From assembly GCF_020907245.1 (NCBI RefSeq), contig NZ_JAJJWH010000002.1:62001-126000 (forward strand): 64,000 nt of DNA, written 5' to 3'. Source of the DNA: Pontibacter harenae (GTDB taxonomy: Bacteria > Bacteroidota > Bacteroidia > Cytophagales > Hymenobacteraceae). Position 1 is the stretch's first letter. Each line of letters begins with the position of its first letter. Of this stretch, positions 1-64,000 are shown one piece after another. Both the position numbers and the translations under genes were made by a program. The notes beneath the pieces were generated by a model that saw only the letters and a list, made by a program, of their open reading frames with translations, was not told the origin of the DNA and did not search any database.

Positions 1-75
1 ACGTTCTGCGAGTTGTGCCTGGGTATAACCAGCATTCTTTCTCAGAAACCTCAAATTTGTAGTTACAGTTTGCAA
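1..75 (-). CDS. XRE-family HTH regulator, N-terminal fragment (cut by window edge)
   Basis: The minus strand reads NLRFLRKNAGYTQAQLAER up to the window edge. This matches the first helices of a Cro/C1-type helix-turn-helix domain, where the Gly-x-Thr-Gln-x-x-Leu-Ala pattern marks the recognition region. No ATG lies in frame upstream. A TTG at 75-73 is the most plausible start and would place the HTH about seven residues in, as usual for the family. Only about 25 codons are visible, so ligand and targets cannot be judged. The AT-rich stretch upstream (about 85-200) would hold its promoter and includes the palindrome GTAGTACTAC at 167-176. Confidence 0.5.
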   Translation of the reverse strand, partial: MQTVTTNLRFLRKNAGYTQAQLAER

Positions 76-225
76 AATGATGCCAATTGTTTTAGTGTAA
101 AACAAAAAAATTAACCTGCAACAGGTTTTTCATTTGTAAATATACGATATTTTACTAAAACAAGCTGTAGTACTACTAATTTATTTAGCATTTTTTTATT
201 TCCTGTTTTTCCAAGTCCTTCTAAA

Positions 226-263
226 GCAGGAAAGGCTACCTGAGTTAAGGCAGCCTTTCCTGC
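226..263 (-). terminator. Rho-independent terminator of recQ
   Basis: A perfect 12-bp inverted repeat, GCAGGAAAGGCT / AGCCTTTCCTGC, encloses a 14-nt loop. It lies 15 bp beyond the recQ stop codon, and a T-rich tract follows on the minus strand. Confidence 0.75.
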
Positions 264-277
264 AAAATTATAATGCT

Positions 278-2422
278 CTATTGGTGCTCTTTCTTATAAA
301 CAGCCACTGAAAGCCTTATTTTAAAGTATTCGTACTGCTCTCCTAGCGCCTCAAACAGATCTTTCAGTTTTGCATCCGCCCCAAGTTTTGCAATAGCTTT
401 GGCTATAGCATTGTATTCAGCCTTCGTCAGGTAGTTATTCAGCGATACATTATACCCCTGCTCATATAGGGTGGCAATATGAGAAAAGATAGTTACCGGG
501 TTCAGGTTTCGCTGCTGGGCAATCTGCTCTACCGTATGGCCTTGCTGCAGTGCCTCAAACGTAACCAGGTGGGTTGCTCCCTTGATCTTATTCCCTTTCG
601 ATTGCTCTTCCGTCATAAAGCTCATAATCTCGTTGATGAACTCATGGCCGTAGCGTTCGTACTTCTGCGACCCCACACCAGAAATAGCCAGCATCGCAAT
701 TCGGTTTGTTGGTTTTTCTGCCGCCATTTCCTGTAGTGTGCTATCGGTAAACACTACATAAGGCGGCACGTTGGCTTCGTCGGCAATGCGTTTGCGCAGC
801 TGGCGTAGGCGCTCGAACAGCGCATCTTTTACCAGCTCCCGCTTCGGACGTGAACGCACAGTTGCCTCCGCTTCCTGCTGCTTCACTTCCTCAAACTTCA
901 CAAGCTCTACCTTTTGTCCCTCAAACAGCACCTGCTTACTTTGCTCTGTCAGCTTTAAGGTATAGTTCTGGTCGTAGGCCAGCTCCACTAGCCCCGCATT
1001 CAGCATCTGGTGCAGGTAACGGTTCCAGTCCATGGTACTTATGTCGCGACCTGCGCCGTAGGTCTTGATCTTATCGTAGCCAGCAGACATAACCTGGCTG
1101 TTGCGGGAACCACGTAGCACATCCACTAACAAAGTCATATTCACATTTTCCTGCGTACGGGCAATGGCAGAAAGGGCCTTTTGCACAAGCAAAGTACCAT
1201 CGAAGGTGCTGGGAGGGTTTCGGCAAATGTCGCAGTTGCCACAGTCTTTTGTTAAAGTTTCGCCAAAATACTGCAGCAAAATGCGCCTGCGGCAGGCGGC
1301 CGCTTCGGCAAACTGTTGCATGCGCTCCAGCTTCACCAATTGCAACTCCGACTGGTTTTTAGCAGCATCATTGTCCTGCAGCATGTTGCGCAGGTTCATC
1401 ACGTCGGCAAAAGAATAAAACAACAGCGCATCCGACTGCGCACCGTCACGCCCTGCCCTTCCTATTTCCTGGTAATAACTTTCGATGTTCTTGGGCAGAT
1501 TGTAATGTATTACCCAACGCACATTCGATTTATCGATACCCATACCGAAGGCAATGGTAGCACACACTATCTGCACATCGTCGCGCAGAAAAGCCTCCTG
1601 TGCCTTTGCCCGCTGCTGCGGTGACATACCCGCGTGATAATAGGTAGCACTAAAACCACTTGTCTTCAACTTATTCGCTATAGATTCGGTGGCATTACGG
1701 CTAAGGCAATAAATTATGCCTGGCTGCTTATGGTGCCGCTCCAGAAACTCTGTTATCTTATTAAAACGGTCTCGGCCTGGCTTTACCATCAGGTTTATGT
1801 TCGGCCTATCAAACGAGGAAATAAATACCTTTGGATTCTGGAGATACAGCTGCTCCTGCATATCCTTTTGTGTAAGCTTATCGGCTGTGGCAGTAAGTGC
1901 TACAACGGGAATCTGCGGAAACTGCTGTTTCAGTGCCTTTAGCTGTGTATACTCAGGTCTAAAATCGTGGCCCCAAGCAGAGATACAGTGTGCCTCGTCT
2001 ACGGCAAAAAGCGATACGTTGATACGCTTCAGAAAAGAAAGGAAGCCAGAGGACAATAACTTCTCAGGGGAAACATAAAGCAGCTTCAACTCTCCCGCCA
2101 GGCACTGGTTTTCGATAGCATATTGTTGTTCAGAGCTTTGAGAACTGTTGATATAAGCCGCAGGTATACCGTTCACCAGCAGCGCCTCCACCTGGTCTTT
2201 CATAAGAGCAATAAGCGGCGACACTACAATACAGATGCCAGGCATTACCACGGCAGGCACCTGGTAACAAATCGATTTACCGCCACCTGTTGGCATTAGC
2301 ACCACCACGTCCTGCTTCTGCAAAAGGTTTGAGATAATCTCCTCCTGCATGGGGCGGAATTTATCGTAACCAAAGTATAATTTTAGTGCTTCTCTTGCCT
2401 CTCTTATATCCATCTGAACCAT
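278..2422 (-). CDS. recQ: ATP-dependent DNA helicase RecQ
   Basis: A 3'-5' superfamily 2 DNA helicase that unwinds recombination and stalled-fork intermediates in the cytoplasm. The 714-residue protein shows the Walker A motif TGGGKS near residue 47, the DEAH box, the QEIGRAGRDG arginine-finger motif, a zinc-binding Cys cluster (CGNCDIC near residue 405) and an RQC winged helix. A C-terminal HRDC-like domain follows near residues 540-620. The length is slightly above the E. coli enzyme (about 610), as is common for Bacteroidota RecQ with an extra C-terminal helical region. The start MVQMDIREA could also be the internal Met4. The gene is monocistronic, diverges from the copper-protein gene and ends at a strong hairpin. 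Confidence 0.96.
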   Translation of the reverse strand: MVQMDIREAREALKLYFGYDKFRPMQEEIISNLLQKQDVVVLMPTGGGKSICYQVPAVVMPGICIVVSPLIALMKDQVEALLVNGIPAAYINSSQSSEQQYAIENQCLAGELKLLYVSPEKLLSSGFLSFLKRINVSLFAVDEAHCISAWGHDFRPEYTQLKALKQQFPQIPVVALTATADKLTQKDMQEQLYLQNPKVFISSFDRPNINLMVKPGRDRFNKITEFLERHHKQPGIIYCLSRNATESIANKLKTSGFSATYYHAGMSPQQRAKAQEAFLRDDVQIVCATIAFGMGIDKSNVRWVIHYNLPKNIESYYQEIGRAGRDGAQSDALLFYSFADVMNLRNMLQDNDAAKNQSELQLVKLERMQQFAEAAACRRRILLQYFGETLTKDCGNCDICRNPPSTFDGTLLVQKALSAIARTQENVNMTLLVDVLRGSRNSQVMSAGYDKIKTYGAGRDISTMDWNRYLHQMLNAGLVELAYDQNYTLKLTEQSKQVLFEGQKVELVKFEEVKQQEAEATVRSRPKRELVKDALFERLRQLRKRIADEANVPPYVVFTDSTLQEMAAEKPTNRIAMLAISGVGSQKYERYGHEFINEIMSFMTEEQSKGNKIKGATHLVTFEALQQGHTVEQIAQQRNLNPVTIFSHIATLYEQGYNVSLNNYLTKAEYNAIAKAIAKLGADAKLKDLFEALGEQYEYFKIRLSVAVYKKEHQ

Positions 2423-2570
2423 AAAACTAGTGCTGCTTTTGCCTTGCCTCTAACACAAAGGTAACTATAAAAGTTTGCAAGCACAGCAGTGCATAGAAGC
2501 AGCAGAAACAACAATGGCAGAAAGAATGGCGTAAACAAAAAGCATTAAATCATTCACAAACAAAAAAGCT

Positions 2571-2906
2571 ATGAAATCTGAAATAACGAACAACCTGGAA
2601 CATGTATTGGTAAAATGTATAACTGCCTGCGAAGCATGTGCTACGGCTTGCTTACAAGAGGATAATGTAAAAATGATGGTGCGTTGCATTATGCTGGACC
2701 GTGATTGTGCCGATATTTGCGCCCTTACCTCCCGCTTTGTGGCCAGAGGCTCTGAACATGCCAAGCACGTTATGAAGGAGTGCATCGAAATTTGCCGTCA
2801 GTGCGAAGCAGAATGTCGCAAGCATGAAGCAGACCATTGCCAGAAATGTGCCGATGCCTGTGCAGAATGTGCGCAAGCCTGTGAAGAATGGATGAACAAG
2901 AAGTAA
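2571..2906 (+). CDS. Cys-rich four-helix-bundle copper-binding protein (DUF326 / Csp-like)
   Basis: A 111-residue protein with 16 cysteines, mostly in CxxxC or CxxC spacing along predicted amphipathic helices (CITACEACATAC, CADIC, CIEICRQCEAEC, CQKCADACAECAQAC). This is the signature of the four-helix-bundle copper storage or binding family (DUF326; YhjQ and Csp3 relatives), which bind many Cu(I) ions through Cys thiolates inside the bundle. There is no signal peptide, so it should act in the cytoplasm like Csp3 rather than Csp1. No copper ATPase or CueR-like gene is adjacent. It is transcribed alone, divergently from recQ, and ends at a very strong hairpin. Confidence 0.9.
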   Translation: MKSEITNNLEHVLVKCITACEACATACLQEDNVKMMVRCIMLDRDCADICALTSRFVARGSEHAKHVMKECIEICRQCEAECRKHEADHCQKCADACAECAQACEEWMNKK

Positions 2907-2923
2907 GCTAAGATATTAACAAT

Positions 2924-2970
2924 AAAGGAATAGGGCCTGGAAGACATAAGCTTCCAGGCCCTATTCCTTT
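2924..2970. terminator. Bidirectional terminator between convergent genes
   Basis: A perfect 20-bp inverted repeat (AAAGGAATAGGGCCTGGAAG and its complement) has a 7-nt loop. It lies between the copper-protein gene and the convergent holin-like gene. The A/T ends suit termination in both directions. Confidence 0.85.
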
Positions 2971-2985
2971 ACAGCGCTCAGTTTC

Positions 2986-3333
2986 TTATTTAGATGTATC
3001 GAAAATCATATCTAAGATGTAGGTAATCAGGGCTAGCACCAGACTAAACAGTAGCGCATACAGAAAACCCGCCACTTCAAAACTGCTTCCCATCAGGGCG
3101 TCTGCCAGCAAGATAATAATGGCATTAATCACGAGCAGGAATAAACCCATTGTAAGTATTGTGATCGGTATTGTCAGGAATACCAGAATGGGTTTGACAA
3201 TAGCATTTAGTACAGCCAGTATCAGGGCTAATAAAACAGCAGACAGAAAGCCGTCTATCTTAACTCCTGGTAAAACATAGGAGGAAAGCATGGCCGCTGC
3301 TCCTACAATCAAAATTCTTATAACAAATCCCAT
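2986..3333 (-). CDS. Small four-TM membrane protein, phage holin family (PF04020-like)
   Basis: A 115-residue, strongly hydrophobic protein with about four predicted transmembrane segments. The central sequence LNAIVKPILVFLTIPITILT is typical of the four-TM holin superfamily IV (YvlD-like, formerly DUF360). Despite the family name, members are common chromosomal proteins of unknown function in non-phage contexts, and nothing nearby suggests a prophage. It is a single gene convergent with the copper-binding protein gene. A molecular function cannot be assigned. Confidence 0.88.
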   Translation of the reverse strand: MGFVIRILIVGAAAMLSSYVLPGVKIDGFLSAVLLALILAVLNAIVKPILVFLTIPITILTMGLFLLVINAIIILLADALMGSSFEVAGFLYALLFSLVLALITYILDMIFDTSK

Positions 3334-3440
3334 AGTATTGTTTTAAGTTTCAGAACAATAAGCTCTAGTTTTTATAATCCCTTATTTCTTACGGATGCAG
3401 GACTGCTAAAGATGGAAAGAAAGGTTGAGCTAACAAAGCC

Positions 3441-3475
3441 AAAAAGCCTTACATCAAGTTATGATGCAAGGCTTT
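3441..3475 (-). terminator. Terminator of the speDE-ureohydrolase operon
   Basis: On the minus strand AAAGCCTT-GCATC pairs with GATGT-AAGGCTTTTT (AGCCTT/AAGGCT and CATC/GATG arms). A T run follows, about 25 bp beyond the stop codon of the ureohydrolase. Confidence 0.7.
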
Positions 3476-3496
3476 AGGTTAACAAAATGTTACGGA

Positions 3497-4567
3497 TTAA
3501 AACTGCGCTTCCAGTTTATGCTGCGAAACAGCCATTAAGTTGCATAGCTTATACAGCAAACGTGCACCTACGTTTCCGTTCCATTCTGAATCGCCTGGGG
3601 CCACCTCACAAAGGTCAAAACCAACTATTTCACGGCCAGACTTTACCAACTGCTTAATGAGGTATACCGCCTGCTCAAACTCTAAACCACCAGGTACTGG
3701 AGTTCCTGTGCCTGGGCATAGTTTCGGATCGAGTCCGTCTATATCAAAGCTGATGTATACTTTCTGCGGCAGCTGAGCTATTATCTTCTTGCACTCTTTC
3801 TTCCAAGTGTCGCCTTCGTACATGTTCTCCTTCATCACAGCATCGTAGAAAATAGCGATGCGGCCGTTAGACTGCTCCGCCATTTCCGCCTCCGACTGAG
3901 CCAGATCACGGATGCCCACCTGCACCAGCTTCTTTACCTGCGGCAGCTTAAGGGCATTGAACATAATGGAAGCGTGAGAATACTCAAAACCTTCGTAGGC
4001 ATCACGCAAATCGGCATGAGCATCTATTTGCAATATACCAAACTCTTCGTGCTTCTCGGCTAGCGCATGCATCAGGCCTAGTGGTGTGCTATGGTCGCCG
4101 CCTAAAACGCCAACCAATTTGCCTTGCTCCAAATAACCAAGAGCCTTTTGTTTTAGCCATTGCAGTAGCTCCTCTCCTTTTTGAGTTACTTCAGCAGGCA
4201 GGTTCTCAAACTGACTCTTACTTTCAGCAGGGCTTCCTTCTTCCAACCAGCCTATGTATGCCTCTGCTTTCTGGCGCAGCTCCTCGCTTGTTGCCTCCCA
4301 CTCTTCCGAGATTTCCTCCATACAGATACCCAGTTTCCAGGCATCTTTTATGCTTGCCTCGTACAAATCGAGCTGCGGCGATGCTTCTTTTACGGCTTGA
4401 GGACCTTGTGCCGTGCCAGCACTATAAGAGACAGTTACTTCCCAGGGCACAGGAATCAGCACTACTTCCGATTCTTCAATAGAAAAAGGCAAACCAAACA
4501 GGCCACCGTTGATGTCACCTACTCCGTTCGCGTCGAAGTTAGCTATTTTTTGTTCTTTGCTATTCAT
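3497..4567 (-). CDS. Agmatinase-family ureohydrolase
   Basis: A binuclear-manganese ureohydrolase of the arginase / agmatinase / formimidoylglutamase superfamily. The metal-binding signatures are all present: [13 protein letters not shown] and [10 protein letters not shown] chose the start MNSKEQK at 4567 rather than the upstream Met at 4594 because this ATG overlaps the end of the speD-speE gene (ATGAATAG), the usual arrangement for translational coupling. The gene follows an S-adenosylmethionine decarboxylase-spermidine synthase fusion, so a polyamine substrate is likely. It may be agmatine, or N1-aminopropylagmatine as in the Thermus route. Formimidoylglutamase is a less likely alternative, as no histidine-degradation genes are near. 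Confidence 0.85.
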
Positions 4568-5891
4568 TTGTCGGTTCAGCTGAGTATTCTTCAATGGCGC
4601 CTTCAGATGGGCTGCTTAATAGTTCCTTTACGAAGTTTGGCAACGCAAACGCGGCTGCATGTATATCCTCGTTATAATACTTTAGTCCTTTTTCTTTTGA
4701 AAACTTGGCAGCAGCCTCACGGTCGAAGCGCAGCGGGTGCGACTCTCCTTTAGAAGAATAAGAGAAGCTCCAGGTACCAGTTGGGTAGGTAGGTATAGCA
4801 GCTAAATAGCAATGTACGTTGTCGTTGCCGAAGATCTTGCGGTATGTTTCATAAATCTCTACAAACACTTCGCTGTTGAAGCGCGGAGATTCGCTTTGCG
4901 TTATCATGACGCCGTCTGGCGTTAAGCAACGGTGTACCTGGCTGTAAAACTCTACGGTAAACAAACCTTCTCCTGGGCCAACTGGGTCAGCTGAGTCTAC
5001 TATAATTAAATCGTAGCGCCCGTCTTCGCACTCGTTTATGTATTTGATGCCGTCCTCTACCAACAGGTTCAGGCGCGGGTTCTCAAAAGACACAGCAGTT
5101 TCAGGTAAATGCAATTTGCAGGCTTCAATTACCAACTCGTCAATCTCCACCAGCGTTACCTCTTCCAGTTGCTCATGGCGCAGCAGCTCACGTACGGTAC
5201 CACCGTCGCCGCCGCCTATCACCAAGGCCCGCTTTGCTTTCGTGTGGCTGAACATTGGCACATGCGTAATCATTTCGTGGTACACATACTCGTCTTTCTG
5301 CGTGCACATCACCATACCGTCCAAAGTCAGCATATTGCCGTAGGCCAGTGTTTCATAAACCTCTACGCGCTGGTAATCCGACTCTTTTTTGTATAGCTGC
5401 CTGCCTGTGTGCTTCAAGGACAAAGCAATGTTCTCGTCGCGCTCCGTAAACCACACGTCGCGTGTAATCATGCCTGCTTGCTCCTGTGGCTTAGGCGACA
5501 CATCGCGCAGCTGATCCAGATTAAAATCTTTACGTTTTAAAAGATCAAGCTGCCCGCGGCGGCACTCCATCGAGGAACCATGTCCTGCCTCGAAAGCTTC
5601 CTTTAAAAACTTATAAGAAACCCATGGGTCAACAGAATCGCCGCAGGTAAACAAGTCTACAGCTGCGTAGCCATACTCTGGCCATGTATGTATAGCCAAG
5701 TGGCTTTCCTGAATAACCACCACACCAGACACACCATAAGGCGAGAAGTGATGGAAGGTGCTGTTGATAACAGTGGCTCCGGCTGTTTCGGCAGCGGCAA
5801 CCATGCTGTTTTCTATATGAACGACATCGTTCATGAGTTCAGGAGAGCAATCGTAAAATTCTACTAGTATGTGTCTTCCTAAGGCGTTCAT
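4560..5891 (-). CDS. speDE: Bifunctional S-adenosylmethionine decarboxylase / spermidine synthase (SpeD-SpeE fusion)
   Basis: Residues 1-125 form a prokaryotic class 1B AdoMet decarboxylase proenzyme. The self-cleavage site is Glu62-Ser63, where Ser63 becomes the pyruvoyl group. Ser55, His68 and Cys83 sit at exactly the Thermotoga maritima positions. From about residue 145 an aminopropyltransferase domain begins, with the SAM-type motif GGGDGG, the acidic motif VEID and the catalytic motif DSADPVGP. One polypeptide would therefore make decarboxylated AdoMet and transfer its aminopropyl group to putrescine or agmatine. In most bacteria these are two genes. The fused 443-residue length equals the sum of both enzymes. 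The downstream ureohydrolase overlaps by 8 bp. About 470 bp of non-coding DNA precede it. Confidence 0.93.
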
Positions 5892-6359
5892 CTATCTGAA
5901 AATAGGTTTAAAAAAGTATAAGTCAGCAAAAAAACGAAAACTATGGGTATAATCAAAAGCTGAACTCTTGCAAGAACGTATACCCTGTTACTAACCAATT
6001 AGTTAAATATTTGTCTTTTCTATGGTACGCCAATACCGCTCCACACGCTACTATTCATCAAAAAAATAAGGCAAACTATGCACAAGCAAAGCCGTAAAAA
6101 GGTTGAAATTTATTCAGATAAGTAAAGGGACACAAGTATCAAGACACAAGACATAAGACTTTTTACTGAAGACAGTACTGATGTTCAGCATATGGCAGAG
6201 CATGATACACTTTTCTTCAAGTAAAACTAATTTTGGCTCCTTACTCAAAACCTGTACTTTCAACAAAAGCTTATTTTTTAATCACTTACTTGCACCTCTT
6301 ATCTCTATAATCTCCTCTAATGCCTGACAATCGATGTTTAAACTACAGTATGCTTTTAG
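5892..6359. other. Intergenic region without a recognisable gene
   Basis: This 468-bp AT-rich stretch separates the divergent speDE and PAS-protein genes and must hold both promoters. It contains a short direct repeat of the type ACACAAG-ACATAAGAC near 6130-6160. I see no RNA gene, convincing hairpin or conserved box. Confidence 0.5.
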
Positions 6360-7634
6360 ATGGACTTCGCTAAAATATTTAATCATATTCCTGAAACTAT
6401 TGTAGTTCTCTCTCCAGACTATGTGGTACTTGCGGCCACAGCAGAATATTTACAGGCAACGTTACGAAGCCATGATGAGCTGATCGGGCAAAACTTCTTA
6501 CATGCTTTTCCTGATAACCCGAACAATACAGCCTCTAAAAACGAGAAACTACTGCGCACTTCGCTCGACAAGGTTCTGGAAACAAAAGAAGTTGATTACC
6601 TAGATGTGCTGAGGTACGATATTCCAAAACCTAAGGAACAGGGAGGCGGCTTCGACATTCGGTATTGGGAGGCTTCTCATACACCAGTGCTGAATGATGC
6701 GGGCGAGGTGATATATATTATACAAAGAACCATTGATGTAACAGAGCGAGAAATAGCAAAACTTGCCTTATCTGAAAGCGAAGACAAGTTCAGGTTTATG
6801 GCGGAAGCAATGCCTCAACTTATTTCTACAGCCAACGCTGCAGGCGACGCCACATACTTTAACCAACGCTGGACAGCATATACTGGTTTGCCAGTAAAAG
6901 AGTTGATAGACGCAGGCTTAAAAAAGGTAGCGCATCCAGAAGACCTTGAAATGTTGATGGACCGCTGGGCTTCTTCTTTTAAGAACAACACAGACTTTCA
7001 GGCAGAGATGCGGATACGGGCCAAAGATGGCAGTTACCGCTGGCATTTGCACCGAAGTGTGCCGATGCAGGATGAAAGCGGCAAAGTTATGATGTGGGTT
7101 GGCAGCGCTACCGATATACACGATACCAGGCAACTTGTGCAGGAACTGCTGCAGACGAATGAACAGATGTCTTCGCTATCTGACCAGGTGCAACATGCTT
7201 ATCAGAAAGCAGAAACAGAACGCCAGACGTTGGAACGGCTAATCATGACATCACCAATTTTCTTTTGCACCCTGAAAGGCAGGGACTATAGGTTTGAGCT
7301 GGTAAACGAAAAGTATCAGCAAATTTTTCCTGGCAGAGAGTTAGTAGGCAAAAGATTAACAGAGGCCATACCCGAAGTGAGAGAACAAGGGTTTCTGGAG
7401 CTATTGGACCAAGTTTACACCACAGGCAAAGAGCTGATAGCAGAAAATGTTTTATTTAGAGTAGACAAAACCAACACAGGGAATTTAGAGGATATTCATG
7501 TGACTTTTACTTACCAGCCCATGTATGATGCTGGTGAAATAACAGGCATATTGGTTTGTGGCTACGAAATGACAGAGGTTTTTAAGCTTAAGCAACAGCT
7601 ACAAGAACTAAATTATGGAACGCAGCAACAGTGA
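6360..7634 (+). CDS. PAS-domain sensor protein without an output domain
   Basis: A 424-residue soluble protein with three PAS domains: about 1-130 (PAS_4 type, with the LHAFPDNPNN signature common in Bacteroidota sensor kinases), about 140-260 (PAS_3 type, with YRWHLHRSVPMQDESGKV) and about 290-410 (PAS_4 type). A coiled-coil linker lies around 265-295. The chain stops just after the third PAS, where a HisKA domain would normally begin, so there is no kinase, GGDEF or HTH output. It is followed 34 bp later by a CZB-like gene and, convergently, by the chemosensory operon. It could be a stand-alone sensory adaptor or a relic of a hybrid kinase. The ligand is unknown. Confidence 0.85.
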   Translation: MDFAKIFNHIPETIVVLSPDYVVLAATAEYLQATLRSHDELIGQNFLHAFPDNPNNTASKNEKLLRTSLDKVLETKEVDYLDVLRYDIPKPKEQGGGFDIRYWEASHTPVLNDAGEVIYIIQRTIDVTEREIAKLALSESEDKFRFMAEAMPQLISTANAAGDATYFNQRWTAYTGLPVKELIDAGLKKVAHPEDLEMLMDRWASSFKNNTDFQAEMRIRAKDGSYRWHLHRSVPMQDESGKVMMWVGSATDIHDTRQLVQELLQTNEQMSSLSDQVQHAYQKAETERQTLERLIMTSPIFFCTLKGRDYRFELVNEKYQQIFPGRELVGKRLTEAIPEVREQGFLELLDQVYTTGKELIAENVLFRVDKTNTGNLEDIHVTFTYQPMYDAGEITGILVCGYEMTEVFKLKQQLQELNYGTQQQ

Positions 7635-7668
7635 TAGTGACACAAGAAGCTAAAAATAAGCACCATTC

Positions 7669-8022
7669 ATGAACGAAGCGCAGGTAGATTTACAACAACT
7701 TCGCATTAAACATATTCTGTTTAAGTCGAAGGTGCGCTCTGTTTTGTATGGCGGCACCTACGATGAATTCTTTTTCTCTTCTTCTGGGCCTATCGGTACT
7801 TGGTTTAGTGCTGTCGGAAGAGTGAAATACGCTAGTGTGCCTGAAATTATAAAGCTAAGCCAAATCCATAACGCCTTATCTTTAACAGCCGCTAAACTTT
7901 TCCAGCTTTACAAAAGAGGCTTGATTGAACAAGCGCACGAAGGACTAAAAGAGATTGACAAATCTTCTGACTTGTTTCTGAGTTTGCTTGCTCGGCTGGA
8001 GACTCGGCTCGCAGCAACTTAA
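7669..8022 (+). CDS. Small CZB-like (chemoreceptor zinc-binding) protein, degenerate
   Basis: This 117-residue protein resembles the CZB domain usually attached to soluble chemoreceptors and diguanylate cyclases. It shows an initial KHxxFK segment, a central G-x-x-G-x-W (GPIGTW, canonically CxxGxW) and a later LSQIH helix. Two of the four zinc ligands look replaced: the Cys of the central motif by Gly and the last His by Ser. Zinc binding is therefore doubtful. It lies 34 bp after the PAS protein, probably in one transcript, and beside the che operon, where CZB domains are functionally at home. The family assignment rests on motif reading only. Confidence 0.6.
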   Translation: MNEAQVDLQQLRIKHILFKSKVRSVLYGGTYDEFFFSSSGPIGTWFSAVGRVKYASVPEIIKLSQIHNALSLTAAKLFQLYKRGLIEQAHEGLKEIDKSSDLFLSLLARLETRLAAT

Positions 8023-8054
8023 TTTTACTTAAAACTTTTTTCGTAGCTTCCCTC

Positions 8055-8864
8055 CTACTTAAGTTCTCCTGCCACTATAGATTCAACTTTATACTCTTCC
8101 AACATATCTTCAAAAACATCGAAAGTATCTTGAAAGTAGCTAAATTCTGGTAGCAGGTTAAACAGCATTACGTGGTAGATCAGGAACAGCTCAGACTGCG
8201 TAAAGTTAGCTTTGGTTATAAAGCTGTAGTACTCGCCTTCATCTTCCGTTTCAGAGCGGTAACGCTGAATCAGCTTAAAGAGCACACTCAGGTTTTTGAG
8301 GTATGGGTTAAGGCTGGACTGGTAAAAGCTGAAATGGTAGGTAAAGTATTCTTTATATAGATTGTGCAGTGTTTCAGCATTCTTTTCCTGCGGAGTTAAG
8401 CTACGCACTTTCTGCACAAACGAGGTAAGCACTTTCTCCTGCAGAAAAACAAAGAAGTTTGTGCCCGACCACACGCTTTCATTTATATCGTAAGCGGTAA
8501 GGGAGTTGATGGCATCGTTGTGCTTATTGATAAAGCTGATGTAGAGGGTAGAAAAGTTTTGCTGCTGAAAAATCTTCTGGGTTTTATGCAGCTCGATGCG
8601 CTGAAGCTCAAATTCCCTTTTTTGGTAAGTAAGGGTGGCAAAGAAAAGAAAAACACCTGCCAGCGCCCAAAGCGATCCGACTATGCCTCCTACAAACTCT
8701 CCGAACTGCCCAAACACATCGCCTTTTCGCTCGGCTGGGTCCAGGTACAGTTCTCTTATCAAGTTAAATTTGACTGTGCCCCATACCAACACTAGTATTC
8801 CTGTTAGTATAAGTACGTAACCTGCAATTTCGTATCGGCTTAAGTTTGTTTTAGGCTTTAGCAT
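8055..8864 (-). CDS. Putative AbiC-type phage abortive infection membrane protein
   Basis: The 269-residue protein has two N-terminal transmembrane segments (about 12-30 and 55-77). A short coiled coil follows (QKREFELQRIELHKTQKIFQ), then a helical cytoplasmic domain. The segment FSTLYISFINKHNDAINSL resembles the F-x-L-L-x-x-H-N-x-I-x-x-I motif after the membrane helices in putative phage abortive infection proteins (PF16872). It starts 49 bp after cheC on the same strand and could be the last gene of the chemosensory transcript. No restriction enzyme, integrase or toxin gene is near. An immune role is a family-name inference only, and a membrane regulator is equally possible. Confidence 0.65.
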   Translation of the reverse strand: MLKPKTNLSRYEIAGYVLILTGILVLVWGTVKFNLIRELYLDPAERKGDVFGQFGEFVGGIVGSLWALAGVFLFFATLTYQKREFELQRIELHKTQKIFQQQNFSTLYISFINKHNDAINSLTAYDINESVWSGTNFFVFLQEKVLTSFVQKVRSLTPQEKNAETLHNLYKEYFTYHFSFYQSSLNPYLKNLSVLFKLIQRYRSETEDEGEYYSFITKANFTQSELFLIYHVMLFNLLPEFSYFQDTFDVFEDMLEEYKVESIVAGELK

Positions 8865-8913
8865 TAGCTAAGTAAGAGTAGCTGTTTTTATGCTACACTT
8901 ACTGTTTCTAGCT

Positions 8914-9588
8914 TCAATCGGTTTCCATCAAATTAGTATTTCCAAAATTGAATGTTCGGATGATGTCTAATATCTTCAGGAAAGTGTTTGTATCAAAGAA
9001 CAGCAGTAGCGGCAACTCTACGGTTTTGGTGTTATGGGTAAAGCGTGTGATAACTGTAAACACAAGCGGTTGAAAAAGCGGATGCTGTACCAGTATGTCT
9101 TTCAAGGAATCGGCTATATGACTTTTAGGAGCCTTAGGAGGCGACCCATAGATATTGGATTTCAGAATATTAGCAAGCTGCGTCACCAGAGCGCCTGTTA
9201 TGATATTGCTTATCTCTAGCAAAAGTGACTCCTGCATCGTGCTCAGTTCCCCTTTCTGCACATCAAGCATGGTTAGGCAAACTTCTGATAGCCTTACAAT
9301 GTGGTCGTCGGAGAAAAGCATGAGCGTGGCTCCGTTGAAGTCTCCTTTTATATCAGATTGAATGATGATATGGGTACTCTCGTAGCTAGCTACCAGGTGC
9401 AGCAACTCTTTAACCTCTATAAGCTTGATATCAGGCACTTTTAAAAGCACTTTATCTTTGGCTATAACCGCAAAGGAATCTGCAGCACGGGCTAAGCCAA
9501 TGTTCAGAATTTCTTTGATGATATCGCGCTCTAACTCCGTAATATGAGGTTCTGTCATAGTTCTCGTATTAGTAGTATTTTCGTCCAT
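8914..9588 (-). CDS. cheC: CheC-type CheY-phosphate phosphatase
   Basis: A member of the CheC/CheX/FliY phosphatases that dephosphorylate CheY-P. Both copies of the active-site pattern (D/S)-x3-E-x2-N are intact: DIIKEILN near residue 22 and SLLLEISN near residue 125. The 224-residue length is a little above B. subtilis CheC (about 209). The extra residues are an N-terminal leader rich in Thr and Asn; an internal Met11 (MTEPHITELE) could be the true start. It lies 9 bp after cheA. In Bacillus, CheC also binds CheD, but no cheD is present, so CheC here probably acts only as the signal-termination phosphatase for the neighbouring CheY. Confidence 0.9.
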   Translation of the reverse strand: MDENTTNTRTMTEPHITELERDIIKEILNIGLARAADSFAVIAKDKVLLKVPDIKLIEVKELLHLVASYESTHIIIQSDIKGDFNGATLMLFSDDHIVRLSEVCLTMLDVQKGELSTMQESLLLEISNIITGALVTQLANILKSNIYGSPPKAPKSHIADSLKDILVQHPLFQPLVFTVITRFTHNTKTVELPLLLFFDTNTFLKILDIIRTFNFGNTNLMETD

Positions 9589-9597
9589 CGCCGCATC

Positions 9598-11232
9598 CTA
9601 TCTTTTGTTTACATAAAAACGTGTAATGGCAGGCACATCTAAAACCAGGCATACTTTGCCTGTTCCCAGCAGCGTTACTCCGCCATATAGGTCTATTGTA
9701 TCTAACGGCTTTCGAAGTGGTTTAACCACAATATCCTGCTGTCTGTACAATTTATCTACAATCAAACCAAGCTTGCGGTTATTATAAGATACAATAATAA
9801 TGTTTTGCACCTGTCCTTTTAACCTTCTTTTATCGCCCAGCCTCATGTCTGAAGGGTCCGCATTCAAAAGCTCGTGCAGGTATACTACTGTCACGGTCTC
9901 TCCTAATATGTCGGTCACTAAAGCGCTTCCAACTTCATGTAGTTCATCTTTATCTAAAGACACCACCTGCTCGGTATGAATGAGCGGAATGGCGTAAAAT
10001 ATTTCATCAACCTCAAAAAGAAGCGCACCCTTAACAGCAATTGAGGTTGGTAGCCTCAACGTAAAAGTAGTGCCTTTCCCCTGTTTAGAATCTATGCTTA
10101 TCCGTCCTCCAATGGAGTCGATGGCATTTTTCACGACATCTAAGCCAACGCCTCTGCCAGAAAACTCTGTCACCTCTTTTGCGGTAGAAAATCCTGGCTC
10201 GAACAGCAGCGATAAAGCATCTACTTCAGACAGATCGTTGGCTACATCAGCAGTTACGAGTTGCCGCTCTATAGCCGTATTCTTTACCTGCTTCAGGTCA
10301 ATTCCTTTTCCATCGTCTGAAAATCTGATGAGCACATTCTCTCTATCATTCTGAGCTGTTAAAGACACCCGCCCCGCCCTAGGCTTTCCTTTTTTCTCCC
10401 GTTCTTCTGGCTTCTCCAAACCATGCGAAATGGCATTCCGCATTAGGTGCAGCAAAGAGTCTGTCATTATCTGCAGTATATTCCTGTCTATCTGAATATC
10501 CTGCCCTGCCAGTTCCAGGTCCACTTCCTTGTGTTCAGCGGCCGCAATGTCGCGCACAATACGCGGAAACTTGTTGAACAGCGTACCTATACTTACCAAA
10601 CGAGCATCCATCACGCTATACTGCAGGTCTTCTGTAATGCGGTACAGGTGTGAACTTACGTTCTGCAGTTCATCATTATTCAGCTCTCTGCTGATAGAGA
10701 TGATACGATCTCGATCTATCATCAACTCGCCCACCAGGTTCATCAGGTGGTCCAGCTTTTTTATCTGAATATAAATCAGGTCTGACAGCGATAAGTTTTT
10801 AGAAGTGTTATACTTCTGCACCTTCGCCAGTTCAATGGTGCTGTCAGAAAGATTATCTACTATAATATCGAGATTGCGCAGCAGCACAGGGTCTGCCTCC
10901 CCGTAATTTTCATTATCGATGTTATGAATCAGCTCGCCAAGCAAATCAATTCCATCGAAAAGCACTGTAACCACCTCATCGCTGAACGTGAGCTCTCTGT
11001 TCCGAATAAGGCTAAACGCCGTTTCCAGCTTATGAGACACATCAGAAATTTGCAGATAACCGATGGCTTTCGCATTTGCTTTCAGGTTATGCAGCAAACG
11101 GAAAACCTCCGCCAGAATCTGATCATCCTGTGGCTTGCGCTCCAGTTCACTTATGTGCCTGTTCAGGGCATCATAATATTCCAGCGCTTCCGCTACAAAT
11201 ATTTCTTTATATTCCTCTTCTCTCGATTTCAT
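9598..11232 (-). CDS. cheA: Chemotaxis histidine kinase CheA (compact, without P2)
   Basis: A CheA kinase of 544 residues. The N-terminal HPt (P1) carries the phosphorylatable His48 in LLHNLKANAKAIGY. A linker without a recognisable CheY-binding P2 domain follows. The P3 dimerisation helices contain the LDHLMNLVGEL motif, and the P4 HATPase has the N box (HLMRNAISHGLEK), G1 (DDGKGID) and G2 (GRGVGLD). The C-terminal P5 is a CheW-like domain. The shortness against E. coli CheA (654) is explained by the missing P2. Its start overlaps the cheB stop by four bases (ATGA), so the two are translationally coupled. It should form arrays with CheW and the poly-HAMP receptor and phosphorylate CheY and CheB. 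Confidence 0.96.
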   Translation of the reverse strand: MKSREEEYKEIFVAEALEYYDALNRHISELERKPQDDQILAEVFRLLHNLKANAKAIGYLQISDVSHKLETAFSLIRNRELTFSDEVVTVLFDGIDLLGELIHNIDNENYGEADPVLLRNLDIIVDNLSDSTIELAKVQKYNTSKNLSLSDLIYIQIKKLDHLMNLVGELMIDRDRIISISRELNNDELQNVSSHLYRITEDLQYSVMDARLVSIGTLFNKFPRIVRDIAAAEHKEVDLELAGQDIQIDRNILQIMTDSLLHLMRNAISHGLEKPEEREKKGKPRAGRVSLTAQNDRENVLIRFSDDGKGIDLKQVKNTAIERQLVTADVANDLSEVDALSLLFEPGFSTAKEVTEFSGRGVGLDVVKNAIDSIGGRISIDSKQGKGTTFTLRLPTSIAVKGALLFEVDEIFYAIPLIHTEQVVSLDKDELHEVGSALVTDILGETVTVVYLHELLNADPSDMRLGDKRRLKGQVQNIIIVSYNNRKLGLIVDKLYRQQDIVVKPLRKPLDTIDLYGGVTLLGTGKVCLVLDVPAITRFYVNKR

Positions 11233-12323
11233 GCAATACCGCCAGTTACACTGACCTGTTGCTGCTCTGCCACATAATTATTTATAAACACAGGTATCTG
11301 TGCCAATGGCAGCACTTGGTTAATACAACCGCTGTCTATTGCGGATTTAGCCATCCCGAAAATGGCTGATGTTGCTTCATCTTGTGCCAGCACAATTCCG
11401 TTTCTGCTCTTGATCAGGTTGGCTCCTAAGGTACCGTCTTTGCCCATACCCGTCAGGATAACGCCAACTATATTTTTTACAGTGCTTTTGGCAACCGAAG
11501 CCATTAAAGCATCTATCGAAGGCAAATCCAAAGGGCCTGTACCGTCCTCCGAAAAACAAACTTTCAGATTTGCGCTGTTCCCCATCACAGGTTGCACTTC
11601 CATTCTTCTTCCTCCTGGCGCAACTATAAGCTTTCCTGGTTTCAGCAACAGTCCGTCTTTTCCTTCCTCTACCGTAAGTGGTGTCAGTTCCTGCAGCCTT
11701 TTGGCAAACGATTTAGTGAACCGAGCTGGCAAATGCACTGCTAACAACACGCAAGCTTTTAAGTTTGGCGACAAACTGCGAACTATGGTTTCTATGGCCT
11801 GTGTTCCTCCCGTAGAGGCTCCGATCACAATTACAGTTTCTGCTGTTGCCAATGTTTTTTTTAGGTACTGATGCGCTTTTTTGTGCTCCATCTCCAGCGA
11901 TTGCGCCAGTAGCAGCATATCCCGCTTGTCCTGTTTATCAAAGGCTTTCACTTTCGCTACCAGTTCATCCTTCATGCCCCTAAAGCTTGGATACTTCTCA
12001 GACCCTTGTTTTATAATGATAGCATACACACCTAAAGCAACAGCTTCTTCAACCAGTTTAAAGGATAGTTGGCCATAGCTAAGAATTAAAATAACAGGTA
12101 CAGGCACTTCGCTAAAAATCCGTTTCAGTGCCAAAAGCCTGCTGTTTTGTGGCAGGTCGATATCTACTATTGCCAGATCAGCGTTTGTTTGCATTAACTG
12201 ATTTAGAAGCGAATCGCCATCAGCAGCCACTCCAACTACATCAACATCTTCTTCCTCGCCTAAAATATCCTGCAACACTATTCTTGTGTAGCTCGATTTA
12301 TCAGCGATTATTACCTTCGGCAT
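11229..12323 (-). CDS. cheB: Chemotaxis protein-glutamate methylesterase CheB
   Basis: An N-terminal receiver domain (about 1-120; acceptor Asp in LAIVDIDLP near residue 54) is joined to a methylesterase domain. The latter has the catalytic Ser in GASTGG, the His in AVHLPARF and the Asp in LTGMGKDG. It would remove methyl groups from, or deamidate, receptor glutamyl sites. The receiver is unusual: its first acidic pair is DKSS, so only one of the two canonical N-terminal Asp residues is kept, which may weaken Mg binding. No cheR methyltransferase lies in this operon. The last four bases overlap the start of cheA. Confidence 0.94.
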   Translation of the reverse strand: MPKVIIADKSSYTRIVLQDILGEEEDVDVVGVAADGDSLLNQLMQTNADLAIVDIDLPQNSRLLALKRIFSEVPVPVILILSYGQLSFKLVEEAVALGVYAIIIKQGSEKYPSFRGMKDELVAKVKAFDKQDKRDMLLLAQSLEMEHKKAHQYLKKTLATAETVIVIGASTGGTQAIETIVRSLSPNLKACVLLAVHLPARFTKSFAKRLQELTPLTVEEGKDGLLLKPGKLIVAPGGRRMEVQPVMGNSANLKVCFSEDGTGPLDLPSIDALMASVAKSTVKNIVGVILTGMGKDGTLGANLIKSRNGIVLAQDEATSAIFGMAKSAIDSGCINQVLPLAQIPVFINNYVAEQQQVSVTGGIA

Positions 12324-12380
12324 GTTTATCCAACCCTACGTCTATCCTCTCCTGTCCTTTGTTAGCTATACAAAAACTCG

Positions 12381-12755
12381 TTAAGCTTTCGTATCGTCCT
12401 GCAAGGCCTTACTAACTACCTCCAGCACCTTTTCCTCCGAAAAAGGCTTTACGATGTAAGCAAGAGCGCCATACTCTATTGCTTCATTTACTATCACCTC
12501 CTGGCCAACAGCGCTCACAATGATCACTTTCATGTCTGGCTGTTCGCTTTTTATACCTTTCAGTACATCAAGGCCTGTATTATCTGGCAAAATCACATCC
12601 AGCGTAACCAGATCTGGCTTAGTAGATTTTGCCAATTCAAGGGCTGTCTGCCCGTTTGGCGCCTCACCTACCACCTCGTACCCAGCGTCGGTAAGCATGT
12701 TCTTTAACATGGTGCGCATGTAGAAAGAATCATCTACAACTAAAATCCTTTTCAT
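12381..12755 (-). CDS. cheY: Single-domain response regulator CheY
   Basis: A stand-alone receiver of 124 residues with every phosphorylation residue: Asp8-Asp9 for Mg, phospho-acceptor Asp53 in VTLDVILP, the switch Ser in VSAVG and Lys102 in VKPF. It lies between cheW and cheB and is the expected target of CheA and of the CheC phosphatase. No flagellar switch exists in the window, so the output partner is unknown; it may be a gliding or type IV pilus component, or a non-motility pathway. Confidence 0.95.
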   Translation of the reverse strand: MKRILVVDDSFYMRTMLKNMLTDAGYEVVGEAPNGQTALELAKSTKPDLVTLDVILPDNTGLDVLKGIKSEQPDMKVIIVSAVGQEVIVNEAIEYGALAYIVKPFSEEKVLEVVSKALQDDTKA

Positions 12756-12787
12756 ACTTCTATTTGGTTTCGTCTTAATGTACTGGA

Positions 12788-13381
12788 TTATCCTATCAAT
12801 TCATTTACTTCATCTTGTGTCAGCACCTTATACATGTCCAGCACAATGACCAAGCGGTTGTTTACTTTAGCAATACCCTCTATATAATTCTCCTGAATGT
12901 TAATGTCCTGAAGAAAAGAAGGCGTTTTATCTATTTTAGAGACAGGCAGGTTAATGGACTGCGGCATCTCCCGCACTATAATTCCTAAGTTATAGTCTTT
13001 CGCTTCTAATACTAAGGTATAGGTTACATTAGGATTATGCAGCCCCTGCTCTACAGGCGTAGGCTCTATGTTAAAACGCTGCTCCAGGTCCATCACCGCT
13101 ATAATATCGCCCCGTATGTTGGCCACACCTTTAATAAAATGAGGTGTGCGTGGCATACGGGTTATTGTAGGTGTTATGGTTACTTCTTTTACCAGCCCGA
13201 TTTTGATAGCATAATATTCACTACCCAACCTAAACATGATCAGGTGTACCATCTCCTCATTAGCTCCCCCCTTTGCTGGAACTGTTTCTACTGCCCGCGG
13301 TTCCTTTGTGTTTTGAGCAACTGCTTCTGCAACGGGCTCCTTCTCTCCAGAAACTTGCTTCTTCTCCTCTTTTTTCTCCAT
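12788..13381 (-). CDS. cheW: Chemotaxis adaptor CheW with charged N-terminal extension
   Basis: The C-terminal 150 residues form a CheW domain (HLIMFRLGSEYYAIKI, then IKGVANIRGDIIAVMDL, then EGIAKVNNRLVIVLDM) that couples receptor to CheA. The first 45 residues are an added low-complexity tail rich in Lys, Glu, Val and Ala. Typical CheW is about 160 residues, so the 197-residue length reflects that tail. The start is 2 bp beyond the stop of the MCP signalling-domain gene, which supports operon membership. Confidence 0.93.
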   Translation of the reverse strand: MEKKEEKKQVSGEKEPVAEAVAQNTKEPRAVETVPAKGGANEEMVHLIMFRLGSEYYAIKIGLVKEVTITPTITRMPRTPHFIKGVANIRGDIIAVMDLEQRFNIEPTPVEQGLHNPNVTYTLVLEAKDYNLGIIVREMPQSINLPVSKIDKTPSFLQDINIQENYIEGIAKVNNRLVIVLDMYKVLTQDEVNELIG

Positions 13382-13383
13382 GG

Positions 13384-14340
13384 CTATATCTGAGAGTCAC
13401 CTGTTTTAGCATTATTATTTCCCGTAGCTGACCTGTTGTTACCGACTGACTGCCGCAGCGGTTTGCGCGTAGTTGGTATCGAAGCCAATCGTCGGTTTTT
13501 AGAACTGTTCGTGAAAACAAGGTTGCCATCTATCAGCTTAAACGCCGATATACTAATTTGTAGGTCTGCCGCAATATCGTTCAGGTTCTGCGAAGAAGAT
13601 GTAAGCTCCTGCATGGAAGCCGATAGTTGCTTGGCTGTACTTGCCACTTGCTGTGTACCAGAGGCCGTTTGCTCGGCAATAGCCACTACTTCCTCCACAT
13701 ACTTCACAACGTCTCCGATAGATGACTTCTGCACCTCGGTTGCCGTTAAGATGTCTTGTGCCGTACGGAGTGTCTCACCGCTTCCTGCTGCAATATTTTT
13801 GAAGGCCCCAGATGCTTCGAAGGTTGCGTTTTTTCCTTTTAGTACACGGCCTTCCATGGTAGAAATCGCTGTAGCGGCAGAGGCTGTATCTTTCTTCACA
13901 TCATCTACCAGCGTGGCAATTTCACTTGCTGACTTACGCGAACCTTCAGCCAGTTTCCTAATTTCTTCAGCTACCACTGCAAAGCCTCTGCCTGCCTCGC
14001 CTGCACGGGCTGCTTCAATGGCTGCGTTCAAAGCAAGCAAGTTTGTTTGGGAGGCAATATCTGTGATGACACCAAGCGATTTGGAAATTTCTTGAGAGCG
14101 TGTGCTCAGTACTTCAATGGTTTTAGCTGTAAGGGCTGCTGAACTGGAAATTTCTTCCATGTTTCTCACCACTTCGGCCACAGTTTTCAGACCGTTCTGA
14201 GAGCTTTCCTCTCCTATTAAAGCCGCTTTGTTTACTACTTCCGCTCTGTTAGCGGTTTCTTTCGTGGCCTTCATAATCTCCTCGATCAGTTTGAAGGCCT
14301 GATCTGTTTTAAGCGCTTGATTTTGAGCACCTTCTGCCAT
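13384..14340 (-). CDS. MCP cytoplasmic signalling domain, separated from its poly-HAMP part by one stop codon
   Basis: The 318-residue protein is almost only a methyl-accepting chemotaxis signalling domain. The kinase-contacting hairpin tip [20 protein letters not shown], followed by [18 protein letters not shown], is intact (about residues 92-130). Long coiled coils flank it, and a basic, Ser/Asn-rich tail of about 50 residues ends it. There is no HAMP, sensor or membrane segment. Its ATG directly follows the TAG that ends the 1197-residue poly-HAMP ORF, in the same frame. The first residues ([14 protein letters not shown]) look like the middle of a receptor coiled coil, not a natural N-terminus. 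It is therefore probably the C-terminal part of one ancestral receptor of about 1516 codons, now either separately translated by stop-start coupling, reached by readthrough, or lost. Confidence 0.88.
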
Positions 14341-17300
14341 CTATTGCATAGCAAGGGCCACATCTAGCGTTACGGTGTTCATCTCCAATCCTTTATCAGC
14401 CATCTCTTCTGAAGAGCTTCCTACAATCAGGGAGGAGTCGTTTATTTCACCTAGCAGTGCGTTCAGGTTGTCCACTGCAAGATTCAAAGCATTCGCCATG
14501 TCCAGGATGTCACCTGCTGTTACGGTTTCTACTTTCTGCGTCAGGTCACCTTCTGAGATGGCACGCACTACGCGAGACACTTCCAGTACTGGTGTTACAA
14601 TAGATTCCAGCAGGTCGTTTACAGTATCTACCAGTTCTTTCCAGCTACCGCCTACACCTTGTAGTGTAGCACGCTCCGTTAGTTTACCTTCCACACCCGC
14701 TACTCTGGCCACACGGCTAACCTCACCAGCTAATCGGTTCAGGTCCACCACCATGGTGTTGATGGTTTCTGCCAACTCGGCCACTTCGCCTCTTGCATCC
14801 AGAGTCAGTTTCTGCGTCAGGTCACCTTTCGATACCGCTGTTACCACTTTCACGATGCCTCTTACCTGTGTGGTAAGATTTGTAGCCATGGTGTTTACAT
14901 TATCTGTCAGATCTTTCCAAACACCTGCCACATTCGGCACGTTGGCCTGTCCGCCTAGTTTACCCTCTGTACCCACCTCACGTGCCACACGCGTTACCTC
15001 ACCAGCAAATATATTGAGCGAGTCCACCATCTGGTTTAGGTTTCCTTTCAAGTCAGCTAGCTCGCCTTTTACATCTACCGATACTTTCTGCGTCAGGTCA
15101 CCTTTCGCTACAGCGGTTGCTACGTTGGCAATGTCCCGCACCTGTAGTGTCAGGTTGCTGGCCATTGTATTTACATTGTCGGTAAGTTCTTTCCAGGTAC
15201 CACGCACTTTCGGCACGTTGGCCTGTCCGCCTAGTTTACCCTCTGTACCCACCTCACGAGCCACACGGGTTACCTCGTCTGCAAATACGTTCAGCGAGTC
15301 CACCATCTGGTTCAAGTTTTCCTTTAGGTCGAGTATCTCACCACGTGCTTCAACAGATACTTTCTGCGTTAAGTCTCCTTTCGCAACCGCGGTAGCTACT
15401 TTGGCAATATCCCGTACCTGTGAGGTAAGGTTAGAAGCCATGGAGTTTACATTATCGGTTAGGTCCTTCCAAGTTCCAGCCACGTTTGGCACGTTGGCCT
15501 GACCGCCAAGCTTACCCTCTGTACCCACTTCACGGGCCACACGGGTTACCTCATCACCAAATATATTCAGCGAGTCCACCATGAAGTTGATGTTCTCTTT
15601 CAGTTCTGCAATCTCGCCACGGGCCTCCACTGTAATTTTCTGTGTCAGGTCACCTTTGGCAACACCAATAGCTACTTTAGCTATACCTCGCACCTGCGTT
15701 GTCAGGTTAGAAGCCATGGTGTTCACATTGTCAGTCAGGTCTTTCCAAACACCTGCTACATCTGGCACATTGGCCTGCCCACCTAGTTTACCCTCTGTAC
15801 CCACTTCACGTGCCACACGGGTTACCTCACCTGCAAAGATGTTCAGCGAGTCCACCATCTGGTTCAGGTTCTCTTTCAGCTCAGCCATCTCGCCCTTTAC
15901 ATCCACAGATACCTTCTGGCGCAGGTCACCCATGGCCACAGCAGTTGCTACGTTTGCTATATCACGCACCTGGCTGGTTAAGTTGGCAGCCATGGTGTTC
16001 ACGTTATCGGTCAGGTCTTTCCAAACTCCGCCCACATTCGGTACCGATGCCTGGCCACCCAGCCTACCTTCCGTACCCACCTCACGAGCCACACGCGTCA
16101 CTTCGTCTGCGAAGATGTTCAGTGAGTCAACCATCTGGTTCAGGTTTTCCTTTAGGTCCGCCAACTCACCTTTCACATTTACAGATACTTTCTGACTCAA
16201 ATCACCTTTCGCCACGGCAGTTGCTACATTGGCAATATCCCGTACCTGAGAGGTTAAGTTAGAAGCCATGTAGTTCACATTATCCGTCAGGTCTTTCCAT
16301 ACCCCTGCCACGTTTGGCACACTTGCCTGGCCACCTAATATACCCTCTGTCCCCACTTCACGTGCCACACGCGTTACTTCCGCGCCAAACACATTCAGTC
16401 GGTCCACCATTTCATTCAGGATATCTTTCAGTTCACCAAGTTCTCCTTTTACATCTACTGATACCTTCTGTGTCAAGTCACCTTTAGCCACGGCAGTTGC
16501 CACGTTGGCAATGTCTCGTACCTGCGAAGTCAGGTTGCTGGCCATCAGGTTCACATTATCGGTGAGTTCTTTCCAGGTACCTTCAACTCGTGGTACAGTG
16601 GCCTGACCACCCAGTTTACCTTCTGTCCCCACTTCACGTGCCACACGGGTTACCTCACCAGCGAAGATGTTCAAGGAATCCACCATCTGGTTGATGATGT
16701 CCTTCAACTCGGCCATCTCCCCTTTTACATTCACTGTTATTTTATGGGTCAGGTTACCTTTCGCCACCGCAGTAGACACATTAGCAATGTCTCGCATCTG
16801 CGCTGTCAGGTTGCTGGCCATGGTATTCACATTGTCGGTCAGGTCTTTCCAAACTCCGCCCACATTCGGTACTCGGGCCTGTCCGCCTAACTTACCCTCA
16901 GTTCCTACCTCACGTGCCACACGGGTTACCTCGTCTGCAAATATATTCAGCGAGTCCACCATTTGATTCATGTTATCCTTCAACTGTGCAAACTCACCAC
17001 GCACATCCACAGACACTTTCTGTGTCAGGTTACCCTTCGCCACAGCAGTTGCCACATTCGAAATGTCGCGCACTTGTGAGGTCAGGTTAGAAGCCATGGT
17101 GTTCACATTATCGGTTAGGTCTTTCCATACCCCCGCCACGTTTGGCACACTTGCCTGGCCACCTAGTTTACCCTCAGTACCTACCTCCAGGGCCACACGG
17201 GTTACCTCACCTGCAAACAGGTTCAGGTTATCGATGGTACGGTTTATTGTTTCCGCCATCACCTTAAAATCACCTGAAACTGGAATCTGAAATGTCTCAT

Positions 17301-17934
17301 CCAGGTTACCTCGGGAGATATTCTTAAGTACTTTCCCCACCTCCAGTACTGGCACCGCAATAGAATCTACCAGACCGTTGATGTTGTTGATCATGTCCTT
17401 CCAGAAACCAGAGGCATTTTCAGCAGAGGCACGGGCCTTTAGGTTACCTTCCACACCGGCCACCTTCGAAATCCTGGACACCTCACCACCTACACCACCG
17501 ATCATCTCCACCATGGAGTTATAAGCTTCGGCTATTTCAGCGAATATATCGCTGTTCTGCTTTGTCAGTCGAACAGAAATATCTCCCTTTTTAAAAGCAT
17601 CAAGGGCATACAGCACCTTGTTTAGCTGCTCGTTTAGGTATTCTGGGCTAGTAGGCAGCGCCTGTTTCTCCTGCTCAGGTGTGTCTGTATCGTTTTCACT
17701 ATCTGTTACAGTAGGACTGTCCACCTCTTCTTTGGCCTGAGCAGTAATCTCATCCCTCAAAGTATTTTTGGGTGCATCTGGTGTTTCTTCCGTCGATGGC
17801 TTATTTGGAGGAGTAGTTGCAGTAGCTGGCTTGCTTTCCGCTTTGGCTTTTGGTGCAGGCTTTTTCTCTTGATTGGCTTCCACGTCACTAATGAGCTTTT
17901 CTTTGCTCAACTTCAAGTTTTTACCTAAGGCCAT
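14341..17934 (-). CDS. Poly-HAMP chemoreceptor, soluble, about 23 HAMP-like modules
   Basis: A 1197-residue protein without signal peptide or membrane helix. Residues 1-40 are a Lys/Ala/Pro-rich tail and 41-95 an acidic disordered segment. From about residue 105 to 1165 there is an uninterrupted chain of alternating canonical HAMPs (12 copies of a GD/GN-containing motif such as AKGDLTQKV) and divergent HAMPs (11 copies of an EG-x-L motif such as GTEGKLGG). Residues 269-1096 are nine repeats of exactly 92 residues, each a HAMP pair, starting at [10 protein letters not shown]. Similar 92-residue HAMP pairs occur in fungal Nik1-type kinases. After a last HAMP pair the chain enters a coiled coil and stops at TAG (14343-14341), immediately followed in frame by the MCP signalling domain. 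It should transmit signals to CheA-CheW in the cytoplasm. The input is unknown. Confidence 0.93.
14647..17130 (-). repeat. Nine tandem 276-bp coding repeats (92-residue HAMP pairs)
   Basis: Residues 269-1096 of the poly-HAMP protein divide into nine units, each exactly 92 residues (276 bp), with no indel between units. Protein identity between units is very high (for example [28 protein letters not shown]). Synonymous and a few conservative changes distinguish the units, so they are not very recent duplicates. The equal spacing in every unit shows that phase matters. Confidence 0.95.
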
Positions 17935-18083
17935 ATGTAAGATTAATTGAGTTGGGTGTCATTTATTTATAAAGCAAAAGACGGGGCCAAAGCCCTAAAT
18001 CAATATGCTGCTATAGTTCAAGTTTATGCAATTTAGCTAAATTACATGAATGTCGGAAACGGCAAAGCATGCTTATAGCACCA
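17935..18083. other. Short spacer between parA and the poly-HAMP gene
   Basis: A 149-bp AT-rich gap, the largest within the operon. No strong hairpin or TAnnTTTG element is evident. A second promoter for the receptor gene here remains possible. Confidence 0.4.
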
Positions 18084-18833
18084 TTAGTGCGCATTCAGAA
18101 ATTCTTTCCCGAGCGCCATGTAATCTTTGGCTCCATTAGAAGACGCATCGTAGTTAATAACGCTTTTCCCAAAAGAGGGCGCCTCTGCAAGTTTAACATT
18201 AAGACGGATGTGGCTATCGAAGATTTTTTCTTTCACGTTTTCGCGCAGATATTCCAATACCTCCTGGCTTAGTTTTCTCCTGATATCAAACATCACCACT
18301 ACGATTCCCTTTATCTTAAGTTTCGGGTTAAACGCCTTTTTTACTTTGTTAACCGTATTCATAATCTGGTCGAGGCCCTGCAGGGTCAACACTTCCATCT
18401 GAAGCGGTATCAGCACCTCCTGGGCAGCCGTAAGCGCGTTCAGCGTCAGCACCGACAGCGAAGGCGGACAGTCAATCAACACATAGTCAAAGCCTTTTAC
18501 ATCGGCCAGCATGTTTTTAAGAAATTTCTCTCTTTCTGGCTGAGACACCAGCGATATTTCTATATCAACTAAATCATTGGAGCCTGGTGCAATCCACAGT
18601 CCGTCTTTCTCAACAAGAATGTCTTTGAGTGATTGATTTCCGAGGAAAACATCGGCCAGTGTGGCCTCTGGGGCCGTTACAGCCAAAGAATAAGACAGGT
18701 TGCTTTGTGGGTCCAGGTCCAGGAGCAGCACTTTTTTGCCTTCTTTAGCCAGGGCGCTGCCAAGGTTAATGGTGGTAGTGGTTTTACCCGTACCGCCCTT
18801 TTGATTGATAACAGCTACAATAGTCGATTTCAT
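18084..18833 (-). CDS. ParA/MinD-family ATPase, likely positioning factor of the chemosensory array
   Basis: A ParA-type ATPase of 249 residues from the start MKSTIVAVI (an upstream Met at 18857 is less likely, as it adds an unconserved leader). The deviant Walker A motif QKGGTGKTTT is at the N-terminus, Walker A' is VLLLDLDPQSNLS, and Walker B lies in YVLIDCPPSLSVLT. No parB or parS is present. It is the first gene before the receptor, cheW, cheY, cheB, cheA and cheC on the same strand. Orphan ParA homologues inside che operons (PpfA of Rhodobacter sphaeroides, ParC of Vibrio) position and segregate chemosensory clusters, so the same role is inferred. A chromosomal Soj-type ParA is the alternative. 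Confidence 0.88.
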   Translation of the reverse strand: MKSTIVAVINQKGGTGKTTTTINLGSALAKEGKKVLLLDLDPQSNLSYSLAVTAPEATLADVFLGNQSLKDILVEKDGLWIAPGSNDLVDIEISLVSQPEREKFLKNMLADVKGFDYVLIDCPPSLSVLTLNALTAAQEVLIPLQMEVLTLQGLDQIMNTVNKVKKAFNPKLKIKGIVVVMFDIRRKLSQEVLEYLRENVKEKIFDSHIRLNVKLAEAPSFGKSVINYDASSNGAKDYMALGKEFLNAH

Positions 18834-18958
18834 AGAGAGATTTGAAGTAAAAACCACAAAAGAAAGGCTACATGCGCTTGTGTGGCGTCTAAATATAGGG
18901 AATCTATTGTTAAAACAGAAAGACTACGCACACGACAACACCCTAAAAGCTGCTTTCG

Positions 18959-19441
18959 CTACATGTTCTGTTTTTCTATACGGCCTGTAACAGAGTGAAT
19001 TTCCTCCCATTTTTCTATATCAAGACTAACTGCTACAACATTGGCAGGATCTAAGTAAGGAATGCGCTGCTCGGTCAGGTTCCGAATCAATTGCGTGACA
19101 CCTGGGTTGTGTGCCACTAGAAGCACAATTTTCACTTCGTCGGGCAGTTTGCCCAAAGCATTTTCTAAATTTGCCTCTCTTGCATTGTACAAATCAGGAT
19201 CGAAAGAAATATTTTCCTCCTCGAAGTATAAGCGTTGTGCCAGCGTACAGGCTGTGGCAGCGGTTCTTTTAGCTGGACTGGCTAGTATAGCATCTACCTT
19301 TCTGTAGTTTTCGCGAAGCCACAAACCAGTTTGGTGCGCTTGTTGCAGCCCATTTTTTGTAAGTTCGCGTTCAAAGTCTGGTTGTAGAGGATACGGTTCG
19401 TGTGTTTCGGCATGCCGACAAATAAGTACGAGTCGCTGCAT
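18959..19441 (-). CDS. SixA-type histidine phosphatase
   Basis: A 160-residue protein of the phosphoglycerate mutase-like histidine phosphatase superfamily. The catalytic RHAE motif lies at residues 8-11, a second Arg in SPAKRTAAT, and the second His in VAHNPGVT. It has the short SixA form, which in E. coli dephosphorylates HPt histidines. It sits upstream of the parA-che operon on the same strand, 125 bp away. It might reset the CheA HPt domain, but this is speculation: SixA-like genes are also scattered without such context. It diverges from topA. Confidence 0.88.
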   Translation of the reverse strand: MQRLVLICRHAETHEPYPLQPDFERELTKNGLQQAHQTGLWLRENYRKVDAILASPAKRTAATACTLAQRLYFEEENISFDPDLYNAREANLENALGKLPDEVKIVLLVAHNPGVTQLIRNLTEQRIPYLDPANVVAVSLDIEKWEEIHSVTGRIEKQNM

Positions 19442-19608
19442 ATATTTCGGGTGTGGTGCGTATAGATGCTTTTTAAGTACTTTCGTTAAGAATTGGAGAC
19501 GTTTAGCTGGTTTTTAAACCTAACTTATACGTTTGTGGTTGTAATAGTTTGAAAAAATATTTGATCTTTGGGCAAATTTGGAGCCTTGCTCGCCTGTAAC
19601 TACATAGA

Positions 19609-22059
19609 ATGATTAAAAACTTAGTAATAGTGGAATCGCCTGCAAAGGCGAAAACAATTGAGGGATACCTGGGGAAAGACTTTGTTGTAAAATCTAGCTT
19701 TGGCCATGTGCGTGACCTGCCTAAAGGCAACGGCGCCATTGACATAGAGCATGGTTTCAAGCCAACATATGTTGTGTCCAGCGATAAGAAGGATGTTGTT
19801 TCGCAGTTGCGCAAACTGGCGAAAGAGGCGGAAACTGTATGGTTGGCATCGGACGACGACCGCGAGGGAGAAGCTATATCCTGGCACCTGACACAGGCGC
19901 TTGATCTGAATAATACCCAAACCCGACGAATTGTTTTCAGGGAGATTACCAAAAACGCCATACTAAATGCCATCAGCACGCCGCGCGGCATTGACATGGA
20001 CCTGGTAAACGCCCAGCAGGCAAGGCGCATTCTTGACAGGCTAGTAGGTTTCGAACTTTCTCCTGTGCTCTGGAAAAAGATCAAGACTGGTTTATCGGCT
20101 GGTAGAGTACAGTCGGTAGCCGTGCGACTGGTGGTAGAGCGCGAGCGCGAAATTGAAGCACACAACGCTGAATCTTCTTTTAAAATTTCTGCTCAATTTG
20201 ATGTGCAGGGCAAGACTTTGGAAGCGGAGCTACCTACTAAGTATAAAACAGAGGAAGAGGCACAGGCATTTCTACAGCGTTGCATCGGAGTAAGCTATAA
20301 CATCGAAAACCTGGAGACGAAGCCATTGAAGCGAAGCCCAGCTGCTCCCTTCACCACTTCTACCCTACAGCAGGAAGCAAGCCGTAAGCTGTACTTCTCG
20401 GTTGCCCAAACCATGACGGTGGCTCAGCGCCTGTATGAAGCAGGTAAGATATCTTACATGCGTACCGATTCTTTGAATTTATCAGATGAAGCTATAAACG
20501 GTGCCTCCAGCGCCATCCGCAACTCTTATGGCGAGCAATTTGTAAAAACCCGCCGCTTCAAGACAAAATCTTCTGGAGCACAGGAAGCACACGAAGCCAT
20601 ACGCCCAACTGACTTTTCAGCAATGGTGGCCAGCAGCGACCGCAACGAGCAGCGCCTTTACGAGCTGATCTGGAAGCGCGCCATTGCCTCCCAGATGGCA
20701 GATGCCGAAATAGAGAAGACAACAGCTACCATTGGTATTTCTACCCAACCCGAAAAACTGGTTGCCACAGGCGAGGTAATTAAGTTTGAAGGTTTCCTGA
20801 AAGTATACATAGAGTCGAAAGATGATGAGGAAAGCCAGGATGATGACACAAAAGGCATGCTACCTCCGCTAAGTATAGGGCAGCAATTAGGACTGCGCCA
20901 GATGCAGGCTACACAGCGTTTCTCTCGTCCTGCTCCACGTTTTACCGAAGCAAGCCTTGTGAAGAAGCTGGAAGAATTGGGAATTGGTCGTCCTTCTACC
21001 TATGCTCCTACCATCTCTACTATTCAAAAGCGAGGTTATGTAGAAAAAGATACACGAGAAGGCAAAGAGCGTAATTACCAGGTGCTCACCCTAAAGAGCG
21101 ACAACATCACAACGCAAACCAAGACCGAAATTACTGGTGCCGAAAAAGGCAAGTTATTTCCGACGGACACGGCTATGATTGTGAATGACTTTCTGGTAGA
21201 GCACTTCCCCAACGTGATTGACTATTCTTTCACGGCACGTGTTGAGGCTGAATTTGATGAAATTGCGCAAGGCCACAAGGAGTGGGAAAACATGCTGGAT
21301 AATTTTTACCAGAAGTTTCACCAGCGCATCGAGTCGAGCGAGAATATATCCAGGGCAGAAATTTCTGGAGCCAGAGAATTAGGCACAGACCCTGTTACAG
21401 GTAAAAAAATACTAGCGAAACTAGGGCGCTTCGGTCCGTTTGTGCAATTAGGAGAAGAAGACCCTGAGACAGGTGCAAAGCCAATTTACGCCAGCTTGCG
21501 CAAGGGGCAGTTTCTGGAACGACTGAGCCTGGAGGATGCCTTAGAACTCTTTAAGCTGCCACGCAATGTGGGTGCTTTCGAGGAAAAAGAAATGATCGCT
21601 GCCATTGGTCGTTTTGGCCCGTACATCCGCCACGACAGCAAGTTCTATTCTCTTCCGAAAACCATGGACCCTATGCTGGTAACAGCAGAAGAGGCCGTAG
21701 ACCTGATCCAGGCGAAGCGAAAAGCTGATGCAGAAAAGCTGATCAAGTCCTTCCCCGAAAACCCTGATGTGCAGGTGCTGAACGGACGCTACGGCCCATA
21801 CATAGTGGCAGATAAGAAGAATGTAAAAATTCCGAAAGATAAAGAGCCAGCTGACTTAACGCTGGAAGAATGTTTAGCCCTAGCTGAGGCTACCCCTGAG
21901 AAGAAAGGCCGAGGCGGCTTTAAGAAGGCTGCAGCCACTACTGCAGAAAAGAAACCAGCGGCAACCAAGAAGCCTGCTGCTACAAAGAAAGCAGCCGCTA
22001 AAAAACCTGCTGCAAAATCAACTGCCACCAAAAAAGTAGCTCCTAAAAAGAAAGCTTAA
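19609..22059 (+). CDS. topA: DNA topoisomerase I with histone-like tail
   Basis: A type IA topoisomerase that relaxes negative supercoils. The 816-residue enzyme has the N-terminal Toprim domain (VESPAKAKTIEGYLG; DDDREGE), the catalytic Tyr in ISYMRTDSLNLS near residue 284, and the region KKLEELGIGRPSTYAPTI. It then has three zinc-free C-terminal repeats of the G-R-F/Y-G-P-Y/F kind instead of the E. coli Cys4 zinc ribbons. The last 50 residues are a Lys/Ala/Pro repeat tail (KKPAATKK type), like histone H1, expected to bind DNA non-specifically. It is monocistronic and ends at one of the best terminators of the window. Confidence 0.97.
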   Translation: MIKNLVIVESPAKAKTIEGYLGKDFVVKSSFGHVRDLPKGNGAIDIEHGFKPTYVVSSDKKDVVSQLRKLAKEAETVWLASDDDREGEAISWHLTQALDLNNTQTRRIVFREITKNAILNAISTPRGIDMDLVNAQQARRILDRLVGFELSPVLWKKIKTGLSAGRVQSVAVRLVVEREREIEAHNAESSFKISAQFDVQGKTLEAELPTKYKTEEEAQAFLQRCIGVSYNIENLETKPLKRSPAAPFTTSTLQQEASRKLYFSVAQTMTVAQRLYEAGKISYMRTDSLNLSDEAINGASSAIRNSYGEQFVKTRRFKTKSSGAQEAHEAIRPTDFSAMVASSDRNEQRLYELIWKRAIASQMADAEIEKTTATIGISTQPEKLVATGEVIKFEGFLKVYIESKDDEESQDDDTKGMLPPLSIGQQLGLRQMQATQRFSRPAPRFTEASLVKKLEELGIGRPSTYAPTISTIQKRGYVEKDTREGKERNYQVLTLKSDNITTQTKTEITGAEKGKLFPTDTAMIVNDFLVEHFPNVIDYSFTARVEAEFDEIAQGHKEWENMLDNFYQKFHQRIESSENISRAEISGARELGTDPVTGKKILAKLGRFGPFVQLGEEDPETGAKPIYASLRKGQFLERLSLEDALELFKLPRNVGAFEEKEMIAAIGRFGPYIRHDSKFYSLPKTMDPMLVTAEEAVDLIQAKRKADAEKLIKSFPENPDVQVLNGRYGPYIVADKKNVKIPKDKEPADLTLEECLALAEATPEKKGRGGFKKAAATTAEKKPAATKKPAATKKAAAKKPAAKSTATKKVAPKKKA

Positions 22060-22067
22060 GCAGTATA

Positions 22068-22123
22068 AGCCATATAAATAAGACGGCCGCCACATCTCTG
22101 GTGGCCGTCTTATTTATATGGCT
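22068..22123 (+). terminator. topA terminator, 21-bp perfect stem
   Basis: AGCCATATAAATAAGACGGCC pairs perfectly with its complement across a 14-nt loop that can itself form a 4-bp inner stem (CCAC/GTGG). It starts 9 bp after the topA stop. Confidence 0.85.
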
Positions 22124-22201
22124 TAGCAATTTGATAAACAAAAGATTAGCTATAACAGATAATTCTATACTTGAGGTAGAACAAGGTTTGAACTATTGGC
22201 T

Positions 22202-22684
22202 TTTGCTGTTGTAGCTACTGTTCATCCTCAGTTTTACCAGCCTATTGTTTTATAGTTCTTTTTGGTGCGCTCCAAGTTGGGGTAGGGGGCCTATATTAGC
22301 GGGGACTTGTTTTCCTATTCGGTGCTGCTTTTGTTTCCTGCCTAACGGCTGCCGCTCCCGCGGCACAAGAAACTTTCGAGGCGCCTCATGGAAAAACGGG
22401 GAAAGCTTCTTTCTTCGATCATCAAAAAAATAATCATCTGCTTCCGCTAGAACACTAACCTGGTAGTTGATTGAAATAAGAAATTTCTTTTCTCTACTAC
22501 AGAGCAAGAGCCTTAGCGAGGTGCACCAACGACGATTTTTTGTTTGAGCGTTCAGCGAGTTCAAAATCGTCTTGATTCTTTTGCACTCCGCTCCTTTTTC
22601 AAGGAGGGGTGCCGCAGGCGGGGTGGTTAATCTCATCAAGGAGAAAAGTAAGCCCCGCCGGCGAGGCGAAAAGCTAGCAGAAAG
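22202..22684. repeat. Dispersed intergenic repeat, copy A
   Basis: About 483 bp, similar along its length to 28548-29012 in the same orientation. Shared blocks include TGTTCATCCTCAGTTTT at the left end, AGGCGCCTCATGGAAAAAC (palindrome AGGCGCCT at 22379-22386) and a nearly identical right-hand core of 155 bp (22530-22684). That core contains an ACGATTTT/AAAATCGT inverted repeat (22532-22570) and CTCC/GGAG hairpins around TCAAGGAGGGGTGCCGCAGG. Open reading frames inside it are not convincing. It is probably a non-autonomous mobile or REP-like element. Confidence 0.8.
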
Positions 22685-22793
22685 AACAGCAAATAAAGGT
22701 TCGATAAAAACTACAAAACACCCATTTTATATATTTAATATACAGTAATTTATGAACCAAATATATTAGAAATAATTACGTATAATACTAAAC

Positions 22794-24074
22794 TTACCTT
22801 GCCCGAAGCAACTGCTCGAACCTAGTCGTGTAACATTGTGACAGATGCTCATGCTTCATGGCCCATTTGCTGTTTTTCTCCTCCCCCTGTACTGCATATT
22901 TTACGGCTGCATGTCCAAACCTCTGGCGCAGGTTGTCTAAAGTCATCATAAGCTTATCCTGCTTTTCTGTGTTTTCTACAGAAAAAATATCTAACTGTAC
23001 CTGTTCTGCAGGCACCAGTTCAGACAGTACTACTCCCACTTTTACATAGCGCTCGCCTTTTCGGAACATCTGTTTCAACAAAGCATTGGCATATCGGAGT
23101 AACTGCGTTTCGCTGTTAGATGCAGCAGGCAGTCTGGCGCTCTTACTGCTGTAATAATCAGAAGAAGCATCTTTAGCAAAACGGTTCGTGAGCAGAAAAA
23201 CAGTGATAGCGCCAGCATAAGATTCCTGTCTTCGCAGCTTGGTGGAGCAGCGCACCGTGTGTGTGGAAAGTGCTTCTTCTATTTCTGAGAGCGTGGAGAT
23301 AGGTTGGCCGAAGGAGCGGGAGGTGCAGATGTTCTTTTTGGCAGGAACTTCATCAGCCTCTAGATTGATACAGGAAGAACCTCTGAGTTCCAGCACCGTG
23401 CGCAACCCTGTTACGGCCATGTTCTTTTTCACCCAGTCAGCAGGCAAATCGCGGAACTGCCGTGCATTACCCACGCCAATTGCCTGAAGCCTGGCCGCAT
23501 GCTGCCGACCAATCCCCCACACATCCCGCACCTCTGTCTGCTCTAAAGCCGCTTCTATGTCCGATGTATTAGTTAACACCATCACACCCTCGTCGGCAGC
23601 CTTTTTCTTGGCCAGGCGGTTAGCCACTTTTGCCAGTGTTTTGGTGGGCCCTACTCCCACCGACACAGGTATACCTGTCCATTGTAGCACCCTCTCTCTT
23701 AGCTGTTTGGAGTGGCTTATTACATCCTCTTCTTTCAGGTGGCTGAAGTCCATAAAGCTCTCGTCAATGGAATATACTTCCAGGTTAGGCGTAAACTGCA
23801 GGAGCACGTTGGTGACGCGGCGCGACATATCGCCATAGAGCTCATAGTTAGAACTAAACACCGCCACCCCCTGCTTTTCCATAAAATCCCGAAGCTGAAA
23901 ATAGGGGGCTCCCATTTTTATACCTAAGTTTTTGGCCTCGTTAGAGCGTGCAATAATACAGCCATCGTTGTTGCTAAGTACCACTACAGGTTTCCCCTCC
24001 AGTTCGGGCCTAAACACTCGTTCGCAGGAGGCATAAAAACTGCTACAATCAACTAATGCGAAACGTGTTGTCAT
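22794..24074 (-). CDS. umuC: Y-family DNA polymerase V catalytic subunit UmuC
   Basis: A translesion polymerase. The first motif FALVDCSSFYASCERVF gives catalytic Asp, the SIDESF motif gives the catalytic acidic pair, and the helix-hairpin-helix and little-finger regions follow to a total of 426 residues, the normal UmuC length. I chose the start MTTRFALVDC at 24074; it overlaps the end of umuD by 26 bp. An upstream Met at 24092 would add six unconserved residues. It is cotranscribed with umuD under a candidate SOS-type operator. AT-rich sequence and a copy of the dispersed repeat lie downstream. Confidence 0.95.
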   Translation of the reverse strand: MTTRFALVDCSSFYASCERVFRPELEGKPVVVLSNNDGCIIARSNEAKNLGIKMGAPYFQLRDFMEKQGVAVFSSNYELYGDMSRRVTNVLLQFTPNLEVYSIDESFMDFSHLKEEDVISHSKQLRERVLQWTGIPVSVGVGPTKTLAKVANRLAKKKAADEGVMVLTNTSDIEAALEQTEVRDVWGIGRQHAARLQAIGVGNARQFRDLPADWVKKNMAVTGLRTVLELRGSSCINLEADEVPAKKNICTSRSFGQPISTLSEIEEALSTHTVRCSTKLRRQESYAGAITVFLLTNRFAKDASSDYYSSKSARLPAASNSETQLLRYANALLKQMFRKGERYVKVGVVLSELVPAEQVQLDIFSVENTEKQDKLMMTLDNLRQRFGHAAVKYAVQGEEKNSKWAMKHEHLSQCYTTRFEQLLRAR

Positions 24075-24543
24075 GTTTATGATCTTTATCAAACTTCCTT
24101 ACTACTCCTACTACCACACCCCAAACCTGGCCCATTTCAGGACTGCTAACCTTTATGCTCTCATATTTCGGGTTCTCAGGCTCCAGATATGCTCCATCTG
24201 GCTTCAGCACGAAGCGCTTAATGGTGAACTCTCCCGCCACAAAAGCAAGCACGATGTTGCCGCTTACAGCCCGCAAAGATTTGTCTACCACTACCAGATC
24301 GTCGTTATCAATGTGGGCGTTTATCATAGAATCTCCCTCTACACGAACCAAGAAAGTGGCAGCAGGATTTCGGGTAAAGTAGGTATTTAAATCTACTGGG
24401 TCGGAAGCGTAATCAGTAGCTGGACTTGGGAACCCAGCCCTGACAGATGATGAAAACAGCAGCAATTGCTGTGTTGGCCCTCCTGAATCATTGTTATAAA
24501 CTGTCCAATATATTGTCTCCCTCATAGTTTTATTCTCTTTCAT
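24049..24543 (-). CDS. umuD: UmuD-like LexA-fold self-cleaving protein
   Basis: An S24-family autoprotease partner of UmuC. The cleavage site Ala-Gly is in VRAGFPSPATDY near residue 36, the nucleophile Ser in VEGDSMINAHI and the catalytic Lys in EFTIKRF. There is no helix-turn-helix, so it is UmuD rather than LexA. The 164-residue ORF includes an upstream Met at 24543 and a second at 24525 (MRETIYW). The second is attractive because the candidate operator ends only 8 bp from the first ATG. RecA-stimulated cleavage and pairing with UmuC are expected from the family. Confidence 0.93.
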   Translation of the reverse strand: MKENKTMRETIYWTVYNNDSGGPTQQLLLFSSSVRAGFPSPATDYASDPVDLNTYFTRNPAATFLVRVEGDSMINAHIDNDDLVVVDKSLRAVSGNIVLAFVAGEFTIKRFVLKPDGAYLEPENPKYESIKVSSPEMGQVWGVVVGVVRKFDKDHKHDNTFRIS

Positions 24544-24550
24544 GCCTCTA

Positions 24551-24603
24551 TTTTACTAAATATATTAGTAAAAGATATATTTATTGACAATATATTTAGT
24601 ATT
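24551..24603. promoter_or_regulatory. Candidate operator pair upstream of umuDC
   Basis: A 9-bp inverted repeat, TTTTACTAA-atata-TTAGTAAAA, occupies 24551-24573. Its 13-bp core TACTAAATATATT recurs in opposite orientation at 24589-24601. Position directly upstream of umuDC suggests damage-inducible repression, but the repressor is not identified and the sequence is AT-rich. Confidence 0.5.
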
Positions 24604-24755
24604 TAAGATGTAAAAAACTTATTTCCAGAGCTTTATAGTTAAACCAAAAAGTCCCTCCTAAGCAAGGAAACACACTTATAACCTGCATCAAGTATCTTCA
24701 CGTAGACGATATAAAAAACCAACTTCTTACCAAGATAAGCAAGCTTAACATCAGG

Positions 24756-25451
24756 ATGAAAAAGCGTTTAGTAGTTTTAACAGGAGCAGGCATTAGTGCT
24801 GAAAGTGGAATCGCCACCTTCAGGGATTCCAACGGATTGTGGGAAGGCCATGACGTAATGGAGGTAGCCTCGCCACAAGGATGGCGTAAAAACCCAGAGT
24901 TGGTGCTCGACTTTTACAATCAACGACGCAAAAATGCACACGAGGTAAGGCCTAATGCTGGTCATTTGGCGCTAGTAGAACTAGAGCAGGATTTTAATGT
25001 GCGGATCATCACCCAAAATGTAGATGACCTGCACGAAAGAGCTGGCTCCTCTATTGTAATGCACCTGCATGGCAAGCTGTTTGAGAGCCGCAGCACCCTT
25101 GATGAAAGATTGATATACCCTATGAAGGGCTGGGAACTGAATATCGGGGATAAATGCGAAAGAGGATCGCAGCTTCGCCCGAACATTGTATGGTTTGGAG
25201 AAGCTGTGCCCATGATGGAGAAAGCCATGGAAGAAGCCTTAAAAGCCGATGTGTTTCTGGTGGTTGGCACGTCGCTGGTAGTATACCCAGCTGCTAGTTT
25301 AGTAGACTTTGTGCCTGACGAAGCGCCCATTATTGTAGTAGACCCCAACCTACCCTACATGCGTCCGCGCCCTAACCTGCACCTCTTCGAAGAAAAAGCC
25401 ACCACAGGTATGGAGAAGGTCAAACAACTACTACGGGAGAAATATCTGTAG
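24756..25451 (+). CDS. Class III sirtuin, NAD-dependent protein deacylase (zinc-less)
   Basis: A CobB/SIRT5-like deacylase of 231 residues. NAD-binding motifs GAGISAESGI, FRDSNGLW and TQNVDDLHERAG and the catalytic His in HLHG are present. The Tyr-x-x-Arg pair in FYNQRR matches the residues that bind succinyl or malonyl lysine in SIRT5 and CobB, so desuccinylase activity is predicted. The usual four zinc cysteines are missing: only one Cys remains in the region after HLHG. Short Bacteroidota sirtuins share this loss, so it is not a local mutation. The gene stands alone, divergent from umuDC. Confidence 0.93.
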   Translation: MKKRLVVLTGAGISAESGIATFRDSNGLWEGHDVMEVASPQGWRKNPELVLDFYNQRRKNAHEVRPNAGHLALVELEQDFNVRIITQNVDDLHERAGSSIVMHLHGKLFESRSTLDERLIYPMKGWELNIGDKCERGSQLRPNIVWFGEAVPMMEKAMEEALKADVFLVVGTSLVVYPAASLVDFVPDEAPIIVVDPNLPYMRPRPNLHLFEEKATTGMEKVKQLLREKYL

Positions 25452-26060
25452 TGTAATTCATATCCTAACCTTGTTAAAGTTCATCTTGTAAGGTTGTTCA
25501 AAGCTTTCCTATTTTAACTTCATATCTCTGATTTCATGCTTCAAGTCCTCAAATGTGAGGATTTGCAGGTCGAAAACACCAGGTACGAAAGATGAAAACT
25601 TTCCCTATGTGATCCACAAGATAAAAACTTGCTGTAGTTTGATTTTCCTTTTGAGTAGCATCTAGTATATATATTCTGTTCTATAGAAATTTAAGCCAGC
25701 CGTTGTTGTGTGTTCTCACCAACAACCTCCTAACTGCTTAACCCAACTATGGCGCAAGTTTAGCGGTAGCGTAACTTGTGGTTCTATATGAGGCCAGTTT
25801 GTAACTGGTGAAAGTTTACTTTGGAACCTAACTTCGTTTAGCCTTTGCCGTCTCAGCTTTTTTATCCTCATTATTTATAGAATACCGATGCAGGCAAGAA
25901 CTTCACTTGCTTTGCATATATGCTTTAAATCGCATCAATCTATACTTTCTATATTTCCCAATCTTACTCAAGAACTAAAAATATATCTAATCAATATTTT
26001 AGATAAATCTAAATTAATAATTTAGCGTATCGAATCAATAGCAGAAACAGAACTAAAATT
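25452..26060. other. Intergenic region upstream of the TonB receptor
   Basis: About 610 bp without a gene. It holds a weak hairpin after the sirtuin (AACCTT/AAGGTT, about 25467-25493), CAAGTT/AACTTG (25755-25778) followed by CCAGTT/AACTGG (25794-25808), which look like part of a small repeat, and the AT-rich receptor promoter region. I found no cobalamin or TPP riboswitch signature. Confidence 0.5.
25985..26013 (+). promoter_or_regulatory. Possible Fur-like operator upstream of the TonB receptor
   Basis: TTTAGAT-AA-ATCTAAA (25998-26013) is a perfect inverted repeat with a 2-bp spacer. A further half-site ATCTAA lies at 25985-25990. Three half-sites 50-75 bp before a TonB-receptor start suggest metal-dependent repression; this is an inference from position and symmetry only. 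Confidence 0.4.
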
Positions 26061-28337
26061 ATGAGATACGCTTTACTTCTACTTATAACCTTCATAACAA
26101 TGGCAGCTTGGGCACAAACAGCCACGATACAAGGAAAAGTTACTTCTATAGATCAGAAGCCTGTTCCGTTTGCCACGGTTATGCTGAAAGGCACCCCCTT
26201 CGGCACCTCCAGTAGTCTAACAGGAGATTTCAAAGTAGAGAAAATTACACCAGGTAACTACAGCTTGCGTGTTACCGGCATCGGATATAAGCCACATGAA
26301 CAGAAAGTAGGTATTACAGCAGACTCCATACTTAACATAACAATCAAACTCGAAGAATCAGCAGCCTCGCTGAATGAAGTGGTAGTAACTGGTACCCGCA
26401 CCAGCAGGCGCAGATTAGAGAGCCCTGTGGCCGTAAACGTTCTAGACAGCAAAACCTTCGGCCTGACACAATCTACCACGCTTTCGGAAGGGCTTTGCTT
26501 TCAGCCAGGGCTACGGGTGGAGACAGACTGCCAGACCTGCAATTATACACAGTTGCGTATGAATGGCCTCGGAGGCGCCTATTCCCAAGTACTCATAAAC
26601 AGTCGCCCTGTTTTTACTTCGCTGATGAGCCTGTATGGGCTGGAGCAGATCCCCGCGAACATGATCGACAGAGTAGAGATAGTACGTGGAGGCGGTTCGG
26701 TACTATATGGCTCCAGCGCGATAGCGGGCACAGTGAACATTATCACTAAAGAGCCGCAGGAAAGCTCCTACTCCATCGCCACCAACTCCGCTGTGATAGA
26801 GGGGCAGGCTTGGGACCACATACTGAATGCAAACCTGAATGTCGTGAGCGAAAACGGTAAGTCTGGCGTGTCCTTTTTTGGGGCGCGCAGAAATAAAGAA
26901 GCTTATGATGCCAACGGCGATGGCTTTTCGGAACTGGCGCAACTGAAGAATAACTCCTTTGGCTTTAACTCTTTTTTTAAGCTGAATGAGCGGGGCAAAC
27001 TGGAAATTAACGGCTGGAGCATTTACGAGAACAGGCATGGAGGCAATAGGTTAGACAAGCCTGCCGATCAGGCCGATCAATCGGAGTACCGCCTGCACCA
27101 CATTCTATTAGGTGGCTTTAACTATGACCATGTATCACCCAATGGCAAAAACTCTTATAGCATTTATGGCTCGGCACAAAACACCGATCGCACCCACTAC
27201 ACAGGCATTGATGGGCAAAACGGTTGGGGCACTACCGACAACCACACCATACAGGGCGGCTTCCAATACAACTATACTTCTGGCAATTTTCTTGGCGGCA
27301 GTAATACCTTCACTTTCGGAGCAGAGCACCAGTATGATTATACTTTTGATGAGATAGAAGCTTATGATTACCTCATAGACCAGCGCACGCACCTGACAGG
27401 TATGTTTCTGCAAAGCGACTGGAATGTAACGCCAGCCCTTACCCTGCTTTCAGGTATAAGAACCAACAAGCACAACTATGTAGATAAGCTGATTCTTACC
27501 CCACGCCTCAGCGCCCTTTACAAACTCGGCACCACCACCCAACTGCGCGCCTCCTACGCCCTTGGCTTCAGAGCTCCGCAGGCTTTTGAGGCCGACATGC
27601 ATATTGCCTTTGCAGGCGGCGGCATCTCACGCATACAAATTGACCCTGCTTTAAAAGAAGAAACTTCCAACAGCTACAACTTATCCCTGGATTTTAACAA
27701 GGCAAACGAAGCCATGATTTACGGCTTTACAGTAGACGGCTTTTACAACCGCCTCTACAATGCTTTTATACTGGAAAAAATAGGTAAAGATAAGCTAGAT
27801 AACCAACTACTGTTGAGGAAGAACGGCAGCAACTCTACTGTAAAAGGCATCACGCTGGAAAGCCGCCTCAACTGTAGCCAACTATTTCAGCTAGAGGCAG
27901 GCGTAACTTTCCAAAACTCTAAGTATGATTCACCTGTGGCCTGGTCTGCTTCCGTGACTGGCACGCGCAACTATCTGCGCACCCCGAACACCTATGGCTA
28001 CTATGTGCTCTCGCTGTTGCCGCAGCGCAGTTTTACAGCGGCTTTTTCGGGTGTACTGACAGGACCTATGCAGATACCGCATTTTGCTGGTGCACCAGGT
28101 GTAACGGAGGATGAACTGACAACCTCTCAAACTATCTGGGAAAACAATCTCAAGCTAGCTTACCGTTTTACCTTGAAAAGCATACAGCAGGACCTGCAAC
28201 TGCACCTGGGCGTCCAAAACATTCTGAATGAGTATCAGCAGGACTTTGATATCGGCAAAAACCGCGACAGCAATTATGTATACGGCCCCGCCCGCCCACG
28301 TACTTTTTTTTTGGGGATGAAATTTGGGTTGATGTGA
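26061..28337 (+). CDS. TonB-dependent outer-membrane receptor
   Basis: A 758-residue outer-membrane receptor. It has a signal peptide (ends near AWAQ, residue 19), an N-terminal carboxypeptidase-regulatory-like beta-sandwich (about 21-95), a TonB box-like segment before VVVTGTR, a plug domain (about 115-225) and a long beta-barrel. The plug contains three cysteines (LCFQPGLRVETDCQTCNY), a pattern seen in a Bacteroidota group of receptors annotated for siderophore, heme or corrinoid uptake. It has no SusD partner, so glycan import is unlikely. No siderophore or vitamin gene lies beside it, so the substrate is open. A Fur-like inverted repeat in front suggests a metal-related role. Confidence 0.92.
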   Translation: MRYALLLLITFITMAAWAQTATIQGKVTSIDQKPVPFATVMLKGTPFGTSSSLTGDFKVEKITPGNYSLRVTGIGYKPHEQKVGITADSILNITIKLEESAASLNEVVVTGTRTSRRRLESPVAVNVLDSKTFGLTQSTTLSEGLCFQPGLRVETDCQTCNYTQLRMNGLGGAYSQVLINSRPVFTSLMSLYGLEQIPANMIDRVEIVRGGGSVLYGSSAIAGTVNIITKEPQESSYSIATNSAVIEGQAWDHILNANLNVVSENGKSGVSFFGARRNKEAYDANGDGFSELAQLKNNSFGFNSFFKLNERGKLEINGWSIYENRHGGNRLDKPADQADQSEYRLHHILLGGFNYDHVSPNGKNSYSIYGSAQNTDRTHYTGIDGQNGWGTTDNHTIQGGFQYNYTSGNFLGGSNTFTFGAEHQYDYTFDEIEAYDYLIDQRTHLTGMFLQSDWNVTPALTLLSGIRTNKHNYVDKLILTPRLSALYKLGTTTQLRASYALGFRAPQAFEADMHIAFAGGGISRIQIDPALKEETSNSYNLSLDFNKANEAMIYGFTVDGFYNRLYNAFILEKIGKDKLDNQLLLRKNGSNSTVKGITLESRLNCSQLFQLEAGVTFQNSKYDSPVAWSASVTGTRNYLRTPNTYGYYVLSLLPQRSFTAAFSGVLTGPMQIPHFAGAPGVTEDELTTSQTIWENNLKLAYRFTLKSIQQDLQLHLGVQNILNEYQQDFDIGKNRDSNYVYGPARPRTFFLGMKFGLM

Positions 28338-28547
28338 GTTTCGTTGTTCGTGTACTTCTTTGGGTTTTAAACTTCTTAGAATGGCACAGCTTCCAACGTC
28401 GTGAAAGTTTGACTGACTATATGGGCTTTAGGAGCAACAGAATGCAGTCTTTAACCAGAGCTTCAACACATTAAATAAAAAGCCTCTGTTTTACACCTTT
28501 TTAAAGTACAAAGCAGAGACCTAAACTAATAGTTGCTTAAACTTGCC

Positions 28548-29012
28548 TTTGCTGCCGTAGCCCTTGTTCATCCTCAGTTTTTGGGAATCTATGTTTCATA
28601 GTTTGCTTTGTGCGCTCCAAGTCCGCGGGGACTCGTTTTCCCATTCGGCACTGTGTAGCTGAAGCTGCCCTCGCTGTGCTCGTGCTGCCCTTCGGGCACC
28701 GCAACACCTACAAGGCGCCTCATGGAAAAACTGGTGAAGTTTCTTCTTCGTTCAGATAAGCGAGATACTTTCTTTCGTATCTGTGTTTTACTATAGATCA
28801 AGTACCTCCTTTATACTTTGATTTCAGATCAAGTAGCCTATGCCAGGTGCACCTTTCGACGATTTTTTGTATGAGCGTCAGCGAGTTCAAAATCGTCTTG
28901 ATCCTTTTGCACTCCCCTCCTTTTTTCAAGGAGGGGTGCCGCAGGCGGGGTGGTTAATCTCATCAAGGAGAAAAGCAAGGCCCCGCCGGCGAGGCGAAAA
29001 GCTAGCAGAAAG
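28548..29012. repeat. Dispersed intergenic repeat, copy B
   Basis: About 465 bp, matching 22202-22684 in the same orientation. The right-hand core (28857-29012) is nearly identical to copy A: the ACGATTTT/AAAATCGT inverted repeat, CTCC-TTTTTTCAA-GGAG hairpin, then GGTGCCGCAGGCGGGGTGG and CCCCGCCGGCGAGGCG. The middle (28630-28855) has diverged and has its own stem, AGCGAGATAC...GTATC. It lies in the gap between the TonB receptor and the menC-like gene. Confidence 0.8.
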
Positions 29013-29053
29013 CATTACAAGTAAAAGTTGTATTAAGAGCACAATACACCTCT

Positions 29054-30136
29054 CTACAAAATCTCACTAACTCCCCAAACATCTACTTGCCGATACCACA
29101 ACTCCCCCTGAGCAATCTGCAAAGGAGAAGAGATATTGTTATGATAGAGCTGACCAGTGCCAAGGCCCTGTGGCATAGAGATGTTATAGTTGCTGGTAAA
29201 CTGACTGATGGCATTCAGGCCGATGTTGCTTTCCAGGGCAGAAGTGACCCACCAGCCGATGCCGCGTTCCTCAGCCTGTTGTATCCAATCAGCACTCGCA
29301 GCAAGACCTCCCACTAAAGTCGGTTTAAGAATGATGTACTGCGGTTTTATTATTTCTAGCAAGGCTGTTTTCTCCATTTGCTCCACGCCTATTAATTCCT
29401 CATCCAGCGCAATGGGCACAGGCGTATAAGCACACAACTGCGCCATCTGCTCGGGCTGCCCCTGCTTTATGGGTTGCTCTATGGAATGCAGATCATATTT
29501 GGCCAACCGTTCCAGCTTCTTGAAGGCCTCCTGCGGCAAGAAAGCGCCGTTGGCATCTACACGTACCGTCAGTTCAGCGGCGGAGGCAGTCTCTCGGATA
29601 CTTTGAAGGATCTCCAGTTCAGTGGTGAAGTCGAGGCTGCCGATTTTTAGTTTCAGACAAGTATAGCCTTCTTGCAATTTCTTTCGAATGTGCTCCTGCA
29701 TAAAATCACGGTTGCCCATCCAGATCAGGCCATTGATCGAAATACCTGCTTCGCCCCTACTAAAGCCGTTGTCGTAGATCTGGCGCTTGCCGCCGTTTTG
29801 CCAGTCCAGCAGAGCTGTTTCCAAAGCAAATTGCAGGGCAGGCCAGCCTTCCAGCCGTAGCTCCGACAGATTAGCTTTACCATCCTCTACACCTATACTT
29901 ACCTCCCCGCTACTCACCTGTCGGCATACCTGCTGTAGTTGCTGTTCCAGGTCTGGTCGGTCGTCTATGCTTAAACCTGCCAAAGGAGCACACTCGCCTA
30001 TCCCCACTTTTTCAGGCTGATCTTCCTGCCACAACTTCAGGTAATAGACCTTATGTTCAGAGATAGCGCCACGGGAAGTACGGGCATCAAATTTAAACTG
30101 CAAAGTATGTGGTGTGTAACCGAGAGAGAATTTCAT
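29054..30136 (-). CDS. menC: o-Succinylbenzoate synthase (enolase superfamily, MenC-like)
   Basis: A muconate lactonising-type enolase-superfamily enzyme of 360 residues. The catalytic Lys is in LKLKIG, metal ligands are in VDANGAF, SIEQPI and ALDEELIG, and the second Lys is in LKPTLVGG. The C-terminal TSALESNIGLNAISQF is characteristic of Bacteroidota OSBS enzymes that dehydrate SHCHC in menaquinone synthesis. Dipeptide epimerase is the main alternative, since the two families share motifs. No other men gene is nearby. It is convergent with the TonB receptor and divergent from egtB. Confidence 0.88.
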   Translation of the reverse strand: MKFSLGYTPHTLQFKFDARTSRGAISEHKVYYLKLWQEDQPEKVGIGECAPLAGLSIDDRPDLEQQLQQVCRQVSSGEVSIGVEDGKANLSELRLEGWPALQFALETALLDWQNGGKRQIYDNGFSRGEAGISINGLIWMGNRDFMQEHIRKKLQEGYTCLKLKIGSLDFTTELEILQSIRETASAAELTVRVDANGAFLPQEAFKKLERLAKYDLHSIEQPIKQGQPEQMAQLCAYTPVPIALDEELIGVEQMEKTALLEIIKPQYIILKPTLVGGLAASADWIQQAEERGIGWWVTSALESNIGLNAISQFTSNYNISMPQGLGTGQLYHNNISSPLQIAQGELWYRQVDVWGVSEIL

Positions 30137-30355
30137 AGTTAAAGGAGGTATAAATCAGGGACAAGTTAAACCATAATTCTTGAAACCGACGTAAACAGCT
30201 TTCGAAACGATACCTTTTTGCGCAACCAACAGGGCAGCAAGAGCATCCATAGTGTACCTCTTTTACAGAACCCCCTGAAGCCACCACTTCCGATAACATT
30301 CTGTAAAACTAACTGTTAAGCCTTTATAGCACCTGCTTTACTTAAAAAGAACTGT

Positions 30356-31624
30356 ATGAGCACCCTCTCTACCACTATTACCCATGAAACGCTGAAGCGC
30401 TTCAACAAGATCAGAAAACAAACCGAATATATCTGTGAGCCACTGGAGCCAGAGGATACCGTAGTACAACCCATCGTGGATGTGAGTCCGACCAAATGGC
30501 ACATGGCACACACTACCTGGTTTTTCGAAACCTTTGTACTGATGCCTCACCTGCCCAACTATAAGCTGTTCCACCCCAACTATAGCTTTCTATTCAACTC
30601 CTACTACAACAGCGTAGGCAACCGTGTGCAGCGAAACCAGCGCAGCACCCTTACACGTCCGCCGCTGCGCGATATATATGCCTACCGCCGCCATGTAAAC
30701 GAGCACATGGCAAAGCTACTGGAAAGTATACCCGAAGACAAAGCCGTGGAAATTCTGCCTATACTGGAGCTTGGTCTGCAGCACGAGCAACAGCACCAGG
30801 AGTTGCTCATTACCGACATTAAGTATATCCTGAGCACCAACCCACTGCTGCCTGTTTACAGAAAGCAGCTCAATGGGCAAAGCATCGGCAGCACGAAGGC
30901 TCAGTTTATGGAGGTGCCTGGTGGTATGTATAAGATTGGGTTCAGAGGCGAAGGCTTTTCTTTTGATAACGAACTGGGCGTGCATGAGGTACTGGTAGAA
31001 GATTTCGAGATCATAAACCGCCTAGTTACAAACGGCGAATACCTGGAGTTTATGCAGGATGGCGGCTACGCTGACTTTAAGCATTGGCTAGACGAAGGTT
31101 GGGCGATGGTGAACGAGCAGAAACTGGAGGCGCCGTTGTATTGGGTGAAGCAGGACGAGGAATGGCACCGCTTCACGATGCACGGTTTGCAGAAACTAAA
31201 CCCGAACGAGCCTGTCACGCACATCAGCTTTTACGAAGCCGATGCTTTTGCCAATTGGGCGGGAAAGCGCCTGCTGACGGAGTTTGAATGGGAAGCCGCT
31301 ACACAGGTGTATCCTCCTAATAAAGGAAACTTTGTGGAGTCGGAGCTACTGGAACCAACCGCAGCCGACCCTGCCGCCATTGGTGTGCAGCAACTTTATG
31401 GCGATGTATGGGAATGGACCTATAGCGCCTACCACCCATACCCAGGCTTTACAAAGGCACCAGGAGCTATTGGCGAGTATAACGGCAAGTTTATGGTAAA
31501 CCAAATCGTTCTGCGAGGCGGCTCCTGCGCCACCCCCGAGAGCCATATACGTACAACTTATAGAAACTTCTTTCACCCTGATAAGCGCTGGCAATACAAT
31601 GGTATCAGGTTAGCCCAAAAATAA
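30356..31624 (+). CDS. egtB: Ergothioneine biosynthesis sulfoxide synthase EgtB
   Basis: A nonheme-iron sulfoxide synthase joining hercynine to a thiol in ergothioneine synthesis. The 422-residue protein has an N-terminal DinB-like domain with the iron ligands His52 (KWHMAH) and the H-x3-H-x-E motif His143/His147 (HEQQHQE). A C-terminal formylglycine-generating-enzyme-like domain starts near residue 180 (GGMYKIG ... LRGGSCATPESHIRTTYRNF). egtD follows 5 bp later. No egtA or egtC is present, which suggests that cysteine rather than gamma-glutamylcysteine is the thiol substrate, as in some type II EgtB enzymes. Confidence 0.94.
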   Translation: MSTLSTTITHETLKRFNKIRKQTEYICEPLEPEDTVVQPIVDVSPTKWHMAHTTWFFETFVLMPHLPNYKLFHPNYSFLFNSYYNSVGNRVQRNQRSTLTRPPLRDIYAYRRHVNEHMAKLLESIPEDKAVEILPILELGLQHEQQHQELLITDIKYILSTNPLLPVYRKQLNGQSIGSTKAQFMEVPGGMYKIGFRGEGFSFDNELGVHEVLVEDFEIINRLVTNGEYLEFMQDGGYADFKHWLDEGWAMVNEQKLEAPLYWVKQDEEWHRFTMHGLQKLNPNEPVTHISFYEADAFANWAGKRLLTEFEWEAATQVYPPNKGNFVESELLEPTAADPAAIGVQQLYGDVWEWTYSAYHPYPGFTKAPGAIGEYNGKFMVNQIVLRGGSCATPESHIRTTYRNFFHPDKRWQYNGIRLAQK

Positions 31625-31629
31625 GCACC

Positions 31630-32637
31630 ATGCAAACAAAAATAAGTAACCAAGCGATCGTAGACCTGAGCAAAAAAACAAATGGCTCCAGCGACACCGC
31701 AGCTTTTGCACAGCACGTGGCAGAGGGCCTGAGCCAAAACCCGAAGAAGCTTTCCTCCCGTTATTTCTACGATGCCACAGGCAGTAAACTTTTCCAGAAG
31801 ATTATGGACCTGCCCGAGTACTACCTTACCCGCTGCGAGTTTGAGGTGCTGAACGATAACCGCCAAGCCATGGCAAATCATTTTGCCCAGGACAGCTTTT
31901 TCCATTTGATTGACCTGGGAGCAGGTGATGCCTTAAAGACAAAGATATTGCTAAAAGCGCTGCAAAATCAGCAGAGTGACTTCGATTATGTGCCTATTGA
32001 TATTTCAGGTGATGCTATAAGCCATTTACATCAAAATCTTGACTTTGAGTTCCCTAACATAAAGTCAAATGCGGTTATAGGCGAGTATTTCCAGGCGCTG
32101 GAGTGGTTGCAACAAAACAAGTCGGAGCGCAAAGTAGTCTTGTTCTTAGGCTCTAACATCGGTAACTTCGACGCAACTGAAAGCTTAAGTTTCCTGCATA
32201 GCATACGCAGCTACCTGACCGCTGGCGATAAACTGCTGCTGGGTGTGGACCTGCGAAAAGACCCTTATACTATTTTGAAAGCGTATGACGATGCCTCAGG
32301 TGTAACGGCCGCCTTTAACCTGAATCTGCTGAAGCGTATAAACGAGGAATTGGGTGGCAATTTTGATCTGTATAAGTTCCGCCACTACCCACTCTACAAC
32401 CCGCAGGAAGGGGTAATGAAAAGCTTTTTGCTGAGCGAGCGAAAGCAGGAAGTATACCTGGAGGCACTCGACAGGACGTTCTCGTTTGAAGCCTGGGAGG
32501 CAATTCATACCGAAAACTCTTATAAGTATAGCTTACCGCAGGTAGAGGAAATGGGCAGACGATGCGGCTTTAAAATAGAAACCGTCTTTCAGGACAAGCG
32601 TCAGTTTTTTGCTGATGTTTTATTCTCAGTAGACTAA
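31630..32637 (+). CDS. egtD: L-histidine N(alpha)-methyltransferase EgtD
   Basis: A SAM-dependent methyltransferase that makes hercynine by trimethylating histidine. The 335 residues cover the family's usual length. Family motifs are SSRYFYDATGSKLF and LPEYYLTRCEF near the N-terminus, the SAM-binding DLGAGDALKT, and FLGSNIGNFD. It supplies the substrate for EgtB upstream (5-bp gap) and precedes an aminotransferase-fold gene by 3 bp, so the three genes are almost certainly one transcript. Confidence 0.95.
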   Translation: MQTKISNQAIVDLSKKTNGSSDTAAFAQHVAEGLSQNPKKLSSRYFYDATGSKLFQKIMDLPEYYLTRCEFEVLNDNRQAMANHFAQDSFFHLIDLGAGDALKTKILLKALQNQQSDFDYVPIDISGDAISHLHQNLDFEFPNIKSNAVIGEYFQALEWLQQNKSERKVVLFLGSNIGNFDATESLSFLHSIRSYLTAGDKLLLGVDLRKDPYTILKAYDDASGVTAAFNLNLLKRINEELGGNFDLYKFRHYPLYNPQEGVMKSFLLSERKQEVYLEALDRTFSFEAWEAIHTENSYKYSLPQVEEMGRRCGFKIETVFQDKRQFFADVLFSVD

Positions 32638-32640
32638 CAC

Positions 32641-33750
32641 ATGGAACACATCACCCTTGCCTCCGGAGGTAGCTATTTCCGAAGCCCTGGGGCAGCTACC
32701 GCTGCTGCCATTTCATCGCTGCGCGAAGGCCATACCACCTATGGCCCCACCGAAGGAACCGTGGGCTTGCGTACCGCTTTGGCAAAACGATATCAAAACG
32801 AAGGTATAGAGGCTAGTCCAGCGCAGATCCTCATCACACCAGGCACCAAACAGGCGCTTTTTAACCTGTTCACGGTACTGCTGCAGGAAGGCGATGAGGT
32901 TGTAATTCCTACGCCTGCCTGGTTCGGATTTCATGAACTAATGAAGTATAGCAAGGGCAGTATCAAAACAATCGAAACCAAATTATTAGACAGTTATAAG
33001 CTTACACCAGAAGCTTTACAAGAAATATTGAGCGAGCGCAGCCGAATACTTCTTCTGACGAACCCAGGCAACCCAACAGGTAAAGTTTATAGTAAAGAAG
33101 AACTGGAGGCTATACTTCAAATCACGAATCAGTACCCAAACCTATACATTATTTCAGATGAGATTTATGACTTTGTTACTTACGGCAGGCCTGTTACTTC
33201 TCTCCTTTCCTGCGAAGGGGCGTCGGCAGAAAGAACAATCCTCCTAAACGGATTCTCAAAGTCTTTCGCTATGTCGGGCTGGCGAGTCGGCTATATACTT
33301 GGTCCTGAACCTGTAGTTAAAAAGTGTATGGATTTTCAGGGAAGCACCTTTTCGGGTGTGAGCATTTTTGTGCAGGATGCGGCAGAAGCCACTATCAAAA
33401 ACCCAGATAAAGCATTGGCTCCGATGTTGAAGGTGTTGCAGGAGAACCGAACGATCATGCAGCAGGCTTTGGCAGCTATACCCAAGGTTAAGTTTTATGT
33501 TCCTGACGGCGCCTACTACTTCTTTCCCGACTTCAGCCACTACCTCGGTAGCAATAAAACAACTGGCAAAACACTAAATACCAGCATAGAACTATGCCAG
33601 CACCTCAGCCAAGACTTTAAACTTGATTTAGTACCAGGTGATTACTTCGGAGGTGCTGGCCATGCCCGCATGTCTTTTGCCGTAGAGCAACCGAAGCTGC
33701 AGGAGGCGATGCAAAGGCTACAGCAGGCCCTGGGGCAGTTGACTCACTAG
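32641..33750 (+). CDS. PLP-dependent aminotransferase (class I/II), candidate ergothioneine C-S lyase
   Basis: A fold-type I PLP enzyme of 369 residues. Cofactor motifs are NPGNPTGK, SDEIYD and the PLP-binding Lys in NGFSKSFAMSGWRVGY, with a C-terminal Arg in HARMSFA. It begins at the first core strand (ITLASGG) and lacks the about 25-residue N-terminal segment of typical aspartate aminotransferases. By sequence it belongs to class I/II, not to class V where EgtE belongs. Because it lies 3 bp after egtD and the operon lacks an egtE, it may cleave the EgtB sulfoxide to ergothioneine. An unrelated transaminase role cannot be excluded. Confidence 0.85.
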   Translation: MEHITLASGGSYFRSPGAATAAAISSLREGHTTYGPTEGTVGLRTALAKRYQNEGIEASPAQILITPGTKQALFNLFTVLLQEGDEVVIPTPAWFGFHELMKYSKGSIKTIETKLLDSYKLTPEALQEILSERSRILLLTNPGNPTGKVYSKEELEAILQITNQYPNLYIISDEIYDFVTYGRPVTSLLSCEGASAERTILLNGFSKSFAMSGWRVGYILGPEPVVKKCMDFQGSTFSGVSIFVQDAAEATIKNPDKALAPMLKVLQENRTIMQQALAAIPKVKFYVPDGAYYFFPDFSHYLGSNKTTGKTLNTSIELCQHLSQDFKLDLVPGDYFGGAGHARMSFAVEQPKLQEAMQRLQQALGQLTH

Positions 33751-33839
33751 TACTGCTATAGCGGACCCACCCCTAGCCTCTCCAATGAAGGGAATTACAA
33801 AACTGACGCGATTTTCCAGATTCGTGACTTCCTTACAAA

Positions 33840-33876
33840 GTGGAGTCTGTGACTGCACGGACTCACAGAGTCCCAC
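33840..33876 (+). terminator. Possible terminator after the egt operon
   Basis: An imperfect hairpin, GTGGAGTCTGTGA / TCACAGAGTCCCAC, lies 90 bp beyond the aminotransferase stop. There is no clear T tract, so it may be another type of inverted repeat. The rest of 33751-34066 holds nothing else I can name except the MATE promoter. Confidence 0.35.
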
Positions 33877-34029
33877 AAAGTCTGTTCAACTAGCTTGACC
33901 TACAGCTAAAGGAGCACAATTAAAAAACCACGCGAATATAGATCTCACGCGCACTTCGAAAGGTTCGAGACAATTCCAGCACCAGTAAAGGTAAAGCCAA
34001 ACTCTCTCCTCCATCTCCCGAAATCTTGC

Positions 34030-34037
34030 TACCTTTG
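34030..34037 (+). promoter_or_regulatory. Bacteroidota -7 element for the MATE gene
   Basis: TACCTTTG matches the TAnnTTTG consensus. It predicts a transcript start near 34044, which favours the ATG at 34067 over the one at 34046. A clear -33 TTG is not visible. Confidence 0.5.
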
Positions 34038-34066
34038 CAGGCCTTTTGAAACAGGCAAAACACAGC

Positions 34067-35410
34067 ATGAATATTCCTGAGTACAAAGAGCACTTCTCTA
34101 AAAATTTCTTCCTGGCTTACCCTGTAGTGCTGAGCCAGCTTGGGCATATTATGGTCAGTGTGTTCGATAGTTTAATGGTCGGGCAATTGGGTACCGTGCC
34201 GTTGGCTGCCGCCTCTTTAGGTAACAGTATCTTTACCATTACCCTTGTTTTCGGTTTGGGGGTTTCTTATAGTATTACACCACTTATTGCAGGTGCTGAA
34301 GGTAGACGAAACTACACGCGCATTTCACTTCTACTACTAAACGGATTGGTGTCTAATGTGCTGCTAGGTATACTACTGTTTATTGCAGGCTATTTTTTCT
34401 CCCCTTATATTACGGTTCTGGATCAACCTCCTAAAGTGGTAGGATTAGCTGTTCCCTACATCAATATTCTGTTCCTGTCTATGGTGCCGCTGATGGTGTT
34501 CCAAGCATTTAGGCAGTTTGCAGAAGGACTATCGCTCACGAAGCAGGCGATGTATATTTCTATTGTAGCCAATTCCCTGAACATCTTTCTCAACTATATC
34601 TTTATCTGGGGCAAGTTTGGAGTACCAGCCATGGGTCTGGTAGGCGCTGGCTGGGCCACTTTAATTTCCCGCATCATTATGGCCATGATGATGGCAGGCT
34701 ATGTGCTATATGCCAAACGATTCGAGATTTTTCGTAAGTACCTGCGTTTAAGCCACCTTTCACTGCTGCACATGTACCATATTTTTAAATTGGGGCTTCC
34801 TATTTCAGTACAGATGATTTTTGAAATGGGCGCCTTCAGCTTCTCGGCAGTTATGATCGGATGGCTCGGTGCAAAAGAACTAGCTGCACACCAGATTGCT
34901 ATAAACGTAGCCTCTGTTACCTATATGATGGCTAGTGGCATAGCTGCTGCTGCTACCATTAGAGTAGGCAACCAAAAAGGTTTGGGCAATTACAGAGCGA
35001 TGCGTGTGGCAGGGTTAAGCAGCTTTGCCATGGGCGTTATGTTTATGCTTATCAGCGGCTTATTTATGGTTGCAGGTAATAAATTTATTCCTTTACTTTA
35101 CATAGATGATATGGAGGTAGTACAACTGGCCTCTACCTTACTTATAATTGCCGCTTTATTCCAAATATCTGACGGTGTGCAGGTTGTAGGTTTAGGCGCT
35201 TTAAGAGGGTTGGAAGATGTACGAATTCCAAGTATCATCTCGTTATTAGCGTACTGGGTCGTAGGACTGCCAATTGGATATTTGCTTTGTTTTGAAGCAA
35301 ATTTAGGTGTGAGTGGAATATGGACGGGGTTATTGGTTGGGCTGTCAGTGGCGGCATTGCTTCTCTTTTACCGTTTCAAATTACTAAGCCATCAACTTCA
35401 AAAAAGATAA
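34067..35410 (+). CDS. MATE-family efflux transporter
   Basis: A twelve-helix multidrug and toxic compound extrusion transporter of the NorM/DinF type, expected to use Na+ or H+ gradients. Two MatE halves are visible (about 15-180 and 235-400), with family signatures such as VFDSLMVGQLGTVPLAAASLG near the N-terminus and AAHQIAINVASVTYMMASGIAAA in the second half. I start at MNIPEYKEHF, which fits the -7 element at 34030. The alternative Met at 34046 adds seven residues. The gene stands alone, so the substrate is not suggested by context. Confidence 0.93.
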   Translation: MNIPEYKEHFSKNFFLAYPVVLSQLGHIMVSVFDSLMVGQLGTVPLAAASLGNSIFTITLVFGLGVSYSITPLIAGAEGRRNYTRISLLLLNGLVSNVLLGILLFIAGYFFSPYITVLDQPPKVVGLAVPYINILFLSMVPLMVFQAFRQFAEGLSLTKQAMYISIVANSLNIFLNYIFIWGKFGVPAMGLVGAGWATLISRIIMAMMMAGYVLYAKRFEIFRKYLRLSHLSLLHMYHIFKLGLPISVQMIFEMGAFSFSAVMIGWLGAKELAAHQIAINVASVTYMMASGIAAAATIRVGNQKGLGNYRAMRVAGLSSFAMGVMFMLISGLFMVAGNKFIPLLYIDDMEVVQLASTLLIIAALFQISDGVQVVGLGALRGLEDVRIPSIISLLAYWVVGLPIGYLLCFEANLGVSGIWTGLLVGLSVAALLLFYRFKLLSHQLQKR

Positions 35411-35480
35411 AATCCTAGGCTGGCACTTTTATAATTCAGAACGTGTTTCGACGTTATAGAATCATATAAACTTTTAGCCG

Positions 35481-36068
35481 ATGTTTATCTTTTCTCTACT
35501 CTTATCACTTGTGGTGGGCATAGCTACGCCTGCCTTTGCACCGCCTCCTGCCCGTATCGTTAAAGCTGTCGTCAACGGAAGCAAGCTGGATAACAATACG
35601 AGCCAACTTTCTTGGTCAACATCCCGCAGATTAACCTGGGAAGATTTCCAAGGGCTTCCTGATGATAAAAACCCGCACCATGCCCTTACGGCAGCTAACC
35701 TTGCTGTAGATGTAAAGTGCAAAAACAACCTTTTCCTATACGAAGTGAAATGTGTGTTTTTACCAACGGAATCTTGGTCTAAAAACAAAAATTCTGAGAG
35801 ACTGTTAGCGCACGAACAACTGCACTTCGACCTGACAGAAGTACATGCACGCCAACTCCGTAAGAAGCTTCAGGAAATAGGAAAAACCTGTGGAACACTG
35901 CAGCCAACCTTAAACAATGCGATCAATGCTGCTTTCGAAGCATGGAAAGCGGAGCAAGATGAGTTTGATAAGCTATCCAGGCATGGGCTTGAAGCATCGG
36001 TACAGGAAGAGTGGACCACAAGCATAGAAGCAAGATTAACGAATTTAGAAGCTTACAAAACACTTTAG
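35481..36068 (+). CDS. DUF922 family putative secreted zinc protease
   Basis: A 195-residue protein with an N-terminal signal peptide (about 1-20). It contains the HExxH-like motif AHEQLHFDLTEVHAR near residue 112, the signature of DUF922, a family predicted to be metallopeptidases. The N-terminal LSWSTSRRLTWEDFQGLP is also typical. The substrate is unknown. The gene is convergent with the Rieske oxidoreductase across a 50-bp perfect palindrome. Confidence 0.85.
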   Translation: MFIFSLLLSLVVGIATPAFAPPPARIVKAVVNGSKLDNNTSQLSWSTSRRLTWEDFQGLPDDKNPHHALTAANLAVDVKCKNNLFLYEVKCVFLPTESWSKNKNSERLLAHEQLHFDLTEVHARQLRKKLQEIGKTCGTLQPTLNNAINAAFEAWKAEQDEFDKLSRHGLEASVQEEWTTSIEARLTNLEAYKTL

Positions 36069-36095
36069 TTTTACTTTATACAAACTAATCTAAGT

Positions 36096-36145
36096 TACTA
36101 ACAGAAAGGCCACTGCTTTATAAAGCAGTGGCCTTTCTGTTAGTA
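36096..36145. terminator. Bidirectional terminator, perfect 50-bp palindrome
   Basis: Both 25-base arms pair perfectly without a loop (centre at 36120/36121; core GGCCACTGCTTTA | TAAAGCAGTGGCC). It sits between the convergent DUF922 and Rieske oxidoreductase genes. Confidence 0.8.
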
Positions 36146-36156
36146 GATGCTTAACG

Positions 36157-37698
36157 TTATTTCTTGGCTGGGCCTAAGTCTGTTAAGGATGGCCCTGTGA
36201 TTACTTTACCAAAAGGATCGAAGCGAGAACCGTGGCATGGGCAGTCCCAAGAGCTTTCCACATCATTCCAATTCACAATACACCCTAAATGCGGGCATAT
36301 GGCAGAACACTCATGCTTCACCCCATCCTGGTCGCAGTAAACCGCAACCTTGCTTGTGCCCCTGCGAATAATACTACCTGTGCCTGGTAGCACCTCCGTT
36401 GCGTCTTCAACATCACCAGGCGTAATGTAATCTTTGTATTGTGCAGCTACATTGATGTTTTCTTTGACGTACTCCCCTACCGCTTTAAGCGGGCTTCGAC
36501 CTGGATCGTATAGGGCTGCCCAAGGATTTGGCCTATCCATGATCAGGTCTGTAATGATCATACCTCCTAATGTGCCGTGGGTCATGCCATGGCCTGAATC
36601 GCCTGTTATGATGTAAACATTATCGCTATCGCCAGGATTACGCCCCAAATAACCAAGGCTGTCGGCTGGCTCAAATACCTGCCCAGACCAACGGTAGGAA
36701 AACTTGTCGATCATCGGAAACTTCAGCATCGTCCACCTTTCCAGGTCAAGGAAATGTTTCTCCAGATTCTCATCCTGTCCCGTTTTATGATCGCTGCCTC
36801 CTACAATAAGAAGATCTGAACCCTTACCGTCTGAAGCAGCCCCTTTAAGCAAACGAACATAGTGGTAGGGTTCCTCCATGTCCCAGTACAAAGCATCTGG
36901 CACCGCCCCCGCTGGCACAGCCGCTCCTACCACATACGTCCTGTAAGGGTATAGTTTTGTATGCATGGTGGTTTTATCGTTTACAGGCGTGTTGGTTGCT
37001 ACGACTAAATGGTTGGCAGAAACGGCATGTCCGTCCACTGTAACTACTGTTGCAACAGGCCCTCCAGTATCAAAACGCTCTACTTTAGACTCTGTATATA
37101 TTTCCCCTCCCATATTAAGTATAGAGGCGCTAAGGCCAGCAAGGTATTTAAGCACATGGAAGTGCCCTTGGTTCGGGAAATGCAGGCACGGGAATGTTGT
37201 TAAGGTGTCGATAGGGCTTTTTTTCTGCATCACCACATCAAGCCATCCAATTTGCTGCACGGCTTCCAACTCCTTCATCAAGGCCTCCTCCTGCTCTTTG
37301 TTGTTTGCAAACATGTAGCCATCCACCCGCACAAAATCACAGTCAATGCCTTCATCCTTGGCAATGGCTTCAATCTTATCTATGGCCGCTCTGTGGCTAA
37401 GCACTGCCTGCCGAGCACCTTCTTCTCCAAACTTACTAATCAGGTTCGGGAAACCATCATCGAGGGCGTGCGCCAAGTGCGCTGTCGTACGGCCCGTTTC
37501 GCCGCCTGCTATTTGCTTTGCCTCTACCACCACCACATGCTTTCCTTCTTTGGCTAACAAATACGCTGTGGTAATACCAGCTATACCAGCGCCTACCACA
37601 CATACATCGCACGTTACATTTGTTCGTAGCGGATGAGTGGCTGGCATTTCGATTCCTTCAACCCATACAGGCAAAGTTGCTCCTGATTCTCTTTTCAT
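36157..37698 (-). CDS. FAD-dependent oxidoreductase with C-terminal Rieske [2Fe-2S] domain
   Basis: A fused oxidoreductase of 513 residues. Residues 28-58 form a Rossmann FAD fold (VVGAGIAGITTAYLLAKEGK), a DAO-type substrate domain follows, and residues 425-513 form a Rieske domain with cluster ligands CPHLGC and CPCHGS. Such DadA-Rieske fusions are common in soil and marine Bacteroidota, but their substrate is not established; amine or glycine-type compounds are guesses. The protein has no signal peptide. It diverges from csaA. Confidence 0.92.
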   Translation of the reverse strand: MKRESGATLPVWVEGIEMPATHPLRTNVTCDVCVVGAGIAGITTAYLLAKEGKHVVVVEAKQIAGGETGRTTAHLAHALDDGFPNLISKFGEEGARQAVLSHRAAIDKIEAIAKDEGIDCDFVRVDGYMFANNKEQEEALMKELEAVQQIGWLDVVMQKKSPIDTLTTFPCLHFPNQGHFHVLKYLAGLSASILNMGGEIYTESKVERFDTGGPVATVVTVDGHAVSANHLVVATNTPVNDKTTMHTKLYPYRTYVVGAAVPAGAVPDALYWDMEEPYHYVRLLKGAASDGKGSDLLIVGGSDHKTGQDENLEKHFLDLERWTMLKFPMIDKFSYRWSGQVFEPADSLGYLGRNPGDSDNVYIITGDSGHGMTHGTLGGMIITDLIMDRPNPWAALYDPGRSPLKAVGEYVKENINVAAQYKDYITPGDVEDATEVLPGTGSIIRRGTSKVAVYCDQDGVKHECSAICPHLGCIVNWNDVESSWDCPCHGSRFDPFGKVITGPSLTDLGPAKK

Positions 37699-37837
37699 AG
37701 TTTAAGATTATGTGGTGCTTTTCGGCTTTAACTTTATATATAGTAATTGTTTAGGAGTACGAAGCAAAAAAGCTAAGTGTTGCTAAAGCTGCTTTTGCCT
37801 CCTTTCTAGATCATGCACTACATTTTTAAAGCAGTAC

Positions 37838-37867
37838 TTGCGTAGCTACAGCAGACAAGTATATTTG
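37838..37867 (+). promoter_or_regulatory. Complete Bacteroidota promoter of csaA
   Basis: TTG at 37838-37840, a spacer of exactly 19 bp and TATATTTG at 37860-37867 match the -33/-7 consensus TTG-N19-TAnnTTTG. It predicts transcript initiation near 37874. Confidence 0.7.
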
Positions 37868-37893
37868 CCACTATAAAACCAATAAAGTAAACT

Positions 37894-38250
37894 ATGTTCG
37901 CTCCCGAAGAAACTATGGAAGAAATTACCTGGCAGCATTTTCAGCAGACAGATATCAGAGTAGGCACAATTGTAGAAGTGCAGGAATTTCCAGAGGCACG
38001 CAAGCCTGCCTATAAACTGGTGGTTGATCTGGGGCCTTTAGGGCTAAAAAAATCGAGTGCCCAGGTTACAAAGCTCTATAGCAAAGAAGAACTGGTGGGC
38101 AAGCAGGTGCTATGTGTGGTAAACCTGGGAAAGAAACAGGTAGGCAAATTTATGTCGGAGGTGCTGGTAACAGGCTTCGAAGACGAGGAGAAAAATATTG
38201 TGCTGGCACAGCCAGCAACTAAGGTGCCTAATGGTAGTAAACTGATTTAA
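37894..38250 (+). CDS. csaA: tRNA-binding / export chaperone-like protein CsaA
   Basis: A small OB-fold protein of the CsaA family with the tRNA-binding domain of methionyl-tRNA synthetase C-termini. The core is DIRVGTIVEVQEFPEARKPAYKL followed by SSAQVTKLYS and CVVNLGKKQVGKFMSEVLVTG. The ORF is 118 residues; the internal start MEEITWQHF at 37915 gives 111, closer to the family norm (about 110). B. subtilis CsaA has been linked to protein export and binds tRNA-like ligands; the role here is inferred. It has its own promoter. Confidence 0.92.
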   Translation: MFAPEETMEEITWQHFQQTDIRVGTIVEVQEFPEARKPAYKLVVDLGPLGLKKSSAQVTKLYSKEELVGKQVLCVVNLGKKQVGKFMSEVLVTGFEDEEKNIVLAQPATKVPNGSKLI

Positions 38251-38289
38251 GCTTTTCTTACACAAGGCTATCTGTATCAGCTAATTATC

Positions 38290-38309
38290 AGCATAATATA
38301 TTTTATGCT
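38290..38309. terminator. Weak AT-rich hairpin between csaA and the DUF4296 gene
   Basis: AGCATAA / TTATGCT with a 6-nt loop, between convergent stop codons. AT-rich flanks can extend the stem (TAATTAT/ATAATTA). Confidence 0.45.
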
Positions 38310-38326
38310 AAAGCTAATTATAATTA

Positions 38327-38707
38327 CTACTGCCCTGCTGTTTCCTGGATAGGCTCAGGCGTATTATTTGCGTTGAACTTGGCTTCTCGCACACTGAGTG
38401 TGTCTATAATAATTTCGTAGAGTTTGTCCATCTGGTCTACGTTTTCCAGATAGTAGGTGTAGGTCGCCCGAAACTTTTCTTCCGATACCTCATGCTTCTC
38501 CAATATTTCACGCTTTGCACGGTTATAGGTCATCAGTGCCGTATCAGGGTAAAGCTGCTTTGCTTCAACTAAAGCTTCTACCGTATGCACATCGGCCATA
38601 ATCCGCACCATTTTCTCCTCTGGAATCAGATTATCAGGTCTTTGGGTCTTCTGTTTGGTACAGCTCAGCAGTGCAATGCTAAAAAGTATGTAGAAAAGTT
38701 TTTTCAC
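38327..38707 (-). CDS. DUF4296 lipoprotein
   Basis: A 126-residue predicted lipoprotein with a signal peptide and lipobox LLSC (Cys16). The remainder is helical (VRIMADVHTVEALVEAK ... YTYYLENVDQMDKLYEII), the DUF4296 pattern of Bacteroidota. Function is unknown. It is divergent, by 58 bp, from the DUF58-BatD-BatA gene set. Confidence 0.85.
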   Translation of the reverse strand: MKKLFYILFSIALLSCTKQKTQRPDNLIPEEKMVRIMADVHTVEALVEAKQLYPDTALMTYNRAKREILEKHEVSEEKFRATYTYYLENVDQMDKLYEIIIDTLSVREAKFNANNTPEPIQETAGQ

Positions 38708-38765
38708 GGATGAAAATTACGATAATATGTTCTAATTTTAAAATCTTACACTATCCAAGAGGTTT

Positions 38766-39647
38766 ATGAAGGAGCTTGTTCAGAAGCTACGAAAGTACGA
38801 GATACAAATCAGGAAAGCCATTACCACCCAAATGCAAGGCGACTTCCATTCTGTGTTTAAAGGCACGGGACTGGAGTTCGATGATGTGCGGGCATACCAA
38901 TACGGTGACGATGTGCGTTCTATAGATTGGAACGTAACAGCGAAGGGCCATGGTACATTTGTAAAAACATATCGGGAGGAAAAAGAGCAATCGGTGTTTC
39001 TGATGCTGGACGTAAGCGCCTCGCAGGCAATAGGCACGGGCAAGCAGCAGAAACTGGATATTGGAAAAGAAATCTGTGGCGTGCTGGCTCTTTCGGCAGC
39101 CAGGCAGCAAAGCCAGATCGGCATTATCTGCATCAGCGACCAAAAAGAAAAATATATAAGACCAGCAAAAGGCATAGAGCAGGCTTATACTATAGTAAAG
39201 GCGCTCCACGAGCTTCAGCCAAAATCAACTAAAACAAACCTTGCCGCAGGCATTAAGCTTACGCTAGATATTATCAAGCGCCGCAGCATCATCCTGCTCA
39301 TCTCCGATTTTATAGACATCAACTATGAACGGGAACTGGCGATGCTGGCAAAGCGCCACGACCTGATTGTTATACAGCTGCTGGACATGCGCGAGCAGGA
39401 AATGCCTGGCTTAGGAATTGTGCCTGTGCTGGATAAGGAAACGGGCCGCACCGTCTGGTTGAATACCTCTGGTGAGGAATTTCAGATAAGATACTTTGCC
39501 CAATACACCGAAAACCGTGATAAAGTAGTGCGCATCTGCCAGAAGTACCAAGCCAATTATCTTTCTATACAAACCAACGAGGACTATGTGCCTCAATTGG
39601 TAAATTTGTTCAGACTACGAAACAGGTCGACCAAAAGAAGTGCTTAA
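38766..39647 (+). CDS. DUF58 domain protein (Bat / MoxR-associated)
   Basis: A 293-residue DUF58 protein with a von Willebrand A-like fold. The family signature is G-x-EF-x-x-x-R-x-Y-x-x-GD-D-x-R-x-I-D-W (positions about 36-62), and LMLDVSAS is a MIDAS-like site. Such proteins usually follow a MoxR AAA ATPase and precede BatD and BatA. MoxR is not adjacent here: the upstream gene is the divergent DUF4296. The next gene starts at a GTG inside the last codons (8-bp overlap). Confidence 0.92.
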   Translation: MKELVQKLRKYEIQIRKAITTQMQGDFHSVFKGTGLEFDDVRAYQYGDDVRSIDWNVTAKGHGTFVKTYREEKEQSVFLMLDVSASQAIGTGKQQKLDIGKEICGVLALSAARQQSQIGIICISDQKEKYIRPAKGIEQAYTIVKALHELQPKSTKTNLAAGIKLTLDIIKRRSIILLISDFIDINYERELAMLAKRHDLIVIQLLDMREQEMPGLGIVPVLDKETGRTVWLNTSGEEFQIRYFAQYTENRDKVVRICQKYQANYLSIQTNEDYVPQLVNLFRLRNRSTKRSA

Positions 39648-40548
39648 GATCATACTCTTTCTACTTATACTGCTGCCTACATGGCAGGCATCTGCCATGC
39701 AGTTGCCCCAGCCCCAAGGGAAATTTAGCAGCGACACCGTAAAGATGGGAGAACTGGTGCAGTACTCCCTCGTGTACAAGCACCCTGCCATGCAAGAAGT
39801 TATACTACCAGATTCAAACTATAGCTTTAGCCCTTTCGAGTTTGTACGCAAGAACTTCTACCCTACCGTTACAAGAGGCGGCATTAGTACGGATAGCGCA
39901 GTATATGTACTGCGCACCTTCGACACAGCGCCTGAACAAGCCATAGCGCTACCTGTTTATATTCTGCAGGACGGAGACACTGTGGGAGTGCCCACAGCCC
40001 CCTCAAGAGTAGTGCTGCAGCAACTGGTAAAGCAGGTAAACGAGCCCTTGGATTTTAGAGCAGATACAAGGTTAGTACAGGTAGAGGAGCGTTTCGACTG
40101 GCCGCGCCTGCTCGTATGGTTAGTTGCCTCCGTTGTTTTCCTGAGCCTGGTATGGTTTATCTTTGGTGAGGCCATCCGAATGCGCTATCGGTTGTACCGT
40201 CTTCGCAAAGATCACCTGTACTTTAACTCACGCTACAACTCACATGTCGATCGTTTTGTGAAAGCAGGCTCCACACAAAGCTTAGAGAAGGCAGTATCGC
40301 TGTGGAAAAATTACCTGACTAAACTGGAACGCAGCGCTATCAACTCCTTCACTACAAAAGAAATTGTAGAGTTCTACAACGACGACGAAAAAGTGAATAC
40401 TGCCCTCCGCCTTTGCGACAAAGCCATATACGGCAACTTGCTTACAGAAACAGACGGAGAAACAGGAAAAGCGCTTAGCATGCTTCGTCGTTTCGCTAAA
40501 GGCCGCTATAAAACTCAACGAGAAATAACACGCAATGCTAAGATATAG
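39640..40548 (+). CDS. BatD-like membrane protein
   Basis: A 302-residue protein with GTG start overlapping the DUF58 stop. It has a signal peptide (about 1-19), a periplasmic beta-rich part (about 20-150), one transmembrane segment (about 157-176, LVWLVASVVFLSLVWFIF) and a cytoplasmic helical tail of about 125 residues. The position between the DUF58 and VWA genes and this topology match BatD-type proteins, but sequence similarity is weak. The 14-bp overlap with the next gene supports tight coupling. Confidence 0.75.
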   Translation: MLKIILFLLILLPTWQASAMQLPQPQGKFSSDTVKMGELVQYSLVYKHPAMQEVILPDSNYSFSPFEFVRKNFYPTVTRGGISTDSAVYVLRTFDTAPEQAIALPVYILQDGDTVGVPTAPSRVVLQQLVKQVNEPLDFRADTRLVQVEERFDWPRLLVWLVASVVFLSLVWFIFGEAIRMRYRLYRLRKDHLYFNSRYNSHVDRFVKAGSTQSLEKAVSLWKNYLTKLERSAINSFTTKEIVEFYNDDEKVNTALRLCDKAIYGNLLTETDGETGKALSMLRRFAKGRYKTQREITRNAKI

Positions 40549-41587
40549 CGATGAAATCTGGGATTGGCTGGACCCGCAGTGGTTCACCTATAGCACGCTT
40601 CGCTCCTTCGATTGGGTGTACCCGCTGGTGCTGTATGGTTTGCCTGCCGTTCCGCTGCTTTTCCTGATCAAGGGGATAGCCAGGGCTAATACCCGCAACA
40701 AACTAGACATGGCCATGTTCGAGGGGAAAGTACGTTGGCAATGGTCCAGCCTGCTTAGGTTTATACCAGATACTGTGTTCATGCTTTTTATGATGCTGGT
40801 GCTGGTGGCGTTGGCCAGGCCTCAACGCGTAAACGAACAACTGGAACAGACTGCCGAAGGTATAGACATTGTACTGGTGCTGGATGTTTCAGGATCGATG
40901 GAGTTGCAGGACTTTAGCCCTAACCGCCTGGAAGCCGCGAAAGAGGTGGCAAAAGAATTTATAAACGGGCGCGTACAGGACAGAATTGGATTAGTCGTGT
41001 TTGCAGGCGACGCTTATTCTCTTGCGCCCCTAACCACCGATTACCAGTTGCTGCACGAGAGCATAAATTCAATCGGTTTCAGAATGATTGCGAATGATGG
41101 AACAGCCATCGGAAGCGCACTCGCTGTAGCCATAAACCGCATGCGCGATTCGGATGCGAAAAGTAAAGTGGCTATACTTATAAGCGACGGCGAAAATACT
41201 GCTGGTAACCTTGATCCAGTTATGGCTGCCAGGCTTGCTTACGGGCACCAAGTAAAACTTTATACCATTGGTATAGGTAAAGATGGACAGGTGCCGTACG
41301 CAGTTGATTCAACAGGGCAAACGATGTACGTGGACACACAGTTGGAAGAAACAAGCTTAAGGGAAATAGCTGAAATAAGCGAGGGACGTTTTTACAGAGC
41401 AGACAGCAAGGATGCTTTGCAGGAAGTTTTTAGAAGTATAGATAAACTGGAAAAGACAGAGATAAGTGAGCGCCGCTTCCGCGATACCCGCGACTATTAT
41501 CAGGTATACCTGAAGTGGGCACTGCTGCTCCTGCTCTTCTGGATGCTTCTGAAGAACACTTTTATTTCTAACGTGTTGGAAGATTGA
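40535..41587 (+). CDS. batA: VWA-domain membrane protein BatA
   Basis: A 350-residue protein with two N-terminal transmembrane segments (about 30-46 and 75-95), a von Willebrand A domain with intact MIDAS (DVSGSMELQD, near residue 113) and a C-terminal transmembrane segment (WALLLLLFWMLL). This is the BatA/B topology. In Bacteroides, bat genes are linked to aerotolerance and stress. Its start lies inside the BatD-like gene. No batB, batC or batE follows, so the set is shorter than the Bacteroides operon. Confidence 0.92.
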   Translation: MLRYSDEIWDWLDPQWFTYSTLRSFDWVYPLVLYGLPAVPLLFLIKGIARANTRNKLDMAMFEGKVRWQWSSLLRFIPDTVFMLFMMLVLVALARPQRVNEQLEQTAEGIDIVLVLDVSGSMELQDFSPNRLEAAKEVAKEFINGRVQDRIGLVVFAGDAYSLAPLTTDYQLLHESINSIGFRMIANDGTAIGSALAVAINRMRDSDAKSKVAILISDGENTAGNLDPVMAARLAYGHQVKLYTIGIGKDGQVPYAVDSTGQTMYVDTQLEETSLREIAEISEGRFYRADSKDALQEVFRSIDKLEKTEISERRFRDTRDYYQVYLKWALLLLLFWMLLKNTFISNVLED

Positions 41588-41743
41588 TATCAAGTTAGGA
41601 GGTTAAAAAGTTAGAGGGTTAGAGAGTTATCAATTTTTGAGAAGTTGATCATTGCTTTACAGAAGACAAAATAATCCGACACTACAACTTAATTAGCTTT
41701 AAATCAACTTATATAGACAAAATACAGAACCTTTACTTAAACT

Positions 41744-42427
41744 ATGAGCATAAGAGAAAATATACTTTATTTTGATGAAAAACTGCGGGGTGTTACCTGC
41801 CGTTTGGTGGCTGTTTCTAAAACGCATTCCGTAGAAAAAATACAGGAGGCTTACGATGCAGGTCATCGGCTGTTCGGAGAGAACAAGGTGCAGGAACTGG
41901 TAGAGAAACGAGAACTGCTGCCGCACGATATTGCCTGGCACCTGATCGGACACTTACAAAAAAACAAAGTAAAGTACATTGCCTCTTTTGTAGATACTAT
42001 TCAGTCTGTAGATAGCCTGAAGCTGCTGGTGGAGATAAACAAGCGGGCAGAACAGGTAAGCCGCACTTTCCCAATTAACTGTATGCTACAGATTTCCATA
42101 GCCGACGAAGAAACCAAGTATGGCATGAGCTATGAAGAAGCTGTGGCATTAGTTCAATCAGAGGAATACAGAAATATGAAGTATATTCGCTTGGTGGGTG
42201 TTATGGGTATCGCCACCAACACCGACGATGCAGGTAAATTACGTCAGGAATTCAGATACCTGCGTGAGTGCTATCAGCAACTGAAAGAAACTTACTTTTT
42301 TGCCAACGAAGATTTCGCAGAGATATCTATGGGCATGACCTCCGATTGGGAGCTGGCAATAGAAGAAGGCAGTACAATGGTTCGGGTAGGAAGTGGTATA
42401 TTCGGGAACAGGAACTATAACAAATAG
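41744..42427 (+). CDS. YggS-family PLP homeostasis protein
   Basis: A 227-residue alanine racemase-fold PLP-binding protein (YggS / PROSC) that buffers pyridoxal phosphate. The PLP Lys is in AVSKTHSVEKI; FGENKVQEL, WHLIGHLQKNK and SMGMTSDWELAIEEGSTMVRVGSGIFG are all conserved. The start MSIRENILYF gives the standard family length. It is followed 33 bp later by a DUF2750 gene. Confidence 0.95.
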   Translation: MSIRENILYFDEKLRGVTCRLVAVSKTHSVEKIQEAYDAGHRLFGENKVQELVEKRELLPHDIAWHLIGHLQKNKVKYIASFVDTIQSVDSLKLLVEINKRAEQVSRTFPINCMLQISIADEETKYGMSYEEAVALVQSEEYRNMKYIRLVGVMGIATNTDDAGKLRQEFRYLRECYQQLKETYFFANEDFAEISMGMTSDWELAIEEGSTMVRVGSGIFGNRNYNK

Positions 42428-42460
42428 AAAGGAATCAAAACCATCAATTTTAAATAAGCT

Positions 42461-42922
42461 ATGCAAAAAGCAGCATCAACAGAAAAAAGTTATCAGGAGT
42501 TTATTGAAAGTATTGTAGACACAAACAAAGTATGGGGACTGACAAATAACGACACCTGGGCAACCTCCAGTTCTGGCGAATACGAGGATATTGAGGTAAT
42601 ACTCTTTTGGTCTGAGCAAGAGTACGCCACCGCGTGTGCCGAAGATGACTGGTCTTCCTATAAAGCAGAATCGATCTCGTTGGTAGAATTTTTAGAGAAT
42701 TGGTGCGTTGGCATGTTTGGCGATGAACTGCTTTTAGGTGCCAATTGGTCCCCTGACCTAACAGGTAAAGAAGAAGAGCCGCTGGTAGTAGCACTAGACG
42801 TCGTAAACCAACTAAAGCAAAAAGGCATTACCCTGGAATTTACCCAATACGACAGCCAGGAAGAGTTTGAAGAACAACTGATAGAAGCGCTCGAAGATGA
42901 TGGGGATTCTGAAGATGCTTAA
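42461..42922 (+). CDS. DUF2750 domain protein
   Basis: A 153-residue, acidic cytoplasmic protein matching the DUF2750 pattern: N-terminal SYQEFIESIVDTNKVWGL, VILFWSEQEYA and FLENWCVGMFGDELLLGANW. The C-terminus is a Glu/Asp-rich tail (EDDGDSEDA). The family has no established function. Confidence 0.85.
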   Translation: MQKAASTEKSYQEFIESIVDTNKVWGLTNNDTWATSSSGEYEDIEVILFWSEQEYATACAEDDWSSYKAESISLVEFLENWCVGMFGDELLLGANWSPDLTGKEEEPLVVALDVVNQLKQKGITLEFTQYDSQEEFEEQLIEALEDDGDSEDA

Positions 42923-43041
42923 TTAAACAAATACTAGAATTTTACACCTGTAAAGGTTTAGTTTATAAGCCCCTTTAGCTTATAACTTACCTTAAGCTAT
43001 TGCTATAAAAGAGGAAATCAAAGGCGTTGTTTCACCTGAGT

Positions 43042-43953
43042 ATGATAAACCGTATACCTCCTTTTGCAGTTATTGCCATGCTTTTTTTAGTTGGCTGTAG
43101 CTTAGCAAAAAACACAGAAAATGAAGGGCCAGGCCTGCCTGAATTTGATAAAGCAGGCCACCGTGGAGCTCGGGGCTTGATGCCAGAAAACACAGTGCCT
43201 GCCATGCTTAAAGCACTCGATTTAGGAGTGACTACACTTGAAATGGATGCCCATGTTACGAAGGATGGGTATGTTGTTCTTTCGCACGACCCGTACTTTA
43301 ACCCTAGCCATGAGCTGCTGCCGAATGGTGCTGAAATACCGCCTGCCGATAAACGGAAGTATGCGCTGTACCAGATGAACTACAGCGAAATAAAGAAGTT
43401 TGATATTGGCTCTAAAATATATACACAGTTCCCGCAGCAGCAAAAGTTAAAAACGTACAAGCCGCTCCTGAGCGAAGTAATAGACAAAGCACAGGCACAC
43501 ATTCAGGCCAAAAACCTGCACCAGGTCTATTACAACATCGAAACCAAGTCCAAACCTGAAACGGACGGACAGTACCACCCAGCACCAGAAGAGTTTGTAG
43601 ACAGAATAATGGCGGTGATCAGGCGCAAACAATTAACAGACTATGTTATTATACAATCTTTTGATGTGCGGACGCTGCAGATTGTAAACCGTAAATACCC
43701 AAACGTAAAAACTTCTCTGCTGGTAGATAACAAGGACGGATTATCGGCAAACCTGCAAAAACTTGGCTTTACCCCCACTATTTACAGCCCGCACTATAAG
43801 TTGGTAGACGCTAAACTTGTAGAAGCTGCCCACATCCGTAACATAAAAGTTATTCCTTGGACAGTAAATGCTGTTGCAGATATGCAGCAACTAAGGCAAT
43901 TAAACGTAGATGGTATTATCTCTGATTACCCAAATCTCTTCAATCAGTTATAA
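43042..43953 (+). CDS. Glycerophosphodiester phosphodiesterase, lipoprotein
   Basis: A GDPD TIM-barrel enzyme hydrolysing glycerophosphodiesters to glycerol-3-phosphate and an alcohol. The catalytic pattern is GHRGARGLMPENT, EMDAHVTKDGYVVLSHDP, and a late NIETKS. A signal peptide with lipobox FLVGCS suggests a lipid-anchored periplasmic protein. I start at MINRIPPF (43042); the longer frame from a TTG at 43027 adds five unneeded residues. A hairpin terminator follows. Confidence 0.93.
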   Translation: MINRIPPFAVIAMLFLVGCSLAKNTENEGPGLPEFDKAGHRGARGLMPENTVPAMLKALDLGVTTLEMDAHVTKDGYVVLSHDPYFNPSHELLPNGAEIPPADKRKYALYQMNYSEIKKFDIGSKIYTQFPQQQKLKTYKPLLSEVIDKAQAHIQAKNLHQVYYNIETKSKPETDGQYHPAPEEFVDRIMAVIRRKQLTDYVIIQSFDVRTLQIVNRKYPNVKTSLLVDNKDGLSANLQKLGFTPTIYSPHYKLVDAKLVEAAHIRNIKVIPWTVNAVADMQQLRQLNVDGIISDYPNLFNQL

Positions 43954-43980
43954 TGTTTAGTTAAAAAAACTGAAATTTGT

Positions 43981-44017
43981 AAGGCTGCTACAGGAACGTT
44001 AATCTGAAAGCAGCCTT
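43981..44017 (+). terminator. Terminator after the GDPD gene
   Basis: AAGGCTGCT / AGCAGCCTT, 9-bp perfect stem with a 19-nt loop, followed by CATTTTAT. Confidence 0.65.
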
Positions 44018-44035
44018 CATTTTATACCACAAAAC

Positions 44036-44413
44036 ATGACACAAAAAGTAATACTACTGATAGCCAGTGCACTTGGCGCTTTAACCGTAATGATCGGAGC
44101 TTTTGGTGCACACGCTTTATCTGCCACGCTACAGGCTTCTAACCGTGTAGATACGTTTGAGACGGCCGTAAAATACCAAATGTACCATACGTTGGCACTG
44201 CTAGCTGTTGGTATGCTGCTCTTCAGAGTAGAGCAACCTGCGCTGCAAGTGGCTGCCTGGTGCTTCTTTATAGGAATAATTATCTTCTCGGGCTCGCTTT
44301 ATACCTTGTGCATGACGGGCATCACCTGGCTGGGAGCCATAACACCAATCGGTGGCACCTTGCTTATTGTGGGCTGGGGAGCACTGTTTTACGCCATTCT
44401 AAAAGCACTATAA
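44036..44413 (+). CDS. DUF423 membrane protein (YgdD/TMEM256-like)
   Basis: A 125-residue protein with four predicted transmembrane helices. The DUF423 signature GAFGAHALSATL lies at residues 22-33, with FETAVKYQMYHTLALL next and FSGSLYTLCMTGITWLGAITPIGG in the second half. Function is unknown across the family. Confidence 0.93.
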   Translation: MTQKVILLIASALGALTVMIGAFGAHALSATLQASNRVDTFETAVKYQMYHTLALLAVGMLLFRVEQPALQVAAWCFFIGIIIFSGSLYTLCMTGITWLGAITPIGGTLLIVGWGALFYAILKAL

Positions 44414-44416
44414 AAC

Positions 44417-44449
44417 ACAAGACAGCCACTACTAAAGTGGCTGTCTTGT
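44417..44449. terminator. Bidirectional terminator
   Basis: ACAAGACAGCCACT / AGTGGCTGTCTTGT, 14-bp perfect stem with a 5-nt loop and A/T flanks, between the convergent DUF423 and beta-barrel genes. Confidence 0.8.
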
Positions 44450-44450
44450 T

Positions 44451-45047
44451 TTAGAAACGAATGTTTGCGCCTGCATTCACCACACCATCAAAGCCAGCCC
44501 CACCTTCTACATAAAAACCTACTTTTTTACCGAACCGCACACCTAAGGCTGTTAAGTGCAAAGCAAGTATAACACGGTGCTGCTCATCCAATCCGTTTTC
44601 AGGAAATCTATCTTTGTAGCATACGCCTGCCTTTGCACCTGAATAGAAATAAGCACCGCCCAAATCGCCCCAATAGTATTGTGTGTGGGGCATTAGTACG
44701 TAATAATAGTTACGACTAGTTAAGTTATCAGTACTAGTTTCTCTGCTTGTGAAAGATGTATAGCTCCCTTGCAACCCAACGCTAACCTTATCAGATACAA
44801 AATAGCTGTACCCCAGCATTATTGGCCCAACAAAACTCTTGCGACTACTTCCAGAAAAAAAGGCTTCCAGAAACGCATCTCCCAAATAGTGCACAAGCAC
44901 GGGTCCAGAAAGTAACCCATAGCCAGCATACAGCTCATGCTGACCTTTTGCTATTTTACCTGTTATTTCCTCTTCAACGGTTTGCGCGTGAGCTTGCAAG
45001 CAGCCGATTAGCAGCACAAGCACCATTATTGTTAAAAGTTTCCGCAT
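44451..45047 (-). CDS. Putative outer-membrane beta-barrel protein
   Basis: A 198-residue protein with a clear signal peptide (ends near QAHAQ, residue 22). The rest shows alternating amphipathic strands (HELYAGYGLLSG, VSVGLQGSYTSF, YYYVLMPHTQYYW, KVGFYVEGGAGFDG) and a terminal Phe (GANIRF), as in small outer-membrane barrels. I do not recognise a named family. Confidence 0.75.
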   Translation of the reverse strand: MRKLLTIMVLVLLIGCLQAHAQTVEEEITGKIAKGQHELYAGYGLLSGPVLVHYLGDAFLEAFFSGSSRKSFVGPIMLGYSYFVSDKVSVGLQGSYTSFTSRETSTDNLTSRNYYYVLMPHTQYYWGDLGGAYFYSGAKAGVCYKDRFPENGLDEQHRVILALHLTALGVRFGKKVGFYVEGGAGFDGVVNAGANIRF

Positions 45048-45158
45048 AGTCAGGAATAGTTTTATTGAACTGATAATCTAAATACATTATAATTTTTCAG
45101 GAAAAGTACATTTTCTTTGGATGTTACTGAAAGCATTTTTAAAACTAAAAGCCATAAA

Positions 45159-45183
45159 AAAAGCCCTCTTTTAGAGGGCTTTA
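45159..45183 (-). terminator. Terminator of the DUF1573 gene
   Basis: AAAGCCCTC / GAGGGCTTT, 9-bp perfect stem with a 5-nt loop; an A run on the plus strand gives the U tract for minus-strand transcripts. Confidence 0.75.
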
Positions 45184-45207
45184 AGTATTTTGTGAAAGCG
45201 GAAACTG

Positions 45208-45657
45208 CTAGTTAGCTTTTGCGCTGGCAGTTGATTTCTCTTTGATATTCGTAACGATGAACACATACGCGGCACCAGCTGCAGCGTTAGAGTGAACCGT
45301 GATGGCTTTCTTCTGCTGACCTAATTTGCCTGCACTGTTGAATTTAGCTACAACTGTACCTGTTTTACCTGGCATTACAGGTTCTTTTGTCCAAGAAGGT
45401 GTTGTACAGCCACAAGTTACGTCTACACGCTCAATTACAAGTGGTTGTGTACCTGTGTTCTTAAATGTGAAGGTATGTTCAACAACATCACCTTGCGTAA
45501 TATCGCCAAAGTTATGCTCTGTTTCTTCGAACGTAATGGCTGGGCCATTTTTAGCCTGCTCTTGTGGTGCAGTAGTCTGTTTCTTAGGTTGCTGCTGCGC
45601 CATAGCTCCTCCAGCTACAAGTGCTGCGAATGCGAAGGAAAGAACAATCTTTTTCAT
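45208..45657 (-). CDS. DUF1573 secreted protein
   Basis: A 149-residue exported protein with a signal peptide (ends GGAMAQ) and a DUF1573 beta-sandwich: ITFEETEHNFGDITQGDVVEHTFTFKNTG, then VTCGCTTPSWTKEPVMPG. DUF1573 proteins are ASPM/SPD-2/Hydin-like folds common in the Bacteroidota periplasm; function unknown. A Thr/Gln linker follows the signal peptide. Confidence 0.92.
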   Translation of the reverse strand: MKKIVLSFAFAALVAGGAMAQQQPKKQTTAPQEQAKNGPAITFEETEHNFGDITQGDVVEHTFTFKNTGTQPLVIERVDVTCGCTTPSWTKEPVMPGKTGTVVAKFNSAGKLGQQKKAITVHSNAAAGAAYVFIVTNIKEKSTASAKAN

Positions 45658-45736
45658 TTTATAAAGGGTTAAGTAAGTTGATTCTGCTATTATACTCTAT
45701 TTAGTAAAAAACGATACAATATACTATTTTAGTTTG

Positions 45737-47143
45737 TTAGTTAACTAATAATTGTGCATTAAAGTTCAGCAGGAAAAGCTCTTCCGACGACCTGGTTAAA
45801 GCGGTATAGAGCCATCGGGCAAACTCTTCGTTCACCATATCATCTTTCAAAAAACCTTGGTCTACAAATACTGCCTGCCACTGGCCACCCTGCGCCTTAT
45901 GGCAGGTAAGGGCGTAGGCAAACTTCACCTGCAGCGCATTCAGGTAAGGGCTTTTTTTTATTTCTTTGCTTCGCTCCCGCTTTGTTTTAATGTCCATGTG
46001 GTCCTGCAGTACTTCTTCGTACAGTTTTCTATTCTGATCGGCTGGAAGGGCTGGGGCATCGGTATACAGCGTATCCAGCATAATCTTTACCTCCTGCTCC
46101 TCCGCATCAGGGTAATCTACAAAGCGAACACGCACATCGACAAAACGGAAACCATACATTTCTTCATCACGAATAATTTTTGTGATTTCTACAAAATCGC
46201 CGTTGGCCATAAAGCCAATATCAGAATCCTTGGGCAACCAGAAATAGTTGTTCCGCACAACCATCAGGTAATCGCCTACGCCTATTTCATCTTCCGAGAA
46301 AAATATTTGCCTGCGTATATGCTGGTTATACATGTTGGCAGTTTTGTTCGAGCGGCAGATAACAATAGTATTCTCTATGCCGAACTTATCGTAAGCATAG
46401 CGCAGCCCGTCCTCCAGCTTCTCCCCTGTCATTTTGTAGATGTCGCGCCAGCCTTTTGTGTGCAGCTTTATCTCCAGCGGCTCCTTTTTTAATTGATTTC
46501 GCAGGTTGGTGGCGTTCATCAGAATACCAGACGCCTCCGCCTGACGCATCACCTGTGTAAGTTCCATCTCCCGCACATGGCATCGGAAATTTTGTTTTAG
46601 GTATTCACCATCCAGCGATGGGCTCATCGCCTGGTTTACGGGTGGCAACTGCGCCGTATCGCCTATGAGCAGGAGCTTGTTGTTTTTCTTTTCAAATACA
46701 TAGCCCATCAGGTCCCGCAACAAGCCGTTTTCGCCAAAGCCACTGTCGTCAGAAATCATCGAGGACTCATCTACAATATAGATTGTACTGTCTGTTTTGT
46801 TGGGCTGGCGAGTGAACGATAGTCCTTCGGAATATGGGTTGGCTGTTTGGCGGTATATCTTTTTATGAATAGTAAAAGCTGCCTTGCCGCTGTACGAAGA
46901 CATTACCTTAGCGGCTCTACCCGTAGGAGCCAGCAGCACATATTTGTAGCCAAACTTGTTAAGGATTTTTACCAGCGACGTTACAACTGTAGTTTTACCT
47001 GTACCCGCATAGCCTTTCAACAAGAATACCTGCCGCTCCTCCTGTTTTGAAATTATAAACTCGTCCAGCTTACCGAAAAGCTTTGCCTGGTCTTCGGTAG
47101 GTTCAAACGGAAAATTTGTCTTAAGCGCTTCTACTGGACGCAT
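45737..47143 (-). CDS. RecD-like ATP-dependent exodeoxyribonuclease-type helicase
   Basis: A 468-residue superfamily 1 helicase related to RecD2 and AAA_30 helicases. Walker A is GYAGTGKTT (near residue 45), Walker B is YIVDESSMI, then LIGDTAQLPPV. The C-terminal UvrD_C_2 segment is YALTCHKAQGGQWQAVFVD, followed by WLYTALTRSSEELFLL. Its length is that of the compact Bacteroidota helicases without the RecD2 N-terminal extension. It probably works at damaged DNA. It is upstream of the DUF1573 gene, not clearly in an operon. Confidence 0.94.
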   Translation of the reverse strand: MRPVEALKTNFPFEPTEDQAKLFGKLDEFIISKQEERQVFLLKGYAGTGKTTVVTSLVKILNKFGYKYVLLAPTGRAAKVMSSYSGKAAFTIHKKIYRQTANPYSEGLSFTRQPNKTDSTIYIVDESSMISDDSGFGENGLLRDLMGYVFEKKNNKLLLIGDTAQLPPVNQAMSPSLDGEYLKQNFRCHVREMELTQVMRQAEASGILMNATNLRNQLKKEPLEIKLHTKGWRDIYKMTGEKLEDGLRYAYDKFGIENTIVICRSNKTANMYNQHIRRQIFFSEDEIGVGDYLMVVRNNYFWLPKDSDIGFMANGDFVEITKIIRDEEMYGFRFVDVRVRFVDYPDAEEQEVKIMLDTLYTDAPALPADQNRKLYEEVLQDHMDIKTKRERSKEIKKSPYLNALQVKFAYALTCHKAQGGQWQAVFVDQGFLKDDMVNEEFARWLYTALTRSSEELFLLNFNAQLLVN

Positions 47144-47189
47144 TGGTGGGATTTAAGAATTACGAATTAATAACGGGGCTTCACCGACT

Positions 47190-47317
47190 CTTGCCGCTAG
47201 TGCTAGCTTACAGCTCGTACTTTTTAAGTATGAATACATCTGTAGCATAAGGCTAATGCATTCAACCTTATGCTACATGCTGTGCGGCACGAGCTACAAG
47301 CCCGCGCCAGCGTACGT
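47190..47317. repeat. Nested inverted repeat element
   Basis: An inner perfect 12-bp stem, TGTAGCATAAGG / CCTTATGCTACA (47241-47277), sits within an outer stem AGCTCGT / ACGAGCT (47212-47295). The outer flanks continue as an imperfect complement (GCTAGTGCTAGCTTAC and GTAGC... side). The region lies between the helicase and thioesterase genes, both read leftward. It could be a REP/MITE-type element or a structured terminator. Confidence 0.55.
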
Positions 47318-47796
47318 TATGTCTCAGGTATTGTGTCCTGCGTCTTATGTCTTTTCACGGCATCTTCTGGCACAACGGTAGCCATGGTAGCGGTGGCTTT
47401 AGCTATTAGCTTGGGCTCCTGTTCACCCTTTACCACATAAATCTCGGCTTCACAGAAATTGAGCTTACGGCCTGACTTTATAACATATCCTTTACCTATA
47501 TTCTCGCCTACGCCTGGGCTAAAGTAGGATACTTTTATTTCGGCAGTTACTACGTGATGGTCTTTAGGAACCAAGGTAACAGCCGCAAAACCTGCCACTA
47601 TATCGGCTACACTCGCAATAAAGCCGCCGTGGGCAAAGCCCTTGTTCTGGCGGTGCTTGTCTTCCAGCACTACTTCGCCCTCTATGCGACCAGCCTCTAC
47701 CAGGGTAGGTATAAAATCGATCAGGTTGGCAAAATTCTGCCGCAGAATCTTTTCCAGAACATCTTCTTTAAAGTCTGGGTTGTGGGTTTGAATCAT
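47317..47796 (-). CDS. PaaI-family hotdog thioesterase
   Basis: A 159-residue hotdog-fold acyl-CoA thioesterase (PaaI / YiiD-like). The active-site segment is QNKGFAHGGFIASVADIVAGFAAVTL, then VVTAEIKVSYFSPG. Substrate is probably a short aromatic or aliphatic acyl-CoA, not defined by context. It is divergent by 37 bp from a Nudix gene. Confidence 0.9.
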   Translation of the reverse strand: MIQTHNPDFKEDVLEKILRQNFANLIDFIPTLVEAGRIEGEVVLEDKHRQNKGFAHGGFIASVADIVAGFAAVTLVPKDHHVVTAEIKVSYFSPGVGENIGKGYVIKSGRKLNFCEAEIYVVKGEQEPKLIAKATATMATVVPEDAVKRHKTQDTIPET

Positions 47797-47833
47797 TTTG
47801 TAAATTTACAACCAATCCCTATGGTTCGCAAAA

Positions 47834-48316
47834 ATGACGAAACTCAATCCTGCTGCCTCCGCTTACGCCGATAAACTTCGTGTAAGAGTGTGCGGCATAT
47901 ATATACATGAAGAGAAACTATTGCTTGTTCGCCATGGCCATACCATGAACAATAGCTGTTTTTGGGCTCCGCCTGGTGGGGGCTTAGATTACGGTGAGAC
48001 AATGCAACAGTGCCTGCAGCGGGAGTTTCTGGAAGAGACTGGTCTGGAGGTGGAAGTAAAGCGTTTTCTTTTTGTAAATGAATTTCTGCAACAGCCTTTA
48101 CATGCCGTTGAAATGTTTTTTGAAGTAGAGCTAAAAGGCGGGAATTTGATAACAGGCACAGATCCAGAATCTGAACCAGACCAGCAACTGATACAGCATG
48201 TTGCCTTTCTGGCGCTGGATGAGATAAACCAGGTGCCGTTACAAGACAAACACCGTGTGTTACACCACCTTTTCTCGATAGACGACCTGCTAGGCATGCC
48301 TCATCACTTCCTGTAG
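47834..48316 (+). CDS. Nudix hydrolase
   Basis: A 160-residue Nudix protein with the complete box GGGLDYGETMQQCLQREFLEETGLE (G-x5-E-x7-REUXEEXGU; residues about 47-71 in the ORF). Preceding VCGIYIHEEKLLLVRH is typical of the fold. The substrate, probably a nucleotide or nucleotide-sugar, cannot be predicted. A DUF3822 gene follows. Confidence 0.92.
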   Translation: MTKLNPAASAYADKLRVRVCGIYIHEEKLLLVRHGHTMNNSCFWAPPGGGLDYGETMQQCLQREFLEETGLEVEVKRFLFVNEFLQQPLHAVEMFFEVELKGGNLITGTDPESEPDQQLIQHVAFLALDEINQVPLQDKHRVLHHLFSIDDLLGMPHHFL

Positions 48317-48357
48317 TAAAAAGGTCGTGCTGCCTTATTCCCATATTTTTTTTATAC

Positions 48358-49296
48358 TTGCACTACAGCTATGCATTTACAGCAGGCAATTTTTCACAGC
48401 ACTATACTTTGAATACGATTAGTACACACTACAGACTTTCGCATAAAATCCACGACGAAACATTTGCAACGTCTCAGGCTGGCAATTGTAACTTGTACAT
48501 TACCATTAGTCCTCGTACGATTCGATTGGCTGTTGCCGATGTGCCCAGGAACAAGTTTGTGGTGCTGGAAGACTATGAACTCATCACTGTTTTCACGCCT
48601 TTACAGGTAGCAGAGCAGCTGCGTTTAATTGCCAAAGAGAGTGGCTTGCTACAAGAGCAGCGCTGGCAGAATGTGCGTGTGTCAATAAGCAACCAGCATT
48701 TCACCTTAGTTCCTGCTACACTTTTCGATCCAAGTCACCAGGAAGACTACCTTCGCCTGCACAGCAACCTGAACCTGGAGCTAGACGTGGTGCTATCGAA
48801 CCATATAGATAACATAGAAGCTGTGAACATTTTTGCGATGGAAGGCGTGATTTATCGCATGGTACAGAGCCTTTTTTCAGAGCGCCCCGTGCAGTTTATG
48901 CACCAGACGAGTTCCCTCATCACGAGTGTACTGCACCAGCCCCCACGCAAACGCGATCGTGATTTTTATATTTATGTGGAGCGGAATTATGTAACGGTAA
49001 TGGTGGTAAGCGAAAATGGCCTACAGTTCTGTAACATCTTTCATTACCTTAGTCCAGAAGATTTTATCTATTTCATCGTATTTGTAATGCAGGAGCAGAA
49101 ATTAAACCCAGAACAGGAAACAATTACTGTTTGGGGTGATATTTCGCATGATTCTGCCCTGTTCAACACCATGACGAAGTACATCCGGCAGGTTCGTTTC
49201 GGCAAAAAGCCTGTAGAAGTAGCTTACAGTTACAAATTCGATGATCTGTTCGAACATCGCTATTTTGAAGTATACAGTCTTCACCTTTGTGAGTAA
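48358..49296 (+). CDS. DUF3822 family protein
   Basis: A Bacteroidota protein of about 295-312 residues with an actin/pilus-assembly-like (ASKHA) outline: LYITISPRTIRLAVADV near the N-terminus and RDFYIYVERNYVTVMVV in the middle. The family usually lies just before coaD or rsmD, as here before coaD. Its start is uncertain: the frame opens with TTG at 48358, but conserved sequence begins at HKIHDETF, and a TTG at 48409 preceded by a near-consensus TATACTTG (48354-48361) is an attractive alternative. Function unknown. Confidence 0.85.
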   Translation: MHYSYAFTAGNFSQHYTLNTISTHYRLSHKIHDETFATSQAGNCNLYITISPRTIRLAVADVPRNKFVVLEDYELITVFTPLQVAEQLRLIAKESGLLQEQRWQNVRVSISNQHFTLVPATLFDPSHQEDYLRLHSNLNLELDVVLSNHIDNIEAVNIFAMEGVIYRMVQSLFSERPVQFMHQTSSLITSVLHQPPRKRDRDFYIYVERNYVTVMVVSENGLQFCNIFHYLSPEDFIYFIVFVMQEQKLNPEQETITVWGDISHDSALFNTMTKYIRQVRFGKKPVEVAYSYKFDDLFEHRYFEVYSLHLCE

Positions 49297-49402
49297 ACAT
49301 AATTAATGAATAAAGGAATATGACTGGCAGAACAAAAAGGCTTCACCTCATTGGTTCCTGTTCATTCAACAATTCAATTATTCAATCATCCAAAATTAAA
49401 AA

Positions 49403-49882
49403 ATGAAAAGGATAGCTATTTTCCCTGGTTCGTTCGACCCGTTCACCAACGGGCATTATGATGTGGCACTTAGGGGCACAAAGCTTTTCGATGAGGTGGT
49501 TGTGGCTATTGGCAACAATAGCAGCAAGCAGCGCTACATTCCTGTAGACAGAATGGTGGAGGTAATTGCTGAGCTTTTCCAGGATACACCACAGGTACGC
49601 GTGCAGTCTTTTAAAGGATTAACAGCTGAGTTTGCGAAGGAAGTTGGCGCTAACTTCCTGCTGCGTGGCCTGCGCAACACCACCGACTTTGAGTATGAAA
49701 ATACGATAGCACAGGCCAATCGGCATGTAAACAAAGGCTTAGAAACAGTTTTCCTAATCACTTCTCCTCCCCTTGCAGCCATCAACTCCTCTATCATCAG
49801 AGAGATTCACCGTTTTGGAGGCGATGTAAGCGAATTTATACCTTTCCCGATTTCAAAGATTGAAGATAGTGCCTTACGATAA
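49403..49882 (+). CDS. coaD: Phosphopantetheine adenylyltransferase CoaD
   Basis: The penultimate enzyme of coenzyme A synthesis (4'-phosphopantetheine + ATP). The nucleotidyltransferase motif GSFDPFTNGH is at residues 9-18, the RG-x-R loop is LLRGLRNTTDFEYE, and INSSIIREIHRFGGDVSEFIP follows. The 159-residue length is standard. Its last 47 bp overlap the 3' end of the convergent Nudix gene. The rsmD gene that often accompanies coaD is absent. Confidence 0.97.
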   Translation: MKRIAIFPGSFDPFTNGHYDVALRGTKLFDEVVVAIGNNSSKQRYIPVDRMVEVIAELFQDTPQVRVQSFKGLTAEFAKEVGANFLLRGLRNTTDFEYENTIAQANRHVNKGLETVFLITSPPLAAINSSIIREIHRFGGDVSEFIPFPISKIEDSALR

Positions 49883-50516
49883 AAGCAATAGAAGTATAAG
49901 CTTTTGGTAGCACCTCCATTACCTCTTCAGGTGTCATCCAACGCACTTCCTCTATAAACTCTTCTGCTTGTGGCTTCATCAAACTATCATCGGTACACTG
50001 CATGATAAACCAACTGGTTCGCTTTAGTATCTTTTTCCCTTTATAGGCATAGGAGTGCCAGGTTTTAGGCAGCTTATCCAGCACTTCCACCTGTATGCCG
50101 CATTCTTCTTCTACTTCACGGATGGCGCCTTCCACTACCCTTTCTTTCTTCTCCAGCTTTCCTTTTGGCAGGTCCCACACGCCAAGCCGATACATCATCA
50201 GAATTTTATCGTCTTTTAGCACCAGGCCACCAGCTGCTTTTACAATTTTAAACTGATCCTTCAGGTGCTCAGTCAGCTTCTTGGTTTTATCAGCTACCAA
50301 GGTCAGAGATTTCAGCTTTTTCAGCTTCTTCACCTCCATCAGGCGCACCAGTCGGTCTATCAGTTGGGTGTTAGCTCCTTTTATCAGCACATCACCCACC
50401 AGATCTTTAGAAGTAAATTGGTCTTCGGCATTGAATATCAAGTCGTAATGATGCTTGTAAACCTTTTCTTTTGACCTTTTTAAAATCAGAGGAATATCAT
50501 TAATAAAAACGTTCAT
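49836..50516 (-). CDS. Nudix hydrolase with N-terminal extension
   Basis: A 226-residue protein whose second half (from about residue 92) is a Nudix domain with box PKGKLEKKERVVEGAIREVEEECGI. The N-terminal 90 residues (MNVFINDIPLILKRS ... KKLKKLKSLTLVADKTKK) are a Bacteroidota-specific addition, absent from MutT. A diphosphate-containing substrate such as diadenosine polyphosphate is possible, but not shown. Its end overlaps coaD by 47 bp; it is divergent from pyrE. Confidence 0.9.
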   Translation of the reverse strand: MNVFINDIPLILKRSKEKVYKHHYDLIFNAEDQFTSKDLVGDVLIKGANTQLIDRLVRLMEVKKLKKLKSLTLVADKTKKLTEHLKDQFKIVKAAGGLVLKDDKILMMYRLGVWDLPKGKLEKKERVVEGAIREVEEECGIQVEVLDKLPKTWHSYAYKGKKILKRTSWFIMQCTDDSLMKPQAEEFIEEVRWMTPEEVMEVLPKAYTSIAFIVRHYLQSLKSGKV

Positions 50517-50625
50517 GCCGTTTGGAGCTTCAGATGAAATCGAAATTTACACAAATCAAGGAATAAATCTTTTCAAAGAAAACAAGATGGATTAAAAACC
50601 AGAAATTAAATATGTAAATTCGGCC

Positions 50626-51261
50626 ATGGAATCTACTACAGCACACCAGGTAGCCTCTTACCTTTTAGAAACAGAGGCTGTAAAATTAAGACCTGAGCAG
50701 CCTTTTAAGTGGAGCTCAGGCTGGAACTCTCCCATCTACTGCGATAACCGCGTTACCCTCTCGTTCCCGTATATACGCAGCTATATAAAGCAGCAGTTGG
50801 CAGAATTAGTAAAAAACAATTTTCCAGAGGCTGAAGCCATAGCGGGTGTAGCTACAGCTGGCATAGCACAGGGTGCCTTGGTGGCAGACCTGTTGGAGAT
50901 GCCTTTCCTGTACGTTCGACCCGAACCTAAGAAGCACGGCATGGGCAACCAAATAGAGGGACGTCTGCTGCAAGGCCAGAAAGTAGTGTTAGTAGAGGAC
51001 TTGATCTCTACAGGTGGTAGTTCTTTGAAGGCTGCTGATGCCGTAAAGGCCGCAGGTGCTGAGGTAGTAGGTATGGCAGCCATCTTTACCTACGGCTTTA
51101 GCGTGGCAGATAACAACTTTAGAGCAGCAGGCATTACCCTACACTGCCTGAGCAACTATAACGCACTCACAGAAGCCGCAGCAGCTCAAGGCTACATCCC
51201 TGAGTCAGCTATGGCAACACTTGCTGAATGGCGACAATCTCCTGAAACCTGGGGAATATAA
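50626..51261 (+). CDS. pyrE: Orotate phosphoribosyltransferase
   Basis: The fifth step of de novo pyrimidine synthesis (orotate + PRPP to OMP). The 211-residue protein shows FKWSSGWNSPIYCDNR, the catalytic loop Lys in RPEPKKHGMGNQIEG and the PRPP motif VLVEDLISTGGSS. It is monocistronic and ends at a strong terminator. Confidence 0.97.
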   Translation: MESTTAHQVASYLLETEAVKLRPEQPFKWSSGWNSPIYCDNRVTLSFPYIRSYIKQQLAELVKNNFPEAEAIAGVATAGIAQGALVADLLEMPFLYVRPEPKKHGMGNQIEGRLLQGQKVVLVEDLISTGGSSLKAADAVKAAGAEVVGMAAIFTYGFSVADNNFRAAGITLHCLSNYNALTEAAAAQGYIPESAMATLAEWRQSPETWGI

Positions 51262-51279
51262 TCTGGAAACATATTTATT

Positions 51280-51323
51280 AAAAAAGAGGGAGATAAAATT
51301 AAAGTTTTATCTCCCTCTTTTTT
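51280..51323. terminator. pyrE terminator
   Basis: A 19-bp perfect stem, AAAAAAGAGGGAGATAAAA and its complement, with a 6-nt loop and a T run; symmetrical, so also usable from the other side. Confidence 0.85.
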
Positions 51324-51373
51324 GAGCATTACTATTGCGTACCTAAAGTATAAACATAGTTAATAAACAAAAA

Positions 51374-51406
51374 AGCTGCAGTATAACAAGGGGTTATACT
51401 GCAGCT
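51374..51406 (-). terminator. gltBD terminator
   Basis: AGCTGCAGTATAAC / GTTATACTGCAGCT, 14-bp perfect stem with 5-nt loop, 27 bp past the gltD stop, followed by T residues on the minus strand. Confidence 0.75.
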
Positions 51407-51432
51407 CAAGAAGCTATAGTTTAAATAAAATA

Positions 51433-52905
51433 TTACATCGACATTAGGTCTAGCACCGAGAGGTTTTTAGACGGAAGGGCTGTTTCTCCCATCAAATAAA
51501 GATCTACTGCACGTGCGGCCTCACGGCCTTCAGAAATAGCCCACACCACCAGAGACTGACCACGATGGGCATCACCTGCTGTGAAGACTTTCTCTACGCT
51601 TGTACGGTACTGCATATCCGACACCACATTGCCTCGGTTGTCAAGTTCCACACCCAGGTTCTGAAGCAGACCTTTTGACTCTGGGCCTTTAAAACCAATA
51701 GCTAGCAATGCCAATTCGCAAGGCAGTTCGCGTTCTGTGCCTTCAATCTCTACATAATGCCTTCTACCTTCTGGTGTGATCTCGCTCTCCAAGTCAGCTA
51801 CTAGCAATGCCCTTAGGTTACCGTCTTCGTCACCTAAAAAAGCTTTTGTTAACATTGCCCAAGCACGGTTAACGCCTTCTTCATGCGAGCTGGAGTTTTG
51901 CAGCACCATTGGCCATTGTGGCCACGGATTATCGATAGGACGCTCTGTTGGCGGCTGCTTCATGCGAGCAATCTGCGTTATAGTCTTAGCTCTTTGACGG
52001 TTAGAAGTACCCACACAGTCAGCACCTGTATCGCCACCGCCTATTACCATTACATTTTTGCCTGTTGCCAGAATCTCTTCTCCCTCTACTGGCAAACCCT
52101 GCACACGGCGGTTCTGCTGCACTAAAAAGTCCATAGCAAAATGCACACCTTTCAGATCTCTGCCTTCAATAGGCAAATCCATAGGCATTTCGGCGCCAGT
52201 ACAAAGCACAACGGCATCAAAAGATTCCATCAGTTCATCTGTAGAAACTGTAACGCCAATGTTCGTATTCGTGAAGAAAGAAACACCTTCTTCTTCCATT
52301 ATTTTGATGCGGCGCTCGATCACCCATTTCTCCATCTTGAAATCTGGGATGCCATACTGCAGTAATCCACCAAGATTGTCATTCTTCTCGAATACACTTA
52401 CCCAGTGGCCTGCCGTGTTTAGCTGTGCTGCAGCTGCCATACCTGCAGGACCAGAACCGATAACGGCTACTTTCTTGCCTGTCCTTTTCTGCGGCGGCTG
52501 CGCTTTGATCAACCCTAATTCAAATGCCTTTTCAGCGATAGATTTTTCTAGGTACTCTATAGTTACAGGCGGTTTATTAATGCCTAACACGCAGGAAGCC
52601 TCGCATGGCGCAGGACAGATTCTGCCCGTAAATTCAGGAAAGTTATTTGTAGTGCTAAGCACTTCAATGGCTCCTACCCAGTCTTTTCTATAAACGGCGT
52701 CGTTAAAATCTGGTATTTTATTGCCTAGCGGACAGCCGCTGTGGCAAAAAGGAACGCCGCAGTCCATGCAACGAGCTGCCTGTTCGTGCGCGTGCTCCTC
52801 TCCTAGCTTTTCGTATATTTCGTTATAGTCGTTTACCCGCACTTTCGGATCTCTGGCAGGTGGTAAAGACCTGTCGAACTTTAAGAATCCTGTTTCTTTT
52901 CCCAT
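51433..52905 (-). CDS. gltD: Glutamate synthase small subunit GltD
   Basis: The NADPH-oxidising beta subunit of bacterial glutamate synthase, 490 residues. N-terminal Cys clusters (CMDCGVPFCHSGCPLGNKIPDFN; CPAPCEASCVLG) bind the [4Fe-4S] centres. Two nucleotide-binding motifs follow: VIGSGPAGMAAAAQL for FAD near residue 150 and VIGGGDTGADC for NADPH near residue 285. It lies 11 bp after gltB on the same strand. Confidence 0.97.
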   Translation of the reverse strand: MGKETGFLKFDRSLPPARDPKVRVNDYNEIYEKLGEEHAHEQAARCMDCGVPFCHSGCPLGNKIPDFNDAVYRKDWVGAIEVLSTTNNFPEFTGRICPAPCEASCVLGINKPPVTIEYLEKSIAEKAFELGLIKAQPPQKRTGKKVAVIGSGPAGMAAAAQLNTAGHWVSVFEKNDNLGGLLQYGIPDFKMEKWVIERRIKIMEEEGVSFFTNTNIGVTVSTDELMESFDAVVLCTGAEMPMDLPIEGRDLKGVHFAMDFLVQQNRRVQGLPVEGEEILATGKNVMVIGGGDTGADCVGTSNRQRAKTITQIARMKQPPTERPIDNPWPQWPMVLQNSSSHEEGVNRAWAMLTKAFLGDEDGNLRALLVADLESEITPEGRRHYVEIEGTERELPCELALLAIGFKGPESKGLLQNLGVELDNRGNVVSDMQYRTSVEKVFTAGDAHRGQSLVVWAISEGREAARAVDLYLMGETALPSKNLSVLDLMSM

Positions 52906-52916
52906 GGTTGTATCTC

Positions 52917-55900
52917 TTAAACGGCTTGTTTCAATGAATTTTTCTTTTTAGAAAGTACAGCCTTGTACTCTCTCGGCATTACTTTCGTGAAGCTGGCTAG
53001 TGCAATTTCCCAGTTATCTAATATGATTTGGGCCAACTGGCTACCAGTATATTTCACCTGGTTCTCTAGTAGCTGACGCAGCAACATGTGGTCTTCTAAC
53101 TCCACTTGCTCCAGATCAACCATTTCGGTATTGCAGCGAACACGCAGCATTTCCTCAGGGTCATATACAAAAGCCACACCTCCACTCATACCTGCCGCAA
53201 AGTTTCTGCCTGTAGGGCCAAGCACCACTACTACACCACCCGTCATATATTCGCAGGCATGGTCGCCAGCACCTTCCACCACGGCATTGGCACCAGAGTT
53301 TCGAACGGCAAAGCGCTCACCAGCCATACCGTTTATGTATACCTCACCAGAAGTAGCACCGTAAAGCGCTACGTTACCGATAATGATATTATCCTCTGGT
53401 TTAAAGTTAGCCTCTTTATCAGGATACACTACCAGGTGCCCGCCAGAAAGCCCTTTACCGAAGTAATCGTTGGCCTCTCCTTCCAACTCTAGATGCAGGC
53501 CTGGGGCCGCAAAGCCACCAAAAGTCTGACCAGCAGAACCCCTGAACTTCAGGTGAATGGTATCGGCTGGCAATCCAACGCCTTTGTAGCGCTTAGATAC
53601 CTCATTCGAAAGCATTACACCTATAGAACGGTTTGTGTTTTTTAACACGAAACTTGCCTGAACTGGTGTCGCATTTTCAAGTGCTTCCTGAGCCGCATCA
53701 ATCAACTTCCAGTCCAGCACTTCTTCCAGCACATGGTCTTGCTCCATCTGCTTATAAATGCCTGTGCCTGTAGATTCTGGTTGTCTGTACACCAACGGTG
53801 CTAGGTTCAGGTCTTTTATTTTCCAGTGGGTAATGTTATCTCTCACCTTCAGCACATCGGCCTGGCCCACCATTTCGTCAACTGTTCTAAAGCCAAGCGA
53901 TGCCATAATCTCTCGCATATCCTCAGCCAGGAAGTTGAATAGGTTTACTACATCCTCTGGTTTGCCTGTGAACAATGCTCTTAACTCAGGATTTTGTGTA
54001 GCCACACCTACAGGGCAAGTGTTCTGATGGCACTTACGCATCATGATACAGCCTTCCACAATAAGGGCAGCTGTTGCCACACCCCATTCCTCAGCACCAA
54101 GCAACGTAGCAATGGCAAGGTCGCGGCCTGTTCTGATTTGTCCGTCAGTTTGCAGCGTTACACGGCTACGAAGGTTATTTTTTACCAAGGTCTGATGCGC
54201 TTCTGCAAGCCCAAGCTCCCAAGGAATACCCGCATGGCGAATAGAACTGATTGGTGAAGCACCTGTTCCACCATCGTGGCCAGAAATCATGATCACATCA
54301 GCCTTTGCTTTCGCAACACCAGCTGCTACTGTACCAACACCAGCCTCAGAAACTAGTTTCACGTTGATACGAGCTTCTCTGTTGGCGTTCTTTAAGTCAA
54401 AGATCAGCTGTGCCAGGTCTTCTATAGAATAGATGTCGTGGTGTGGCGGAGGCGATATCAGGCCTACACCAGGCGTAGAGTGACGCACTTTGGCAATCCA
54501 ATCATCTACTTTATCACCTGGTAATTGACCGCCTTCGCCAGGCTTGGCACCTTGCGCCACTTTTATCTGAAGTTCATCAGCATTGGTTAAATAGTAGCTT
54601 GTTACACCAAAACGGCCCGACGCCACCTGCTTTATAGCAGAGCGTTCCCAGTCGCCGTTCGGGTTACGCTCAAAGCGTACTTCGTCTTCGCCACCCTCGC
54701 CGCTGTTGCTCTTTGCACCAATGCGGTTCATGGCAATAGCCAAAGTACTGTGTGCCTCATAAGAGATAGACCCGAAAGACATGGCACCAGTGGCAAAACG
54801 CTTCATGATGCTTTCTACTGGCTCTACTTCTTCTAAAGGAATAGCCTCACGCTGCTTAAAGTCCAGCAGGCTGCGGAGCGTACATACACGTTCGCTTTGG
54901 TCATTTATAAGTTGTGCATATTTCTTATAAAGCGCATAATCGCCGCGCTTGGTAGAATATTGCAGCAGGTGAATTGTTTCTGGGTTCATCAGGTGGAATT
55001 CGCCATCGCGTTTCCACTGATAGAAGCCACCTACAGGCAATCTGGAGGAAACGTGCTGCGGGAATGCGTAACGATGACGCGCAAGCACTTCTTTCGCAAT
55101 GCCATCGAAACCAATGCCTCCAATACGCGAAATAGTCCCCTCAAAACACTTATTTATTACTTCAGCACCTAAGCCAAGGCACTCAAATATCTGGGAGCCC
55201 TGGTAAGACTGCAGCGTAGAAATGCCCATTTTAGACATGATTTTCAGCAATCCAGCGTTTACAGCCTTAATATAATTCTGCATGGCCTGCTGATCGCTTA
55301 CCTCCTTCTGCAGTTGCTTATTTTTATTAAGCGAAAGAATTGTTTCGAAGGCCATGTAAGGGTGTACCGCACTCGCGCCAAAACCTATAAGCGTTGCAAA
55401 ATTATGTGTTTCCCAAACATCGCCAGCCTCTACCACAATACCCGCCATCGTACGGATGCGCTTACGGATCAGGTGGTGCTGTACAGCGCCTGTAGCCAGT
55501 AATGAAGGCATAGGAGCCTGTCCTTTGTCTACATTTCTATCTGTAAGAACTAAGATATTATATCCGTCTGCAATAGCTTGTTCAGCTTCTGCACACACTC
55601 TGTCAACGGCTTCCTCTAACCTACCTGACTCGCCATCGGCGGCAAACACAATAGAAATATCTTTGTGTCGGTAGCCATACTTGTGCAGTTGCTTTAGTGT
55701 AATGATATTCTCGTGCGAAAGCACGGGCTGCGAAATGTGTACCTGCTTACAGTGTTCTGGTGTTTCGTCCAGAATATTAAGCCCCATACCCACACGCGTA
55801 AACAACGACATTACCATTCGTTCCCTGATTGGGTCGATGGGTGGGTTACTTACCTGGGCAAACAGCTGCTTAAAGTAGTTCGACAAATGCTGGCTCTGCG

Positions 55901-57431
55901 TCGAAAGCACGGCTAAAGGCGTATCAGCACCCATAGAACCTACTGGCTCTTTCGCGCTTTCTGCCATTGGGCCTACAATCATCTTCAAATCTTCGGCAGA
56001 GTAACCGTATACTTGCTGGCGTTGCAGTAGTGTCTCTTCATTCAGCTCAAGCGCAGGCACCATTGGCGGCAACAGTTCACGCAGCTTCAGGCGCTTAAAG
56101 CGCAGCCATTCGCGGTAAGGATTGCGGCTGGCAATCTGCTCTTTTATTTCTTCATCACTGATAATTCTGCCTTGCTCCAGATCTACCAAAAACATCTTTC
56201 CTGGCTGCAAACGACCTTTGGAGATCACTTTGCTTTGATCTACAGGAAGGGCACCCGCCTCAGAAGCCATGATAACAGTTCCGTCTTCTGTTACACAGTA
56301 GCGCGACGGTCGCAAGCCGTTTCTATCGAGCATAGCACCTACTATCTTACCATCGGTAAAGCAGATAGAAGCAGGGCCATCCCAAGGCTCCATCAATGAA
56401 GCATGGTACTTGTAGAAATCCTTCTTCGTCGGGGTCATCAGGTAATTGTACTCCCATGCCTCCGGCACCATCATCATGAGAGCGTGCGGCAACGAGCGTC
56501 CAGCTAAAACCAGCAGCTCCACCATGCTATCAAAGTTAGCTGAGTCGGAGTGGCTGGAATCACAGATTGGAAGAAGCATGTTCAGCTCTTCTTTCGTGAA
56601 CAGCGAAGACTCCATCAGCACTTCCTTCGTTTTCATCTTGTTCACGTTGCCACGAATGGTGTTAATCTCACCGTTATGAGCAATAAAACGAAAAGGCTGT
56701 GCCAGTTTCCATTTCGGGAAAGTATTGGTAGAGAAACGAGAGTGCACCAAGGCTATCGAAGACACCACACGCTCATCCTGCAAGTCAAGATAATACGTTT
56801 TAACCTGGTCGGTACGTAACTGCCCTTTGTAAACTATAACACGTGCCGATAAGCTGGCAAAATAAAAATCGTGAAGTGATGCATCTATGGTACTGCCAAT
56901 GGTGTGTGTGGTGTAGTTCCTGAACACGTACAGCTTACGCTCCAAAGCATCGGCATCCAATGTAGTATCCTGGTGCACCACAAAAAGTTGTTCTATATTT
57001 GGCTCGTTAGCTAGCGCTGTTGCACCCAAACCTTTACGGCTTACAGGCAGTTCTCTGTAACCTAAGATAGTTAAGTTCAGCTTATCAGCAGCCTCCTGCA
57101 ATATTTGCTTACACTGCTCCCTTACCTCAGCCTCAGCAGGAAAGAAAACCATACCCACACCGTACTTGCCAGGTTCAGGAAGCGCAATATTTAGTTTTGA
57201 GGTTTCTTCCTTTAGAAACTGGTGTGGCAACTGGAAAAGAATACCCGCTCCGTCGCCAGTTTCTGGCTCACAGCCACAGCCACCTCTATGCTCCATGTTC
57301 TCAAGCATAATAAGTGCATCTGCAATGGTGGCATGCGTTTTTCTTCCCTTCAAGTTTGTCAAAAAGCCTATTCCACAGGCATCATGTTCAAGTTCAGGAA
57401 TATAAAGGTCTTTTACAGGTTCTTTTTTCAT
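52917..57431 (-). CDS. gltB: Glutamate synthase large subunit GltB
   Basis: The 1504-residue alpha subunit that transfers the glutamine amide group to 2-oxoglutarate. An 18-residue propeptide precedes the catalytic Cys19 (HDACGIGF) of the class II glutamine amidotransferase domain. The central domain and the FMN-binding synthase domain (GAKPGEGGQLPG; HDGGTGASP) follow. The [3Fe-4S] ligands are in CIMMRKCHQNTCPVG, and the C-terminal GXGXG beta-helix ends the protein. It heads the gltB-gltD operon. Confidence 0.98.
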   Translation of the reverse strand: MKKEPVKDLYIPELEHDACGIGFLTNLKGRKTHATIADALIMLENMEHRGGCGCEPETGDGAGILFQLPHQFLKEETSKLNIALPEPGKYGVGMVFFPAEAEVREQCKQILQEAADKLNLTILGYRELPVSRKGLGATALANEPNIEQLFVVHQDTTLDADALERKLYVFRNYTTHTIGSTIDASLHDFYFASLSARVIVYKGQLRTDQVKTYYLDLQDERVVSSIALVHSRFSTNTFPKWKLAQPFRFIAHNGEINTIRGNVNKMKTKEVLMESSLFTKEELNMLLPICDSSHSDSANFDSMVELLVLAGRSLPHALMMMVPEAWEYNYLMTPTKKDFYKYHASLMEPWDGPASICFTDGKIVGAMLDRNGLRPSRYCVTEDGTVIMASEAGALPVDQSKVISKGRLQPGKMFLVDLEQGRIISDEEIKEQIASRNPYREWLRFKRLKLRELLPPMVPALELNEETLLQRQQVYGYSAEDLKMIVGPMAESAKEPVGSMGADTPLAVLSTQSQHLSNYFKQLFAQVSNPPIDPIRERMVMSLFTRVGMGLNILDETPEHCKQVHISQPVLSHENIITLKQLHKYGYRHKDISIVFAADGESGRLEEAVDRVCAEAEQAIADGYNILVLTDRNVDKGQAPMPSLLATGAVQHHLIRKRIRTMAGIVVEAGDVWETHNFATLIGFGASAVHPYMAFETILSLNKNKQLQKEVSDQQAMQNYIKAVNAGLLKIMSKMGISTLQSYQGSQIFECLGLGAEVINKCFEGTISRIGGIGFDGIAKEVLARHRYAFPQHVSSRLPVGGFYQWKRDGEFHLMNPETIHLLQYSTKRGDYALYKKYAQLINDQSERVCTLRSLLDFKQREAIPLEEVEPVESIMKRFATGAMSFGSISYEAHSTLAIAMNRIGAKSNSGEGGEDEVRFERNPNGDWERSAIKQVASGRFGVTSYYLTNADELQIKVAQGAKPGEGGQLPGDKVDDWIAKVRHSTPGVGLISPPPHHDIYSIEDLAQLIFDLKNANREARINVKLVSEAGVGTVAAGVAKAKADVIMISGHDGGTGASPISSIRHAGIPWELGLAEAHQTLVKNNLRSRVTLQTDGQIRTGRDLAIATLLGAEEWGVATAALIVEGCIMMRKCHQNTCPVGVATQNPELRALFTGKPEDVVNLFNFLAEDMREIMASLGFRTVDEMVGQADVLKVRDNITHWKIKDLNLAPLVYRQPESTGTGIYKQMEQDHVLEEVLDWKLIDAAQEALENATPVQASFVLKNTNRSIGVMLSNEVSKRYKGVGLPADTIHLKFRGSAGQTFGGFAAPGLHLELEGEANDYFGKGLSGGHLVVYPDKEANFKPEDNIIIGNVALYGATSGEVYINGMAGERFAVRNSGANAVVEGAGDHACEYMTGGVVVVLGPTGRNFAAGMSGGVAFVYDPEEMLRVRCNTEMVDLEQVELEDHMLLRQLLENQVKYTGSQLAQIILDNWEIALASFTKVMPREYKAVLSKKKNSLKQAV

Positions 57432-58212
57432 TGTATGATGTATATACAGTTATTTTACCACAACACAGGGTTGGGCGGTTAACGTTTAACAAGTATTAAG
57501 TTTGGATGGGTGCCTCTAACTCTTAAACATCATTGTAATTGTTGAACTGCACATAAAATACAGGTTCGTAACGTTTACAATGGCTTTTAGTGAAAAGTAC
57601 ATTTCGTAGCGCGAATCAGATTCAATACAATATCATAAACAGCGTTTTGTATGAATTGGCTCAACAAGTTAGCACTTTTTTTTAAAAAATGGAAATACAA
57701 GGGCCTATTAGCAGCTTAAATAGAAATATATTGTATACAAATTTGCATTTTTATAATTGCACAAGATTATAGTTTTTACACTTACCCCCTATTCATAAAA
57801 GGGGGCACTGAGTTAAAAACATCTAAATAAGAACCACTCCTACTTGCCATAAAGGGGGCAAAAACAAAAAATTAAGTTTTAAGCCAAAAAATAAAAATTT
57901 CTAAACTGACAACATAATTTTAAAAACATTGAAATTATAATAAGTTATACGAGATATTATTCTAAAACAGACATCACTCCTAAAACTCTCCTAGGTATTT
58001 GGTTATCAAACAACTTGCTAACTACATTTCTGAAGCTACCTATTCCTAAGCAACTATTAACCAACATAGTACCTATTAATAAGGCAATTATTTATGATAG
58101 CAAAAAAACTATGCAACAAACACACCATAGTTATTTGTAACTGTCGCTTTAACTTAATTGATGTTCGTACATTATTTTTTCAATAATCTGTTTCTTTCAC
58201 AAGATAGATTCC
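57432..58212. other. Long AT-rich intergenic region between gltB and the TetR gene
   Basis: About 780 bp with no supported gene. It must contain the gltB promoter. The only structures I see are CCCCCT / AGGGGG (about 57786-57807) and a nearby second ATAAAGGGGGCA block (about 57849-57860), which may be a pair of related G-rich sites. No RNA gene or riboswitch is recognisable. Confidence 0.45.
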
Positions 58213-58238
58213 TACCTTTGCAAACCGAATGAACATTC
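58213..58238 (+). promoter_or_regulatory. Promoter -7 element and TetR operator
   Basis: TACCTTTG (58213-58220) fits TAnnTTTG. Just downstream, GAATG-AA-CATTC (58227-58238) is a perfect inverted repeat where the transcript would start, a good position for autorepression by the TetR protein encoded 17 bp later. Confidence 0.6.
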
Positions 58239-58254
58239 AATAGAGAGGAAAGCA

Positions 58255-58833
58255 ATGGAGCCGTTAGCAGAAAAGAAAAAGGCCATATTCGAAAGCACAC
58301 TAGAACTAGTGAATGAAAACGGTTTTCATGGCACGCCTATGAGCATGGTAGCCAAGAGAGCTGGAGTTGCTGCAGGCACTATATATCATTACTTCGAAAG
58401 CAAGGATAGCCTTATCTGCGAGTTGTTTCAAAGTATAGAAGCACAACGGTTGAACGTGTTAAAAGAGGCCGATGACAAGACCCTGCCCTACCAGGACAGA
58501 TTTTTCAATGTCTGGCGCAGTTTGTACCTCTTCTATATCAAGAACCCAAACGTGCTTAAATTCTACGAGCAGTTTGTAAACTCCCCCTATAACTCTACAA
58601 AGAAAGGCGGTGGTTTCAAACCATACCTAAACCTGATTTTCTCATTTTTTGAAGAAGGAGTAAACGAAGGAATTCTCAGAAAAGTAGACCCGCAGGTATT
58701 AGGTGTTATGGTGCACGGGAATATCATTTCCACAGCTAAAATACATGTTCATGGCACCATCAGCTTAAGCGAAGAAGCATTGAAACTTATACAGCAGATA
58801 GTTTGGGATGGTATTGTGAAGCGCGACAGATAG
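58255..58833 (+). CDS. TetR-family transcriptional repressor
   Basis: A 192-residue TetR regulator. The N-terminal HTH (about 10-55) contains GFHGTPMSMVAKRAGVAAGT followed by IYHYFESKDSLI. The C-terminal half is a helical ligand domain. It is read into the TolC-adaptor-RND genes and is likely their repressor, as AcrR is for acrAB; an inverted repeat sits at its promoter. The inducer is unknown. Confidence 0.94.
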   Translation: MEPLAEKKKAIFESTLELVNENGFHGTPMSMVAKRAGVAAGTIYHYFESKDSLICELFQSIEAQRLNVLKEADDKTLPYQDRFFNVWRSLYLFYIKNPNVLKFYEQFVNSPYNSTKKGGGFKPYLNLIFSFFEEGVNEGILRKVDPQVLGVMVHGNIISTAKIHVHGTISLSEEALKLIQQIVWDGIVKRDR

Positions 58834-58971
58834 CCAGTTGGTTCATCTCACTCAAATCATTATAAAACAAATCTAACTTAAATAGCAACTATGATTATTA
58901 TGCCCGTGAAAAGCATCTAAACCAGCAAATCCAGATAAAATTCGAAACACAAAAAGGTACTATCAGAATAT

Positions 58972-60300
58972 ATGAAATTAGTAGATCGTTTAAAGCCATT
59001 GCTGCTGGGATGCCTCCTGTCTCCCACGCTGCTAATGGCCCAAACAGCCCCAGCTACCGCACCACAGCAACTTACACTGGAGCAGTGTGTGGAGTATGCG
59101 CTGAATAACAGAGCGGCTGTGGAACAGGCAACCATAGACGAGGCCATTGGTGAGAGGCAAATCAATGCCAGCCTATCAGGCTGGCTTCCGCAAATTAGCG
59201 CCAGCTACGGTGGCACGCACAATATACAACTGCAGCAACAGCCTTTTGGAGAGCAGATTGTAACGCTCGGTCAGAAGTATACCTCTAACCTGCTGCTGGA
59301 AGCAAACCAAACCCTTTTTAGCAGCGATTTGCTCCTAGCCTCCAAAGCAGCGCGATTCCAAAGGGAGCAGCTAGACCTGAACACCGTGAACACCAAGATT
59401 AATACGGTGGTGGATGTGAGCAAAGCTTTTTATGATATTTTACTTACGCAGGAACAGATCAGGATTCTGGATGAAAACCTGGCAAGGCAGGAGAAGCAGT
59501 ACCAAGATGCACGAAGCAGGTATGAGGTAGGCTTGGTAGACAAGACAGACTATCAACGGGCTGCCATTACGTTGGCTAATATCCGCAGCGACCGTAAACG
59601 GGCGCAGGCGGCCATAAGCGCTAAAAAGGCACTGCTGAAACAGCTGATGGGTTACCCTATTGAGTCGGACTTGAGCCTGAGTTTCGCTTATGATGTCATG
59701 CAGCAGGCTGTATTGATAGATACCACTGCTATTCCAGAGTTCGGGAACAGAGTTGAGCTACAGCAGTTACAGACTCAGCGACAATTGCTCCGACTGAACA
59801 CCAGCTATAGTAGGTGGGGCTTTTTACCAACGGTTTCCACTTATATCAATCATAACAGGCTGTTCTTCAACAACGAGTTTTCTGAGCTTTACAGTACTAC
59901 TTACCCTACCTCAGCAGTCGGTCTACGTGTGGCTATACCTGTATTTCAGGGCACCAGGAGAATACAGAACCTACGGATAGCCCAGCTGCAGGAAACACGT
60001 GCCGACATTGAAATCGAAAATACCCGCAAAGCCATCAATACGGAGTACCAAACTGCGCTGGCTAACTATAAGAGCAGCTACAACGATTGGATCACACTCA
60101 GAAATAACTTAGAGCTGGCACAGGAGGTGTACGACATTATCAGACTACAGTACGACGAAGGAATAAAAGCCTATGTCGATCTGATTGTAGCAGAGACAGA
60201 CCTGCGCACCACGCAGCTTAACTACTACAATGCCTTGTTTAATGTGCTGGCGAACAAGCTAGACTACGAAAGAGCTTTAGGAACTATAGACGTTAATTAA
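58972..60300 (+). CDS. TolC-family outer-membrane efflux protein
   Basis: A 442-residue outer-membrane factor with a signal peptide (ends near LMAQTA) and two repeats of the TolC helical hairpin (LEQCVEYALNNRAAVEQATIDEA; later TRKAINTEYQTALANYKS). The chain ends YERALGTIDVN. It forms the exit duct for the adjoining RND pump and lies 18 bp before the adaptor gene. Confidence 0.94.
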   Translation: MKLVDRLKPLLLGCLLSPTLLMAQTAPATAPQQLTLEQCVEYALNNRAAVEQATIDEAIGERQINASLSGWLPQISASYGGTHNIQLQQQPFGEQIVTLGQKYTSNLLLEANQTLFSSDLLLASKAARFQREQLDLNTVNTKINTVVDVSKAFYDILLTQEQIRILDENLARQEKQYQDARSRYEVGLVDKTDYQRAAITLANIRSDRKRAQAAISAKKALLKQLMGYPIESDLSLSFAYDVMQQAVLIDTTAIPEFGNRVELQQLQTQRQLLRLNTSYSRWGFLPTVSTYINHNRLFFNNEFSELYSTTYPTSAVGLRVAIPVFQGTRRIQNLRIAQLQETRADIEIENTRKAINTEYQTALANYKSSYNDWITLRNNLELAQEVYDIIRLQYDEGIKAYVDLIVAETDLRTTQLNYYNALFNVLANKLDYERALGTIDVN

Positions 60301-60318
60301 AACAGCTAATAAACCAGA

Positions 60319-61464
60319 ATGAAAAGGAATTATACTTGGCTGCTATCAGCCGTATTGTGCTCCACTGTATTGGCATCCTGCGGCGGAGACCAGGCTGCAG
60401 AGCAACAGCAGAACCCAATGGCAGCCGCTGTGCCTGTTACAGCTTATACTGTAAAGTCTGAGTCTGTAACAGGCACCGACACTTACCCAGGCAGTGTTGT
60501 CCCAATTAATGAAGTGGAGCTTCGCCCTCAGGTGGCAGGCTATATCTCGAACATCTATGTGCAGGACGGACAGCGCGTTACAAAAGGCCAAAACCTATAC
60601 GAAATAGACAGAAACAAATACCAGGCTGCCTACCAGCAGGCGCAGGCTAACCTGCAGAGCACCCGAGCCAATCTGGCACGCGTACAGAAAGACCTGGAGC
60701 GCTACGAGCGTTTAGCTGAACGTGATGCCATTGCCAGGCAGCAGGTAGACTATGCACGCACAGATGTACAGACAGCGCAAGCACAGGTTACATCGGCCCA
60801 GGCGCAGGTGAGAAGTGCGTCCACCGACCTAGAGTACTCGCTTATAAAGGCTCCTTTCACAGGTGTCATCGGTATTTCGCAGGTGCGGGTGGGTGCGCAG
60901 GTTTCCCCTGGCCAGCCTACTTTAAACACTATTTCCTCTGTAGATCCTATTGCGGTGGACTTCGTGATAAACGAGCAGGAAATAGGTCGTTTTGCCGACT
61001 TGCAGCAAGGGCAACAACCTGATTCTCTTTTCACCATCAAGCTTACCAATGGCAGGGAATATCCTTACCCAGGAAAATTGCTGGCCATTGATCGCGCAGT
61101 TGGACGCCAAACAGGCTCTATAACCGTACGGGTACAGTTTCCTAACTCTGAGCGCCAACTTATTCCAGGCATGACGGTGAACGTGCAAGTACTAAACCAA
61201 GATATAGGAACACAGCCAGTTATTCCGTTCAGAGCAGTAACAGAGCAGCTAGGCGAATACTATGTTTACCAAATTCAGGGCGACTCAGTGGTGCAGCAGA
61301 ACGTGCAGTTGGGCACCAGGTTTGGCAGCGACATTGTGGTGCGTGAAGGAGTAAAGCCAGGCGACCAGTTAGTTGTTGAAGGAATACAGCGCCTTAGCCA
61401 GGGAGCCAAAGTACAAGTAGGTGCTCCACAAGCCACCCCTGCTCAACCTGCTGCAGCAAGATAA
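60319..61464 (+). CDS. RND efflux periplasmic adaptor (HlyD / AcrA-like)
   Basis: A 381-residue membrane fusion protein. It has a lipoprotein signal with lipobox LASC (Cys20), a biotinyl-lipoyl-like domain (VELRPQVAGYISNIYVQDGQRVTKGQ), a coiled-coil hairpin (about 95-165), a second lipoyl half (LIKAPFTGVIGISQVRVGA), a beta-barrel and a membrane-proximal domain. It bridges the TolC-like channel and the RND pump on either side. Confidence 0.95.
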   Translation: MKRNYTWLLSAVLCSTVLASCGGDQAAEQQQNPMAAAVPVTAYTVKSESVTGTDTYPGSVVPINEVELRPQVAGYISNIYVQDGQRVTKGQNLYEIDRNKYQAAYQQAQANLQSTRANLARVQKDLERYERLAERDAIARQQVDYARTDVQTAQAQVTSAQAQVRSASTDLEYSLIKAPFTGVIGISQVRVGAQVSPGQPTLNTISSVDPIAVDFVINEQEIGRFADLQQGQQPDSLFTIKLTNGREYPYPGKLLAIDRAVGRQTGSITVRVQFPNSERQLIPGMTVNVQVLNQDIGTQPVIPFRAVTEQLGEYYVYQIQGDSVVQQNVQLGTRFGSDIVVREGVKPGDQLVVEGIQRLSQGAKVQVGAPQATPAQPAAAR

Positions 61465-61494
61465 TTTTCACGAAGCAAGATTCTCTTAAGAAAC

Positions 61495-64000
61495 ATGATA
61501 TCAGATGTATTTATAAGAAGGCCCGTCACCTCCATTGTGATCTCCATAGTGATCGTACTGGTGGGTGTGCTGGCTATGATGAACCTCCCCGTTACGCAGT
61601 ATCCCGATATTTCGCCTCCTACGGTATCCGTGTCGGCCAACTATACAGGTGCCGATGCGCAGACGGTAGAACAAACGGTGGCTACTCCTGTGGAGACACA
61701 GATTAACGGTACGCCAGGCATGGCTTACATCACCTCTACCAACACGAGTACAGGTCAGATGAACATGAGCGTGGTGTTCGAGATCGGAACCGACATTGAC
61801 ATAGCCACGCTGGATGTGCAGAACCGTGCCAGTATCGCGGAACCAAGCCTACCAGAAGAAGTAAGGCGATTGGGTGTAACGGTAAGAAAACGTAACCCAA
61901 GCATCATGATGGTGATTGGTATATACTCCCCTAAAGGCACGCACGATATTCAGTACCTGGATAACTATACGAACATATTTGTGCGCGATGCCTTGCTTCG
62001 TGTGCAGGGTGTAGGCGATATAAGTGCCCTGGGCCAGGATTTTAGTATGCGTCTATGGCTACAGCCAGATTTGATGGCGCAGTATGGCATAAGCTCTAAC
62101 CAGGTTATAGCAGCTGTACAGGAGCAGAACTTACAGGTAGCCGCGGGTACAGTGGGCGGCAAGCCACAGGAGAACACACAGGCATTCCAGTACCCGATAA
62201 CTGTGAGTGGACGTTTGACTACCCCAGAGGAGTTTGAAAACATTGTAATTCGTACCGATCCTGCAACGGGTTCTATTGTATACCTGCAGGATGTGGCCCG
62301 AGTGGAATTCGGAAGGTTTGACTATGGCAGAGCATCCAAAATAAACGGTGATCCTGCGGCCATGTTGCTCCTTTACCAGGCTCCAGGCAGTAACGCCTTG
62401 GAAACCGCAGAAGGTATTTATGCCACATTGGATGAGCTTAAAAAATCCTTCCCTGCCGACGTAGACTATGTGGTGTCTTTTGAGACGATTTCAGTAGTGC
62501 AGGTATCCATCAATGAAGTGGTACATACTCTAGTGGAGGCCCTGATTCTAGTTATTATAGTTGTGTTCCTGTTCCTGCAGAGCTGGCGTGCCACGTTAGT
62601 GCCTATCCTTGCTATACCTGTTTCTATTATTGGTACTTTCATTTTCTTCATACCGCTTGGCTTCACTATCAATACCTTAACTTTGTTCGGCTTCGTGCTG
62701 GCAATTGGTATTGTGGTAGATGATGCCATTGTGGTGGTAGAAGCAGTGCAGCATTATATAGACCACGAACGGCTCTCAGCGAAGGAAGCAACACGCAAGG
62801 CTATGAAAGAAATCACTGCACCTGTAATTGCAATTGCCCTTATTCTGGCGGCGGTATTTATACCTGTAGGCTTTATTCCTGGTATCGTAGGGCGACTGTA
62901 CCAACAGTTTGCCATCACCATCGCCATCTCAGTATTGATCTCGGCATTTGTTGCGCTTACCCTGACACCAGCACTATGTACGCTGATGCTAAAGCCAATG
63001 AATGTGAACAAGAACTCCAGGGGACTTAATAAGTTCTTCTACAAGTTTAACAACTGGTTCGGCAGAACTACAGAGTCTTATTCTGGTGGTGTTCGCAAAA
63101 GTATAAAGGCTGCACCGTTAGTGCTGATTCTGTTGGTTTGCCTTTATGTTGGTACGATTGGATTATTTGCCACCAAACCTACAGGCTTTATTCCTACGGA
63201 AGATGAAGGCCGCTTATTTATTTCAATAGAGCTGCCTGAAGGTGCTTCTGCTAACAGGACGGAAGCGGTTATGCAGCAGATGAGCGATATACTCGCAGAT
63301 GTTCCTGCGATTGTAAACAATACGTCCATTTCTGGTCTGAACGTTATTAACTTCTCCTTTAAGTCTAACTCAGGAACTTTCTTCCTGCAGCTGAAGCCGT
63401 GGAGCGAACGCGAAGATCCTTCCATGCAGCTAGCCGGTGTAATGGCAGAGTTAAATCAGCGCTTTGCAAGCATAAAAGAGGCAAGCATACGGGTGGTATC
63501 TCCCCCTGCCATTCCAGGCCTTGGCCAGTCAGGTGGTTTCAGCTTTATGCTGGAGCAGCGTTCTGCCGGCGATATAAAGGAAATGGAGCGCATAATGGGT
63601 ATGTTCTTAGGCGCAGCGAATCAGCGCCCTGAGATTGCGATGGCTTATAGTTTCTTTAACACCAATACTCCTGGTTACCATGTGGAGGTAAATCGTGAGC
63701 AGGCGAAGCGAATGGGTGTATCCATATCAGACATTTACAGCACCATGTCGTCGTTCATGGGTAGCCGTTACATCAACGACTTCACTCGCTACGGACGTAA
63801 CTTCCGTGTGGTAGCACAGGCTGATACTGCTTTCAGAATGGACATAAACAGGCTAAACCAGTTTTACGTGCTAAACAGGCTGGGAGAATCTGTACCGCTG
63901 AGTGCTTTAGTAAATTATAGAGTAGTTGAAAACCCTTCAGTAATCTCACACTATAACTTGTTCCGCTCTGTAGAAATTATGGGTAACGCTGCCCCTGGTT
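61495..64000 (+). CDS. RND efflux permease (HAE1 / AcrB-like), 3' end beyond window
   Basis: A multidrug-type RND pump; 835 codons are visible and the frame is open to the window edge, as expected for a protein of about 1040 residues. The N-terminus MISDVFIRRPVTSIVISIVI is typical HAE1. The proton-relay aspartates appear as Asp409-Asp410 in IGIVVDDAIVV, the same place as AcrB Asp407/408. After an LTPALCTLML segment a second porter domain begins (PTGFIPTEDEGRLFISIELPEGAS). It is 30 bp after the adaptor gene. Confidence 0.95.
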   Translation, partial: MISDVFIRRPVTSIVISIVIVLVGVLAMMNLPVTQYPDISPPTVSVSANYTGADAQTVEQTVATPVETQINGTPGMAYITSTNTSTGQMNMSVVFEIGTDIDIATLDVQNRASIAEPSLPEEVRRLGVTVRKRNPSIMMVIGIYSPKGTHDIQYLDNYTNIFVRDALLRVQGVGDISALGQDFSMRLWLQPDLMAQYGISSNQVIAAVQEQNLQVAAGTVGGKPQENTQAFQYPITVSGRLTTPEEFENIVIRTDPATGSIVYLQDVARVEFGRFDYGRASKINGDPAAMLLLYQAPGSNALETAEGIYATLDELKKSFPADVDYVVSFETISVVQVSINEVVHTLVEALILVIIVVFLFLQSWRATLVPILAIPVSIIGTFIFFIPLGFTINTLTLFGFVLAIGIVVDDAIVVVEAVQHYIDHERLSAKEATRKAMKEITAPVIAIALILAAVFIPVGFIPGIVGRLYQQFAITIAISVLISAFVALTLTPALCTLMLKPMNVNKNSRGLNKFFYKFNNWFGRTTESYSGGVRKSIKAAPLVLILLVCLYVGTIGLFATKPTGFIPTEDEGRLFISIELPEGASANRTEAVMQQMSDILADVPAIVNNTSISGLNVINFSFKSNSGTFFLQLKPWSEREDPSMQLAGVMAELNQRFASIKEASIRVVSPPAIPGLGQSGGFSFMLEQRSAGDIKEMERIMGMFLGAANQRPEIAMAYSFFNTNTPGYHVEVNREQAKRMGVSISDIYSTMSSFMGSRYINDFTRYGRNFRVVAQADTAFRMDINRLNQFYVLNRLGESVPLSALVNYRVVENPSVISHYNLFRSVEIMGNAAPG

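Follow-up and report, generated by a model that had tools for sequence, protein, structure and literature searches.

The window analysed here, a 64,000-nucleotide stretch of the Pontibacter harenae genome, contains a chemosensory locus whose receptor combines a ladder of 23 HAMP modules with an MCP signalling half. This poly-HAMP receptor is the sole chemoreceptor of the Hymenobacteraceae: exactly one PF00015 domain was found per genome in 80/80 genomes of the family, the single match in the P. harenae genome is the MCP half of this receptor, and that half has one match in each of 149 family relatives (at most 15 candidates scored per genome). We favor, with a probability of roughly 0.6, a model in which the cell has one chemosensory array, a cytoplasmic one encoded by this locus. 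The basic N-terminal peptide of the receptor would dock on, and probably stimulate, the ParA ATPase encoded by the adjoining gene, in the manner of TlpT/PpfA, and the array would thereby ride the nucleoid and be shared out at division. The residues after this hook would form a flexible, disordered tail. The 23 stacked HAMP modules would stand where related receptors have a PAS sensor array and would most likely hold and switch the signaling state upon an intracellular condition, as in the Nik1-type kinases, with the MCP domain controlling CheA via CheW. In the P. harenae genome an amber stop would sever the ladder from this output.

Architecture and length of the HAMP ladder

The ladder lies in a minus-strand ORF of 1197 aa (14341-17934), in which residues 96-1153 (14476..17649) form 23 modules of 46 aa that alternate between a canonical and a divergent type, beginning and ending with the canonical one. 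The count of 12 canonical and 11 divergent modules made in the sequence-only reading is borne out by the conserved glycines, which fall at residue 117+92k in the canonical (n = 12) and 163+92k in the divergent modules (n = 11), in a perfect 46/92-residue register over 1058 aa. The same reading had the 92-residue pair exact in nine units; the exactness holds, and it extends further, to all 11 pairs and the canonical module at the end. At the DNA level, nine 300-nt copies are spaced by exactly 276 nt, eight of them being 66-75% identical to the reference copy.

A module-by-module comparison with HAMP profiles, proposed at the outset as a check, succeeded for the canonical type, with 12/12 matching Pfam HAMP (PF00672) at E<=0.01, but for only one of the 11 divergent modules taken singly at that threshold (HAMP_2, E 0.005); yet a profile built from all 11 divergent modules gives E 5e-60 against 9trk, a poly-HAMP kinase construct of solved structure. 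The whole ladder ORF matches 9trk with E 8e-82 and the Aer2 structure 3vol with E 1e-5, in agreement with the suggested kinship to Nik1 and Aer2. Judged by these similarities, the ladder modules are those of the Nik1-type kinases, with 9trk as a solved homologue. Further Pfam matches within the ladder (SpoIIID, HTH_6, ATG17, Nup49, Prominin and others) were taken as cross-matches. Two AlphaFold2 predictions reached only low confidence (mean pLDDT 44.6 and 52.8); the model with the lower mean displays helices with connectors of 14-17 residues and inner helices of 30-31 residues, as stacked HAMPs would give. The description of the protein as soluble, without membrane helix, PAS, GAF or Cache domain, also stands: a Pfam scan of the ladder ORF (E<=0.01) found none of these three domains, and a membrane helix is not expected because the top 19-residue Kyte-Doolittle mean reaches only 1.35.

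Across 112 complete family relatives the ladder has 15-31 modules, the count being always odd and the two types strictly alternating. These counts exclude 11 of 123 distinct ladders, affected by contig ends, an N in L048 or, in L111, a frameshifted copy from a MAG. L165 and L167 have 17 modules each, since an 18th match in both is spurious (2.6-2.9 bits, past the last HAMP, the sole two matches below 10 bits); the final matches of L248 and L249 (about 11 bits) likewise fall past the last HAMP.

There are even odds, in our view, that ladder length and odd parity have no functional meaning and are the neutral outcome of unequal crossing-over among 276-nt units between fixed ends. Ongoing exchange is shown by near-identical units inside single ladders, two of which are fully identical in L146 (units 7 and 9) and in L162 (units 2 and 3). 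Units 0, 1, 4 and 10 are each the positional best match in 812/812 comparisons, inner unit 6 in only 312/812. Moreover, the canonical and divergent modules look too unlike each other to recombine, which would make one-module steps unlikely. Against neutrality, the Nik1-type kinases keep the alternating layout and have an odd count in 5/6 loci counted, the sixth also being odd if a gap in its spacing is counted as one undetected module; the fungal CaNik1p, too, is described with nine HAMPs (PMC3848655).

The amber stop and the signaling half

Ladder and signaling domain are separated in the window by an in-frame amber TAG (14341..14343, minus strand). The MCP half is a distinct minus-strand ORF of 318 aa (13384..14340; PF00015 E 3e-40 over residues 40-219), which continues in the frame of the ladder ORF immediately past the stop and opens with an ATG directly after it. 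The sequence-only reading had the ladder feeding an MCP domain. An MCP output is indeed intended and lies in the next ORF in frame, but positions 14341-17934 themselves hold no MCP domain in a Pfam scan, the TAG cutting it off. The scan of both ORFs detected no HisKA, HATPase or receiver output, and MCP is the only output.

A sense codon occupies the stop position in 36/36 same-genus relatives, and the split is thus private to the P. harenae genome; in all 112 complete family relatives the ladder and the MCP half lie in a single frame. Either an error in the sequence or a recent loss-of-function change accounts for the split. Reassignment of TAG as a sense codon was ruled out, as both cheA and a phosphatase gene at this locus end in TAG.

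A sequencing or assembly error, under which the protein would be one 1516-residue chain like that of the relatives, falls a little short of an even chance. Besides the sense codon in the relatives, it draws on the constraint that both halves still appear to be under, the intactness of the adjoining che and parA genes, and the draft state of the genome (112 contigs, 87.65% complete). However, we consider a single base change atypical of assembly errors, and another stop-interrupted copy lies on a 5.1-Mb contig of a second genome (G270). Further, the MCP half of the window lies slightly farther from its relatives (pN 0.020-0.034) than three pairs of relatives lie from one another (0.013-0.018). 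The ATG right after the stop could still yield a free MCP fragment; nevertheless, a split in actual use, with UAG readthrough or re-initiation producing two cooperating proteins, the ladder and an MCP domain on its own, is improbable despite this ATG and the strong constraint on both halves, given a stop found in one genome only, an ATG that simply corresponds to a Met conserved in the uncut protein, and a TAG that serves as an ordinary terminator at the locus, so that recoding is not in play.

The sensor slot and the role of the ladder

The bearing of the ladder on signaling can be approached through receptors of related design. Six receptors of the same order (L085, L086, L259, L274, L280 and L285) share with the family receptors the MALG.N motif of the N-terminal hook, an adjacent parA, a terminal divergent-canonical HAMP pair and the MCP half; in all six scanned, 2-13 PAS domains lie between the hook and the terminal HAMP pair, where the family receptors have the HAMP ladder. 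The ladder thus fills the sensor slot. The direction of the exchange between PAS array and ladder is not settled by the tree, which has a midpoint root and a long branch with an attendant long-branch warning. A PAS-only gene at 6360-7634 was considered as a missing sensor partner and rejected, since only 2/80 named loci show a match to it (42% over 122 aa) in the DNA examined.

The group III (Nik1-type) hybrid histidine kinases, such as CaNik1p, and the bacterial poly-HAMP kinases (AskA/AskB of Myxococcus; L288-L290 and L292 in this analysis) are close parallels to the ladder, being described as soluble with 92-aa HAMP pairs and a final single HAMP, as here (PMC3848655), and those compared in this analysis show the same canonical/divergent alternation. 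They differ in output, which is GAF-HisKA-HATPase-receiver in the four scanned and MCP in the window receptor; in spacing, with one 51-residue interval (two in L293) against 46 throughout in the Pontibacter ladder; and in HAMP number, the nine reported for CaNik1p (four 92-aa pairs and one single HAMP) comparing with 15-31 in the family (PMC3848655). CaNik1p lacking all its HAMPs is reported to be active without stimulus (PMC3848655). The Aer2-type receptors of Pseudomonas and Vibrio are likewise soluble MCPs with HAMP stacks (PMC7184735, PMC3570549), but they are described as having PAS sensors along with between two and five HAMPs (PMC7184735), as against 23 HAMPs and no PAS found in the window receptor.

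By position and by analogy with Nik1, it is conceivable, though we hold it only tentatively, that sensing is done by the HAMP ladder itself. The only array would then take its sole input from a chain of 15-31 relay modules, whose invariably odd number gives the two ends one and the same module type, in a setting where sister receptors use PAS arrays and where, in part of the family, the array would be carried on the nucleoid by ParA. The thiol mechanism of Drk1 (as presented in PMC6433957) cannot apply as such because the window protein has no Cys.

To a rigid spacer that only fixes how far the N-terminus lies from the CheA/CheW base plate, with signals entering elsewhere (e.g., by methylation or through partner proteins), we accord a similarly low likelihood. 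A range of 15-31 modules in one family is easier to reconcile with a spacer than with a tuned sensor, and the exchange and duplication of inner units noted above point the same way. This reading must contend with the strong constraint on the ladder (pN 0.04-0.06 vs pS 0.60-0.63), with the strict alternation of two module types, with the sensor domains that occupy the slot in relatives, and with the near-invariance of modules 2-4 (17098..17511, minus strand). The latter form the best-conserved ladder stretch in the family, their mean pairwise identity among 19 members being 0.94, 0.96 and 0.90, respectively, as compared to 0.86 for module 1, 0.76-0.87 for modules 5-14 and 0.81-0.88 for the last four.

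The chemosensory locus and the candidate N-terminal ParA hook

The genes of the locus form an operon in the order ParA-MCP-CheW-CheY-CheB-CheA-CheC, which is kept across the genus. Downstream of the receptor on the minus strand are cheW (12788..13381; PF01584 E 4e-29), a cheY-like response regulator gene (12381..12755; PF00072 E 6e-30), cheB (11229..12323; PF01339 E 3e-53, PF00072 E 3.5e-11), cheA (9598..11232; Hpt, H-kinase_dim, HATPase_c and CheW domains) and a cheC/cheX-like gene (8914..9588; PF04509 E 1e-11). On the other side lies a parA-like gene (18084..18857, minus strand; 257 aa as called, with a further in-frame ATG at 18833), with AAA_31 (E 5e-54) and CbiA/ParA-type matches and the deviant Walker A motif KGGTGKT. 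It adjoins the receptor gene in 34/36 Pontibacter loci, the remaining two (L051, L058) being cut by contig ends.

Residues 1-15 of the receptor (17890..17934, minus strand) are a candidate ParA-activating hook, with 11 of 15 columns invariant across 29 aligned family members. The following Ala/Pro/Thr/Glu-rich residues 16-95 (17650..17889, minus strand) are variable, show no conservation in the family alignment and are predicted to be disordered (pLDDT <50 for residues 17-91). The motif MALGKN occurs in 67/67 complete family receptors with an adjacent parA and in 0/45 without one, a co-occurrence that fits the expectation for a hook of the TlpT/PpfA kind. Within the family this association is in effect one co-loss, in the Hymenobacter-type clade. 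Since the Hymenobacter-type receptors retain the ladder in the absence of both hook and parA, the function of the ladder, of whatever kind, does not require the hook.

Outside the family, MALG.N was found in 13/13 receptors with an adjacent parA and in four without, 28 receptors having neither and none having parA without the motif. This table is drawn from 48 order-level ORFs, of which three were excluded for a cut N-terminus; among the 28 are four ORFs from L286 and L287 whose N-termini are hydrophobic, as well as L248, an interrupted copy that lacks the motif in its upstream piece, too, and without these five ORFs the counts (both, motif only, parA only, neither) become 13, 4, 0 and 23. Three of the four motif-bearing genomes without an adjacent parA have an unlinked second ParA of 47-50% identity; in the fourth (G384) the best ParA, at 42%, is indistinguishable from the chromosomal type. 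In seven Hymenobacter-type genomes assembled in one or two contigs, the only ParA is a chromosomal-looking one of 38-39%. Corrected for kinship on the tree, six supported independent contrasts between hook and parA remain, of which 4-5 agree, none opposes and 1-2 show no difference (sign test p 0.0625-0.125, underpowered).

The layout resembles that of TlpT/PpfA of Rhodobacter sphaeroides, a soluble receptor with an adjoining gene for a ParA homologue, which its N-terminus is thought to stimulate (PMC3964821, PMC7993993). The window receptor, as read from its sequence, likewise has an adjacent parA, no predicted membrane helix and an N-terminal extension that is basic, conserved and associated with the presence of parA. 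TlpT itself is described as a 567-aa protein with a classical MCP coiled coil and no ladder (PMC3964821). FrzCD of Myxococcus xanthus is also soluble, with a basic N-terminus and two HAMPs between tail and signaling domain (PMC12077210, PMC5716589), a tail-HAMP-MCP order comparable to the present one, albeit with 23 HAMPs here and with direct DNA binding reported for FrzCD (PMC5716589). By analogy with the basic tail and di-HAMP region of FrzCD, the N-terminal tail might bind DNA itself, with the adjoining parA unrelated to the receptor. We regard this as unlikely: motif and parA are jointly present and jointly absent throughout the complete family receptors, and conservation and basic character are confined to the first 15 residues, residues 1-95 as a whole being net acidic (14 K+R, 19 D+E).

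By sequence, the receptor appears to combine known kinds of parts, namely Nik1-type modules, an MCP output and a TlpT/PpfA-like layout; we found no description of it in the paper collection searched for Hymenobacteraceae methyl-accepting chemotaxis and, at the level of titles and abstract openings, for poly-HAMP proteins. Several fungicides depend on fungal poly-HAMP kinases, and even there the role of the chain is presented as open (PMC3848655). More than 100 orthologues, their ladders ranging from 15 to 31 modules and some of them lacking the ParA hook, together with PAS-array relatives that share slot and output half, are now at hand, and block exchange among these receptors could ask whether a HAMP stack acts as sensor, as relay or only as spacer, and whether module parity has any effect. 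Were the ladder indeed the sensor, the HAMP domain, whose usual role is that of a relay, would serve bacteria as a sensor of cytoplasmic state, a role already suggested for Nik1 of fungi, in a whole bacterial family with one single chemoreceptor, a cytoplasmic one.

Architecture of the receptor and its interrupted window copy

The receptor architecture is real, conserved and striking. The ORF at 14341-17934 (minus strand; 1197 residues) codes for a 95-residue tail followed by a ladder of 23 HAMP modules, each of 46 residues. Conserved glycines recur without exception at residues 117+92k in the 12 canonical modules and at 163+92k in the 11 divergent ones; thus, the count made in the sequence-only reading is exact. 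Its claim that the protein lacks a membrane helix and PAS, GAF or Cache domains also holds: a Pfam scan of the ORF returned no match to these domains, and the sequence, which is free of cysteine, suggests no membrane helix. That every module would match a HAMP profile was borne out for 12/12 canonical modules in Pfam but for only 1/11 divergent modules scanned singly; nevertheless, both a joint profile of the 11 divergent modules (E 5e-60) and the whole ORF (E 8e-82) match PDB 9trk, the solved structure of a poly-HAMP histidine kinase construct. Structure prediction of the ladder protein was too weak to bear on the architecture.

Pfam also reports SpoIIID matches inside HAMP pairs of the window ladder and of loci L288-L290, and an HTH_6 match in the window ladder. 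For the Myxococcus kinases AskA and AskB, SpoIIID-like and HTH_6 regions of the poly-HAMP segment are reported as putative DNA-binding domains (PMC7643160); these may also be HAMP cross-matches.

The ladder frame terminates at a TAG, and the very next codon is an ATG in the same frame, which opens the MCP signalling ORF (13384-14340, minus strand); joined, the two comprise 1516 sense codons and one TAG. The sequence-only reading, which had the ladder feed an MCP domain, missed this amber stop between the two in the window copy. TAG serves as an ordinary terminator elsewhere in the locus. The stop position is a sense codon in 36/36 same-genus relatives, with the frame unbroken throughout in 33; of the remaining three, L051 and L058 run off the end of a contig and L048 has an assembly problem with an N. 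Both halves look constrained at the codon level: for the MCP half, comparison with six relatives gives pN 0.020-0.034 and pS 0.65-0.77; for the ladder, four relatives give pN 0.04-0.06 and pS 0.60-0.63. Three pairs of relatives compared with one another have a slightly lower pN (0.013-0.018). Thus, the stop either arose recently or is a mistake in the draft genome, which consists of 112 contigs and is 87.65% complete, and the window copy is broken or mis-sequenced. A second interrupted copy, the poly-HAMP MCP of locus L248 (genome G270, outside the family; 77% identity in the MCP half), lies on a 5.1-Mb contig and has an in-frame TGA within its ladder, at ~3475-3485 of L248 (minus strand), and the MAG copy L111 is interrupted by a frameshift.

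Family distribution and ladder length

The 80 named relatives are Pontibacter, Rufibacter, Adhaeribacter, Hymenobacter and neighbours, which together make up the family Hymenobacteraceae. The MCP half is present in 150/150 family genomes searched, as a single match in each of the 149 relatives, and exactly one PF00015 domain was found per genome in 80/80. In all 36 Pontibacter loci, cheW, cheY, cheA and cheC adjoin the receptor gene; cheB has a full-length match in 30 of them and none in L048, L056, L059, L064, L077 and L080. No cheR was found among the window operon genes scanned; the genome's one CheR match lies on a different contig. Directly after cheC lies a putAbiC-like gene (8055-8864, minus strand), found near the operon in only 14/80 named relatives; beside the operon, 6360-7634 (plus strand) yields only PAS domains in Pfam, and its position is not conserved.

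From 196 family loci, 123 different ladders were obtained. The 112 complete ones have 15 (n = 2), 17 (16), 19 (2), 21 (38), 23 (29), 25 (6), 27 (5), 29 (12) or 31 (2) modules. All 112 alternate, carry a canonical module at either end and have an odd count, and module spacing is 46 everywhere, bar one 43 in L129. Among the units of 29 Pontibacter ladders of 11 pairs, including the window's, the best DNA match lay at the equal position in 7485/8932 comparisons: always for units 0, 1, 4 and 10, and least often for unit 6 (312/812). L146 and L162 each contain two identical units. Ladders thus seem to lengthen and shorten by whole 276-nt pairs via inner-unit exchange. Such exchange alone can explain the odd parity, although it is also seen in Nik1-type kinases.

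Outside Hymenobacteraceae ladders are rare: a Bacteroidota survey (E<=1e-30) found them in 10/296 genomes, seven beyond the family. Six of these seven loci were read: five had 19, 21, 25, 25 and 25 modules, and the sixth 20, interrupted by a single gap of 92; the four proteins scanned with Pfam were all GAF-HisKA-HATPase-receiver kinases.

The ladder in the sensor slot

Six motif-bearing Cytophagales receptors from outside the family were scanned, and all carry the N-terminal hook at one end and the MCP half, preceded by a terminal divergent-canonical HAMP pair, at the other, with 2, 3, 3-4, 4, 6 and 13 PAS domains between hook and HAMP pair. Receptor frames of 2084-2131 aa occur in the order relatives L259, L263, L264, L267, L268 and L271, of which L259 was scanned: it has 13 PAS ahead of the MCP domain, the motif and an adjacent parA. 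Poly-HAMP receptors form a single group on a long branch, so one exchange between PAS and ladder, in either direction, suffices. In the fungal kinase Nik1, HAMP pairs determine the state of the enzyme, which is active even when unstimulated once every HAMP has been lost (PMC3848655). With PAS arrays in the same slot of relatives and this precedent, the ladder would most likely be the receptor's input site. It is possible that it is a pure spacer, as the twofold difference in length would allow. The most conserved part of the ladder is modules 2-4, near the tail (mean pairwise identity 0.90-0.96).

The N-terminal hook and ParA

The hook, residues 1-15, is nearly invariant in 29 family members, and the next 80 residues are variable and predicted to be disordered. 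Its motif MALGKN occurs in 67/67 complete family receptors with parA directly upstream and in 0/45 without parA (2.8-6.6 kb upstream examined). These 45 look like one clade of Hymenobacter type, so that the family association is in effect one co-loss; seven Hymenobacter-type genomes (one or two contigs each) have no ParA above 39%. Of 45 receptors in the order whose N-terminus could be read, 13 combine the motif (MALG.N) with parA, 4 show only the motif, 28 lack both and none has parA without it (Fisher p 3e-8, with no kinship correction); leaving out five doubtful rows turns these counts into 13, 4, 23 and 0. Corrected for kinship, 4-5 of six supported contrasts agree and none opposes (p 0.0625-0.125). 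Three of the four genomes whose motif stands without an adjacent parA have an unlinked ParA of 47-50%, in addition to a chromosomal-looking type; the fourth, G384, has one of 42% and weaker ones only.

ParA/MinD activators commonly use short, positively charged N-terminal extensions, one of which is found in the Rhodobacter soluble receptor TlpT (PMC7993993), and the ParA homologue PpfA positions TlpT (PMC3964821). The likeness lies in the short basic extension and in the parA beside the receptor gene; by analogy, the hook would be a ParA-activating peptide. The receptor thus joins a Nik1-type HAMP ladder to an MCP output; further, we infer that it would be coupled with TlpT-like positioning by ParA.
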